A stretch of 45,516 nucleotides of DNA. Source: Streptomyces sp. NRRL F-5123 (GTDB taxonomy: Bacteria > Actinomycetota > Actinomycetes > Streptomycetales > Streptomycetaceae). Below are positions 1 through 45,516 of the stretch, piece after piece. The notes under the pieces were generated by a model. It was not told where the DNA came from and ran no database searches. It saw only the letters and a list, made by a program, of their open reading frames with translations. How positions within the stretch are numbered: position 1 is the first letter of the stretch; each line of letters opens with the position of its first letter. The DNA lies in contig NZ_JOHY01000078.1 in NCBI RefSeq assembly GCF_000721495.1, positions 1 through 45,516 on the forward strand, in the 5' to 3' direction. Made by a program: the position numbers and the translations under genes.

Positions 1-59
1 ACGCGCATTCCGAGGAGGTACCCCCGGAGTGGCCCCCGACCCCACCCACCGAAGCAGAA

Positions 60-216
60 GCGCGATGCCCCGCCGGGCAACACCAGGGGCGCGTGGGGGC
101 ACCTCCCAGGCGCAGCTCTGGGGGAGAACGGCGCGACAAGCCCCCACCGGCGGCAAGGTCGCGCGGGACACCGCAACACGCACCCCCGGAGCGCGAAACG
201 CCCGCCCCCGCAGGGG
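60..216. repeat. Intergenic repeat-family copy downstream of cdgB
   Basis: Non-coding stretch with the same pieces as 4795-5060, 7310-7600 and 38380-39154: a CCGCCGGGC core, then GGGGCGCGTGGGGG, CACCTCCCAGG and a later CTGGGGGAGAA that can fold back on the CTCCCAG. The close match to 7379-7421 identifies it as a dispersed intergenic repeat. Positions 1-59 show nothing I can name. Confidence 0.6.
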
Positions 217-1878
217 TCAGCCCGCTCGGCGGTGACTCGGCCGCGGGGAGGAAGAGGAGCGGCTCCGCTTCTCCACGTACATGCGCTGGTCCGCGGAGTG
301 GAGGATCTCCTCCACCGTCATGCCGCATCCGGCCCAGCCGATGCCGAAGCTCGCGCCGACGCGGACCGCGCGGCCGTCGACGCGGATCGGCGGGGTGATC
401 GCGTTGCGCAGCCGCACCGCGAGGTCCGCCGCGTCCGGGGGCGCGAGCCCGTCCGCGAGGACGACGAACTCGTCACCGCCGAGGCGGGCGACCGTGTCGC
501 CGTCGCGCACCGCGCCGGTGAGGCGGCGCGCGACCTCGATGAGCACGGCGTCACCCGTGTGGTGGCCGAAGCGGTCGTTGATGGACTTGAAGCCGTCGAG
601 GTCGCAGAAGAGGACGGCGAGCCCCTTCCCGGGCGCGGGATCGCGCTCGTCGGGCACGGCGACATGGGTGTGCGAGTCGTAGCCGATCGCCCCGAGCGGC
701 GAGGCCAGCTCGTCGGGCCCGTAGCCGTAGCTGAAGGCGAATTCGTCGGGTCCCTGGACCTCCGCGGCGAGCGCGGCCGCGTCCTTGTCGCCGGGGCGGT
801 TGCAGATCCGGGCGGTGAGCCGCGAGCGCAGCTCCGCGCTGTTGGGCAGCCCGGTCAGGGAGTCGTGGCTCGCGCGATGGGCGAGCTGCAGCTCGCGGCT
901 CTTGCGGTCCTCGATGTCCTCGACGTGCGTGAGCAGGAAACGCGGCCCGTCCGTGGTGTCGGCGACGACGGAGTTGCGCAGCGACACCCACACGTACGTG
1001 CCGTCGCGCCGCGCGAGCCGCAGCTCCGCGCGGCCGCCCTCCGCGGAGGTGCGCAGCAGCAGGCCGACGTCCTCGGGGTGGACGAGGTCGGAGAAGGAGT
1101 AGCGGCGCATGACCGAGGCGCTGCGCCCCAGCAGCCGGCACAGCGCGTCGTTGGCCCGCAGCAGCCTGCCGTGCTGGTCGCCGCCCATCTCGGCGATGGC
1201 CATGCCGCTGGGCGCGTACTCGAAAGCCTGCCGGAAGCTCTCCTCGCTGGCCCGCAGCGCCTGCTGGTCGCGTTCCAGCCGGACGAGCGCGCGCTGCATG
1301 TTGGCGCGCAGCCGGGCGTTGCTGATGGCGGTGCCGGCCTGGAAGGCGTACATCTGCAGCGCTTCCTGGCCCCAGGGTCCGGGGTGGCGGCCGCTGGAGG
1401 GGCTGTCGACGGATATGACGCCGAGCATGTCGCCGCCGCCGCCGAGGGAGGCGTACATGGGGGCGTAGAGGCGGTCGCCGGGGTGCCACTCGTCGGCGAA
1501 GCGGGGCAGCGGGCCGTCGGTGTGCCACTGCGGCACGTCGTCGTCGTTGAGGACCCAGCCCTCGGTGTGCGGGATGAAGCGCAGCGAGCCCCAGCGCTGA
1601 CCCATGGCGAGCCGCCGGTCCCAGGCGGCGCGGGAGCCGACCTTGCCGGTGAGCAGCGCTTCCCCCGCCTCGCTGCCGGCGAAGGCGGCGACGACGAGGT
1701 CGCCGTCGGGCCTCACCAGGTTGACGGCGGCGAGGTCGTAGCCGAGACCGGCGACCACACCGTCGGCGACGGCCTGGATGGTGTCGGCGAGGCTGCGAGC
1801 GGTGTTGAGGTCCGCCACGACCTGGTGCAGCTGACGCAGGGTCGCGAGGCGGACATACGGCTCCGATTCGGTATCCAT
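217..1878 (-). CDS. cdgB: GAF-PAS-GGDEF diguanylate cyclase, CdgB type
   Basis: Predicted to make cyclic di-GMP from two GTP. In Streptomyces this second messenger controls the developmental repressor BldD. The 553-aa protein has an N-terminal GAF domain (about residues 20-190), a PAS/PAC domain (about 210-330) and a C-terminal GGDEF domain. The GGDEF signature is intact (residues 467-471), and an RDGD I-site lies five residues before it, so both catalysis and product feedback look possible. No membrane segment is visible, which suggests a cytosolic sensor. I chose the ATG at 1878 because GGAGAGG lies just upstream; an in-frame start at 1947 is possible but lacks this. Domain order and N-terminus match S. 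coelicolor CdgB as I recall it. A 16-bp palindrome upstream (2019-2034) may be its operator. Confidence 0.88.
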   Translation of the reverse strand: MDTESEPYVRLATLRQLHQVVADLNTARSLADTIQAVADGVVAGLGYDLAAVNLVRPDGDLVVAAFAGSEAGEALLTGKVGSRAAWDRRLAMGQRWGSLRFIPHTEGWVLNDDDVPQWHTDGPLPRFADEWHPGDRLYAPMYASLGGGGDMLGVISVDSPSSGRHPGPWGQEALQMYAFQAGTAISNARLRANMQRALVRLERDQQALRASEESFRQAFEYAPSGMAIAEMGGDQHGRLLRANDALCRLLGRSASVMRRYSFSDLVHPEDVGLLLRTSAEGGRAELRLARRDGTYVWVSLRNSVVADTTDGPRFLLTHVEDIEDRKSRELQLAHRASHDSLTGLPNSAELRSRLTARICNRPGDKDAAALAAEVQGPDEFAFSYGYGPDELASPLGAIGYDSHTHVAVPDERDPAPGKGLAVLFCDLDGFKSINDRFGHHTGDAVLIEVARRLTGAVRDGDTVARLGGDEFVVLADGLAPPDAADLAVRLRNAITPPIRVDGRAVRVGASFGIGWAGCGMTVEEILHSADQRMYVEKRSRSSSSPRPSHRRAG

Positions 1879-2018
1879 GCCCCTCTCCGCGCCCTGGACG
1901 GCCAACTCCCGTATTCTCCGCGATACATCCGATGACGCCGCTGGCACCGGGTTACTCCGGCCACTGAATCACAGCGAGCTGTGCGGTCGGTACACAGGGT
2001 CAACAATATCTGCCGCTT

Positions 2019-2034
2019 GTGACTCAAGTCACAT
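2019..2034. promoter_or_regulatory. Palindromic operator candidate upstream of cdgB (BldD-box-like)
   Basis: TGTGACTCAAGTCACA has perfect 7-bp arms around a 2-bp centre and lies about 140 bp upstream of the cdgB start. It contains the GTGA-N6-TCAC pattern of the BldD operator. BldD is known to control cdgB in Streptomyces, so BldD is the natural candidate, but binding is inferred. The flavin reductase gene starts 167 bp away on the other strand and could share the site. I see nothing else identifiable between 1879 and 2200. Confidence 0.45.
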
Positions 2035-2200
2035 CATCGCGTAAGCAGGTCAATACAGAGGGTGCGCCCGGTTCCCGGCCCGTGGGCCTAGGACCGGGGC
2101 GGGTCATGACTGCGACCACAGCCCGATCCGCATCCGTCTACCGAGCCGTAACGTGAGGAACGTGCTGCACTCACCGAGCGACCGGCATGCTGGGACCACC

Positions 2201-2713
2201 ATGGCCCACACTGTCGACCCCGATGCCTTCCGCGCCGCGATGACCCGCCTCACCGCGGGCGTCGTCCTCATCACCGCGCACGACCCGGACGACGGGCCGC
2301 GCGGCGAGGACGTCGGCATGACCGCGACCGCCTTCATGTCCGTCTCCCTCGAACCGCCGATGGTGCTGGTGAGCGTACGCACAGGGTCCCGGATGGACGA
2401 GCTGCTCGAACGGCAGCCGCGCTGGGCCGCGTCCGTACTCAGCGAGAGCCAGCGGCACATCGCCGGACGCTTCGCGCTGCGCGGGCGGGTCAGCGACCGG
2501 CTGCTCTTCGAGGACATCTCCTACTACCGCGGCGAGCACTCGGGCGCGCCCGTGCTGGGCGGGGCGCTGTCGATACTGGAGTGCGAGACCGCGCAGCGCG
2601 TGCCCGCCGGGGACCACACGCTGGTGGTCGCCCACGTCCTGGACGCGCGCACCCCCAGCGCGGAGGGCGGCCCGCTGGCGTACTTCCGCGGGCGCTACCG
2701 CTTCCTTCGCTGA
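2201..2713 (+). CDS. Flavin reductase-like FMN-binding protein
   Basis: A 170-aa protein of the flavin reductase-like split beta-barrel family, the small component of two-component monooxygenases or NAD(P)H:FMN reductases. The family pattern is visible: [16 protein letters not shown] at the start, then [21 protein letters not shown], a middle region with IAGRF, and a C-terminal hydrophobic strand ending in YFRGRYR. Length is typical. The ATG at 2201 is chosen because homologues begin close to this point, although the Shine-Dalgarno is weak; an upstream GTG at 2153 is an alternative. The gene is divergent from cdgB. The substrate and any partner oxygenase cannot be told from the sequence. Confidence 0.8.
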
Positions 2714-2773
2714 GCCCCGCGGGGCTCCGGAACGGGGGTCCTGGAACGGGGCGCCGCCGGAACGGGCCCGGGG

Positions 2774-3211
2774 TCACTCCCAGGCGCCGCCGGAGCGGCC
2801 CCGCTTGGTCTCGCTGCGCTGCTTCTTCACCCGCAGCCGCCGCTCGTTGATGCCGCGCGGGATCTTCGTCGGGCGCCGGGCCTTGGGCGGCGGCGCCGTC
2901 GCCTCGGCCAGCAGCGCCGCGAGCCGGGTCGCGGCCGTCTCCCGGTTGCGCCACTGCGAGCGGTGCTCGGAGGCACGGACCGTGACCACGCCGTTCACCA
3001 GCCGGCCGGCCAGCCGCTCCAGCGCGCGCTGCTTCCACACCGGCGGCAGCGCCTCGGTCGCCGCGAGGTCGAACCGCAGCTCCACCTGGCTGTCCGAGGT
3101 GTTCACATGCTGCCCGCCCGGCCCCGACGACCTGGAGAAACGCCACAGCAACTCCGCCTCCGGCACGGAGACGGAGCCGCGGATGGTCAGTGGCCCGTAC
3201 ATGCCTTCCAT
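2774..3211 (-). CDS. arfB: Peptidyl-tRNA hydrolase ArfB (YaeJ/ICT1 family)
   Basis: A release-factor-like hydrolase that frees nascent peptides from stalled ribosomes with an empty A site. The GGQ catalytic motif sits in [21 protein letters not shown] near residue 36, and the protein ends in a basic tail ([19 protein letters not shown]) of the type that enters the mRNA channel. At 145 aa it matches the family and lacks the codon-recognition domains of RF1/RF2. Start choice is uncertain: ATG at 3211 or 3202, or GTG at 3238. It converges with the flavin reductase gene across about 60 bp that contain three GGAACGGG repeats. Confidence 0.85.
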
Positions 3212-3344
3212 GGTCGCGCGTGCGCCGCCCCTGCGCACCGGATTTAGCGCGAGGTGCGGAACCAGCCGATCCCCGATCCGCGTTCAGTCCGATGACGGTA
3301 GTTTCGACGGCAACACCTACGACCAGACACAAAGGGGACTTCCC

Positions 3345-3920
3345 ATGGCGGTAAGCCTGACCAAGGGCGGAAACGTCTCTCTCACCAAGGAGGCGCCCGG
3401 CCTGACGGCTGTGACGGTCGGCCTGGGCTGGGACGTCCGTACCACCACCGGCACGGACTTCGACCTCGACGCGAGCGCCATCGCGGTCAACGCGGCGGGC
3501 AAGGTCTACTCCGACGCGCACTTCGTCTTCTTCAACAACAAGCAGACGCCGGACCAGACCATCGTCCACACGGGCGACAACCGCACGGGCGAGGGCGAGG
3601 GCGACGACGAGGCGATCAACGTCAACCTGGCCGGCCTGCCCGCCGACGTCGAGAAGATCGTCTTCCCGGTGTCCATCTACGACGCCGAGTCCCGCAGCCA
3701 GAACTTCGGCCAGGTGCGCAACGCCTACATCCGCATCCTCAACCAGGCCGGCGGCGCGGAGATCGCCCGCTACGACCTGAGCGAGGACGCGGCGACCGAG
3801 ACCGCGATGGTCTTCGGCGAGCTGTACCGCAACGGCGCGGAGTGGAAGTTCCGCGCGGTCGGCCAGGGCTACGCCTCGGGCCTCGCGGGCATCGCCACGG
3901 ACTTCGGCGTCAGCCTCTGA
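3345..3920 (+). CDS. terD: TerD-family protein (tellurite resistance / stress)
   Basis: A 191-aa single-domain TerD (vWA-like, calcium-binding beta sandwich) protein. It starts with [20 protein letters not shown], has the acidic metal-binding stretches DFDLDASA and [10 protein letters not shown], and ends in [11 protein letters not shown], all typical of TerD/CABP1. AAAGGGG upstream of the ATG is a good ribosome site. Streptomyces genomes carry many TerD paralogues, often next to TerB, and they influence calcium-linked development and stress. Here a TerB gene lies 3.7 kb away rather than adjacent. The gene name reflects family membership only. Confidence 0.9.
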
Positions 3921-3999
3921 CGTCCCCGTCCGCACAAGGACCCGACGGCGCCTGTCCCCGCAGCGGGGAGGGGCGCCGTCCCCTTGCCGGGGCTCGGCG

Positions 4000-4110
4000 G
4001 GGGCCGTCCGCCGGGGGGGGCGGTGGCGGGGGCCGTCCGCCGGGGCCGGTGGTTGGGGCCGGTGGTTGGGGCCGGTGGCGGGGCCGTCCGCCGGGGGCGG
4101 TGGCCTGGCG
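4000..4110. repeat. GC-only tandem repeat upstream of the 4129 gene
   Basis: A run of near-repeats built from GGGGGCCGTCCGCCGGG (three copies) and GGGGCCGGTGGTT (two copies in direct tandem), almost free of A. It lies between terD and the next gene and would be part of that gene's leader. No protein is supported here. It may be an expanded low-complexity repeat. Confidence 0.7.
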
Positions 4111-4128
4111 GTCTGGGACGATCGACCC

Positions 4129-4617
4129 GTGATCGACCTCGGCTACGCGCTCTCGCGCCGCTTTCCCGACCCGCCGCAGACGGACTACCGCACGGCGGAC
4201 GTCCGCGCCCTGCGGCACGACCTCTTCTGCGGGGACGTGTACATCGCCGAGGGCGAGCGCGAACTCGCCACCGCGTGGGGCTGGGTGCCCGTCCTCGACT
4301 TCGCGTGGGCGCTGTGCGACATCGCCGAGCAGCTCGACCGCGACCCCGCGGGCAGCCGCGCCGCCCGCCCCCAGCACGCGGAGTTCGACTTCACCGAATC
4401 CACGGAGCGGCTCCGCTTCGTGCGCCGCTTCGGCTTCGTCGACGTCACCGCGGACTGGCTCCCCGACGAGCCGCCCCTCTCCGTCCGCCACGCGGACCTG
4501 CGCCGCGAGGCCCGCGACTTCCTGCAGGATGTCGTGGCGGACCTCACCGACATGCATGACGGCCTGGCGGCCAACCCCGCGATCTGGACCCTCCTCTCCC
4601 GCTATCCGCGCGTCTAG
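4129..4617 (+). CDS. Hypothetical protein of 162 aa
   Basis: I do not recognise this family with confidence. The GTG at 4129 gives VIDLGYALSRRFPDPP; the reading frame has strong G/C third positions throughout. The protein is soluble, acidic and rich in Trp/Phe in the middle (ATAWGWVPVLDFAWALCDIAEQLD), then FDFTESTERLRFVRRFGFVDVTADW, and ends in a helical segment (DLRREARDFLQDVVADLTDMHDG). There is no signal peptide or membrane segment. Its stop codon TAG lies inside a CTAG that forms the left flank of a MITE (4618-4777), so the element sits exactly at the gene end. An ATG at 4066 lies within the low-complexity repeat and is unlikely. Confidence 0.7.
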   Translation: MIDLGYALSRRFPDPPQTDYRTADVRALRHDLFCGDVYIAEGERELATAWGWVPVLDFAWALCDIAEQLDRDPAGSRAARPQHAEFDFTESTERLRFVRRFGFVDVTADWLPDEPPLSVRHADLRREARDFLQDVVADLTDMHDGLAANPAIWTLLSRYPRV

Positions 4618-4777
4618 TGCTGTGACCGGGAGGGTTTGCCGGTAGCTTGCGGCGTCCGGTGCGGTGCGTCGCAAGGCGCCGGGTCGGCCTCGTAGTGGGC
4701 CCTACTCGGTCGATGCGGCAACGCAGCGAGGTGCCGTGCCGGGCGTCGCAAGCCGGTGAACCCTCCCGGTCACAGCA
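4618..4777. mobile_element. 160-bp MITE, complete copy
   Basis: The ends are inverted repeats starting TGCTGTGACCGGGAGGGTT: about 25 bp with two mismatches, and weaker pairing continues to about 50 bp inward. The left flank is CTAG and the right flank CCAG, which fits a decayed 4-bp target duplication. No transposase is encoded. The right 94 bp are repeated exactly, inverted, at 24961-25054. These are the hallmarks of a miniature inverted-repeat element moved in trans by an IS transposase, perhaps IS5-like; the IS family is a guess. Confidence 0.82.
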
Positions 4778-4794
4778 CCAGCCCGAGGGGCACC

Positions 4795-5060
4795 CGTTTT
4801 TCAGCCTGCGGCTGGGCTGCCGGGCGAGCGTTTTGCGCTGCCGCGCCGGGCGAACGTTTTTAGGGGCGTTGCGCGAGCAACCCGCCACCGGCCGGTGGTC
4901 CGGATCGGACCGAAGAGACCCTTTGGGTCGGTTGTCGACCCGCTCCCCGGTGGGGGCTGAGCGCGCAGTTCTCCCCCATGGCTTCGCGCGGGGGGTACCC
5001 CCACGCAGCCCCTGGGTGTGCCCGGCGCGGAAAGCGCAGCCCAGCCCGGAGGGGCAGCGG
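4795..5060. repeat. Intergenic repeat-family copy
   Basis: After the MITE, the 319-bp gap before the 5097 gene holds two units of GCGCTGCCGCGCCGGGCGA followed by GCGTTTT or ACGTTTTT, then AGGGGCG, a GTTGC-GCGAGCAAC hairpin, a CCGGCCGGTGGT block and a CTCCCCCATGGCTTCGCGC / GGGGGTACCCCCAC block. The same parts occur at 60-216, 7310-7600 and 38380-39154. It is non-coding. Confidence 0.65.
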
Positions 5061-5096
5061 TAACGTCGCGGGGTACGCACGGGGGAGGTCACCGAC

Positions 5097-6224
5097 ATGA
5101 AGACTTCGGCTTACGCCGCAGGCGGGTTGCTGCTGCTCGGAGGCGGGGCCCTGCTGGGCCCTGACGCCTGGGGCCCCGCAGGGGTGCTGCTCGTGATCGG
5201 GGCGGTCGCGCCGGTGACGTTGATCGCGTGCCGGCTGATGCTGGGCCTCGGGTTGCGGACCCGCGTCCGCTGGTACGGCTGGGTCCTCGCGGCGGTCGCC
5301 GCGCTCGCGCTGCCCGCGGGCATCGTCGGCGCGGTCGCCGCGCACGAGCACGGGTCGCGCGGGTACGTCTCGCGCTACGGGACGCCGGGCCTCGCGGACC
5401 TGCCCGAGCATTGGGGCGGCATCACCACCGTGCAGCCGCGCGGCGAGTGGTGGAAGACGATGCAGCTGCACTTCGGGGACGCCGCGTGGCAGCGGTACCA
5501 CAGCTACTACACGCTGGAGGGCCTGGAGGAGTTCGCGTCGGGCCCGGACCCCAGGGGGGTGCGGGTGGACGTCCTGATCGTCGACGGTGCCGCCTACGAC
5601 GTGGAGAGCTGGCATACGGACGCGCAGCGCTTCGCCCCGCTGGGCCGCGACCCGCTGCCGCTCCTGCTGTGGGGCCTGCTGCCCGGCATCCTGCTGCCGC
5701 TCGCGCTGCTGGTGAGCGTGCCGGTGCGGGTACGCCGCCGGTCTCCCGGCGAGCAGCCGCCGTACCGCGTGCCGCCCTCCCGCGTACCGCCCACCCGCCC
5801 GAGCGGCGACGGGCCCACTGCCCGGGGGACGACGCCCGCGGACCGGATCTACGAGGCCGCGACCCGCAAGCACAAGGAGAGGCACCGGCCCTTCCGGCTG
5901 ACCGTGTCCTCGCCGCAGGTGCGGGTGACCGCGGACGCGGACGGCTTCACCGTCGAGCAGTCGGTCGGCGGCCGCTGGCGCGGCCACCTCGAACTGCCCT
6001 GGCGGGACATCGCGGACCTGGTCTTCGACCACGACCACCGGGACCCGGTGGTGTCCCTGTACGTGCTGCCCGCGCAGGGCGGCCGCCGCCACGCCCTGGA
6101 TTCCTCCCACCTTTCCACCGCCGACTGGCGCGCACTCGCCGACGCGGTCGCCGCCGACACCGACGGCCGGATCCGCCTGGACCTCTCCGCCCGCGACGGC
6201 CACTCCGTGAACCCCGACACCTGA
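5097..6224 (+). CDS. Membrane protein with C-terminal cytoplasmic domain, unknown function
   Basis: A 375-aa protein. Two or three hydrophobic segments occupy the first 85 residues, an extracytoplasmic region rich in Trp/Tyr follows (about 88-180), then another membrane segment (DPLPLLLWGLLPGILLPLAL). A Pro/Arg-rich linker leads to a C-terminal domain of about 110 residues (RPFRLTVSSPQVRVTADADG onward) whose strand pattern and FTVEQS, LPWRDIADLVFD resemble the PH-like domains of bacterial membrane proteins. The ATG is preceded by GGGGGAGGT. I cannot assign a function. It follows a repeat-rich gap and precedes a quinone oxidoreductase on the same strand. Confidence 0.72.
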   Translation: MKTSAYAAGGLLLLGGGALLGPDAWGPAGVLLVIGAVAPVTLIACRLMLGLGLRTRVRWYGWVLAAVAALALPAGIVGAVAAHEHGSRGYVSRYGTPGLADLPEHWGGITTVQPRGEWWKTMQLHFGDAAWQRYHSYYTLEGLEEFASGPDPRGVRVDVLIVDGAAYDVESWHTDAQRFAPLGRDPLPLLLWGLLPGILLPLALLVSVPVRVRRRSPGEQPPYRVPPSRVPPTRPSGDGPTARGTTPADRIYEAATRKHKERHRPFRLTVSSPQVRVTADADGFTVEQSVGGRWRGHLELPWRDIADLVFDHDHRDPVVSLYVLPAQGGRRHALDSSHLSTADWRALADAVAADTDGRIRLDLSARDGHSVNPDT

Positions 6225-6334
6225 CCGGCACCAGGCCTCCCGCCCTAGGGCGAATGGCCGATTGGCCGCGCCCGGCGCGCGGGGTTGGCTGGGGGCAGGC
6301 GCCGCCGCGGGCGCCGGGAGCGGAGGGCGAGAAC

Positions 6335-7306
6335 GTGTTTGCCGTACGACTGCACGCATTCGGGGGGCCCGAGGAACTGCGGTACGAGGAGGTGCCGGAC
6401 CCCGAGCCAGGGGCGGGCGAGGTGCGGGTGGCGGTGGCGGCGGCGGGCGTGCACCTGGTCGACACGTGGCTGCGGGCGGGCCGCACGCCGGGCCCGATCC
6501 CGCTGCCGGAGCTGCCGACCGTGCCGGGCCGGGAGGTCGCCGGGACGGTCGACCGGATCGGCCCGGGCGCCGACCCGGCGTGGCTCGGGCGGCGCGTCGT
6601 CGCCCACCTCGGCACCGCGCCCGGCGGCTACGCGGAGTTGGCCGTCGTCCCCGAGGCGCGGCTGCACGCGGTGCCGGACACGCTGGACCTGCGAGCGGCC
6701 GTCGCGATGATCGGCACCGGCCGCACCGCGCTGGCCATCCTGCGGCTCGCGGAGATCGAGCCCGGCGACACCGTGGTCGTACTCGCCGCGGCGGGCGGGA
6801 TCGGCACGCTGCTCGTGCAGCACGCGCTGTCGCTCGGTGCGGCGGTCGTGGGCGCCGCCGGCGGGCCCGACAAGGTCGCGCAGGTCCGCGCGCTGGGCGC
6901 CGCCGCGGTCGACTACCGGCAGCCCGGCTGGACGGACGAGGTGCGGGCCGCGCTGGGCGGCGAGCGCGCGGCCACGGTCGTCTTCGACGGCGTCGGCGGC
7001 GACGCGGCTGCCGCCGCGCTGACCCTGCTCGTCCCCGGCGGGCGCCACCTCGTCTACGGCTGGGCCTCCGGCGGCCCCGCGGAGCCCGTGCCGGGCATCG
7101 ACTCCCGCACCCTCGCCGGGCCCGCCCTCGCGAAGCTCACCGGCACACCGGAGGGCCTGCGCGCCCTGGAGTCCGCGGCGCTCTCCGCCGCCGCGGAGGG
7201 CACACTCGTCCCGGGCGTCCAGCCCTTCGCCCTCCAGGACGCGGGCGCCGCGCACGCGGCTCTCGCCGCTCGGGCGACGACGGGCAAGGTGGTCCTGACC
7301 CCCTGA
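6335..7306 (+). CDS. Zinc-free quinone oxidoreductase (MDR family)
   Basis: A 323-aa NADPH-dependent medium-chain reductase of the quinone oxidoreductase type. It has an N-terminal GroES-like domain (VFAVRLHAFGGPEELRYEEV, PGREVAGTVDRIGPGAD) and a Rossmann domain with the AAAGGIGTLLVQHALSLGA nucleotide motif near residue 150. The Cys/His zinc ligands of alcohol dehydrogenases are absent, as is usual for this subfamily. The GTG at 6335 follows GGAGGG; homologues of this type begin with MFAVRLH or similar. It probably reduces quinones or enones; the physiological substrate is unknown. Confidence 0.85.
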   Translation: MFAVRLHAFGGPEELRYEEVPDPEPGAGEVRVAVAAAGVHLVDTWLRAGRTPGPIPLPELPTVPGREVAGTVDRIGPGADPAWLGRRVVAHLGTAPGGYAELAVVPEARLHAVPDTLDLRAAVAMIGTGRTALAILRLAEIEPGDTVVVLAAAGGIGTLLVQHALSLGAAVVGAAGGPDKVAQVRALGAAAVDYRQPGWTDEVRAALGGERAATVVFDGVGGDAAAAALTLLVPGGRHLVYGWASGGPAEPVPGIDSRTLAGPALAKLTGTPEGLRALESAALSAAAEGTLVPGVQPFALQDAGAAHAALAARATTGKVVLTP

Positions 7307-7309
7307 CCC

Positions 7310-7600
7310 CCGTCCCGGGGGGGGGTGCGGCTGCGCCGCGGGCGGGCTTCGCGCTGCCGCGCCGGGCGAGCGTTTTCAGGGGCGCGTGGGGGTACCTCCC
7401 AGGCGGAGCACCGGGGGAGACAGCAACTGCCCCTTCGGGCCGGTGACTACCCGCGCCACCAGCGTGGCTGGTCGCGCAGATCCCCGCGCCCCTGAAAACG
7501 AGTGCCCCGCGGCGCATCCGCAGCCTGGACGCTCGCCCGGCGCCGCAGCGCGAAACGCTCGCCCGGCGGGGCATCCGCAGCCTCCCCGGCAGGGGCCGGG
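7310..7600. repeat. Intergenic repeat-family copy with 16-bp inverted arms
   Basis: The 361-bp gap before terB holds a GCGCTGCCGCGCCGGGCGAG unit, then the arm CGTTTTCAGGGGCGCG (7371-7386), whose exact reverse complement is 7485-7500, and then units of the same family in the opposite orientation (7530-7590). Between the arms lie the GTGGGGGTACCTCCCAGG / GGGGGAG block and a CCCTTCGGGCCGG block. The whole is a large imperfect palindrome. Nothing else is visible up to 7667. Confidence 0.7.
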
Positions 7601-7667
7601 AACTAGGTCGCGGGCTCGCGGAGTTCTCCGGGGGTAAGGAACCGCCCGTACGAGGAGAGACCCCCCG

Positions 7668-8123
7668 ATGGCCCTGTGGGACCGTTTCAAAGAGTCCGCG
7701 ACGAACATGCAGGCGCAGCTCAACGCCAAGAAGAACGACCTCAAGAGCGGTGCCTTCCGCGACGCCAGCATGGCGATGTGCGCACTCGTGGCGGCCGCGG
7801 ACGGGTCCGTCGACCCGTCCGAGCGGCAGCGCGTCGCCGCGCTCATCGGCACCAACGAGGTGCTGCAGAACTTCCCGGCGCCGGACCTTCAGCGGCGTTT
7901 CGACGACTACCTGGGCAAGCTGACTGCCGACTTCGCCTTCGGCAAGGTGGGGATCCTCCAGGAGATCGCGAAGGTGCAGAAGAAGCCGACGGAGGCCCGC
8001 GCGGTGATCCAGATCGGCATCGTCATCGGCGGCGCCGACGGCGATTTCGACGCGACGGAGAAGGCCGTGGTGCGCGAGGCGTGCTTCGCCGTGGGGCTCA
8101 ACCCGCAGGAGTTCGACCTCTGA
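7668..8123 (+). CDS. terB: TerB-family tellurite resistance protein
   Basis: A 151-aa all-helical TerB protein. The two TerB metal motifs are visible: ALVAAADGSVDPSERQRVAALI near the N-terminus and GIVIGGADGDFDATEKAVVREACFAVGL near the C-terminus, each with the Asp/Glu-rich loop of the family. GAGGAGAG precedes the ATG at 7668. TerB proteins act with TerD/TerC in metal-dependent membrane stress responses; no other ter gene is adjacent. A hairpin (8134-8160) follows the stop. Confidence 0.9.
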   Translation: MALWDRFKESATNMQAQLNAKKNDLKSGAFRDASMAMCALVAAADGSVDPSERQRVAALIGTNEVLQNFPAPDLQRRFDDYLGKLTADFAFGKVGILQEIAKVQKKPTEARAVIQIGIVIGGADGDFDATEKAVVREACFAVGLNPQEFDL

Positions 8124-8133
8124 CGCCGGGCGG

Positions 8134-8160
8134 CGGGCACCGCCGAAGGGGTGGTGCCCG
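8134..8160 (+). terminator. Hairpin terminator after terB
   Basis: CGGGCACC pairs exactly with GGTGCCCG across an 11-nt loop, 10 bp after the terB stop. There is no U-tract, as is common in Streptomyces. The rest of the gap to 8340 shows a possible -10 (TATGAT at about 8190) for the next gene. Confidence 0.55.
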
Positions 8161-8340
8161 AGCCGTCCTCGGCCGGGATCCGGCACACTATGATCCGAAA
8201 GTGGAGCCGGAACCGTCGGATGCCGCCCCGCGGCGGAAGCGGCCGGCGCGGAACACGCGGGGAGTACGGGGAAGCCCGGGGGCGCGGTGCCCCCGTATCC
8301 GGGTGGGCGCCGGGTCGCCCGGGAAGGTGGGGGTGGACGG

Positions 8341-9429
8341 ATGCATCCGGTGCCGAGCGGGGAAGGCTGCCCGCCGGGGAGCGCGGCAGGTGGTGTGGTC
8401 GGCACGCAGCGCGACGAGGAAGCGGCGCTGGCGCTGTACGAGGCGCTGCGGGCGCGGAGCAGGTTGCCGGGCGGCAGCCCGCCGTCCCCCGACGAGCTGT
8501 ACGCGGCCGCGGAGCTGGACGAGGCCCAAGGCGGCCGCGGCTGGCGGCGGTTGGCGGATCTGGGACTGGTGCAGATACGCGACGGGGTCGCGGAGGCCGT
8601 CGACCCGGACGCCGCACTCGCCCGGGCCATGGACCGCTACCAGGCCAACGCCACCGAGCAGTTGCGCAACGGGGTGCGTCTGCAGCGCGTCACGGAGGCG
8701 CTGATCGCCGTCTACCGCCCCGCGGTTCAGCGCGAGACGCGCGAAACGCGCGAGGTGGCGGTGGAGTTCGTGTCCGAGCCGCGGCGCAAGCAGCGCATCC
8801 GGTTGGACCTGTCGGACGCGGCGCGCGAACGCATCGACTCGATGCACCCGGGGCCGATGCCGAGGATCGAGGTCCTGGAGGCCTCGCTCGCGCACGACCG
8901 CTCGCTCATGGAGCGCGGTATCAAGAGCCGTGCGATCTACCCGATGTCGTGCCTGGCGTCGCCGAAGTACGCCCGCTGGCTGCACGATCTGGCCGACGCG
9001 GGCGTGGAGTTGCGGCTCATCGACCACGCGCCCTTCGACCTGCTGACCTTCGACTCGAACGCGGCTCTGATGGCCGCGGACCCCGAACACCCCTCGGACA
9101 CGCTGATCGTGGTCCGCGGCGCGGCCCTGATGCGGGCCTTCCGCGCCGTGTACGAGGACTTCTGGCTGCGCGGCCGGCCGCTGGCGCACTCGGCGGGCGG
9201 CGGCACGGAGGACGCGGACGCCGTCACCACGCAGGAGCGGGTCATCATCCGCCTCATGGCGTCGGGGCTCAGCGACGACCAGATCGCCCGCAAGCTGGGC
9301 GTCCACCGCCGTACGGTGCAGCGCGCTATCGCCAAGCTCATGGAGCGGCTGAACGCCGCGAGCCGCTTCGAGGCGGGCCTGAAGCTCGCGCGCGACGAGG
9401 AGTTCGCGGGGCTCTTCACCGGGGTGTGA
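8341..9429 (+). CDS. LuxR-type (GerE HTH) transcriptional regulator
   Basis: A 362-aa regulator. The C-terminus carries a LuxR/GerE helix-turn-helix (TTQERVIIRLMASGLSDDQIARKLGVHRRTVQRAIAKLMERL). The N-terminal part has a winged-helix-like segment (DELYAAAELDEAQGGRGWRRLADLGLVQI) as in TrmB-like proteins, followed by a PLD-like sensor region (SRAIYPMSCLASPKYARWLHDLADAGVELRLID). No receiver domain is present, so it is an orphan regulator. The start at 8341 is a choice among in-frame options (8287 is the alternative). It converges with the unknown 9470 gene and lies near the decarboxylase-like gene, whose control it might take part in; that link is inference. Confidence 0.8.
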   Translation: MHPVPSGEGCPPGSAAGGVVGTQRDEEAALALYEALRARSRLPGGSPPSPDELYAAAELDEAQGGRGWRRLADLGLVQIRDGVAEAVDPDAALARAMDRYQANATEQLRNGVRLQRVTEALIAVYRPAVQRETRETREVAVEFVSEPRRKQRIRLDLSDAARERIDSMHPGPMPRIEVLEASLAHDRSLMERGIKSRAIYPMSCLASPKYARWLHDLADAGVELRLIDHAPFDLLTFDSNAALMAADPEHPSDTLIVVRGAALMRAFRAVYEDFWLRGRPLAHSAGGGTEDADAVTTQERVIIRLMASGLSDDQIARKLGVHRRTVQRAIAKLMERLNAASRFEAGLKLARDEEFAGLFTGV

Positions 9430-9469
9430 CGGCCCCCGGGCGGTGCGGTGCCGTCCGGGCCACGGCGGC

Positions 9470-10363
9470 TCAGCGCGGCGCCGCCGGGAGGTGGTCGGCG
9501 AGGCGGCGCAGCAGGGCGGCGATCGGGCCCTGGAGGCCGGGCATCGTCGAGATGAGCAGATGGACGAGGGAGAAGCCGAGCGCCGCGGTGTCGGCGGTGT
9601 CGGCAGTGCGCAGCCATGCGGTGACGGCGAGGCGGGCGGCCTTGTCGGCGCCGAGCGCGGCGCCCTGGCCGTGCAGCCGGGCGGCGGCGACGGTGGCGTA
9701 GTGGGTGGCCGCGGGCCAGTCGCCGTCGCGGGCGGCGTCCCCGGCGGCCCGGCCGAGGGCCGCGGCGGGGTCGGTGTCCGCGCCGGGTGCGAGGGCGCAC
9801 AGGTCGTGCGGCATGTTCACCGGGTCGCCCCAGCAGGGGTCGGGCGGGCGGCGCGCGGGCACCGGCGGGGCGGGCTGCGGCGCCGGGTGGGCGGTGCCGT
9901 CTGCCTCGACGAGCAGCCGCTCGACCCTGCCGTCGGGGTGGCCCACGGCGACGTGCGTGGCCCGGCCGGTCTCGCGCGCCTGCCAGGCCGCCGCGGACCA
10001 CGCCGGGTGGGTGTCGTCGGTGAGGCCGCGCGCCTGCGACATGACGGTTCCCCAGGTGTGGACGGTGCCGCCCGGCAGGACGGCCACGCTCACCGGCGTG
10101 ACGGGCGCGGCGTCCGCGGGCCCGGCGCCGAACCAGTCCCCGGTCCACGGCGTGGTGGCGACGGGGATGACCGGCACCCTGACGGGCACCAGCCACTCCG
10201 CCCCCGTCCCGCCCCCGCTCCCGGGTTCCCGCCCGCCGTACGGGCCGGGCTCCGGCTCCTGGTCGCCGTACCCGGCGCCGGACCAGGTCCCGTGCAGCCA
10301 TGGCGAGGCGCCGGAGGCGTGCGCGTCCGGCGTCGGGGGCTCGTACGGGTAAGGGGTGGGCAT
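9470..10363 (-). CDS. Hypothetical protein of 297 aa
   Basis: No family recognised. The first 55 residues are Pro/Gly/Tyr-rich and low complexity (MPTPYPYEPPTPDAHASG), the middle part has short beta-like stretches (VSVAVLPGGTVHTWGTVMSQ), and the C-terminal 110 residues look helical (ALGRAAGDAARDGDWPAATHY). There is no signal peptide or membrane segment. GGGACGG precedes the ATG. It lies downstream of the decarboxylase-like gene on the same strand, but 298 bp containing tandem hairpins and a 27-bp repeat separate the two, so co-transcription is doubtful. Confidence 0.62.
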   Translation of the reverse strand: MPTPYPYEPPTPDAHASGASPWLHGTWSGAGYGDQEPEPGPYGGREPGSGGGTGAEWLVPVRVPVIPVATTPWTGDWFGAGPADAAPVTPVSVAVLPGGTVHTWGTVMSQARGLTDDTHPAWSAAAWQARETGRATHVAVGHPDGRVERLLVEADGTAHPAPQPAPPVPARRPPDPCWGDPVNMPHDLCALAPGADTDPAAALGRAAGDAARDGDWPAATHYATVAAARLHGQGAALGADKAARLAVTAWLRTADTADTAALGFSLVHLLISTMPGLQGPIAALLRRLADHLPAAPR

Positions 10364-10415
10364 GTTCAGCCGTCCCGTGGGGAAGGAGCCGCGCCGGTCG
10401 CGAGGCCGACGAGGC

Positions 10416-10469
10416 CGGGACGGGCGGCGCAGGCGGGACAGGCGGGACGGGCGGCGCAGGCGGGACGGG
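10416..10469. repeat. 27-bp tandem repeat, two units
   Basis: Two adjacent 27-bp units (10416-10442 and 10443-10469) differ at one base; degenerate copies continue to about 10535. One forward frame reads as Gly-X-X triplets and the reverse as Ala/Pro/Val, but third positions are not biased as in real genes here. A second 27-bp repeat of similar Gly-X-X logic lies at 12088-12187 on the other side of the decarboxylase-like gene. Confidence 0.75.
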
Positions 10470-10560
10470 CGACAAGGCCGGGACAGGCGCCGAGACCTGG
10501 GCGGGCGGCGCGGGCGGGACGGCGGTGCCGCGGGGTCTGCCGGGCCGGTGAAGGGTGGGC

Positions 10561-10623
10561 CCGCACCCGCACGTCGCCAAGCGTGCGGGTGCGGCGGCGC
10601 CCGGCTCTGCCCGGGCCGGGCGC
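10561..10623 (-). terminator. Tandem hairpins after the decarboxylase-like gene
   Basis: Two stems follow one another. CCGCACCCGCACG (10561-10573) pairs perfectly with 10582-10594, and GCGCCCGGC (10597-10605) pairs with 10615-10623. They lie 39-101 bp after the stop of the minus-strand gene that ends at 10662 and are its likely terminator. Confidence 0.65.
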
Positions 10624-10661
10624 CGGTCTGAGGGTGTGTGCGGCGTGGCCGGCCGGCGCGG

Positions 10662-11897
10662 TCATCGGGTCACCCAGGCGGTACAGGGTTCGGAGGCCGG
10701 GCGGGGGAAGGGGACGGTCGGGAGGGGGCCGCCGGCGAAGAGGTCGCGGCACAGGGCGTCGACGCGGGCGGGGGTGACGGGCGGGAGGGCGGTCAGGCAG
10801 GCGTACGGGCCCGCGGTGGTGAGCCGCCAGCGGGCGCACACGTCGGCGGCGGGGCGGGGGAAGCGGACGGTGAGTCCGTGCCCGGTGGGCACCGCGGGGT
10901 AGCCGGCGGCGGTGATGTGCCCGGCGGCGTAGTCGGCGGTCGCGTAGCAGGTGCGGGAGAGCGCGCGCACCCCGTCGTACCCGCGGTCGCGCAGGGCGGC
11001 CCACAGCAGCGCGGTGGCCAGCGGGTTGGGGGTGCGGCCGCCGTTGCCGCGGGCGGGCGGGACGGCGCCCGCGGTGAGCAGCACCCCGCTGGGGACGGGC
11101 AGGCCCAGCAGCCCGTGCGCGGTGAAGGAGAGGCTGTCGGCGCCGTCCCGCAGGTCCCAGGCGGGGCCGCGGCCGCCGAAGGGCGCGGTCAGGCCGGCGG
11201 GCCCGGCCTCGACGTGGACGTGGACGGGCCCCGCGGGCGTGGCGGCGGCCCGTATCGCGGCCAGGTCGTCGCCGCCGGTGCCGCCCGCGGTGTGGGTGGT
11301 GGCCAGCACGATCGCGCCGCCGGGGCGGGCCGCCGTGAGCTGGGCGAGCGCCGCGGTGTCCATCACGCCGTCCTCGCCCTGCCGGACCTCGACGACGTCC
11401 AGCCCGAGGCGGTGGGCGTGCCGGGGGGCGGCGTGGTGCGCGGCTGCGGTGACGTACAGCGGCGCGCCGGGCAGCGCGCGGCGCGCCGCCCGCAGCCCGC
11501 CGAGGACGCCCTCGGCGGCCCCGCCGGTCACGTGGCCGTGGACGCGGCGGCGGTCGCCGAGCGCGAGGTCGGTGCAGAAGTCGACGACGGCCCGCTCCAG
11601 GCCCAGCACGGTCGCGACGGCCTCGTCCGCGCCGGGGCGGGGGCCGCGCGGCTCGTCGAGGTCGGCGAAGGCGGCCAGCAGCGCCGCGTAGTCGCCGCCT
11701 TCGGCGGACGCGGGGAAGTCCATCGCCGTGTTCTCCGGGCCCGCGGCGGCGGCGCGTTCGGCGGTGGCGCGCAGGGCGGCGACGAGGGCGGTGAGGCGGC
11801 CGCGTGTGCCCGCGGGGTCCGCGCCGGTCACGCCGACCCGGTCCCGCGGCGGGGGCGGCGCGGACGCGGACGCATCGGCGGGCGGCTCGTACGCCAT
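10662..11897 (-). CDS. Group II (histidine-decarboxylase-like) protein lacking the PLP lysine
   Basis: A 411-aa protein that follows the PLP-dependent group II decarboxylase fold step by step, closest to bacterial histidine decarboxylase as I recall it. GHVTGGAAEGVLGGL matches the phosphate/cofactor loop, AIVLATTHTAGGTGGDDLAAI the strand before the cofactor Asp, and GNGGRTPNPLATALLWAAL the late NGxTP motif. The critical positions are changed. Where the family has S-x-H-K the sequence reads T-A-H-G (Gly262, codon GGG at 11112-11114), and the pyridine-binding Asp (HADAA) is Glu230 (HVEAG). It therefore cannot form the internal Schiff base and should not be a normal decarboxylase. GGAGGTCGTC before the ATG at 11897 fixes the start. 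The coding frame is intact with normal codon use, so it is a pseudoenzyme rather than a pseudogene. Confidence 0.78.
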   Translation of the reverse strand: MAYEPPADASASAPPPPRDRVGVTGADPAGTRGRLTALVAALRATAERAAAAGPENTAMDFPASAEGGDYAALLAAFADLDEPRGPRPGADEAVATVLGLERAVVDFCTDLALGDRRRVHGHVTGGAAEGVLGGLRAARRALPGAPLYVTAAAHHAAPRHAHRLGLDVVEVRQGEDGVMDTAALAQLTAARPGGAIVLATTHTAGGTGGDDLAAIRAAATPAGPVHVHVEAGPAGLTAPFGGRGPAWDLRDGADSLSFTAHGLLGLPVPSGVLLTAGAVPPARGNGGRTPNPLATALLWAALRDRGYDGVRALSRTCYATADYAAGHITAAGYPAVPTGHGLTVRFPRPAADVCARWRLTTAGPYACLTALPPVTPARVDALCRDLFAGGPLPTVPFPRPASEPCTAWVTR

Positions 11898-12087
11898 GAC
11901 GACCTCCAGGAGACGGCAGCGCGTGACGTGGTGGGGGGCCGGCGGGAGACGCCGGCCCCCCACGCGACTCGCCGAAGACTCCCCCCCGAACCGGACAGCG
12001 CGGACCGGTGGCCTTCGGCGCACCCCTGCCGCGGCCACGGGGGCCGGAGCCGGGAGCGAGGTGGTGCGGGATCCTGCAAGTGGTGCG

Positions 12088-12187
12088 GGCACTACGGGTG
12101 TTGCCGGTCCAGCGAGCACTGCGGGTGTTGCCGGTCCAGCGGGTGCAACGGGCGCGACGGGTCCAGCGGGCCTTGCGGGTGCTGCGG
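12088..12187. repeat. 27-bp tandem repeat, about 3.7 units
   Basis: Units at 12088-12114, 12115-12141 and 12142-12168, plus a partial unit, share GGGTGTTGCCGGTCCAGCG or variants. In the forward frame they read as collagen-like Gly-X-X triplets (GVAGPA, GATGATGPA, GLAGAA). Third-position G/C is mixed in every frame, unlike the real genes here, so coding is not supported. Confidence 0.75.
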
Positions 12188-12241
12188 CACGGCAAGCGGT
12201 TCCGCCGGTACCACCCGCGCCCCGTCGCCGGGCCGTGGTGT

Positions 12242-12263
12242 GTACCAACGGGAGAATTGGTAC
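12242..12263. promoter_or_regulatory. Inverted-repeat operator candidate GTACCAA-N8-TTGGTAC
   Basis: Perfect 7-bp arms around an 8-bp centre, with the half-site GTACCAA again at 12408-12414. A second short inverted repeat (TGTCC-N6-GGACA) lies at 12391-12406, next to a TTGACC (12369). All are in the divergent 795-bp region between the decarboxylase-like gene and the XRE regulator, which is also locally lower in G+C, as expected for a control region. The rest of 11898-12692 shows no supported gene. Confidence 0.4.
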
Positions 12264-12692
12264 CCGACGCGCCGCCCCTTCCGCCACGAACGCTGGCGTA
12301 CGCATCCACACCTCCCGATCAGGCATTTTGTTCCCCTGTCAGCTCTCGGCAAGCCTGTGAGCTGGTAATTGACCCTTCCCGTCGATCCATTGTCCAAAAT
12401 GGGACACGTACCAATGTGGACAGACCCGCCGTACACGGCCGCGCAAGTGTGCGGATTCGGCCCCGCGGCACAAAATCCCAGCTCGGCGGGCCGGACCGGC
12501 CCGGTCCGACGGAGTGTCACTTCCCGCCATTTCTCGAACCATGCTCAGATCCGCTGGTCATCTGCCCCGCGAAGGGCCCCGGTTGACACCCCTCGCGGCC
12601 GGCGCGGAGCATCGGAGCGCCGGTCGCCGCACGGTGCCGCGCACGTGCCGCCACCCACCGTGGCCGGAAGTCGGGGATCGGAGGAGATGCGC

Positions 12693-13478
12693 ATGGTGGC
12701 TCACCGCGAGGGTCCTCCGCCGCTCATCCACGGCTTCCTCCGCCAGGCGCGCCGCGCGCACGGCGCGTTGAGCCAGCACGACGTGGCCGGCTGCGTGGGT
12801 GTGTCGACGCGGCTGTACCAGGGCTGGGAGAGCGGCGTCCGGAGCATCCCGGTGCACCGGCTGGACGCGCTCGCCACGGCGCTGGGCCTGGACGCGGAGC
12901 GGCGCGACGAGCTGTGGGTCATCGCCAGCGGGGACTTCCCGCCGCGCGGCCCCGGCCGCCCGGACCCCGGGGCGGTGAGCGGCTGGACGTCGTACCTGCG
13001 GCTGCTGCCGGTGCCGGCGCTCGCGGTGGACGCGGGATGGCGCATCGAGGAGAGCAACACGGCCTGGCAGGGGCTGTTCCTGGCAGCGGGGCAGCCGGCG
13101 CCCGCCAACCTGCTGCGCTTCGTGCTGTTCAGCCCGTACGCGCGGCGGTTGTGCGGGGACTGGGCGGCAGGCTGGGCCACACCGTTCCTGCGGCAGTTGC
13201 GGCTGGAGGCGGAGACCCGGCGGAGCCCCGAACTACGGGCCGTGGTCGCGGAGATCGCCGGGCGCGACGACGCCGATCCCGAACTCGCCGCGCTGTGGCG
13301 GGGGGTGCACACGTCGAGCCGGGTCGCGCTGCACGACGACGGCCAGGTGCGGCTGCTGGTCCCGCCCGCGGGCGGCCCGCCGAGTTACGTCCGCACGCTC
13401 GTCTCCTCCCCCGCGCACGATCCGCGCCGCCGCATCGTGACCTTCCTGCCGACCACGCGGGCCGCCGACGCGGCTTGA
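12693..13478 (+). CDS. XRE-family regulator with MmyB-like ligand domain
   Basis: A 261-aa regulator. An N-terminal helix-turn-helix (LIHGFLRQARRAHGALSQHDVAGCVGVSTRLYQGWESG) is followed by the MmyB-like ligand-binding domain: PVPALAVDAGWRIEESNTAWQGLF, then LLRFVLFSPYARRLCGDWA and PELRAVVAEIAGRD. Proteins of this type are common orphan regulators in Streptomyces. GGAGGAG lies six bases before the ATG at 12693. The gene is divergent from the decarboxylase-like gene and converges on the MauE operon. A 36-bp palindrome after its stop separates the two transcription units. Confidence 0.85.
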   Translation: MVAHREGPPPLIHGFLRQARRAHGALSQHDVAGCVGVSTRLYQGWESGVRSIPVHRLDALATALGLDAERRDELWVIASGDFPPRGPGRPDPGAVSGWTSYLRLLPVPALAVDAGWRIEESNTAWQGLFLAAGQPAPANLLRFVLFSPYARRLCGDWAAGWATPFLRQLRLEAETRRSPELRAVVAEIAGRDDADPELAALWRGVHTSSRVALHDDGQVRLLVPPAGGPPSYVRTLVSSPAHDPRRRIVTFLPTTRAADAA

Positions 13479-13498
13479 GACGGCGGGACCTGACGCGC

Positions 13499-13534
13499 CG
13501 CGCCCCCGCCGGGCAGCTGCCGGGCGGGGGCGCG
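13499..13534. terminator. 36-bp palindrome, bidirectional terminator
   Basis: Two 18-bp arms meet at CAGCTG with one mismatch. It lies between the stops of the converging XRE regulator and MauE-like genes and probably ends both transcripts. Confidence 0.65.
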
Positions 13535-13545
13535 GGCCGGGCCGG

Positions 13546-14451
13546 TCAGGTGGCCATGGGGAGCGGTGCCCGCCCTGGGACAGGGGTGGGCACGGCGGAC
13601 GGGACCACCTCGCCGGTCACGTCGTCGATCACCGAGACGCGCACCGCCGGGTGCGGCGCGGAGTCCACGGTGAGCGTGAGGTCCAGCGCGAACAGCACGC
13701 TCGCCGGGTGCGAACCGCGGGCGTCCCGGTACGCGCCGGTGTAGTGCAGCACCCGCCAGCCCTCGTCGTCCCAGTGGTCGAGCAGGCCGGAGCGGACGAT
13801 CGGCATGGCCGACTGCCAGGCCAGCGAGTTCTCCAGCAGCTCGACGCTCGCGGCGACCGGCACCCGGTCGCCCGCGCCGCCGCCCGGCGGCAGCGGGTGG
13901 CCGAACAGCCGCAGCCCGGCCCGCCGCAGCGGCACCCGCAGCGTCCGGTCGAGGTCGGCGACGAGCACCGCGAGGACCGCGGCGGCGAGCACGAGGACGC
14001 CCGCGGAGCCGGCCGGGCGGTCGGCAGCTTGCGACCACCACGGGGCGTCGGCGGTCGCGGCCACGACCCCGCCGGCCACCACCAGCCCGGCCCGGGTGAA
14101 GGCGCGCACCCCGATCGGGCCCTCCGCGCGGGCGCTGCACCCGCACGACGACTCCGGCGCGGTGGCGCGGGCGTAGGCCAGGTAGCCGGTGAAGCCGGCC
14201 CCGAGCGCGGCGGTCGCGGCACCCGGCGCCACCGCGTCGGGCGCCGCGAACAGCGCGGCGGCCAGCGCGAGTTCGACCGCACCGACGGCCCGCAGCGCGA
14301 GCGTGGCACGGCGCCCGTCGTTCAGCACCCGCACCAGAACGGTGTTCGCGGCCAGTTGGGCGGTCTGCCGGCCGAACGCCTTGCCGGCGCCCGTCATGAC
14401 CAGCAGCACCGCGCACACCAGCGGCGCGAGGTTGGAGACCAGCGGAATCAT
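13546..14451 (-). CDS. MauE/DoxX-like redox membrane protein with extra C-terminal domain
   Basis: A 301-aa protein. The first 165 residues hold four to five membrane segments of the MauE (methylamine utilisation E) type: PLVCAVLLVMTGAGKAFG, ALRAVGAVELALAAALF, FTGYLAYARA and AGLVVAGGVVAAT. The diagnostic CGC pair (Cys103, Cys105) sits after the third. MauE proteins are thought to pass electrons or disulfides needed to mature the cysteine-rich methylamine dehydrogenase small subunit. The last 120 residues (VPVAASVELLENSLAWQSAM onward) form an added soluble domain. It is the third gene of an operon, starting 13 bp after the Tat-protein stop, so a role in oxidising the cysteine-rich first gene product is a strong contextual inference. 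Confidence 0.78.
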   Translation of the reverse strand: MIPLVSNLAPLVCAVLLVMTGAGKAFGRQTAQLAANTVLVRVLNDGRRATLALRAVGAVELALAAALFAAPDAVAPGAATAALGAGFTGYLAYARATAPESSCGCSARAEGPIGVRAFTRAGLVVAGGVVAATADAPWWSQAADRPAGSAGVLVLAAAVLAVLVADLDRTLRVPLRRAGLRLFGHPLPPGGGAGDRVPVAASVELLENSLAWQSAMPIVRSGLLDHWDDEGWRVLHYTGAYRDARGSHPASVLFALDLTLTVDSAPHPAVRVSVIDDVTGEVVPSAVPTPVPGRAPLPMAT

Positions 14452-14464
14452 GGCGCGCCTCCCG

Positions 14465-15085
14465 TCAGTGGCCGAGCGAGACGCGGGCCATGTCGATGTG
14501 GCCGTCCGCGGGCCGCCAGGCGCCGAGCACCTGCGCCTCCTGCCCGATCCGGGTACGCGACAGGTCCGCGGTGAGCGCGCCGCCGAGGTAGGAGGCGGTC
14601 GTGGTGTCGGGCACGATGTGGCCGACGACCTCGTTGCCGCCGTGGTTGAGGTGCAGCCGGTCCTTGGCGATGCCGCGGATGGTGACGTAGACGTTGACGA
14701 TGTTGACCCACACCGCGTCGGCGGCGATGGTGCCGTCGGGCATGGCGGCGCCCCGCGCGTAGAGGCCGTCGCCGGCCTCGATGGCCTCGGCGGTGGTGGT
14801 GCGCAGCTTCCAGATGCTGGTGGCGTTGGTGAGCTGGACGAGGTGGCGCTCGCCGTGCGAGCCGGCGACGTCCAGGACGTTGCGGTTGATGGCGACGACG
14901 CGGCCCTCGGCGAAGGCCGCCGGGATCGCGGCGTCGAGCGAGGGCATCGGCTCGGCGAAGGCCGCCTCGGCGTCGAGGCCGCCGAGGGCGGAGGCGCCGA
15001 CGATGGTGGCGCCGCCGATCGCGGCCGTGGTCAGGAAGCGCCGGCGGTCCAGGTGGCGCCCGCCGTTGTCGTGGCTGTTGCTCAT
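14465..15085 (-). CDS. Tat-exported beta-rich protein without cysteines
   Basis: A 206-aa protein that starts MSNSHDNGGRHLDRRRFLTT, a clear twin-arginine signal (DRRRFL), followed by a hydrophobic stretch and a likely cleavage near AEA/AFA (residues 38-44). The mature part of about 160 residues is predicted beta-rich, with short repeats such as GRVVAINRNVLDVAG, LVQLTNATSIWKL and GIAKDRLHLN, and ends GAWRPADGHIDMARVSLGH. This resembles small OB-like DUF5666-type domains, but I am not sure. It has no cysteine. AGGAAAGGA precedes the ATG. As the middle gene between a signal-less cysteine-rich protein and a MauE-like protein, it could carry the former across the membrane by a Tat hitchhiker route. 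Confidence 0.75.
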   Translation of the reverse strand: MSNSHDNGGRHLDRRRFLTTAAIGGATIVGASALGGLDAEAAFAEPMPSLDAAIPAAFAEGRVVAINRNVLDVAGSHGERHLVQLTNATSIWKLRTTTAEAIEAGDGLYARGAAMPDGTIAADAVWVNIVNVYVTIRGIAKDRLHLNHGGNEVVGHIVPDTTTASYLGGALTADLSRTRIGQEAQVLGAWRPADGHIDMARVSLGH

Positions 15086-15128
15086 GTCGTCCTTTCCTGG
15101 GGGGAGTCGGGGGCGGGGGGCGCCGCGG

Positions 15129-15551
15129 TCACTCGTAGATGTAGACCGGGAGCTTGCCGGAGCTGAGGCTGCCGATCGCGGAGAAGGCGGACGGCGTCAG
15201 GTCGATGACCCGGTTGGTGCGGCAGGTGCCGTTGCAGCAGGTGGCCTCGCCGCAGAAGCTCTTGGTGCGCGGGCCGCAGTCGGCGAGCGTCACGCAGACG
15301 GTCGCGCCGGAGCACTGGTGCTTGACGTTCATGGTCGCGCCGCAGGTGCGCCGCGGGATGCCCTCGCCGCACAGGTCGGGGCGGGTGATGTCGTAGCAGG
15401 CGGCGGAGAGGTTGGGCCAGGCCGCCATGTGCTGGCTGGACTGGCAGGTGCCGCAGGCGCCGGTGCCGGCGCTGCCGCAGGAGCCCCAGGCGTTGCCGCA
15501 GCAGAACCAGGTGGCTTCACCGCGCCAGAGGTAGGTCGATCCGCAGGCCAT
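15129..15551 (-). CDS. Cysteine-rich double-psi beta-barrel (RlpA/expansin-like) protein
   Basis: A 140-aa protein with 16 cysteines (residues 3, 17, 18, 25, 33, 36, 52, 61, 70, 80, 86, 92, 100, 105, 106, 110), enough for eight disulfides. The fold is suggested by the double-psi beta-barrel signatures: GEATWF near the start, CVTLADCGP with Asp91 where RlpA has its DxGP motif, and RVIDLTPSAFSAIGSLSSG followed by a final LPVYIYE strand. No signal peptide precedes it: the ATG at 15551 has GAAGGGA in front, and the upstream in-frame extension is not signal-like. It is first in an operon with a Tat protein and a MauE-like protein. RlpA relatives bind or cut peptidoglycan; activity here is unproven. 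Confidence 0.75.
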   Translation of the reverse strand: MACGSTYLWRGEATWFCCGNAWGSCGSAGTGACGTCQSSQHMAAWPNLSAACYDITRPDLCGEGIPRRTCGATMNVKHQCSGATVCVTLADCGPRTKSFCGEATCCNGTCRTNRVIDLTPSAFSAIGSLSSGKLPVYIYE

Positions 15552-16051
15552 GTCGCGTTCCCTTCGGAGGTGGCGCAGATCTTTGTGACCTGCGCATGAC
15601 AATGCGATCAACGGGGGTGTGCGCATCCCGGCGGCGCGGGAATGGGTGTACGCGAGGACGAATAAGCATGCCCATGACAAGGTCGGTTACGTGCCCGCGC
15701 CGTTGCGGTGACGTGCCGGGGGGGTACGGCGGAGGGGTGCGGTGGAGCGGGTGCTGCCGTGTGCGGTTTCCGCGTACGAGTGCGGTTCCGTACGGGCGCG
15801 GTGCGTTCCGTGCGGATGCCTGGCGGTGCGCTTGCGGGCGAAGCGGTCTCGTGCCTCGTGCGGGCCTGCCCCGGGCTGGGCCGGATGCGTCTGATGTGCC
15901 GGCAGTGCAAGGTGGAACACCGCAATGATGCGGGATTCTACGCGCGTACGGAAGAGCCCGAGCGCTCTCGTTCGCCGTACGGCACACGGCCGGGACGCGC
16001 GCCGCCGGCGCGAGGACGGCCGTCAGGAGCACGCCGGGCGGGGCGGGGGGC
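15552..16051. other. 500-bp gap upstream of the cysteine-rich operon
   Basis: No gene is supported. The stretch near 15580-15690 is lower in G+C than the surroundings and should hold the operon promoter. The section 15710-15870 is dominated by GTGCGG/GTACG repeats. Short open frames here show neither third-position bias nor family motifs. Confidence 0.5.
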
Positions 16052-16504
16052 TCAGTCCTTGCGCGGGTGCAGGTGGCCGTCGACCGCCGCGGCGACCACC
16101 GCGAGCAGCGCGACCACCGTGCCGACCGCGAGGAGCGACTCCTCGTAAACGGCCGAGCCGGAGCGGATCAGGTGCAGCGCGTGGCCGGCGTACACCGAGC
16201 GGTGGTCGTGCAGCAGGTTGGCGCCCGACAGGACAGCGAGCAGCGTGCCCAGCAGCGGGGCGGCGATGTGGCCCTGGCGGGCGCGCAGCCACAGCAGGGT
16301 CGGGACGCCGACGCAGACGGCCGCGGGGAAGGCGGCCACCATGCCCAACCGGACGTCGTAGCCGACAAGTTCGGAGCCGCCGGCCGACCCGCCGGCTATG
16401 AGCGCCACGGCGAGGACGAACAGGACCGCCGCGCGCCACGTCGTACCGCCCGGGGTGCGCGCCGCGCGGGCCGCTCCCCCGTCCCCCTCCGCCACCGCCG
16501 TCAT
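16052..16504 (-). CDS. Small membrane protein, unknown function
   Basis: A 150-aa protein with four hydrophobic segments (WRAAVLFVLAVALIAGG; LGMVAAFPAAVCVGVPTLLW; IAAPLLGTLLAVLSGANLL; LLAVGTVVALLAVVAAAV) and a cytoplasmic-looking N-terminus. There is no lipobox or catalytic motif. The ATG at 16504 lacks a clear ribosome site. It is divergent from the Y RNA/TROVE locus and has no obvious connection to it. Confidence 0.65.
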   Translation of the reverse strand: MTAVAEGDGGAARAARTPGGTTWRAAVLFVLAVALIAGGSAGGSELVGYDVRLGMVAAFPAAVCVGVPTLLWLRARQGHIAAPLLGTLLAVLSGANLLHDHRSVYAGHALHLIRSGSAVYEESLLAVGTVVALLAVVAAAVDGHLHPRKD

Positions 16505-16546
16505 ACGGCCAGTATGCCAAGTCCCCCTGGCGGCGCGGAAAAAGGC

Positions 16547-16577
16547 TTGGAGAGGCGCGGCCCTTCCGCCCTACAGT
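16547..16577 (+). promoter_or_regulatory. Candidate promoter of the Y RNA region
   Basis: TTGGAG (16547-16552), a 19-bp spacer and TACAGT (16572-16577) would place the transcription start at about 16583, where the first structured RNA begins. The spacer is slightly long, so this is a tentative assignment. Confidence 0.35.
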
Positions 16578-16665
16578 GAGGACTGCCGCGAAGCGCGGCC
16601 GGGGGCTCCTTCGAAACCATCGAATAGCAACAGCCTCCGGTTCACGGGTACTCGCAGCACCCTTC
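16578..16665 (+). ncRNA. Probable third Y RNA-like RNA, non-tRNA-like
   Basis: It shares the Ro-stem motifs of the two downstream Y RNAs: GCGAAGCGC (16588-16596) and ACTCGC (16650-16655), where GCGA pairs with TCGC. Instead of a tRNA-like module it has a 9-bp stem (16599-16607 with 16632-16640, one G-U) topped by TTCGA-AACCA-TCGAA (16610-16624). The lower part of the outer stem pairs poorly, so it may be a degenerate or structurally different member. Confidence 0.48.
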
Positions 16666-16668
16666 GGG

Positions 16669-16823
16669 GTCGACAACCGGATTCAGGTGGCAGGCGAAGC
16701 GCAGTACGGGCTTACTTCCCTGGTATTGAGCAGTTGCGGGTTCGAGTCCCGCCGGAGCCTTCAGGCTCCGTCGCTCGGTAGCTCGTACGACCTGCACTCG
16801 CCTGCTTCCTGGCTCCGGTCGGC
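16669..16823 (+). ncRNA. Y RNA with permuted tRNA-like module (YrlA type), copy 1
   Basis: The outer stem is made by 16671-16697 and 16798-16821. Paired blocks are CGAC/GTCG, CGGA/TCCG, CAGG/CCTG and GCAGGCGA/TCGCCTGC, separated by small internal loops, as in Ro-binding stems. Inside, a canonical T-arm GCGGG-TTCGAGT-CCCGC (16736-16752) leads into CGGAGCC (16753-16759), a TTCA loop, and GGCTCCG (16764-16770), a perfect 7-bp acceptor stem. A D-arm-like part (GCTCGGTAGCTC) follows. The tRNA order is thus reversed: 3' half, short loop, 5' half. That is the arrangement expected for bacterial YrlA RNAs, in which the acceptor end is closed and the open end carries the Ro stem. Confidence 0.85.
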
Positions 16824-16871
16824 GCCCCGATCCGGTCGCCTCGCGGCCGGGCCGGCGCATCCGCGCACGGT

Positions 16872-17046
16872 GGGGTCACGACAACTGCACAGGCGCCGCG
16901 AAGCGCAGTGAGGGCATACTTCCACTTCTAATGGGGAGGTCGCGGGTTCGAATCCCGCCGGAGCCGCCCATGGCTCCGTAGCTCAGTGGCAGAGCACCTA
17001 CGTAGCTCTTGCGACCGGTACTCGCGGCGCCTTGCAGGTCGTCCCT
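16872..17046 (+). ncRNA. Y RNA with permuted tRNA-like module (YrlA type), copy 2
   Basis: The outer stem pairs ACGAC (16878-16882) with GTCGT (17038-17042), CTGCA (16885-16889) with TGCAG (17033-17037), and AGGCGCCGCGA (16891-16901) with 17022-17032. It has bulged AA and C on the 5' side, recalling the bulged helix that Ro60 recognises. Inside, the T-arm GCGGG-TTCGAAT-CCCGC (16942-16958) runs into CGGAGCC, a GCCCAT loop, GGCTCCG (16972-16978), TA, and the D-arm GCTC-AGTGGCA-GAGC (16981-16995). It shares GCGAAGCGCAGT and TACTTCC with copy 1. There is no anticodon arm. It ends about 130 bp before the TROVE gene. Confidence 0.88.
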
Positions 17047-17177
17047 CCGCCGACGGCCCGGACATTTCCGTCCAGCCGGTCCACCGGATCCGCGGATTCC
17101 GGATTTCCGCTTTCACTGCGCGAAGTCCCGTATTCCCGCGAGCCGTCGGACCGCGCATTCTCGAAAAGGCAACCGAG

Positions 17178-18764
17178 ATGGCGAAGTTCGCCCGCGCCCG
17201 TTCCGCACCCACCAGTCCCCTCGGCACCACCGGCGCCACGACGACATTCGAGGGCGGCGCCGCTTTCCGGCGCAGCGTGAAGAGCGAGCTGTTCCTCTTC
17301 GCCGCGGTGAACATGGTCGGCGAGGGCTCCTTCTACGAGTCCGGCGACGAGCGCGACACCCGTTTCCGCGAACTCGTGCACGCCGCGACGAAGGCCGACC
17401 CCGACTGGGTCGCGCGCTTCGTGCCGTATCTGCGCGGCGAGATGAACATGCGCTCGGCGGCGATCGTGATGGCCGCCGAGTCCGCGCTCGCCCGCCGCGC
17501 CGGCGGCCTGCGCCGCGAACCGGCCGTGCCCGTACGGAAGATGGTCGCCGACGCGATGCTGCGGGCCGACGAGCCCGCGGAGTTCGTGGCGTACTGGAAG
17601 GCGCGCACCGGCAAGGTGACGCTGCCCGGCGGTGTGCAGCGCGGTGTCGCCGACGCGGTGACCCGCCTGTACACCGAGCGCGCGGCGCTGAAGTACGACG
17701 GCGCCGGGTCCGCGTGGCGGATGGCGGACGTCGTCGCGCTGGCCAAGCCCACCCCTGCGGGCCCGTGGCAGGCCGACCTCTTCGACTACCTCGCCGACCG
17801 GCGCTGGAAGCGGCCCGAGGTGCGGGTGACCGGCCGGCTGCCGGTGCTGGACGCCTACCGGGCGGCGGCCGGGATGCCGGAGGCGGAGCGGCGCGCGTGG
17901 TTCCTCGCGGACCCGGCGCGGCTCGGCACGGCCGGGATGACGTGGGAGCAGCTGTCGAGCCTCGGTCCGATGGACGCGGCCGCGTGGTCGGCGATCGTCC
18001 CGCACATGGGCCTCATGGCGCTGACCCGCAACCTGCGCAACCTCGACGAGGCGGGCGTCGGCGACGACGTCGCCGCCTCGGTCGCGGCGCGGCTGTCCGA
18101 CCCCGAGCAGGTGCGCCGGTCGCGGCAGTTCCCGTTCCGCTTCCTGTCCGCGTACCGCGCGGCGCCGTCGCTGCGCTGGGGCCAGGCCCTGGAGCAGGCA
18201 CTGACCGCCGCGACGGCCAACATCCCGGCGCTGCCGGGCCGCACGCTGGTGCTCGTCGACACGTCCGGGTCGATGGAGGCCCGGGTCTCGGCGAAGAGCA
18301 CGGTGCGGCACGTCGACGTCGGCGCACTGTTCGCGGTCGCGCTCGCGGCCCGCGGCTGCGACGTCGACCTCGTGGGCTTCGCGACGGGGACGTTCACCCA
18401 CCCGCTGGCCAGGGGCGGTTCGGTGCTGCGGCAGGCCGAGGCGTTCTGCGCGCGGGTCGGCGAGGCCGGCCACGGCACGGAGACGGTGGCCGCCCTCCAG
18501 GCGGCCTACCGCGGCCACGACCGTGTCGTCCTCTTCTCCGACATGCAGGCCTTCCGCCACCCCGGCAGGAGCGGCGGCCTGACCGTCTCCCGCGCGGTCC
18601 CGCCCCAGACCCCCTTCTTCGGCGTCAACTCCGCCGGTTACGCCCCCGCAGCCCTCGACACCAGCACCCCCCACCGCTACGAGATCGGCGGTTTCAGCGA
18701 CAAGCTCTTCACGATGATCGCCCTTCTGGCCCGCGGTCGCAGCACGGCCTGGCCCTGGGAGTAG
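17178..18764 (+). CDS. rsr: TROVE-domain Ro60 homologue (Rsr-like) with vWA domain
   Basis: A 528-aa RNA-binding ring protein. The first 310 residues are TROVE HEAT-like repeats (for example FAAVNMVGEGSFYESGDERD, RFRELVHAATKADPDWVARF, GEMNMRSAAIVMAAESALA). The C-terminal vWA domain has an intact MIDAS start DTSGSME at residues 361-367. Ro60/Rsr binds Y RNAs and the ends of misfolded or decaying RNAs, and in bacteria it can work with polynucleotide phosphorylase. AAAAGG precedes the ATG at 17178. The tandem Y RNAs directly upstream on the same strand make the Ro/Y RNA assignment strong. The gene ends at a MITE-like inverted repeat that may serve as its terminator. Confidence 0.92.
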   Translation: MAKFARARSAPTSPLGTTGATTTFEGGAAFRRSVKSELFLFAAVNMVGEGSFYESGDERDTRFRELVHAATKADPDWVARFVPYLRGEMNMRSAAIVMAAESALARRAGGLRREPAVPVRKMVADAMLRADEPAEFVAYWKARTGKVTLPGGVQRGVADAVTRLYTERAALKYDGAGSAWRMADVVALAKPTPAGPWQADLFDYLADRRWKRPEVRVTGRLPVLDAYRAAAGMPEAERRAWFLADPARLGTAGMTWEQLSSLGPMDAAAWSAIVPHMGLMALTRNLRNLDEAGVGDDVAASVAARLSDPEQVRRSRQFPFRFLSAYRAAPSLRWGQALEQALTAATANIPALPGRTLVLVDTSGSMEARVSAKSTVRHVDVGALFAVALAARGCDVDLVGFATGTFTHPLARGGSVLRQAEAFCARVGEAGHGTETVAALQAAYRGHDRVVLFSDMQAFRHPGRSGGLTVSRAVPPQTPFFGVNSAGYAPAALDTSTPHRYEIGGFSDKLFTMIALLARGRSTAWPWE

Positions 18765-18803
18765 CCCCCGTCGGCGGGGGCGGTGCACGCTGCCGCCCCC
18801 GCC

Positions 18804-18877
18804 AGGCCGTGTCTGACAAATCCCGTCTGGCTGGCGGCGCCCTGCGGGCGGACGACGCCATTTGTCAGACACGGCCT
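18804..18877. mobile_element. 74-bp MITE-like inverted-repeat element
   Basis: Perfect 18-bp terminal inverted repeats, AGGCCGTGTCTGACAAAT and its complement (18804-18821 and 18860-18877), flank a 38-bp core. The flanks read CCAG on the left and CTAG on the right, where the CTAG supplies the TAG stop of the minus-strand gene. The ends resemble IS termini but the IS family is not assigned. It lies between converging genes and would form a strong hairpin in either transcript. Confidence 0.72.
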
Positions 18878-19283
18878 AGCGCGGCCAGTCCACCGTGCCG
18901 CGGAAGACGAGGAAACCCGTGACGACGAGGACGGGGGCGGCCAGGGCGAGGAGGGCGCGGGCGGGGCGGAGGCGTTCGCGCGGCGGCAGGAGCCAGCTGG
19001 TGAGGAGGACGGCTGCCGCGGCGCACAGGGCGGTCTGGAGGAGGTGGAAGCCGTGGGTGAAGCTGCGGTCGAAGGCTTCGGCCTCGGGGCCGTCGAGCGG
19101 GTCGCCGCTCATCGCGGACATGGCGGCGTAGAGCCGGACGAGGGCCGCGAGGGGGAAGGTGACCAGGGTCGAGATCAGGGGGGCCGGGCCGTAGGGGCCC
19201 GGGGCGCGGCGGCGCGGTTCCGGGGGGCCGGGGCAGGACTCGGCCTCGTCCGGACCGCCGTACGGGACAGGGTGGTTGTCCAT
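18876..19283 (-). CDS. Small membrane protein, unknown function
   Basis: A 135-aa protein with a Pro-rich cytoplasmic N-terminus (MDNHPVPYGGPDEAESCPG) and three hydrophobic segments (LISTLVTFPLAALVRLYAAM; LLQTALCAAAAVLLTSWLL; ALLALAAPVLVVTGFLVF). No motif suggests a function. The ATG at 19283 follows GGAGGG closely; a GTG at 19319 is an alternative. The stop codon lies in the CTAG at the edge of the MITE-like element. Confidence 0.65.
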   Translation of the reverse strand: MDNHPVPYGGPDEAESCPGPPEPRRRAPGPYGPAPLISTLVTFPLAALVRLYAAMSAMSGDPLDGPEAEAFDRSFTHGFHLLQTALCAAAAVLLTSWLLPPRERLRPARALLALAAPVLVVTGFLVFRGTVDWPR

Positions 19284-19347
19284 GCCCTCCACCCAACTGC
19301 GGGCGGGGGCCGCCCGCATGAGTGCGCGTACTCATCCCCCCGGTGGG

Positions 19348-19938
19348 TCAGGCGCTCATGACGGGGTCGACGGTGACCGGGTCGGAGGTCTCGCCCGCGC
19401 CCAGGTTGACGGTGAGCGGGACGGTGAGCTGGGCCGTGGTGTCCGGCGGGGTGACGCTCAGGGTCGTGAAGGTCACGCCGCTGCCACCGGTCGCGTTGGG
19501 CTTGTAGTGCAGCGTGAAGGACGCCGTCCCGCCCGCCGCGACCCGCACCGTGGCGGGCGCCAGGGTGCTGCGCCCGGCGCTGACCGTGCCGTCCTCGCCG
19601 TTCAGGTCCACGCCGGGGAAGCCGTACATCGTGCAGGCGCTCGTCCCGGTGTTGCGCAGCACGACGACCGCCGCCCCGCTCCCGGCGCCGTGCGCGCTGC
19701 CGGACAGCTGCGTGGCGCGGCACGGCGCGCCCGACGCCGAGGCCGACGCCGTGCTCGCCGCGGGCTGCGCGGTCGACCGGCCGGTCGACGACCCGGAGGA
19801 GCCGTAGTGCGACATCGACCGCGACCGCGACTTCTTCGACTTGTGCGTGCCGTGGCTCGTACCGCTCTGGCATCCGGCGAGCGTCCCCGCGGCCACCACG
19901 GCGACGAGGACGACGACCGGCATTCTCCAGCTGCGCAT
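19348..19938 (-). CDS. DUF4232-type lipoprotein
   Basis: A 196-aa protein. The signal peptide MRSWRMPVVVLVAVVAAGTL ends in the lipobox LAGC (Cys23), so the product should be a surface lipoprotein. A basic/Ser-rich linker of about 45 residues precedes a beta-sandwich domain with the DUF4232 pattern: a first Cys (APCRATQL), GAAVVVLRNTGTSACTMYGFPGVDL, and late strands FTLHYKPN and AQLTVPLTVNL. GGAGAAG lies before the ATG. Such lipoproteins are abundant in Streptomyces and their function is not known. Confidence 0.83.
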   Translation of the reverse strand: MRSWRMPVVVLVAVVAAGTLAGCQSGTSHGTHKSKKSRSRSMSHYGSSGSSTGRSTAQPAASTASASASGAPCRATQLSGSAHGAGSGAAVVVLRNTGTSACTMYGFPGVDLNGEDGTVSAGRSTLAPATVRVAAGGTASFTLHYKPNATGGSGVTFTTLSVTPPDTTAQLTVPLTVNLGAGETSDPVTVDPVMSA

Positions 19939-20133
19939 GGCTTCTCCGTGACATCGACGGGCCCGCCCACCTCGGGCCGGCACTCCCCCGCACGGACGCG
20001 CCCGGCGCCCCGGGCCGTTCGCGGACGGGCGCGATCAAGACATTCCTGTGACACGCCCGCCACGCACGGTCGCGCCCCCGACCGGTCAGGTTTCGAGAAG
20101 CGCGCAGGTGGGGGGCGTGGTTACGGTCGAAGC

Positions 20134-20751
20134 ATGAACTCCATCGAAGCTGTCATTCTCGACGCCGCGGACCCGGCGGGCGCCGAGCGGTTCTACGAGC
20201 GGGCCTTCGGGCTCGGGGACCGGGTCCGGGTACGGGCCGCGGATGAGGGGGCCGGGAGCGGCTTTCGCGGCTACACGCTGTCGCTCGTGGTGGCGCAGCC
20301 GTCGATCGTGCGGGGGCTGGTCGGGGCGGCGGTCGACGCGGGGGCGTCGGAGGTCAAGCCCGTGACGAAGTCGCTGTGGGGGTACGGCGGGGTGGTGCGG
20401 GCGCCGGACGGGGCGCTGTGGAAGGTCGCGACGTCGGCGAAGAAGGACACCGCACCCGACAGCCGGACGGTCGACGAGGTGGTGCTGCTGCTCGGCGCCA
20501 CGGACGTGCTCGCGACCAAGCGCTTCTACGTGGAGCAGGGGCTCACGGTCGGCAAGAGCTTCGGCCGCAAGTACGTCGAGTTCGCGACCCCCGGCAGCGG
20601 GATCAAGCTCGCGCTGTACGGCCGCCGCGCACTGGCGAAGGACGCCGGGGTGCCGCCGGAGGGCGACGGCCCCCACGGGCTGACGATCGCCGCGTCCGGC
20701 ACCGGCGCCTTCACCGACCCGGACGGCTTCACCTGGCAGCCGGCGGCCTGA
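20134..20751 (+). CDS. VOC/glyoxalase-fold protein with two modules
   Basis: A 205-aa protein with two VOC half-modules: MNSIEAVILDAADPAGAERFYERAFGL to about residue 105, and DEVVLLLGATDVLATKRFYVEQGLTVGKSFG to the end, finishing TDPDGFTWQP. Each has the typical beta-alpha-beta-beta start and a DPDG-like end. No full set of metal ligands is obvious, so enzyme, binding or antibiotic-resistance functions are all possible. The ribosome site is weak. It follows a 195-bp gap with a GC-rich hairpin region and is unrelated in strand to the lipoprotein gene. Confidence 0.8.
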   Translation: MNSIEAVILDAADPAGAERFYERAFGLGDRVRVRAADEGAGSGFRGYTLSLVVAQPSIVRGLVGAAVDAGASEVKPVTKSLWGYGGVVRAPDGALWKVATSAKKDTAPDSRTVDEVVLLLGATDVLATKRFYVEQGLTVGKSFGRKYVEFATPGSGIKLALYGRRALAKDAGVPPEGDGPHGLTIAASGTGAFTDPDGFTWQPAA

Positions 20752-20869
20752 CGGCGGGATCCGCGGCCGCCGCGTGCGGACCCGCGGGCCCTGGCCCGGC
20801 AGCAGGCGGCACCGGCGCGGGCCCCACGCCGCGGCACCCCGCGGGGGCATCCGCGGTAGCTTGAGGAGC

Positions 20870-21133
20870 GTGAGCAGGTCCACCCGCAGGTATTCGATCA
20901 CGATGCCCCGGGACATCGCCGAGGCCGCCCGGGCCCGCAGCGGCCCCTCCGGCCTGTCCGCCTACGTCGCCGCCGCCGTCGCCCGGCAGATCGAGCGGGA
21001 CAACCTCAACGAAATCGTCCAGGTGGCGGAGGCGGAGCACGGCCCCGTCACCCACGAGGAGGTGCAGGCCCTGCGCGATCAGCTCCACCAGGCACGCGCG
21101 CCGCACACCGGCGGGGAGAAGAGCCCGGCCTGA
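20870..21133 (+). CDS. RHH/CopG-like antitoxin
   Basis: An 87-aa protein. The N-terminus VSRSTRRYSITMPRDIAEAARARSGPSGLSAYVAAAVARQIERDNLNEI has the ribbon-helix-helix layout: a short strand (RYSITMP) and two helices, for dimeric DNA binding. The C-terminal tail (EHGPVTHEEVQALRDQL) is the type that wraps a PIN toxin. GAGGAGC precedes the GTG at 20870. The PIN gene starts 27 bp after its stop, so the two form a type II toxin-antitoxin operon that is likely autoregulated. Confidence 0.78.
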   Translation: MSRSTRRYSITMPRDIAEAARARSGPSGLSAYVAAAVARQIERDNLNEIVQVAEAEHGPVTHEEVQALRDQLHQARAPHTGGEKSPA

Positions 21134-21160
21134 CGTATTCCGCCCGGGGGCGGCACCCTG

Positions 21161-21538
21161 GTGCTCGACAGCGAGGGGCTCGCGAAGGCCGTCCTGCGGG
21201 ACCGGACGGTGACCGCCTGGCTCACCCTCGCGCGCGCCGACGACCTGCGCGTGATCACCTCCGCGGCCACCCTGGTCGAAGTGGTCCACCCGCGGATCAA
21301 CCGGCCCGCACTGCAATGGACGCTGTCCCGCCTGGTCGTGGAGCCTGTCACGGAGCCGACCGCCCGCCGTGCCGCCATGCTCCTGGCAGATGCCGGCCTG
21401 CACGGCCACAAGTACGCGATCGACGCCATGCTGAGTGCGACCGCCCTCGCGGCACCCGCGCCCGTCACGATCCTCACGTCCGACCCCGAAGACCTGACCG
21501 CGCTGTGCGGCCCGGGTGCGACGGTCATCAGGATCTGA
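21161..21538 (+). CDS. PIN-domain toxin (VapC-like)
   Basis: A 125-aa PIN nuclease, predicted to cleave RNA with bound Mg or Mn. The four acidic positions are visible: Asp3 in VLDSEGLAKAV, the Glu of TLVEVVHPR, the Asp of YAIDAMLSATAL, and a final Asp in ILTSDPEDL. Its length is typical. The GTG at 21161 is the only standard start close to the domain; an ATT at 21137 would add a more typical N-terminus. It is paired with the RHH antitoxin just upstream. Confidence 0.78.
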   Translation: MLDSEGLAKAVLRDRTVTAWLTLARADDLRVITSAATLVEVVHPRINRPALQWTLSRLVVEPVTEPTARRAAMLLADAGLHGHKYAIDAMLSATALAAPAPVTILTSDPEDLTALCGPGATVIRI

Positions 21539-21587
21539 CCGCCCGCACCGCGGGCAAGGCGGTGCCGGAGCCCTCCGGGACCGGGCC

Positions 21588-21631
21588 CGTTGGTGAACCG
21601 TTGGTGGTTTGTTGCCGCCGCTTCCTAGCCT
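21588..21631 (+). promoter_or_regulatory. Three 11-bp direct repeats before a -10 (SARP-type promoter pattern)
   Basis: CGTTGGTGAAC (21588-21598), CGTTGGTGGTT (21599-21609) and TGTTGCCGCCG (21610-21620) are in 11-bp phase. TAGCCT (21626-21631), a good -10, lies nine bases after the third heptamer, the spacing seen at SARP-activated promoters. The next gene on this strand does not exist; the transcript would run 140 bp into a strong terminator. Confidence 0.4.
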
Positions 21632-21637
21632 CTTCCC

Positions 21638-21775
21638 GTCCACACACCACGGGTGCGGACGGGCCGGGGCCTGATCACGGGGCAGGCCCGGGGCCGCCCG
21701 CACCCGGGAAGCACCAGGGGAAGCACCGGGGGACCCCGCCGGTGGGCGCGCCTGTCCGGGCGCCCACCGGCCCAC
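21638..21775 (+). ncRNA. Candidate small RNA between the toxin gene and the AfsR-like gene
   Basis: Inferred from the promoter-like repeats at 21588-21631 and the terminator hairpin at 21739-21770. No open frame with coding bias is present on this strand. CCCGTCC (21635-21641) could pair with GGACGGG (21657-21663). It lies 3' to, and antisense of, the end of the AfsR-like transcript. Confidence 0.3.
21739..21770. terminator. Bidirectional terminator hairpin
   Basis: CCGGTGGGCGC (21739-21749) pairs perfectly with 21760-21770 across a 10-nt loop. It lies 90 bp after the stop of the minus-strand AfsR-like gene and 200 bp after the PIN toxin. Confidence 0.65.
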
Positions 21776-21860
21776 AGGTCTGCGGATCGCGCGGTCCGCG
21801 GTCACACCCCCGCGAGATGGGCCTCGCGGGGTGGTGCGCAGGTGCGGCGGGCGGCGGCCT

Positions 21861-24740
21861 TCACCGGAGGTCGCCCGCCGCGCAGGCGTCCTCCAGTGCG
21901 GCGAGCCCCGCCAGGCACTCCTGCTCGCGCTGCGGCAGGAGGTGGAAGCGGGCCAGGTCGAGGCAGGCCTGCCAGCACTCGCGGGCGGCCTCCCACTCGC
22001 CGAAGTGGTGGTGGACGCGGGCGGTCGTGGCCAGGCAGTCGGCCTCGCCGCCGTGGTCGCCCAACTGCCGCCGGATGGCGAGGGCTTCGTCGAGCGCGGC
22101 GAAGGCCTCGGCCCGCTCGCCGAGGTGCTGGAGCGCGGCGCCGTAGTTCGTCAGCAGGGTCGCCAGCGCGGTCGGCCGGCCCAGCGCGCGCAGCAGCCCC
22201 AGGCGGCGGCGCTGGTGTTCGACGGCCCCGGCGTAGTCGCCGGCGAGCTGGAGCGCGTCGGCGATCCGGCCCAGGACCAGGGACTCGCTGCCGGGCACGT
22301 CCACCTCCCGGTAGAGCTCCTGGGAGCGCAGCGCGTACGCGAGCCCGGGCCCGGCCCGTCCGGCCTGGACGTGCAGCGCGGAGAGGTTGCCGAGGATGGA
22401 CGCCTGGGCGGTGATGTCCCCGGCCTGCTCGAAGAGTTCGAGGGCGATGCCGAGGTTCTCCAGGCACTCCTCGTTGCGGTAGGCCATGCCGTGCGCGACG
22501 GCGATCCGCCGGTAGAGCCAGGCCTGTCCCACCGTGTCGCCCTGCGCGACGGCGATGTCCAGCGCGCTGCGCAGTGCCGCGTCCCAGATGCCCGTCCACC
22601 AGTAGGTGTCGCCGTAGCCGAAGAGGCCGACGGCCAGCCGCCAGGCGATGTCGGAGCGGCCGAGGGCGCCCGCCCGGGTGATCGCGTGCTGGATCGCGGG
22701 GAGTTCGCGGACGTACCAGGCGAGCGCCTCGTGCGCGTCGGCGAAGGGCGGCGGCAGCGCGGTGGGCGGTCCGGGCAGCGGCGGGGGCGGCTGCGTCTCG
22801 CCGACGGATATCGCCGAGGCGCTCTCCACCGCCGCCACGTACCAGGTGAGCAGCCGCAGTTCGGCCCGCGTGCGCGACTCGGCGGGCTCCTCCGCACGCA
22901 GCCGCTCGGCCGCGTACTCGCCGAGCAGGTCGTGCATGCCGTACCGCTCGGGCGCCGGGCTCTGCAGGAGGTGGACGTCGGTGAGCTGGTCCAGCAGCCG
23001 GGCGGTGTCGCGGACGGGCAGGGCGAGCAGCGCGGCGGCCGAGTGCGGGGTCACCTCGTGCTCGGGCCAGACGCCCAGCAGGCGGAAGGCGCGGGCGACG
23101 GCCCGCTCGGGCGGCAGGTCGCTGTCGCGCATCGCGACGTAGCTCATGCCGATCGTGGCCTCGACGTCCAGGCTGCCGACGGTCAGTTCGGGCAGCCGCC
23201 CGGTGCCGGACGACAGCCGGCGGGCGAGCAGCGACAGCGGCCAGCCGGGCCGGGAGGCGAGCCGCCCGCCGACGACGCTGAGCGCGAGCGGCAGCCCGCC
23301 GCACCGCGCCAGGATCTCGGCGGCGGCCTCCGGCTCCTCCAGGACGCGCTCGCTCCCGCACAGCGCGGCCAGCAGCACCTCCTGGTCGGCGGAGGTGAGC
23401 GGCGCCAGCGGCAGCAGCACCGCGGCCGGCAGGTCGGTGAGGGTGTGCCGGCTGGTGACCACGACCGCGCAGCCGCCGCTGCCCGGCAGCAGCGGCAGGA
23501 CCTGCGCGGCGTCCCGCGCGTTGTCCAGCACCAGCAGCATCCGGCGGTGGGCGAGGACCGTGCGGAAGAGCGCGGCGCAGTCGTCCATGTCGCCGGGCAG
23601 CGACTCCTCGCGCACCCCCAGGTCGGACAGGAAGCGGACGAGCAGGTCGCGCGGGCTGCGGCGGCCGCCGGGGCCGAATCCGCGCAGGTCGGCGTAGAGC
23701 TGCCCGTCGGGGTAGTCCGCGTGCAGCAGGTGCGCGACGTGGACGGTGAGCGCGGTCTTGCCGACGCCGCCCATTCCCGAGACGACGACCGGGCGGGGTG
23801 CCCTGCCGGGAGCGTCCCCGCCGGGGGCGGCGCCGGGGCGCAGCAGCGCGGTGAGGCGGGCGACCTCGGCGTCCCGCCCGGTGAACAGGCCCGCGTCGGC
23901 CGGGAGTTGGTGCAGCGGCCGGAAAGCGGGGGCGGGCGGCTCCGCGGGCTCCCGCGCCGGTACGGGCGGGGGTACGTCCGCGGGGGCGTCCGCGGCCAGC
24001 ACCTCCTGGTACGCCGCCCGTACCGCCGCCGACGGGTCGACGCCCAACTCCTCGGCGAGCGTGGCCCGCAGCCGCGCGTACACCTCCAGCGCCTCCGCCT
24101 GCCGGTGGGCGCCGTGCAGCGCCAGCATCAACTGCCGGTGGAAGGCCTCGCGGAGCGGGTGCTCGGCGGCAAGTGCCGTGAGCCGGCCGATGAGTTCGGA
24201 GCGGCGGCCCAGCGCGAGCTGCGCGTCGAAGCCCCACTCCAGCGCCTGCAGCCGGGCCTCGGCCAGTTGCCGCACCACCGGCAACTGCGGTTCCGCGTCG
24301 GCGAATTCGGGGAGGTCGGCGAGCGGCCCGCCGCGCCACAGGGCGAGCGCCGCGGCGCTCTGCTCCGCCGCCGCGTCCCAGTCTTGCCGCAGGTGCGCGG
24401 CGCGGGCGGCGTCCACGTGCCCCTGGAAGACCTCGACGTCGAACTCGCCCTCGGCGACGTGCAGCCGGTAGCCGTGCGGCACCGCGGTGATGCGCTGCGG
24501 CTCCTCGCCGAGGAAGGCGAGCTGCCGCCGCAGCCGCGTCAGATGGTTGAAGAGGGAGGCGTCGGCGGTGGCCGGCGGGCGGGCGCCCCACAGCGCCTCC
24601 TTGAGCGCGTCCTTCGACACCGTCCGGTTGGCCGCCAGCAGGAGTGCGGCGAGCAGGATGCGGACCTTGTGGCCGCCGACCGCCCGCTCCTGCGTCCCGT
24701 CGTGCACCAGCAGCGGCCCCAGCAGCCCGAACGTCGGCAT
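21861..24740 (-). CDS. AfsR/SARP-type regulator (BTAD, NB-ARC, TPR)
   Basis: A 959-aa multidomain activator. Residues 1-95 form an OmpR-like winged helix (MPTFGLLGPLLVHDG, SLFNHLTRLRRQL). Residues 100-250 are the bacterial transcriptional activation domain (FQGHVDAARAAHLRQDW, ARLRATLAEELGVDPS). An NB-ARC ATPase follows, with Walker A SGMGGVGKTAL near residue 326 and Walker B MLLVLDNA, then C-terminal TPR helices (about 700-950). This is the AfsR layout of Streptomyces secondary-metabolism regulators, but sequence identity to AfsR itself is not claimed. AAGGGGGCACG precedes the ATG at 24740. No biosynthetic cluster is adjacent, so its target is unknown. SARP-like 11-bp repeats lie just past its 3' end. 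Confidence 0.88.
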   Translation of the reverse strand: MPTFGLLGPLLVHDGTQERAVGGHKVRILLAALLLAANRTVSKDALKEALWGARPPATADASLFNHLTRLRRQLAFLGEEPQRITAVPHGYRLHVAEGEFDVEVFQGHVDAARAAHLRQDWDAAAEQSAAALALWRGGPLADLPEFADAEPQLPVVRQLAEARLQALEWGFDAQLALGRRSELIGRLTALAAEHPLREAFHRQLMLALHGAHRQAEALEVYARLRATLAEELGVDPSAAVRAAYQEVLAADAPADVPPPVPAREPAEPPAPAFRPLHQLPADAGLFTGRDAEVARLTALLRPGAAPGGDAPGRAPRPVVVSGMGGVGKTALTVHVAHLLHADYPDGQLYADLRGFGPGGRRSPRDLLVRFLSDLGVREESLPGDMDDCAALFRTVLAHRRMLLVLDNARDAAQVLPLLPGSGGCAVVVTSRHTLTDLPAAVLLPLAPLTSADQEVLLAALCGSERVLEEPEAAAEILARCGGLPLALSVVGGRLASRPGWPLSLLARRLSSGTGRLPELTVGSLDVEATIGMSYVAMRDSDLPPERAVARAFRLLGVWPEHEVTPHSAAALLALPVRDTARLLDQLTDVHLLQSPAPERYGMHDLLGEYAAERLRAEEPAESRTRAELRLLTWYVAAVESASAISVGETQPPPPLPGPPTALPPPFADAHEALAWYVRELPAIQHAITRAGALGRSDIAWRLAVGLFGYGDTYWWTGIWDAALRSALDIAVAQGDTVGQAWLYRRIAVAHGMAYRNEECLENLGIALELFEQAGDITAQASILGNLSALHVQAGRAGPGLAYALRSQELYREVDVPGSESLVLGRIADALQLAGDYAGAVEHQRRRLGLLRALGRPTALATLLTNYGAALQHLGERAEAFAALDEALAIRRQLGDHGGEADCLATTARVHHHFGEWEAARECWQACLDLARFHLLPQREQECLAGLAALEDACAAGDLR

Positions 24741-24960
24741 CGTGCCCCCTTACCTGCGGACATTCTAGGCGCACCGGCACCCGCCGCCCCGGTGGCGCCG
24801 CAGCGGCCCGGCCCCGGTCCGCCCGCGGCGCGGGCGGGGCGGGCGCGAGGGGGGCCGCCTTTCGCGGGGCAGCGGACGGCAGGCTTCCGCGCAGCCCGTG
24901 CGCCAACGGCACCGGCGGCGTCAACGCCCGCGTGGCGGCGGGCCCGCGCCGGAACACCTA

Positions 24961-25054
24961 GTGCTGTGACCGGGAGGGTTCACCGGCTTGCGACGCCCGG
25001 CACGGCACCTCGCTGCGTTGCCGCATCGACCGAGTAGGGCCCACTACGAGGCCG
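24961..25054. mobile_element. Half copy of the 160-bp MITE
   Basis: These 94 bp are identical, in inverse orientation, to 4685-4778 of the complete MITE, from the terminal GTGCTGTGACC inward past the central GTAGGGCCCACTAC region. The other end is missing and the sequence diverges at 25055. The flank on the terminal side is again CTAG (24958-24961). It sits 15 bp after the stop of the MerR gene. Positions 24741-24957 contain no supported gene. Confidence 0.85.
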
Positions 25055-25069
25055 GACCCGCCCCCCGCG

Positions 25070-25426
25070 TCACCCGACGAGCGCGCGGGCCGAGGCGTCG
25101 AGGATGCCGCCGAGGGCGGCGCGGGCGCGGGTGAGGTCGTCGATGCGGGAGTCCATGGCGGTGAGCTGGTCGCGGAGGTGGTCCAGGACGCACGCCTGGA
25201 CCTCGGTGCCGTCGCCCGCGAAGCACGGCATGAGGTCGCGGATGACGCGGGTGGGCAGCCCGGCGGCGAGCAGCGTACGGACCCGGGCCACGGCGGCGGG
25301 GGCCTCGGGGCCGTAGTGCCGGTGCCCGCCGCTGCTGCGGCGGGAGGCGAGCAGGCCCTGCTCCTCGTAATAGCGCAGCAGGCGTACGGCCACGCCCGTC
25401 TCACGGGAGAGCTCGCCGATCCTCAT
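25070..25426 (-). CDS. MerR-family regulator
   Basis: A 118-aa regulator with the classical MerR N-terminus, MRIGELSRETGVAVRLLRYYEEQGLL, the wing with HRHYG, and a dimerisation coiled coil (QACVLDHLRDQLTAMDSRIDDLTRARAAL). The effector region is short and no metal-binding cysteine cluster is present. GAGGTGGG precedes the ATG at 25426. It is divergent, with 63 bp between starts, from a monooxygenase-domain gene that it probably controls. Confidence 0.87.
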   Translation of the reverse strand: MRIGELSRETGVAVRLLRYYEEQGLLASRRSSGGHRHYGPEAPAAVARVRTLLAAGLPTRVIRDLMPCFAGDGTEVQACVLDHLRDQLTAMDSRIDDLTRARAALGGILDASARALVG

Positions 25427-25451
25427 GTGACCCACCTCACGGCACCGCGGC

Positions 25452-25480
25452 TTGAACCTCACACTGATGGCACATTCTAC
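25452..25480 (+). promoter_or_regulatory. Promoter between MerR and the monooxygenase gene
   Basis: TTGAAC (25452-25457) and TTCTAC (25475-25480) with a 17-bp spacer lie in the 63-bp divergent gap. A MerR protein would be expected to bind between these elements. The boxes are only approximate matches. Confidence 0.4.
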
Positions 25481-25489
25481 GGTGGCCGC

Positions 25490-25840
25490 ATGACGACCTC
25501 AGCGAACGCCCAAGTCCCCGTCTCCCTCTACGGATTCCTCACCCCGAAGCCCGGCCACCACGACACCCTCGGCCGGCTCCTGCGGGATCTCGTCGAGCCG
25601 TCCCGCACACACGCGGGCAGCCTCGAATACCACCTGCACACCCAGGACGACGGCCGCTTCTTCCTCTATGAGGTCTGGCGCTCGCAGGCCGACCTCGACC
25701 GCCACAACGCGACCCCCCTGCTGCGCGCCTTCCTGACCGCACTCCCCCAGCACCTCGCCGCCCCGGTCGAGGGCTACACGGGCACGATGCTCAGCCCCTA
25801 CCCCTCCCCGGCCGTGCCGCAGACGCCGGTCAGCCGCTGA
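25490..25840 (+). CDS. Antibiotic biosynthesis monooxygenase (ABM) domain protein
   Basis: A 116-aa ferredoxin-like ABM-fold protein: VSLYGFLTPKPGHHDTLGRLLRDLVEPSRTHAGSLEYHLHTQDDGRFFLYEVWRSQADLDRHNATPLLRAF. The E-Y-x-L, F-x-x-Y-E-x-W and H pattern is that of YgiN/ABM proteins, which act without cofactor on quinols or serve as stress proteins. The ATG is at 25490. Divergent transcription from a MerR gene suggests induction by a small molecule. Confidence 0.85.
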   Translation: MTTSANAQVPVSLYGFLTPKPGHHDTLGRLLRDLVEPSRTHAGSLEYHLHTQDDGRFFLYEVWRSQADLDRHNATPLLRAFLTALPQHLAAPVEGYTGTMLSPYPSPAVPQTPVSR

Positions 25841-25899
25841 CCGGCGCCGCGCGCAGGACGGCGAATGCCGCGTCGACCAGCAGGGCGAGCCGCACCGCC

Positions 25900-26448
25900 T
25901 CATGCGCAGGGCAGCAGCCCCGCCGTCTCCAGCCCGAACCCGAAGGGCTCCGGAATACGAAGCCCCTCACCGAAGTCGGCGTCCTCCCGGCGGTGGTACT
26001 TCCCGCCGCCGGGAAGGCTGAAGAGGGTGACGGTCTTGAGCCGGGCGTCGACCACGAGATACAGCGGAATCCCCATCACCGGATAGTCCCTGACCTTGCC
26101 CACCCAGTCGTTCTCCGGATTCGACGGCGACACCAGCTCGACCGCGACGATCGCGGCCTCGGCGGGCACCTGGTTGTCCGTGGTCTCCAGGACCTCCGCC
26201 GGCAGATAGGTCAGATCGGGATTGCGGCTCTTCCCCACACCGGGCGACACGAGGTCCGTGTTCTCGCTCGGCACCAGGTCAGCCGGGCAGTGCGCGTCGA
26301 ACTGCCGCCGCACCACGAGGAGATTGCGCTGATGGATCCCGGACGGGCCCACCATCATGACGATGGTGTCGCCGGAGATCTCCGCCTTGAACCCCTCCGG
26401 CAGATTCCGGCGGGCCTCTTCGAGCAGTGCGAAACGCTGCGGGTCCAT
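25900..26448 (-). CDS. Uma2-family (DUF820) restriction-endonuclease-like protein
   Basis: A 182-aa PD-(D/E)XK-fold protein. The core is visible as NPDLTYLP, AAIVAVELVSPSNPENDWVGKVRDYPVMGIPLYLVVD, with the catalytic D, E and K-like positions in the usual order, then the late VTLFSLPGGGKY strand. Such genes are very numerous in Streptomyces and cyanobacteria and their role is unknown. GGGAGGC lies ten bases before the ATG at 26448. It converges with the ABM gene. Confidence 0.88.
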   Translation of the reverse strand: MDPQRFALLEEARRNLPEGFKAEISGDTIVMMVGPSGIHQRNLLVVRRQFDAHCPADLVPSENTDLVSPGVGKSRNPDLTYLPAEVLETTDNQVPAEAAIVAVELVSPSNPENDWVGKVRDYPVMGIPLYLVVDARLKTVTLFSLPGGGKYHRREDADFGEGLRIPEPFGFGLETAGLLPCA

Positions 26449-26722
26449 ACTGCCGCGCCTCCCAGGAGCGAGCCGAGCGGTCTCCCAGCGTAACCGGCCG
26501 CACGCGGCCGGACCGGGCGGCGGCGACGCGCGGCCGGGTGCCCGCGGGGACGAGCCCCGCGGGGGGTTACCCCCACCCCCTTTCCGGTTGGCCGCCCCAG
26601 CGCCCCGGGCCGTGCCGCTGGGGCATCGTGAGCTGCGCGGGAGGGAGGTTCCGGCCCCCCGCTACCGGTGGCCGCACGCCGTGGTTGCCGGGCTCATGGC
26701 GGGACGGACACGGGGAGAAGAC

Positions 26723-27910
26723 ATGATCACGCACAGGCGCGCGCTGGGTGGGGCCCTCGCACTGGCCGTGGCGGCCGGCATCGTGGCGGGCACGCTGCCG
26801 GCGAACGCCGCGGCCGCCGCACCGGCGGGCCGAACGGCGGCCGCGCAGTCCGGGCGTGCCGCCGGGGACGCCGAACTGCGGGCGATCCTGCAGCGGCTGA
26901 CGACCGTCGACGGCGGCCCCGGCGCCCTCGTCGAGGTGCGGGACCGGCGCGGGCGCTCGGTGCTCACCAGCGGGGTCGCGGACGTGCGGACCCAGGCGCC
27001 GATGCGCGGCGACAGCACGTTCCGGATCGGCAGCATGACCAAGCCGTTCGTGGCGACGGTCGTGCTGCAACTCGTGGGCGAGCACCGCGTGGTGCTGGAC
27101 GCCCCGGTGGAGCGCTACCTGCCCGGCGTGGTCCGCGGCCCGGGTGGCGACGGGCGGGTGATCACCGTACGGCAACTGCTCCAGCACACCAGCGGACTGC
27201 CCGACTACCTCGACTTCCTCGATCCGCTGAGCATCCTGAGCGACCCGCTCGCCCACCACGACACCCGGGACCTGGTGGACCTCGCCCTCGCCCAGCCTCC
27301 GGCCTTCCCGGCCCCCGGCGGCGGCTGGGACTACTCCAACACCAACTACCTGCTGGCCGGCATGATCATCGAGAAGGTGACCGGCCACCCCTACGGCGAG
27401 GAGATCCGCCGCCGCATCATCGCCCCGCTCGGCCTGACCGCGACCTCCGTGCCGGACGACGCCTCGGCGATCCCCGGCCCGCACCCGCGCGGCTACGTGC
27501 GGCCCGGCGCGGACGCCCCGCTGCTGGACGCCACCGCGATCAACCCGTCGGTCGCGGGCGCGTCCGGCGCGATGATCTCCAGCGCGGGCGATCTCGACCG
27601 CTTCCTGGCCGCGCTGCTGGGCGGCCGTCTTCTGCGGCCCGCGCAGCTGGCGGAGATGACGGCGGTCCGCGCCACCGGGGACGCCGGCCGCGCGTACGGC
27701 CTCGGCCTGGAGCGCCGGACGCTGCCCTGCGGCGGCACCTACTGGGGCCACGGCGGCGACATCTTCGGCTACGAGACCGCGGGCGGCGCCACCGCCGACG
27801 GCCGCCAGGCCACCGTCATGGTGAACGTCGACCCGGGCGGCACGGACGCGCAGGACGACGACATGCGGGCCGCCGTCGAGACGGCCCTGTGCGCGGACCC
27901 CCGCGCCTGA
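26723..27910 (+). CDS. Secreted serine hydrolase (class C beta-lactamase / DD-peptidase family)
   Basis: A 395-aa exported protein. The signal peptide (MITHRRALGGALALAVAAGIVAGTLPANA) is followed by the beta-lactamase-like domain with all three motifs: SMTK (SxxK, nucleophile Ser), YSNTNY (YxN) and HGG near the C-terminus (HxG). This set fits D-alanyl-D-alanine carboxypeptidases such as the R61 type, or esterases, more than true beta-lactamases. GGGGAGA precedes the ATG at 26723. It converges with a TetR gene only 15 bp away. Confidence 0.87.
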   Translation: MITHRRALGGALALAVAAGIVAGTLPANAAAAAPAGRTAAAQSGRAAGDAELRAILQRLTTVDGGPGALVEVRDRRGRSVLTSGVADVRTQAPMRGDSTFRIGSMTKPFVATVVLQLVGEHRVVLDAPVERYLPGVVRGPGGDGRVITVRQLLQHTSGLPDYLDFLDPLSILSDPLAHHDTRDLVDLALAQPPAFPAPGGGWDYSNTNYLLAGMIIEKVTGHPYGEEIRRRIIAPLGLTATSVPDDASAIPGPHPRGYVRPGADAPLLDATAINPSVAGASGAMISSAGDLDRFLAALLGGRLLRPAQLAEMTAVRATGDAGRAYGLGLERRTLPCGGTYWGHGGDIFGYETAGGATADGRQATVMVNVDPGGTDAQDDDMRAAVETALCADPRA

Positions 27911-27925
27911 CGGGCGCGGGGCGGG

Positions 27926-28624
27926 TCAGCCCGCCGAGCGCGGGGCGTAGCCGTGGAGGAAGCACCGCACCCCGGCGGTGACCATCGCGCGGCAGGCGGC
28001 GGGGTCGGCCAGGTCCGTGTGGTCGGTGAAGTTGTCGGCGGAGACGAGCAGCATGAGGTGGCCGGCCGCACGCAGGGGGTCGTCGATCGTCAGGTCGCCG
28101 CGGATGGCGAGGGCGCTCAGGCGGTCGGCGAGGGCGCGGCGGGTGCGGAGGGGCCCGGTCTCGAGCCAGAGGTCCAGCGCGGCGGGCGGGATGTGCTCGG
28201 TCTCGGCGCGGACCTGGCGGACGAGGGCGAAGTGCGGGGCGAGGTCGGAGGAGAGCACGCCGAGCCAGGCCAGCCCGAATTCGGTGAGGTCCTGTTCGAG
28301 GTCGGCGACCTTGCCCAGGTGGCGGTCGATGAAGTCGATCATCGTGTCGGCGGCGCGCCGTGTGCTCTCCTGGATGACCGTCCGGAAAAGCTCGGCCTTG
28401 TCCGTGAAGTGGTTGTAGATGGTGCGGTTGGACACGCCCGCCTCCGCGGCGATCGCGTCCAGGCTCGCCCGCGTGTAGCCGTCGCGGGCGAACAGCGTCA
28501 GCGCGCCCGCCACGATCGCCCGCCGCTTGTCGGGCTGCCCGGCCGGCTTCCTCCTGGTCACCGCCCCACCCGCGGATCCGGCGGAGCCGTCCTCCGCCGC
28601 ACTCGAACTCTTCTTCTCCGTCAC
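27926..28624 (-). CDS. TetR-family repressor
   Basis: A 232-aa regulator with a flexible N-terminal tail of 30 residues, then the TetR helix-turn-helix (RRAIVAGALTLFARDGYTRASLDAIAAEAGVSNRTIYNHFTDKAELF) and a helical ligand domain of the AcrR C-terminal type (HLMLLVSADNFTDHTDL). It starts with GTG at 28624. Two copies of CACCGATCGkTG lie in the divergent gap to the FMN reductase gene, so it probably represses both itself and the reductase/esterase-like pair. Confidence 0.88.
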   Translation of the reverse strand: MTEKKSSSAAEDGSAGSAGGAVTRRKPAGQPDKRRAIVAGALTLFARDGYTRASLDAIAAEAGVSNRTIYNHFTDKAELFRTVIQESTRRAADTMIDFIDRHLGKVADLEQDLTEFGLAWLGVLSSDLAPHFALVRQVRAETEHIPPAALDLWLETGPLRTRRALADRLSALAIRGDLTIDDPLRAAGHLMLLVSADNFTDHTDLADPAACRAMVTAGVRCFLHGYAPRSAG

Positions 28625-28658
28625 GCCGCCGAGGCTACTCCACCCGCAGCATCGATTA

Positions 28659-28712
28659 CACCGATCGTTGCAATTAATGCGGCAATCGATGTAGCGTCTA
28701 CACCGATCGGTG
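28659..28712. promoter_or_regulatory. Two operator sites for the TetR regulator
   Basis: CACCGATCGTTG (28659-28670) and the perfect palindrome CACCGATCGGTG (28701-28712) share 11 of 12 bases, extend to ACACCGATCG-TGCA at both sites, and are 42 bp apart. TTGCAA and GATGTAG between them could serve as promoter elements. Their place in the divergent gap makes them the natural targets of the TetR protein. Confidence 0.65.
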
Positions 28713-28743
28713 CAACACCATCCCTCCGCTGAGGAGCCCCGCC

Positions 28744-29340
28744 ATGACCAGGATCGGCATCATCGTCGGCACCACCCGCCCGGGCCGCCGCGGGCACGCC
28801 GTCGCGGAGTGGGTCGCCGCCGCGGCCGCCCGCCGCCACCCCGGGGTGGACTTCGAGATCGTCGACCTCGCCGGCTTCGGCCTGCCGCTGCTCGACGAGG
28901 AGCTGCCCGCCATGGCCGGCCGGTACGCCCACCCGCACACCCGGCGCTGGGCCGAGGCGATCGCCCGCCTCGACGGCTTCGTGTTCGTCACCCCCGAGTA
29001 CAACCACTCCGTCTCCGGTGCACTGAAGAACGCCCTGGACTTCCTGTACGCCGAGTGGAACGACAAGGCCGCCGGTGTGGTCAGCTACGGCGTGCAGGGC
29101 GGCACGCGCGCGGCCGAGCACCTGCGGCTGGTCCTGGCCGAGCTGCGGGTCGCCACCGTCCGCTCCCAGGTCGCGCTGTCCCTCCGGGACGACTTCACCG
29201 CCCCCGACCCCGCCGCGCCCGCCGTCGCAGCCGGGGTCGCCGCCGACCCGCACGCCCACGGCCCGCTCGGCGCCCTGCTGGACGACGTCCTGGCCTGGTC
29301 CCGGGCGCTGGAGCCGCTCCGCGAGGGGGTGCCCGCGTGA
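28744..29340 (+). CDS. NADPH-dependent FMN reductase family protein
   Basis: A 198-aa flavodoxin-fold reductase. The FMN phosphate loop GTTRPGRRGHAVAEW is at the N-terminus, and FVFVTPEYNHSVSGALKNALDFLYAEW is the signature loop that contacts the flavin. Length is typical of the NADPH:FMN or quinone reductase group. GAGGAGC lies before the ATG. The stop overlaps the GTG of the next gene (GTGA), so the two are translationally coupled, and both are under the divergent TetR regulator. Confidence 0.9.
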   Translation: MTRIGIIVGTTRPGRRGHAVAEWVAAAAARRHPGVDFEIVDLAGFGLPLLDEELPAMAGRYAHPHTRRWAEAIARLDGFVFVTPEYNHSVSGALKNALDFLYAEWNDKAAGVVSYGVQGGTRAAEHLRLVLAELRVATVRSQVALSLRDDFTAPDPAAPAVAAGVAADPHAHGPLGALLDDVLAWSRALEPLREGVPA

Positions 29341-30551
29341 CCGCCGCCGACCCCGGCCGTACGACAACGGAAACCCTCTCCCCCGCGGAGCTGGACGCGC
29401 TGGCCGCCGCCGTCGCGTCCGGCGCTCCCCGCGTCGCCGGGCTCGGCGAGTCCACCCGCTTCGCCCATGACACCTCGGCCCTCCGCGACCTGCTCTTCCG
29501 CCGCCTGGCCGGCGAGCACGGCTTCCGCGAGCTGGCCGTCCAGGACGACGCGGCCGCCGGCGCGCGGCTCGACGCGTACGCGAACGGCGGGCCGGGCACC
29601 GCCGCGAGCGCGCTGGACGGCGCCTGGCGGCCCTGGCGCACCGCCGAGACCGCGGCGGCCCTGGAATGGATCCGCGGCTTCAACCGGGCCCACCCCGACG
29701 ACCCCGTCCGCATCTTCGGCGTCAAGCCGGTCCAGGCGGGCCCGGCCGACTACGACGCCGTACTCGGCCACGTCAGCCGCACCGCCCCGGGGCGGCTGAC
29801 CGAACTGGCAGCCCACCTGGAGCCGATCCGTACCGCCCACGACATCGACGAGCACGTGCAGCGCGCCCGCGGCCTGCACCCCGGCCGCCCCTTCGCCGAG
29901 CACGCCCGCGACGCCCTCGCGCTCGTCACGGACCTGACAGCGGACGGGCCCGCCGACGAGCCCGCGGACGAGCCAGAGAAGGAGGCCGGAAAGGAGGCCG
30001 CCGCCCGCATGCGGCTGATCGCCGACTTCCACGAGCGCAGCGTCGCCGGCCGCGGCAACTACGCGGGCGACGCCGCCGCCTGGGCCGCGGCGATCGCGGA
30101 ACGGCAGCGCCGCACCGGGCGCCGCGTCGCCTACTGGGACGGCATCGCGCACACCTCCGCCGCCCCGGTCACCCTCGGCACGGCCCCCGAGCGGGGACCC
30201 GAGCCCACCGTCGGCAGCGCCCTGCGCGAGCGGTACGGCGCCGGCTACGTGTCGGTGGCGATCGGCTTCCACCACGGGGACCTCGGTGTCGCCGAGGTCC
30301 CCGCCCCGGCCCCGGAACGGCTCGACGCCCGGCTGTCCGCCGCGGCCCCCGGCAGCCCCGCGCACTGGCTCGACCTGCGCGCGCCGCACGAGCGCCGGGC
30401 GTGGTCGGGCCCCGCGACGGCCCGGGTCATCAGCGGCGTCTACACCCCGGCCCGCGACGCGGCCGAGCACCTCGCCGTCGCGTCGCTGCCCGACGCCTTC
30501 GACGTCCTGGTCCACCTGCACCGCGTCTCCGCGGTGCGGCGTCTGCCCTGA
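29337..30551 (+). CDS. Erythromycin esterase-like protein with altered active site
   Basis: A 404-aa protein of the Ere family: RVAGLGESTRFAHDTSALRDLLFRRLAGEHGFRELAVQDD near the start, a helical middle region, and GRRVAYWDGIAHTSAAPVTLG, SVGSALRERYGAGYVSVAIGFHHGD later. In true erythromycin esterases the first motif carries a catalytic His (GES-x-H-G) and the second an acidic residue; here they read GESTRFAH and LAVQD. The early His is therefore replaced, and macrolide hydrolysis is doubtful. It may belong to the broader family seen in many actinomycetes. The acidic insert near residue 205 (PADEPADEPEKEAGKEA) is variable sequence. The start overlaps the FMN reductase stop. Confidence 0.75.
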   Translation: MTAADPGRTTTETLSPAELDALAAAVASGAPRVAGLGESTRFAHDTSALRDLLFRRLAGEHGFRELAVQDDAAAGARLDAYANGGPGTAASALDGAWRPWRTAETAAALEWIRGFNRAHPDDPVRIFGVKPVQAGPADYDAVLGHVSRTAPGRLTELAAHLEPIRTAHDIDEHVQRARGLHPGRPFAEHARDALALVTDLTADGPADEPADEPEKEAGKEAAARMRLIADFHERSVAGRGNYAGDAAAWAAAIAERQRRTGRRVAYWDGIAHTSAAPVTLGTAPERGPEPTVGSALRERYGAGYVSVAIGFHHGDLGVAEVPAPAPERLDARLSAAAPGSPAHWLDLRAPHERRAWSGPATARVISGVYTPARDAAEHLAVASLPDAFDVLVHLHRVSAVRRLP

Positions 30552-30630
30552 CGGGCCGCCCCGGCCGCAATCCCCGGGCCCCGGCCGGACCGAGGCGCTA
30601 GAGTACGGGTGTGCGCCGCCAGGCCCGCCC

Positions 30631-30704
30631 GCCCTTGTAGCTCAGTCGGCCAGAGCACCTGTCTTGTAAACAGGGGGTCGTCGGTTCGAATCCGACCGGG
30701 GGCT
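30631..30704 (+). tRNA. tRNA-Thr (anticodon UGU)
   Basis: A complete 74-nt cloverleaf. The acceptor GCCCTTG pairs with CGGGGGC (two G-U), the D-arm is GCTC...GAGC, the anticodon stem CCTGT/ACAGG encloses the loop CTTGTAA with anticodon TGT, the variable region is GGGTC, and the T-arm is GTCGG-TTCGAAT-CCGAC. The discriminator is T and CCA is not encoded. Confidence 0.95.
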
Positions 30705-30925
30705 CGTACAGGAGGTTCCGCCCCACGCGGGCGGGGCCTCCTTCTGCGTCCGGGGGTGACGAAAAAGGCGCCCGGGGCCTGGTGACAAAAGGTGGAACGT
30801 GCAGGTAGCGTCACCGGGGAGTCCGCGTACCACCGGGCTCGACCATCGAAGCGGCACCGAAAAATCTGCTTCCTTTACTCGGATCGTCCGGCACGTTCCT
30901 GCCGGTGAAGGGATTGCGTACAACC

Positions 30926-32050
<1,125 letters not shown>

Positions 32051-32090
32051 TCACACGACGCCCCCTCCCAGGGGGAGTTCCGCGCCTGTG

Positions 32091-32130
32091 ACGGCCGGGC
32101 GGTGCGTATCCGTACGCACCGCCCGGCCGT
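32091..32130 (+). terminator. 18-bp perfect stem terminator of msiK
   Basis: Arms 32091-32108 and 32113-32130 pair perfectly with a TCCG loop, 41 bp after the msiK stop. The stem is very G/C-rich. The remaining bases to 32275 have no gene and should hold the promoter of the 32276 gene. Confidence 0.85.
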
Positions 32131-32275
32131 TGGCGTAGGCGCACCGGACGGATACCCGCACAAGCGGCAGTTCGGGCCCGTTCGTCAACCTTCGAACGCC
32201 CGGCCCGGCGATTTCACTCCCCCGCAAGAGTGACTGAATGTCGCCAAATCATCACCAGTCGCTACGATCCGAACC

Positions 32276-32704
32276 GTGAACCAGGTAGCTCGCCGTCTCG
32301 GCAAGACATTCGCGCTCGTCCTCCCGGTGGTTCTCGTGCTGTCGGGAACACTCGCCGTCACCCGCGTCTCGTGGGCCGGCTCCCCCTCCGACGCCCAGGT
32401 GCTGACCGCCTCCGCCACGTCACGGGACGGAGCGGCCGCCGGCCAGGCGGCGAAAGCCCCGCAGGAGGCGCTGCGCGCCCGGCTGCTGGACGAACTCCAG
32501 CAGAAGGACCCGGGGGCCGCGCTGACCGACCTCCAGGTCGCCATGGCCCAGCAGCCGTCCCTCGCCCGGTACTGCGTGTCCATCGCCCGCTCGCTGGGCC
32601 GCGCCGCCGTCGCGAAGTACGACGGCTCGGTGCGGCGCGCGCAGGCGTGGTCGCGGCCGGTGTGCGACACCGCGTTCGCGACCGGTGTCGCCGCCATGGG
32701 CTGA
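32276..32704 (+). CDS. Small secreted or membrane-anchored protein, unknown function
   Basis: A 142-aa protein. Residues 12-34 (FALVLPVVLVLSGTLAVTRVSWA) form a signal peptide or anchor; the rest is helical with two Cys (RYCVSIARSL and RPVCDTAF) that could pair outside the cell. I do not recognise the family. The GTG at 32276 begins NQVARRLGKT. It stands between two strong hairpins (32091-32130 and 32731-32800), so it is probably monocistronic. Confidence 0.68.
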   Translation: MNQVARRLGKTFALVLPVVLVLSGTLAVTRVSWAGSPSDAQVLTASATSRDGAAAGQAAKAPQEALRARLLDELQQKDPGAALTDLQVAMAQQPSLARYCVSIARSLGRAAVAKYDGSVRRAQAWSRPVCDTAFATGVAAMG

Positions 32705-32730
32705 CCGCCCCCGCCGACCGGTCCGGGCGC

Positions 32731-32800
32731 CGTCAACGAGCGCGTACGGCCGGCAGCCCCGCAGGGTGCGGGGGTTGCCGGGCGTACGCGCTCGTTGACG
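32731..32800 (+). terminator. Giant hairpin between the 32276 and 32820 genes
   Basis: Arms of 18 perfect base pairs (32731-32748 with 32783-32800) continue inward as CCGGCA/TGCCGG and CCCC/GGGG, with two mismatches in total, around a GCAGGGTGC-type loop. It ends only 19 bp before the next start codon, so it must overlap that gene's promoter or leader. Confidence 0.7.
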
Positions 32801-32819
32801 TTCGCATAAGGTGCGCTGC

Positions 32820-33563
32820 ATGACGCACGACACCACCGCGCACGAGACCGTCCCGGTCACCCAGGCCGTCATCCTGGCCGGCGGCCAGGGCTCAAGGCTG
32901 CGGCCCTACACCGACGACCGGCCCAAGCCCATGGTCGAGATCCCCGGTACGGGCACGCCCATCATCGGCCACCAGCTCGCCTGGCTGGCCGCGGAAGGGG
33001 TCACGGACGTCGTCGTGTCGTGCGGGCACCTCGCGGAGGTGCTCCAGGAGTGGCTGGAGAGCGCACCGCTGCCGCTGAAGGTGACAACCGTCGTCGAGGG
33101 CGAGCCGCTGGGCCGCGGCGGCGGGCTGAAGTACGCGGCCGCGTCGCTGCCGCGCACCGACGAGCCGTGGTACGCCACCAACGGCGACATCTGGACCCGC
33201 TTCTCGCTGCGCGGCATGGCCGCCTTCCACGAGGAGCGGGACGCCGTCGCGACCCTCGCGCTCGCCCGGCCGCGCATCCCGTGGGGCGCCGTCGAGACCA
33301 ACGAGTTCGGGCAGGTGCTGGACTTCATCGAGGCGCCGCCCTCGCCCTTCCTGATCAACGCGGGCGTGTACGTCTTCGCGCCGTCCTTCACCGCGATGCT
33401 GCCGGACCTGGGCGACCACGAGCGCACGACCTTCCCGCGGCTGGCCCGCGAGCGGCGCCTGGCCGGCTACCCGATCCCGCAGGGCGCCTACTGGCGGGCC
33501 ATCGACACCGCCAAGGACCTCCGCGAGGCCGCCCGCGAGCTGGCCGCGGGGCCCGCGATCTGA
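32820..33563 (+). CDS. Sugar-phosphate nucleotidyltransferase
   Basis: A 247-aa NTP-transferase of the RfbA/GlmU N-terminal type. AVILAGGQGSRLRPYTDDRPKPM at the N-terminus is the nucleotide and Mg motif; GEPLGRGGGLKYAA and ATNGDIWTRF are the base and metal contacts; INAGVYVF and YWRAIDTAKDL follow in the expected order. It joins a nucleotide to a sugar 1-phosphate for wall or glycan precursors; which sugar is not evident. The ATG at 32820 is 20 bp after the hairpin. It converges with the DoxX gene. Confidence 0.88.
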   Translation: MTHDTTAHETVPVTQAVILAGGQGSRLRPYTDDRPKPMVEIPGTGTPIIGHQLAWLAAEGVTDVVVSCGHLAEVLQEWLESAPLPLKVTTVVEGEPLGRGGGLKYAAASLPRTDEPWYATNGDIWTRFSLRGMAAFHEERDAVATLALARPRIPWGAVETNEFGQVLDFIEAPPSPFLINAGVYVFAPSFTAMLPDLGDHERTTFPRLARERRLAGYPIPQGAYWRAIDTAKDLREAARELAAGPAI

Positions 33564-33663
33564 GCCCGCGGGCCGACCGCGAGGCCCACGCAACTGAGCC
33601 CGCGGGCCCCCTCGGGGACCACGCGGGCTCAGATGCGTGCGCTGTCTCAGGACGTGCGCGGCC

Positions 33664-35289
33664 TCAGGCAGTCGGCGTCGGCTGGGCCGGGGCGCCCAGC
33701 AGCGCCGCGCCCAGCAGTCCGCCGATCGCGCCGCCCTGCGTGGGCCGCGGGGCGGGCGGCGGAGGCGGGGCCGCACGGGTCGGCGGGGCGGGGGGCTGCG
33801 ACGTACCGCCCGAGCCGCCGGACGAATCGCCGCTCGACCCGCCGGACGTACCGCCCGACCTCCGCGCGCCGCCCGGGGTGTGCGAGCCGCTCCCCGGCGT
33901 GCGCGTGGCGGAGGCACCGTCCTCCGTCCCGTCGGCCGGCGGCGTCGAGGCCGAGGGCTGCGGCTTCTCCCGCTCCTGCGCCGGCTGCGTGGGCGCCCCG
34001 CTCCCCGGCACGGACCCGTCGTCGCCCCCCGAGACCTCGGGCAGCGGCTGTCCCGGCAGCTCGTTGACCGGCGGCGCGGCGGGCCCGTACCGGTGCGTGC
34101 CCGGCGTGCTGCCGGCCCGTACCGCCGCGCCCAGCACGGAGCCGATCAGCAGCGCGCACCCCACGATGAGCGTGCCCAGCACCACACCGCGGCGCAGCAC
34201 GTACTGGCGCAGCCCCCACAGGCCGACACGCGGGCCGAGCCGGCGCCAGGCGTCGGCGGCGAGCTTGCCGTCGACGGAGTAGACGGGGGCGCCGGCGATG
34301 ATCAGCGGGCTCCACGCGGCGAGGTAAATGAAGTCGGGGGCGTCGTAGACGGGGACGGTGCGCCAGCTCACGGTGACCAGCAGCGCGACGGACAGGGCCG
34401 CTCCGAAGACCGCGGCGACCCGCTGCCACAGCCCGAAGACGGTCAGCACGCCCACCACGACCTGGAGGAAGGCGATGGAAAGGCCCGCGCCCACCGGGTG
34501 GTTGAGGGCGGCGTCGCGCAGCGGCTCGGCGGCGCCCCAGGGGTGCAGCGAGTTGAGCCAGGTGACCATGGAGCCACGCTTGCCGCCGTCGAAGTAGACG
34601 CGGTCGCACAGCTTGCCCATGCCCGCGTAGATCGACACGAAGCCGAGGAAGATGCGCAGCGGCAGCAGCACGATGCCGAGGTTCATCCGGCGGCCGGGGT
34701 ACCAGGCGTGCTTGACGAAGTCGCCGCCCTTGGGCACGGGCCGCTCCCGCCGGGGCGCGGTCTCGTAGAGGTCGTCGTCCTCCTCGCCGTAGTCCGCGTC
34801 CGCGTCGTAGCTGGCGACCGGCGGCCGATCGTCGAAGGCGCCGCGGGCCGGGCGTACGCCGCCGAGCAGGCCCGTGGTCGGGGCCTCGCCGTTGCGGGGG
34901 CCGACGACGGTGGGCGGGACGGGCGGCACGAGCGTCTCGCCGATCCGCGGCAGCACCTGCGTGGTCGCGCCCGCGGAACCGTCCGGGGACCCGGCGCCGC
35001 GCACCGTCTGGAACAGCTCGCCGGCCAGCGCGTCGCCGGGCTCGGACCACACCACCGGGGCGAGCCTGCGGCGGCCGCCGGTGTGCGGCTGCGCGGTCGT
35101 GCCGTGACCGTGGGACGCGCGCGCGAGGGAGCGCGCGGACGTCCTTCCCAGCTGCACACGGAAGCTCGCGTGAGTGACGATGACCTGGGCGGGGTCGCTC
35201 GGCACGCGGGCCATGGTGAAGGGCGGCCCGTCGGAATCGGGCGTCCCTCCCCCCGGGGAGGGGCGGGGTGTTCTGGTGTCCACGCTCAT
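33664..35289 (-). CDS. DoxX-family membrane protein with disordered tails
   Basis: A 541-aa protein. The DoxX core (about residues 203-345) has four membrane segments (LGIVLLPLRIFLGFVSIYAGMGKL; LSIAFLQVVVGVLTVFGLW; VFGAALSVALLVTVSW; FIYLAAWSPLIIAG), followed by a further segment (GVVLGTLIVGCALLIGSVLG). The N-terminal 200 residues are low-complexity and acidic near DADYGEEDDDLYE; the C-terminal 140 are Pro/Gly/Ser-rich. DoxX relatives work in thiol or redox homeostasis. It is twice the normal family length because of the tails. The ATG is at 35289; a hairpin near 33595-33640 separates it from the converging gene. Confidence 0.82.
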   Translation of the reverse strand: MSVDTRTPRPSPGGGTPDSDGPPFTMARVPSDPAQVIVTHASFRVQLGRTSARSLARASHGHGTTAQPHTGGRRRLAPVVWSEPGDALAGELFQTVRGAGSPDGSAGATTQVLPRIGETLVPPVPPTVVGPRNGEAPTTGLLGGVRPARGAFDDRPPVASYDADADYGEEDDDLYETAPRRERPVPKGGDFVKHAWYPGRRMNLGIVLLPLRIFLGFVSIYAGMGKLCDRVYFDGGKRGSMVTWLNSLHPWGAAEPLRDAALNHPVGAGLSIAFLQVVVGVLTVFGLWQRVAAVFGAALSVALLVTVSWRTVPVYDAPDFIYLAAWSPLIIAGAPVYSVDGKLAADAWRRLGPRVGLWGLRQYVLRRGVVLGTLIVGCALLIGSVLGAAVRAGSTPGTHRYGPAAPPVNELPGQPLPEVSGGDDGSVPGSGAPTQPAQEREKPQPSASTPPADGTEDGASATRTPGSGSHTPGGARRSGGTSGGSSGDSSGGSGGTSQPPAPPTRAAPPPPPAPRPTQGGAIGGLLGAALLGAPAQPTPTA

Positions 35290-35399
35290 CTAACCGAGTG
35301 ACGGTCCTTTAGGACACTGCCGGACACCGCCCTCGGTGTCCGAGACGCGTCAATCGCACCGGACCCGTATGATGCCCTCCCGCACCTGCCCCGGGCGGG

Positions 35400-36356
35400 T
35401 CACGAGCGGCGCCGGGCTGCCTCGTAGAGCACCACACCCGCGGCCACGCCGGCGTTCAGCGACTCGGCCGCGCCGCCCGGCATCGGGATGCGCACCAGCA
35501 GGTCGCACGTCTCGCCGACCAGCCGCGACAGGCCCTTGCCCTCGCTGCCCGCGACGATCACGACCGGCCCGTCCAGCGCCTCCAGGTCGTACAGCTCGAC
35601 GTCGCCGTCCGCCGCGAGGCCGACGACGGTCAGGCCCGCCTTCTTGTACGCCTCCAGGGCGCGGGTCAGGTTGGTCGCGCGGGCGACGGGGACGCGGGCA
35701 GCGGTGCCGGCCGACGTCTTCCACGCACCCGCGGTCATCCCGGCGGCCCGCCGCTCGGGCACCACGACGCCGTGCCCGCCGAAGGCGGCGACCGAGCGGA
35801 CGACGGCGCCGAGGTTGCGCGGGTCGGTCACCCCGTCGAGGGCGACGATCAGCGCGTCCTCGCCCCTGTCGGCGGCGTCGGCCACGAGGTCCTCGGGGTG
35901 CGCGTACTCGTACGGCGGGATCTGCAGGGCGATGCCCTGGTGGTTCAGCCCGGACGTCATCCGGTCCAGCTCGGCCTTGGGCGCCTCCATGAGCGGCACC
36001 CCGCGGTCGGTGGACAGCCGCAGCGCCTCGCGCACCCGGTCGTCGTTGTCGATGAACTGCTGGACGTAGACGGCCGTGGCCGGGATGTCCGCGCGCAGCG
36101 CCTCGACGACCGGGTTGCGGCCCACGACCAGCTCGGACGCCGACCGGCCGCCGCGCCCCATCGGGCGCTGCTGGCGGCCCGCGCTCTTGCGGGCCTGGGC
36201 GGCGGCGACCCGGCTCTTCTTGTGGCCCGGACGCATCTCGGCGGGCGGGGTGGGCCCCCTGCCCTCCAGGCCCTTGCGGCGCTGCCCGCCGCTGCCGACC
36301 GTCGCGCCCTTCTTGTTGCTCGTACGGCGGTTCCTGCGCTGGCTGTTGCCGGCCAT
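35400..36356 (-). CDS. rlmB: 23S rRNA (guanosine-2'-O-)-methyltransferase RlmB
   Basis: A 318-aa SpoU/TrmH-family methyltransferase with a trefoil knot. The basic N-terminal extension ([18 protein letters not shown]) typical of actinomycetes precedes a substrate-binding domain beginning [11 protein letters not shown]. The three SpoU motifs are [24 protein letters not shown] and [23 protein letters not shown]. It methylates a guanosine in 23S rRNA. The ATG at 36356 matches known relatives. It follows cysS 104 bp upstream, and the pair is a conserved unit in Streptomyces. Confidence 0.92.
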
Positions 36357-36460
36357 GGGGACTCTCACTTCTTCTGTCTACGTCACGTCGGGGGGCGCGG
36401 GCCCGGAAAGCGGCGAGGGGTGCGGGGGCCGGAACGCCCGCACCCCCCTCATGTCTCCGG

Positions 36461-37852
<1,392 letters not shown>

Positions 37853-37912
37853 GCCTCAAGGGTAGTGGGCCCGGCGCCCTTCGCGGACCGCCGGGCGCAA
37901 GACGTCGCCGCG

Positions 37913-38302
37913 TCAGATCCGCTCGACGACGCGCTCCGGGGTGACCCGCACGATGAGCCGCACGGTGTCGGGTCCGTCGTTGCTGTAGGGGGCGCCGGTG
38001 TACTTGCGGCTGACGGAGTCGACGAAGCCGCGGTCCTCGTCCTCCGTGACGCTCGCGGTGCCGCGGATCTCGACGTACGCGAAGGGGTTGCCCTCCGGCA
38101 TCGCCAGGACGGTGACCCGTGGGTTCCGCGCCAGGTTGCGGGCCTTGCGGCGGTCCCCGGTGGTGGAGAAAAGCACGTCGTCGCCGTCCCGCGTCACCCA
38201 GACGACCGACAGCTGCGGCGTCCCGTCGGGCTCGACGGTGGCGACGGTGGCATAGGTCTTCGCATCGAAGAGCGCACGAGCGTTGTCCGAGAGCTGAGCC
38301 AT
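37913..38302 (-). CDS. PPOX-class F420-dependent oxidoreductase-like protein
   Basis: A 129-aa split beta-barrel protein of the pyridoxamine 5'-phosphate oxidase-like class. TYATVATVEPDGTPQLSVVWVTRDGDDVLFSTTGDRRKARNLARNPRVTVLA is characteristic of the short F420- or FMN-dependent reductases (Rv1155 type) of actinobacteria. The length and final IVRVTPERVVERI agree. The real cofactor cannot be told from the sequence. It lies between cysS and the large repeat array. Confidence 0.86.
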   Translation of the reverse strand: MAQLSDNARALFDAKTYATVATVEPDGTPQLSVVWVTRDGDDVLFSTTGDRRKARNLARNPRVTVLAMPEGNPFAYVEIRGTASVTEDEDRGFVDSVSRKYTGAPYSNDGPDTVRLIVRVTPERVVERI

Positions 38303-38379
38303 GGCTGGCTGCCTTTCTGCCGTGGGGGCTGCGTCCCCTCAACGCCGGGGGCGCGCCGATTCATCCACACCGCAGGTGC

Positions 38380-38825
38380 GAATGCGCTTGCCGCGCCGGG
38401 CACTCGTTTCTCCGGGGCGCGGGAGGATGCGCCTGCCGCGCCGGGCTAGCGTTGCGCGCTGCCGCGCAGGGGGCGAGCGGCTTGCGCTACCGCGCTGGCG
38501 AGCGACTTTGCGCGGCCCCGCCGGGCGAGCGTTTTGCGCTACCGCGCAGGGGCCGACCGTTTTGCGCTACCGCGCCGGGCGACCATTGCGCGCTACCGCG
38601 CAGGGGCCGAGCGACTTTGCGCTGCCCCACCGGGCGACCATTGCGCGCTACCGCGCAGGGGCCGAGCGACTTTGCGCTGCCCCACCGGGCGACCGTCTTT
38701 GCGCTGCCCCGCCGGGCGACCATTGCGCGCTACCGCGCAGGGGCGAGCGACTTGCGCTACCCCGCCGGGCAAGCGGCTTTGCGCGGCCCCGCCGGGCGAG
38801 CGTTTTGAGGGGCGCGGGGAACTGC
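38380..38825. repeat. Array of about 15 degenerate 25-31-bp units
   Basis: Units follow GCGCTaCCGCGCmGGGcGAs with a short A/T-rich link (TTT, ATT or TTTT) between them. The blocks 38585-38639 and 38646-38698 hold two-unit repeats that are almost exact. The units are not separated by unique spacers. The array ends in a 28-bp arm (38801-38828) whose perfect reverse complement is 38915-38942; beyond it, units run in the opposite direction. Single units of the same family occur at the three other loci in this window. Confidence 0.85.
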
Positions 38826-38942
38826 GCGGCCAGCCACGACGGTGGCGCGGGTCGTCACCGGCCCGAAGGGGCAGTTCGGTTTCGTACCGGACCACCGGCC
38901 GGTGGGTGGTTGCTCGCGCAGTTCCCCGCGCCCCTCAAAACG
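38801..38942. repeat. 28-bp perfect inverted repeat at the centre of the array
   Basis: Positions 38801-38828 and 38915-38942 are exact reverse complements (TTTTGAGGGGCGCGGGGAAC in part). The 86 bp between them hold a GGCCCGAAGGGGC-type hairpin and ACCACCGGCCGGTGGGTGGT. The same arm with a slightly different sequence is seen at 7371-7386/7485-7500. Confidence 0.85.
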
Positions 38943-39154
38943 CCCACCGCCCCGCGCGGCGGAAAACGCTCACCCCCCGCAGCAGCGGAAACGCTCACCC
39001 CGCGCGGCAGCGCGAAGCGCTCACGACGCCGCCGGCGGCAGCACCATCGCCGTGGCCAGCCGCGCCCCCGAAAACGCTCGGCCCGGCGCGCAGCGGAAAC
39101 GCTCACCCCCCGCGGCAGCGCGAAAGGCTCACCCCGCGCGGCAGCGCGAAGCGT
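38943..39154. repeat. Reverse-oriented repeat units and ispF 3' duplication
   Basis: Seven or so units of the family, in reverse orientation (GCGGCAGCGCGAAGCGCTCA type). Between two of them, 39021-39059 duplicates the last 12 codons and stop of ispF, including about 25 bp of downstream sequence. The remainder of the gap between the PPOX gene and ispF is made entirely of these repeats. Confidence 0.75.
39021..39059 (-). pseudogene. Duplicated 3' end of ispF (12 codons plus stop)
   Basis: Read on the minus strand, it encodes [12 protein letters not shown] and a stop, identical in protein to the end of ispF (39155-39193) but with four base differences, three of them silent-site codon changes within the coding part. 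The similarity extends about 25 bp past both stop codons. It is a fragment, not a gene. Confidence 0.8.
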
Positions 39155-39676
39155 TCAGGACGCCGCGGGCGGCAGCACCATCGCCGTAGCCAGGGCGGCG
39201 AGCCCCTCGCCGCGGCCGGTGAGGCCGAGCCCGTCCGTCGTGGTGCCGGACACCGAGACCGGCGCCCCCACCGCGGCGGCGAGAGCCGCCTCCGCCTCGG
39301 CGCGCCGGGTCCCGATCTTCGGGCGGACCCCGATGACCTGGATCGCGACGTTCCCGATCGTGAAGCCGGCCGCCCGGACGATCCGCGCCGCCTCCGCGAG
39401 GAGCGTCACCCCGGACGCCCCGGCCCACTCGGGCCGGTCCGTGCCGAAGTGCGCCCCGAGGTCGCCGAGCCCGGCGGCGGAGAAGAGCGCGTCGCACGCC
39501 GCGTGCGCGGCCACGTCGCCGTCGGAGTGCCCGGCGAGCCCGTGGGACGCGCCCTCCCAGTGCAGGCCCGCGCACCACAGCTCGCGGCCCACCGCGAAGG
39601 CGTGCACGTCCGTTCCGACGCCGACCCGGGGCAGCGGCACGGAAGGCGCCTCCCCGGCGGGGGGCTCAGTGCCCAT
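39155..39676 (-). CDS. ispF: 2-C-methyl-D-erythritol 2,4-cyclodiphosphate synthase
   Basis: A 173-aa enzyme of the MEP isoprenoid pathway that cyclises CDP-methylerythritol 2-phosphate with release of [13 protein letters not shown] carries the metal Asp and His; [28 protein letters not shown] carries the third metal His and the substrate loop; [15 protein letters not shown] is the C-terminal signature. The ATG at 39676 overlaps the end of ispD by 11 bp, so the genes are coupled. The final 12 codons are duplicated downstream. Confidence 0.95.
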
Positions 39677-40367
39677 TGGCCCTCCTGCGGGCGAGTACGG
39701 CCTCGGCCAGGACGAGGTCCAGCGGCCGGGTGACCTTGAAGGCCTCCTCGTGTCCGGGCACGACGAGGACGGGGACGCCGAGCTGCTCGACCATGCCGGC
39801 GTCGTCCGTGACGGGGCCGGACACCGAGGAGTGCGCCTTGGCCAGCACCGCCCGGTCGAAGCCCTGCGGGGTCTGGACGGCCCGCAGCAGCGCCCGCTCG
39901 GGCGTGCCGGTGACGGCGCCGGTGTCCGGGTCGACGCTCTTGACGGTGTCGGCGAGCGGCAGCCCCGGCACCACGGCGGGCGCCCCGCCCCGTACCGCTT
40001 CGACGACGGCCTCGACCGTCTCGACGGGCACCAGGGGGCGGGCGGCGTCGTGCACGAGCACCGTGCCGACGTCGTCGGGCAGCGCCGCCAGGCCCAGGCG
40101 GACGGAGTCCTGCCGTTCGGCACCGCCGGGCACGACCCTTATGTCGGTGGACTCGGGCAGCCCGTTCGCGTCGAGCAGCGCCCGGACCTCGGCGGCGCCG
40201 TCGGGCGGCGCGACCACGACGATCACGGAGACGGCGCGGGCGCGGGCCATCGCGCGCACCGCGTGGACCAGGAGGGGGACCCCGCCGAGAGTGCGCAGCG
40301 CCTTGGGCGCGCCGGGGCCGAGCCGGACGCCACGTCCGGCGGCGGGAATGACGGCTGCGGTACGCAG
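39666..40367 (-). CDS. ispD: 2-C-methyl-D-erythritol 4-phosphate cytidylyltransferase, probable CTG start
   Basis: The third step of the MEP pathway: it forms CDP-methylerythritol from CTP. The conserved N-terminal loop [66 protein letters not shown] and the final [14 protein letters not shown] are all present. No ATG, GTG or TTG lies upstream of the CTP loop in frame before the stop near 40452. The nearest standard start (GTG 40259) would delete that loop. CTG at 40365-40367 has AAGGA seven bases upstream and gives 233 aa, a normal length, so I take it as the start. ispF follows with overlap. Confidence 0.85.
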
Positions 40368-40724
40368 GTTTGTGTCCTTGTATGAGTTGGGTATCGCTTG
40401 GAGGTGCGCCCGGGGTGATGTCCCGGGCGGTTGCAGGGCACGGGCTCCCCCTCAGGACCCCTTCCGTGAAGTCCTGGGGATGACCGTATCGCCCTGCGGG
40501 ACGGCAGGCGTCGGGTTCGGCGTATGCGCAGGCGGCAGCTGTGCTCAGCCGCCGCCTGTGCCGGGCCGCGCATGCCGCAGCACCCGGCCGTGGTGCTGGG
40601 CCGGGTGCCGCGGCAGTGTCCCCCGGTGGGTGCCCGGGGTGCGTCTGCGTAAGTCAGTACGTCACGGCAGCGTGGGTGGGCGCTGGAGTGGACGTGACAC
40701 GAGAACGTCCGGAAAGGGACGGTC
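40368..40724. other. 357-bp structured gap between carD and ispD
   Basis: No gene. It contains a 17-bp stem with one mismatch (40573-40589 with 40599-40615), a second stem GGCGGC/GCCGCC at about 40531-40552, and further short hairpins. These could terminate carD transcription; an ispD promoter would have to lie at about 40400-40480. Confidence 0.6.
40573..40615 (-). terminator. Hairpin downstream of carD
   Basis: TGCCGCAGCACCCGGCC (40573-40589) pairs with 40599-40615 with one mismatch around a 9-nt loop, about 110 bp after the carD stop. It may end the carD transcript or attenuate read-through into ispD. Confidence 0.55.
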
Positions 40725-41207
40725 TTACGACGCGAGGACTTCGTCGAGCAGGGCCTCGGCCTTGTCCTCGTTGGTGTTCTCGGCCAGAGCGAGTTCGCTG
40801 ACCAGGATCTGCCGCGCCTTGGCGAGCATGCGCTTCTCACCGGCGGACAGGCCGCGCTCGCGCTCGCGCCGCCACAGGTCACGAACGACTTCCGCGACCT
40901 TGATGACGTCGCCGGAGGCGAGCTTCTCCAGATTTGCCTTGTATCGACGGGACCAGTTGGTGGGCTCCTCGGTGTACGGCGCGCGCAGCACCTCGAAGAC
41001 CCGATCCAGCCCGTCCTGACCGACAACGTCGCGCACGCCGACGAACTCCGCATTGTCCGCGGGTACGCGCACCGTCAAGTCGCCCTGGGCGACCTTGAGC
41101 ACCAAGTAGGTCTTGTCCACGCCTTTGATCTGGCGAATTTCGATAGCCTCGATCAGCGCGGCCCCGTGATGGGGATAGACCACGGTGTCGCCAACCTTGA
41201 ACGTCAT
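40725..41207 (-). CDS. carD: CarD-family RNA polymerase-binding regulator
   Basis: A 160-aa essential-type actinobacterial regulator that stabilises the open promoter complex. The N-terminal Tudor-like RNAP interaction domain begins [22 protein letters not shown]. The C-terminal helical DNA-binding domain includes the Trp wedge ([17 protein letters not shown]) and [29 protein letters not shown]. Both sequence and length are highly conserved. It lies upstream of ispD-ispF, as in other actinomycetes. Confidence 0.95.
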
Positions 41208-41835
41208 GTGACAGGTACCCCTTCCGTGGCTATCCAGGGTAACACGGGAACGCCCTCATCTGAATGGCGTTTTCGCAGGTCAGGGCATATCTCGGGGCTT
41301 GACAAGCGCCCCTGGAACGTGCTGGAGGGTGCCACGGACACCCGGTATTCGCAGGTCGGAGCGGGTATACGGGGACCCGGAATCACCGCCGCCGGAGGCG
41401 CGGCGACCGCCGAACACCGGGCGATACGTCCGGATTTGTCACTCCCGCACGAGTGGATCTTCGCTACTCCGTTCGGGTTCACGGCACGGAAGACGCGGCC
41501 GAAGATCCAATTGCCCGGCGATCACGGAAATCCCCCCGGTCCGCCGCGTCACGTCGACCGGCCGGTAATCACACCGTGGTAATGCCGGAATACATTGCGG
41601 GCATGTTGCGCGCGCGTACCGCACGGGGACCCGTTGACGTCGAGATCCGGCCACCGGCGCGACCCGCGTACACGACCGCTCGGGTGAGGGACTGTCACTG
41701 AGGGGACACCCGGTGCGCGGCCGATACCGGGGCTCGGTAATCTTAGGCCGCTGGAAGATCGTCCGAGCCTGCCAAGCCGGCTGCCCGCCACAGCCGGCCG
41801 GGCCGTCAGTCCGAGTCATAGGAGATGCCGCCGCC
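41208..41835. other. 628-bp divergent control region between carD and the lipoprotein gene
   Basis: No gene with coding bias on either strand. The G+C is below the local average at about 41400-41600. TTGACG (41635) may be a -35 for the lipoprotein gene, and the carD promoter should lie within about 150 bp of 41207. A GTTCACGG motif at about 41478 resembles half a PHO box, but no second repeat in phase is visible. Confidence 0.5.
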
Positions 41836-42447
41836 GTGGTCCGCAGCTTCCGACGCGGCGCCCTCGCCGCCGCCGTCGTCGCCCTCTCAGCCCTCTCGCT
41901 CGCCGCCTGCGCCGCGGGGAACGAGGCCGAGACCCTGAAGGTCAAGCCGGACAACCCGGCGGGGGCCAAGGGCGACATCCAGGTGCAGAACGCTTTCGTC
42001 CTGACCGACCCGAACGGCCCGGCCGCGGTCACCGCCCGGCTGTTCAACAACGGCGACACCGACCAGACGCTGGACAGCGTGAACATCGTCAGCGGCCCGT
42101 CGGCGCAGCTGTCCGGCGCGAACGGCACCGGCGGCATCACCGTCCCCGCGCACGGCACCGTGCTCGTCGGCGGCAAGGGCAACGCGAGCGGGGTCATCAG
42201 CAGCGGCCAGGAGCAGCTGCAGAACGGCGGCTTCCAGAACGCGGTGTTCACCTTCAGCGGCGCCGGTCAGATCCCGCTGAAGATCCAGGTCATGCCGGCC
42301 GCGAGCTACTTCGCGCCGTACGGCCCGGGCTCGCTGCCGACGACCGAGGCCCCGACCCCGACCGCCACCTCGACGGAGACGCCGGGCGGCACCGCGAGGC
42401 CGACGGACACCGCGAGCCCGACGGGCACGGCGACCGCGACCTCGTGA
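41836..42447 (+). CDS. Secreted lipoprotein with Thr/Pro-rich tail
   Basis: A 203-aa protein. The signal VVRSFRRGALAAAVVALSALSLAAC ends in a lipobox (LAAC, Cys25). The central beta-sandwich (IQVQNAFVLTDPNGPAAVTARLFNNGDTDQTLDSV) resembles PCu(A)C/DUF461-like copper-chaperone folds, although the usual Met/His copper ligands are not evident. The last 40 residues are TPTATSTETPGGTARPTDT-type low complexity. The GTG at 41836 is preceded by AGGAG at a rather long spacing. It converges with phoP across a 48-bp palindrome. Confidence 0.76.
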   Translation: MVRSFRRGALAAAVVALSALSLAACAAGNEAETLKVKPDNPAGAKGDIQVQNAFVLTDPNGPAAVTARLFNNGDTDQTLDSVNIVSGPSAQLSGANGTGGITVPAHGTVLVGGKGNASGVISSGQEQLQNGGFQNAVFTFSGAGQIPLKIQVMPAASYFAPYGPGSLPTTEAPTPTATSTETPGGTARPTDTASPTGTATATS

Positions 42448-42471
42448 CCGCGTAACACCCGCACGTACTGC

Positions 42472-42519
42472 CATGTGCGAAGGGGCCCGGCGCCATGGCG
42501 CCGGGCCCCTTCGCACATG
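42472..42519. terminator. 48-bp perfect palindrome, bidirectional terminator
   Basis: Two 24-bp arms meet at CCATGG without a mismatch (CATGTGCGAAGGGG and complement outermost). It lies 25 bp after the lipoprotein stop and 18 bp before the phoP stop, so it probably ends both converging transcripts. Confidence 0.85.
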
Positions 42520-42536
42520 CGGTGGATCCCCGCGGT

Positions 42537-43217
42537 CTACGGCTCGAACTTGTAGCCGAGGCCGCGGACCGTCACCAGGTAGCGCGGGGCGCCCGGGTCC
42601 GGCTCGATCTTGGCGCGCAGCCGCTTGACGTGGACGTCGAGGGTCTTGGTGTCGCCGACGTAGTCCGCTCCCCACACCCGGTCGATGAGCTGCATCCGGG
42701 TGAGCACCCGGCCGGCGTTGCGCAGCAGCATCTCCAGCAGGTCGAACTCCTTGAGCGGCAGGTCCACCTTGCCGCCGCCGACCGTCACGACGTGGCGGTC
42801 CACGTCCATGCGCACCGGCCCCGCCTCCAGCGCGGCCGGGGAGATCTCCTCGGGCTCGCCGCGGCGGCGCAGCACCGCGCGGATCCGGGCGACCAGCTCC
42901 CGCGACGAGAAGGGCTTGGTCACGTAGTCGTCGGCGCCGATCTCCAGCCCGACGACCTTGTCGATCTCGCTGTCCTTGGCGGTCACCATGATCACCGGGA
43001 CATTGGACTTGAGCCGCAGCTGGCGGCACACCTCGGTGCCGGGCAGCCCCGGCAGCATCAGGTCGAGCAGGACCAGGTCGGCGCCGTTGCGTTCGAACTC
43101 GTCCAGCGCGTCGGGCCCGGTCGCGGATATGGCGACCTCGAAACCCTCCTTGCGGAGCATGTACGACAGCGCGTCGCTGAAGGACTCTTCGTCCTCGACG
43201 ACGAGTACGCGGGTCAC
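42537..43217 (-). CDS. phoP: Phosphate response regulator PhoP (RegX3 type)
   Basis: A 226-aa OmpR-family regulator. The receiver has VLVVEDEESFSDAL (acidic pair), LVLLDLMLPGLPG (phosphorylated Asp), VTAKDSE and the Lys in YVTKPFSSREL. The winged-helix domain ends RVLTRMQLIDRVWGADYVGDTKTLDVHVKRLRAKIEPDPGAPRYLVTVRGLGYKFEP-like sequence and matches S. coelicolor PhoP nearly throughout as I recall it. GTG 43217 overlaps the phoR stop by four bases. With PhoR it activates phosphate-scavenging genes and restrains antibiotic production. Confidence 0.95.
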   Translation of the reverse strand: MTRVLVVEDEESFSDALSYMLRKEGFEVAISATGPDALDEFERNGADLVLLDLMLPGLPGTEVCRQLRLKSNVPVIMVTAKDSEIDKVVGLEIGADDYVTKPFSSRELVARIRAVLRRRGEPEEISPAALEAGPVRMDVDRHVVTVGGGKVDLPLKEFDLLEMLLRNAGRVLTRMQLIDRVWGADYVGDTKTLDVHVKRLRAKIEPDPGAPRYLVTVRGLGYKFEP

Positions 43218-44527
43218 GGAAGGACCTCCGGAGCGGGGATGTGTTCGGGGAGGGTCTGGAAGAGCTGTTCGTCCGACGGCTCGTCGGCCGGCTCTGCGTC
43301 CGCCTCGGCATCGGGATCGGTGCCGGGCGGGAGCGCGCGGTCGCGGGCGATCCCGGCCTCGGGAAGCCGCAGTGTGAAGGTGGAGCCCTGTCCTTCGACG
43401 CTCCACACGGTGACCTCGCCGCCGTGGGTGGCGGCGACGTGCTTGACGATGGAAAGGCCGAGCCCGGTCCCGCCGGTGGCCCGCGAGCGCGCCGGGTCGA
43501 CCCGGTAGAAGCGCTCGAAGACCCTTTCGCGGTCCTTCTCGGAGATGCCGATGCCCTGGTCCGTGACGGAGATCTCGATGAGGTCCCCGCCTCCCCCGTA
43601 GCCTGCGGCACGGGAGGCGGGCCCGGCGGCGATACGGCGTCCGGCGATGCCGACCCGGGTACGGGCCGGACTGTAGTTGACGGCGTTCTCGACGAGGTTG
43701 CCGAGCGCCGCCGCGAGCTGGCCCCGGTTGCCCCATATGAAGAGGTCGGGGGTGTTTCCGGTGGCCATGGTGATCTGCTTGGTGTTGGCCTGGTGGCGGC
43801 AGCGGTCCACGGCCTCGGCGACCAGGTCGTCGACCGCGACCGGCTCCGCGTCGTCCAGCAGGTCGTCGTCCTGGACCCGGGAGAGGTCGATGATCTCCTG
43901 CACCAGGCTGGTGAGCCGGGTCGCCTCGATCTGCATGCGGCCGGCGAAGCGGAGCACCGCCTCGGGGTCGTCGGAGGCGTCCATGACGGCCTCCGACAGC
44001 AGCGAGAGCGCCCCGACCGGGGTCTTCAGCTCATGGCTGACGTTGGCGACGAAATCCCGCCGGACCGCTTCGATCCGCCGGGCCTCGGTGAGGTCCTCCA
44101 CGAGCAGCAGCACCAGGCGCGAGCCCAGCGGTGCCACCCGGGCGGACACGGCGAGGCCTTCGCCGCGCCCGGCGCCGCGGCGCGGAAGGTCGAGTTCCAC
44201 CTGGCGTATCTCGCCGTCCCGCCGCGTCTCGCGGGCCATCTGCAGCATCTGGTCGACGGAGAGCCTGCCGCCGCGCACCAGTCCGAGGGCATATGCCGCC
44301 GAGCTGGCCTTGACCACCGTGTCGCCCTCGTCCAGGACGACCGCGGAGGACCGCAGCACGGACAGCACCGTGTCCACGCCGGGCGGAAGCACGGCTTCCG
44401 TGTGCAGCGCGGTACGGGTCGGGCGGGCCTGCTCCCGCTCGCTCCAGCGGAACGCGAGCACGGCGATGACACCGGTCGCCAGACCGGCTATCGCGCTGGC
44501 TGCGGCGACTGCCGCGTTCACGTCCAT
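43214..44527 (-). CDS. phoR: Phosphate sensor histidine kinase PhoR (SenX3 type)
   Basis: A 437-aa kinase with one N-terminal membrane segment (AAASAIAGLATGVIAVLAF), a PAS-like domain (about 60-155), the H-box NVSHELKTPVGALSLLSEA, an N-box NLVENAVNYSPAR, and G-boxes DQGIGISEKDRERVFERFYRVD and GGTGLGLSIVKHVAATHGG. The acidic C-terminal tail (TDPDAEADAEPADEPSDEQL) is variable. The ATG at 44527 matches relatives. It is translationally coupled to phoP and divergent from phoU across 240 bp containing PHO-box-like repeats. Confidence 0.94.
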   Translation of the reverse strand: MDVNAAVAAASAIAGLATGVIAVLAFRWSEREQARPTRTALHTEAVLPPGVDTVLSVLRSSAVVLDEGDTVVKASSAAYALGLVRGGRLSVDQMLQMARETRRDGEIRQVELDLPRRGAGRGEGLAVSARVAPLGSRLVLLLVEDLTEARRIEAVRRDFVANVSHELKTPVGALSLLSEAVMDASDDPEAVLRFAGRMQIEATRLTSLVQEIIDLSRVQDDDLLDDAEPVAVDDLVAEAVDRCRHQANTKQITMATGNTPDLFIWGNRGQLAAALGNLVENAVNYSPARTRVGIAGRRIAAGPASRAAGYGGGGDLIEISVTDQGIGISEKDRERVFERFYRVDPARSRATGGTGLGLSIVKHVAATHGGEVTVWSVEGQGSTFTLRLPEAGIARDRALPPGTDPDAEADAEPADEPSDEQLFQTLPEHIPAPEVLP

Positions 44528-44600
44528 GGCTCCAGGTTAGGTGGCCTGCGCAGGCGCTCCACAGCCCTGAGAGATACCTCTCGGCCGCACGTTGCCAAGA

Positions 44601-44633
44601 GTTCACCTTCACGTAGGAGGTGATTCACTCCGG
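44601..44633. promoter_or_regulatory. PHO-box-like sequence in the phoR-phoU gap
   Basis: GTTCACCTTCA (44601-44611) is followed 22 bp later by ATTCACTCCGG (44623-44633), in phase with the 11-bp direct repeat unit of Streptomyces PHO boxes; the middle unit is poor. The position between phoR and phoU is where PhoP autoregulation is known in S. coelicolor. Confidence 0.55.
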
Positions 44634-44647
44634 GTGCGCGGCCGGTA

Positions 44648-44677
44648 CTCCACGCTCCACGAGCGTGGAGCGTGGAG
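44648..44677. promoter_or_regulatory. 30-bp palindrome in the phoU leader
   Basis: CTCCACGCTCCACG (44648-44661) and its exact complement (44664-44677) flank a 2-bp centre; each arm is itself a tandem heptamer (CTCCACG twice). It lies 90 bp before the phoU start and could be a leader hairpin or a protein site. Confidence 0.5.
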
Positions 44678-44767
44678 GAGAAGCCTCTTGTGCCGGCCCG
44701 TGCACCCTGTGTACAGACCGCTCACCAGCTCACGGAAGCCCATGAAGAAGCTCTTGGAAGGAACGCG

Positions 44768-45448
44768 ATGCGGGACGCATACCACGAGGAACTCGACTCC
44801 ATCGGCGACGGCCTCGTCGAGATGGCCCGGCTCGTCGGCTCGGCGATAGGCCGCGCCACCACCGCGCTGCTCGACGCCGACCTCAACGTCGCCGAGAGCG
44901 TCATCGGGGCCGACGAGAAGGTCGACGACCTCCAGCGCGAGCTGGAGACCCGGGCGATCAACCTGCTGGCCCGCCAGCAGCCGGTGGCGACCGACCTGCG
45001 GATCGTCGTGACCAGCCTGCGGATGAGCGCCGACCTGGAGCGCTCCGGCGACCTGGCCCGGCACGTCGCCAAGCTCGCCCGGCTGCGCTTCCCCGCCTCC
45101 GCGGTGCCGCAGGACCTGCACAGCACCATCCTGGAGATGGGCCAGCTCGCGCAGCGCCTGATGGCGAAGGCCGCCGAGGTCATCATCACCAAGGACGTCG
45201 ACGACGCGCTCCAGCTGGAGGCCGACGACGACCGCATGGACGAGCTGCACCGCACCCTCTTCCAGCACCTGCTGGACGACCGCTGGAAGCACGGCATCGA
45301 GACCGCCGTGGACGTCACCCTGGTCGGCCGCTACTACGAGCGCTTCGCCGACCACGCGGTGTCGGTCGCCAAGCGCGTCGTCTACCTGGTGACGGGCGAG
45401 CACGTGGACGAGCTGTCGCCGGTCCCGACGGACGTCGAGTCGGCGTAG
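44768..45448 (+). CDS. phoU: Phosphate transport regulator PhoU
   Basis: A 226-aa protein of two PhoU three-helix bundles. The metal-binding patterns are DLERSGDLARHVAKLA in the first bundle and YYERFADHAVSVAKRVVYLVTGE in the second. PhoU links the phosphate transporter to the PhoR kinase and dampens the response when phosphate is plentiful. GGAAGGA lies before the ATG at 44768; an in-frame ATG at 44672 would add a non-conserved tail. It is divergent from phoR. The bases 45449-45516 show only G-rich sequence. Confidence 0.95.
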   Translation: MRDAYHEELDSIGDGLVEMARLVGSAIGRATTALLDADLNVAESVIGADEKVDDLQRELETRAINLLARQQPVATDLRIVVTSLRMSADLERSGDLARHVAKLARLRFPASAVPQDLHSTILEMGQLAQRLMAKAAEVIITKDVDDALQLEADDDRMDELHRTLFQHLLDDRWKHGIETAVDVTLVGRYYERFADHAVSVAKRVVYLVTGEHVDELSPVPTDVESA

Positions 45449-45516
45449 GGCGTACGGCTCGCGCGTACGGGCTGCGCCCGGGGGCAGCGCGTGGGGGGGG
45501 CGGGGGCGCGCGGCGG

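Follow-up and report, generated by a model that had tools for sequence, protein, structure and literature searches.

A conserved tandem array of probable YrlA-like Y RNAs, with and without a tRNA-like module, upstream of a Ro60-family gene in Streptomyces

The 45,516-nucleotide stretch of Streptomyces sp. NRRL F-5123 DNA analyzed here (the window) raises the question of what the three related, structured elements in front of its TROVE gene are and what the differences between them mean. We read the locus as a Ro60 ribonucleoprotein operon in which a single probable promoter is followed by three tandem RNAs and the Ro60 gene, and we consider it highly probable that the RNAs are Y RNAs. All features lie on the forward strand: RNA1 at 16585..16658 (core 16588-16655), RNA2 at 16676..16819 including an extended closing helix (core 16694-16801), RNA3 at 16894..17029 (core 16898-17025) and, 152 nt beyond the end of the RNA3 core, the TROVE/Ro60-family gene at 17178..18764 (528 aa), downstream of the RNAs as originally predicted. 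The encoded protein gave a partial Pfam TROVE match above the cut-off and a full-length fold match to Ro60. Residues D361, S363 and S365 (DxSxS), which we take to be the metal site of the vWA domain, were invariant in 29 homologues, and the combination expected of Ro60/Rsr proteins, a TROVE ring together with a vWA domain and its metal site, was found. The best sequence matches among solved structures were 9l5y and 9kop; the former, described as "Ro60 dimer from Thermus phage phiLo", is a phage protein with 26% identity to the window protein in a structural alignment.

The RNAs were compared across 12 orthologous loci with a close TROVE gene (the window, L001-L007, L013, L015, L016 and L053). 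The nonamer GCGAAGCGC was confirmed at 16588, 16694 and 16898, and ACTCGC at 16650, 16796 and 17020, where the original prediction had placed them. It had also held that these motifs pair at the top of a Ro stem; instead, GCGA and TCGC form its closing, lower part. In all three RNA classes the closing helix, which contains GCGA/UCGC, is separated by an asymmetric internal loop from an upper helix of 8 bp, and in 30 of 32 RNAs U(A/C)CUUC comes directly after the latter. All eight upper pairs form in both RNA2 (16704-16711 with 16781-16788) and RNA3 (16908-16915 with 17005-17012). Read at fixed register in 31 of the 32 RNAs (the 34-nt RNA1 of L013 being omitted), the upper helix was 91.9% paired, compared with a mean of 73.4% and a maximum of 82.3% in 2000 exchanges of the 3' strands. 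Paired ends of this kind, which are putatively bound by Ro60, were present in all three window RNAs. The nonamer was discarded as evidence in its own right: it occurs six times in the window on both strands against 2.33 expected, and 6 of 100 shuffles reach six, so that it is not rarer than chance; the shared structure, by contrast, exceeds what chance gives.

A covariance model built from nine RNA1 orthologues, with window RNA1 among them, was run against the window at E values up to 10 and matched RNA1 itself (64.0 bits, a training row), RNA3 (47.1 bits) and RNA2 (32.9 bits) and nothing else. Since RNA2 and RNA3 were absent from its training, this model joins all three RNAs independently, through the Ro stem that they have in common. 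The RNA2/3 model gave 133.6 bits for RNA3 (a training row) and 98.6 bits for RNA2 (not a training row), then 20.1 bits for a tRNA-Thr region, plus two chance matches; across the whole genome at E values up to 0.001 it also returned RNA1 (36.3 bits) and a pair of tRNA-Asn genes (47.1 bits). A search with the YrlA family, proposed as a check in the original prediction, pointed in two directions. YrlA (RF02553) was the best Rfam family for RNA3 (41.2 bits on 16935-16998) and for RNA2 (26.1 bits), but both scores fall below the gathering cut-off of 69 bits, which was reached in none of 150 genomes, and by that rule RNA2 and RNA3 are not RF02553 members. The other YrlA match in the source genome, at 42.0 bits, provided a negative control, as it consists of two identical tandem tRNA-Asn genes, and many matches of about 42 bits recur in genomes of relatives among the 150. 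Because this tRNA pair scores on both YrlA and the RNA2/3 model, a tRNA-like score alone proves nothing, and the Rfam E value was dropped as proof of YrlA identity.

As to the tRNA-like parts, RNA3 has a complete permuted module, comprising a T-arm at 16942..16958 (loop UUCGAAU), an acceptor stem CGGAGCC/GGCUCCG closed on itself by the loop GCCCAU at 16959..16978 and a D-arm GCUC-AGUGGCA-GAGC at 16981..16995. RNA2 has a T-arm at 16736..16752 (loop UUCGAGU) and the same acceptor sequence with the closing loop UUCA at 16753..16770, after which the expected D-arm is missing; RNA1 has no module. Thus the predicted T-arm and closed acceptor were found in two RNAs, with a 7-bp acceptor and a loop of 4 nt (RNA2) or 6 nt (RNA3), whereas the D-arm predicted for both is present in RNA3 and absent from RNA2 of the window genome. 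The order of the parts is that of permuted tRNA genes. ARAGORN reported only one tRNA gene with a contiguous cloverleaf in the window, tRNA-Thr at 30631-30705, and no anticodon-like hairpin follows the acceptor in window RNA2 or RNA3. Among the RNA2 orthologues, the full 5-bp T-stem is present in 11/11, window included, at least six of the seven acceptor pairs in 10/11, and the D-stem in 10/11, the exception being the window. Among the RNA3 orthologues, 10/11 have the T-arm (at least four of five pairs) and the acceptor (at least six of seven), and eight of the 11 have the usual D-arm, that of L003 having been read by eye; L005 has another hairpin in its place, L015 has no D-arm and L016 lacks the module. 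The acceptor loop varies from 2 to 12 nt across 21 RNAs. L005 is the weakest locus, since its RNA2 acceptor also forms only 5/7 pairs in the register used by the script. On visual inspection, no locus of the 12 has lost both mimics, a result without significance as a test of whether each locus keeps at least one complete mimic, because with 1/11 RNA2 and 3/11 RNA3 damaged well under one double loss is expected by chance. In more than 250 species, Chen in 2014 reportedly identified probable Y RNAs close to Ro60, at least one of them in each species carrying a tRNA domain.

Compensatory changes across the TROVE loci of relatives, the other comparison suggested at the outset, were found in the stems of RNA2/3 and to a modest extent in RNA1. 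An alignment of 17 of the 22 RNA2/RNA3 sequences (window RNA2 and the RNA3 of L003, L005, L015 and L016 were omitted) had 97.1% of cells paired, compared with 80.4% (SD 1.1) when shuffled and 34-45% when slid, and showed changes on both sides in 20 of 34 pairs, including six of the seven pairs of the acceptor helix (helix 4). In 110 distinct model matches from relatives, aligned by fitting to the model and with two off-target matches among the rows, 93.6% of cells were paired against 67.8% in shuffles, and both sides had changed in 28/34 pairs; in 60 of these rows the internal loop's G-U pair does not form, indicating that this pair belongs to the window's clade. The RNA1 alignment, which holds nine of the 10 orthologues (L013 omitted), had 97.2% of cells paired against 93.0% shuffled. 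Three of its 16 pairs changed on both sides, a number reached by 6/500 shuffles, and its number of pair types was reached by 81/500; the covariation is modest, little variation being left to observe in so conserved a sequence. Run without a supplied structure, RNAalifold recovered the modelled stems of RNA2 with compensation in 22/47 pairs and added 13 pairs to the eight modelled for the closing helix (alignment columns 10 to 196). For RNA3 it recovered the closing helix, the upper helix, the T-arm and part of the D-arm (14/27 pairs compensated) and missed the acceptor, probably because eroded copies break the alignment. Both stems of RNA1 were recovered. Folded on its own to minimum energy, window RNA3 formed the closing helix, T-arm and acceptor but neither the upper Ro stem nor the D-arm. 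Overall, the proposal of YrlA-type Y RNAs beside Ro60 is supported by the Ro60 fold, the covarying permuted module, the best Rfam family and the position upstream of TROVE. We conclude that the RNAs are very probably YrlA-like Y RNAs of the known class, scoring below the Rfam cut-off.

The arrays also differ in composition between loci. Nine of the orthologous loci have three RNAs, two have two and one has one. A -10-like hexamer, TACAGT at 16572..16577, is the probable promoter of the array; TAnnnT stands 9 to 10 nt before the first GCGA in 12/12 loci, and by eye no convincing -35 element accompanies it. The hexamer is kept in L016, where RNA1 is gone, and in L053, where RNA1 and RNA2 are gone and the single RNA, aligned as RNA3, follows directly behind the promoter. 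Judged from these positions, the pattern fits one promoter with loss of units by recombination. The acceptor sequence shared by RNA2 and RNA3 of the window occurs in L001 only in RNA3, which suggests gene conversion. The module is absent from RNA1 in 10/10 orthologues, and in L013 RNA1 is cut to 34 nt. It had been proposed that one paralogue lost its tRNA mimic; the uniform absence fits loss or original absence alike.

These observations bear on a variant of the Y RNA reading, in which the RNAs are redundant copies without separate roles, maintained through repeated duplication and recombination. The variation in copy number among close relatives, the reduced arrays of L016 and L053 and the acceptor apparently converted between RNA2 and RNA3 are all what it would lead one to expect, and we give it somewhat below an even chance. 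Set against it is the retention, in 9/12 orthologous loci, of a three-RNA set whose first member has no tRNA part, although shared descent could explain this too.

The array was then placed among its relatives by scanning 76 loci (the TROVE matches in relatives plus the window, 265,035 bases) with both models. Left out were G104:C518, which lies 216 bases from a contig end, short fragments (G046, G065:C84 and G124), second pieces of split genes and duplicate records. At least one RNA was found at 68 loci, at least two at 34, at least three at 12 and four at one, and no such RNA was found nearby at 8/76. Hence the triplet arrangement, earlier considered unusual, is not exceptional: half of the RNA-bearing loci (34/68) have two or more, and tandem sets are common here. 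Of the 117 merged matches in the sequence around the TROVE genes, 115 are encoded on the same strand as TROVE and no more than 1 kb upstream of it, and two lie elsewhere. The weakest matches, at 21-23 bits (L023, L026, L030 and L031), are barely above the tRNA-Thr region and were retained on account of the Ro motif visible in their sequences. A strict rule assigned a complete tRNA module to 62/115 RNAs and no module to 32, the latter an overcount by at least two; among the 34 loci with several RNAs, 15 combine complete-module and module-less RNAs. Counted per locus, a complete module was present in 44/68 and no T-arm in 12/68; this last figure is too high, because the rule demands a UUCRA loop and L078 and L088 have the module with a variant loop. 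In putative viral contigs, the Ro-stem pattern of the relatives was found at 31 loci, 27 with a TROVE gene and four cut near the motif. The window-type pattern adds L148, for a total of 28/32 with a TROVE gene. Not every one of these loci is an independent case, since L148 carries the array of L005 and L122 shares its RNA with L126.

The survey also speaks to whether the structures are free small RNAs at all or instead act in cis, as a leader of the TROVE mRNA that serves Ro60 autoregulation or tRNA sensing. The same-strand position upstream of the gene, the one probable promoter and the distance of 36-272 nt (median 77, at the 68 loci) between the end of the proximal RNA and the point where the TROVE protein match begins are in keeping with a leader. 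Array length, however, varies from one to four, RNAs with both the Ro stem and the tRNA module occur in one family (f3) also at places without a TROVE match, and the long closed helix of RNA2 would suit an excised RNA, which makes a leader unlikely. A leader role and a free-RNA role could coexist.

That the elements are merely tRNA gene remnants (two tandem tRNAs that have decayed, a tRNA gene in permuted form or debris of a mobile-element attachment site) is very improbable: a tandem tRNA-Asn pair does present the same order of T-arm, acceptor, acceptor and D-arm, and NCCA directly follows the acceptor 3' strand in 3 of the 21 RNA2/RNA3 with a T-arm (L013 RNA2, L006 RNA3 and L053 RNA3) and may be a trace of tRNA origin, but NCCA is absent from the other 18, window included, a 5-bp hairpin with a 7-nt loop after the acceptor is absent in 20/21 (the exception being the GC hairpin in the D-arm place of L005 RNA3), covariation between species extends to the acceptor pairs, conservation extends to the Ro stem beyond the tRNA part, and within three mismatches the acceptor plus D-arm piece has no genome match outside the array and the T-arm plus acceptor piece has one, at three mismatches.

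As YrlA-like Y RNAs, the window set resembles YrlA of Salmonella and others in its terminal stem, its permuted module of T-arm, closed acceptor and D-arm and its place beside a Ro60-family gene. It differs in that the RNA2 closing helix is longer than the six outer pairs of the YrlA model, the RNAs stand upstream of the Ro gene, there are three copies of which one has no tRNA part, and the scores are below the Rfam cut-off. According to published accounts, the basal stem binds the Ro60 homologue in Salmonella and Deinococcus, YrlA has a tRNA-like domain and PNPase is tethered (PMC8394870, PMC7790460, PMC9879122, PMC4726728). The Salmonella yrlB-yrlA pair of the rsr-yrlBA-rtcBA operon likewise consists of tandem Y RNAs adjoining Ro60, but comprises two RNAs, downstream of rsr and under RtcR and sigma-54 (PMC9879122). 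Y RNA arrays of Streptomyces were the subject of no paper that we recognized by title or abstract in the openly licensed literature, which is not a claim that none is in print.

By analogy with these systems, the array would be transcribed from the -10 element at 16572 and then processed, and Ro60 would contact the paired ends of each RNA, that is, the closing helix, asymmetric internal loop, 8-bp upper helix and U(A/C)CUUC. In RNA2 and RNA3 the predicted tRNA-like body, with T-arm, self-closed acceptor and, in RNA3, D-arm, would have the Ro stem in place of the anticodon arm. This body may serve to tether a partner, which by analogy would be the exoribonuclease PNPase, and thereby direct the degradation of structured RNA; the contact with PNPase is drawn from the Rsr/Y RNA/PNPase complex (RYPER) of Deinococcus radiodurans (PMC8394870, PMC4726728), and for the window we put the tether at roughly even odds. 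RNA1, as the Ro-binding part only, might be a plain occupant or gate of Ro60, and a division of labor between it and RNA2/RNA3 is a tentative idea. A diversified set of Ro effectors, as originally suggested, is plausible. We also raise, as a speculation that we rather doubt, that the array acts as a dosage dial for Ro60: the tRNA-less Y RNA and the mimics would compete for the Ro60 ring, their ratio would set the coupling to the nuclease, and lineages would retune it by deleting, eroding or converting units or, in f3, by mimics away from Ro60.

For the family databases, these results mean that the Rfam YrlA cut-off misses this actinobacterial branch, while below that cut-off a tandem tRNA pair resembles a member. 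Three features are worth following up: arrays of mixed composition, a tRNA mimic that has eroded repeatedly, and the TROVE-unlinked mimics of one family. The window array is a conserved natural set, of a sort common in these actinobacteria, in which the tRNA piece is kept, damaged or left out, and such tandem sets with and without the mimic amount to a natural experiment on the purpose of the tRNA domain of Y RNAs.

Within family f3 of the relatives' genomes, an RNA without the T-arm, as classified by rule, was found adjoining the TROVE gene at 6 of the 11 RNA-bearing loci (L023 to L026, L030 and L031). RNAs comprising a Ro stem and a tRNA-like module were observed at eight places in f3 genomes (L105, L106, L108, L109, L112 to L114 and L116), each of which lay on a different contig from the TROVE matches of its own genome or megabases away from them. 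In the single-contig f3 genome G092, such an RNA was located at 7.76 Mb, whereas the sole TROVE match was at 0.36 Mb. The L106 RNA was flanked by a K+ transporter on one side and an arabinofuranosidase on the other, as read on L041, which is the identical place.

The window's own genome (G000) contained a further TROVE gene (G000:C40:49989-51596; 47% identity), and a weak match of 26.0 bits to a tRNA-less Y RNA was observed immediately upstream of it (L052 862-965). In the same genome, two identical tandem tRNA-Asn genes (G000:C72:14905-15018; L051) scored 42.0 bits against the Rfam YrlA model. Similar matches were found repeatedly in relatives, and matches of this type could inflate YrlA counts. 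A tandem run of four Y RNA matches was observed on a predicted viral contig (L123).

By eye, a putative A-rich GGAAAT-like element was seen at window positions 16538 to 16544, approximately 30 nt 5' of the -10 hexamer, and in most of the 12 orthologous promoters. An inverted repeat (18797 to 18884; 31 nt, 87% complementary, 26 nt between the arms) begins 32 nt past the TROVE stop codon and is a candidate terminator or a candidate element end.

In RNA3 of L003 (2303 to 2452), inspection by eye revealed an additional hairpin, CACCUC/GAGGUG, 3' of the D-arm, occupying the position of the tRNA anticodon arm. NCCA immediately followed the acceptor 3' strand, within the closing loop, in 3 of 21 RNAs (L013 RNA2, L006 RNA3 and L053 RNA3), where it is possibly a trace of descent from tRNA genes.
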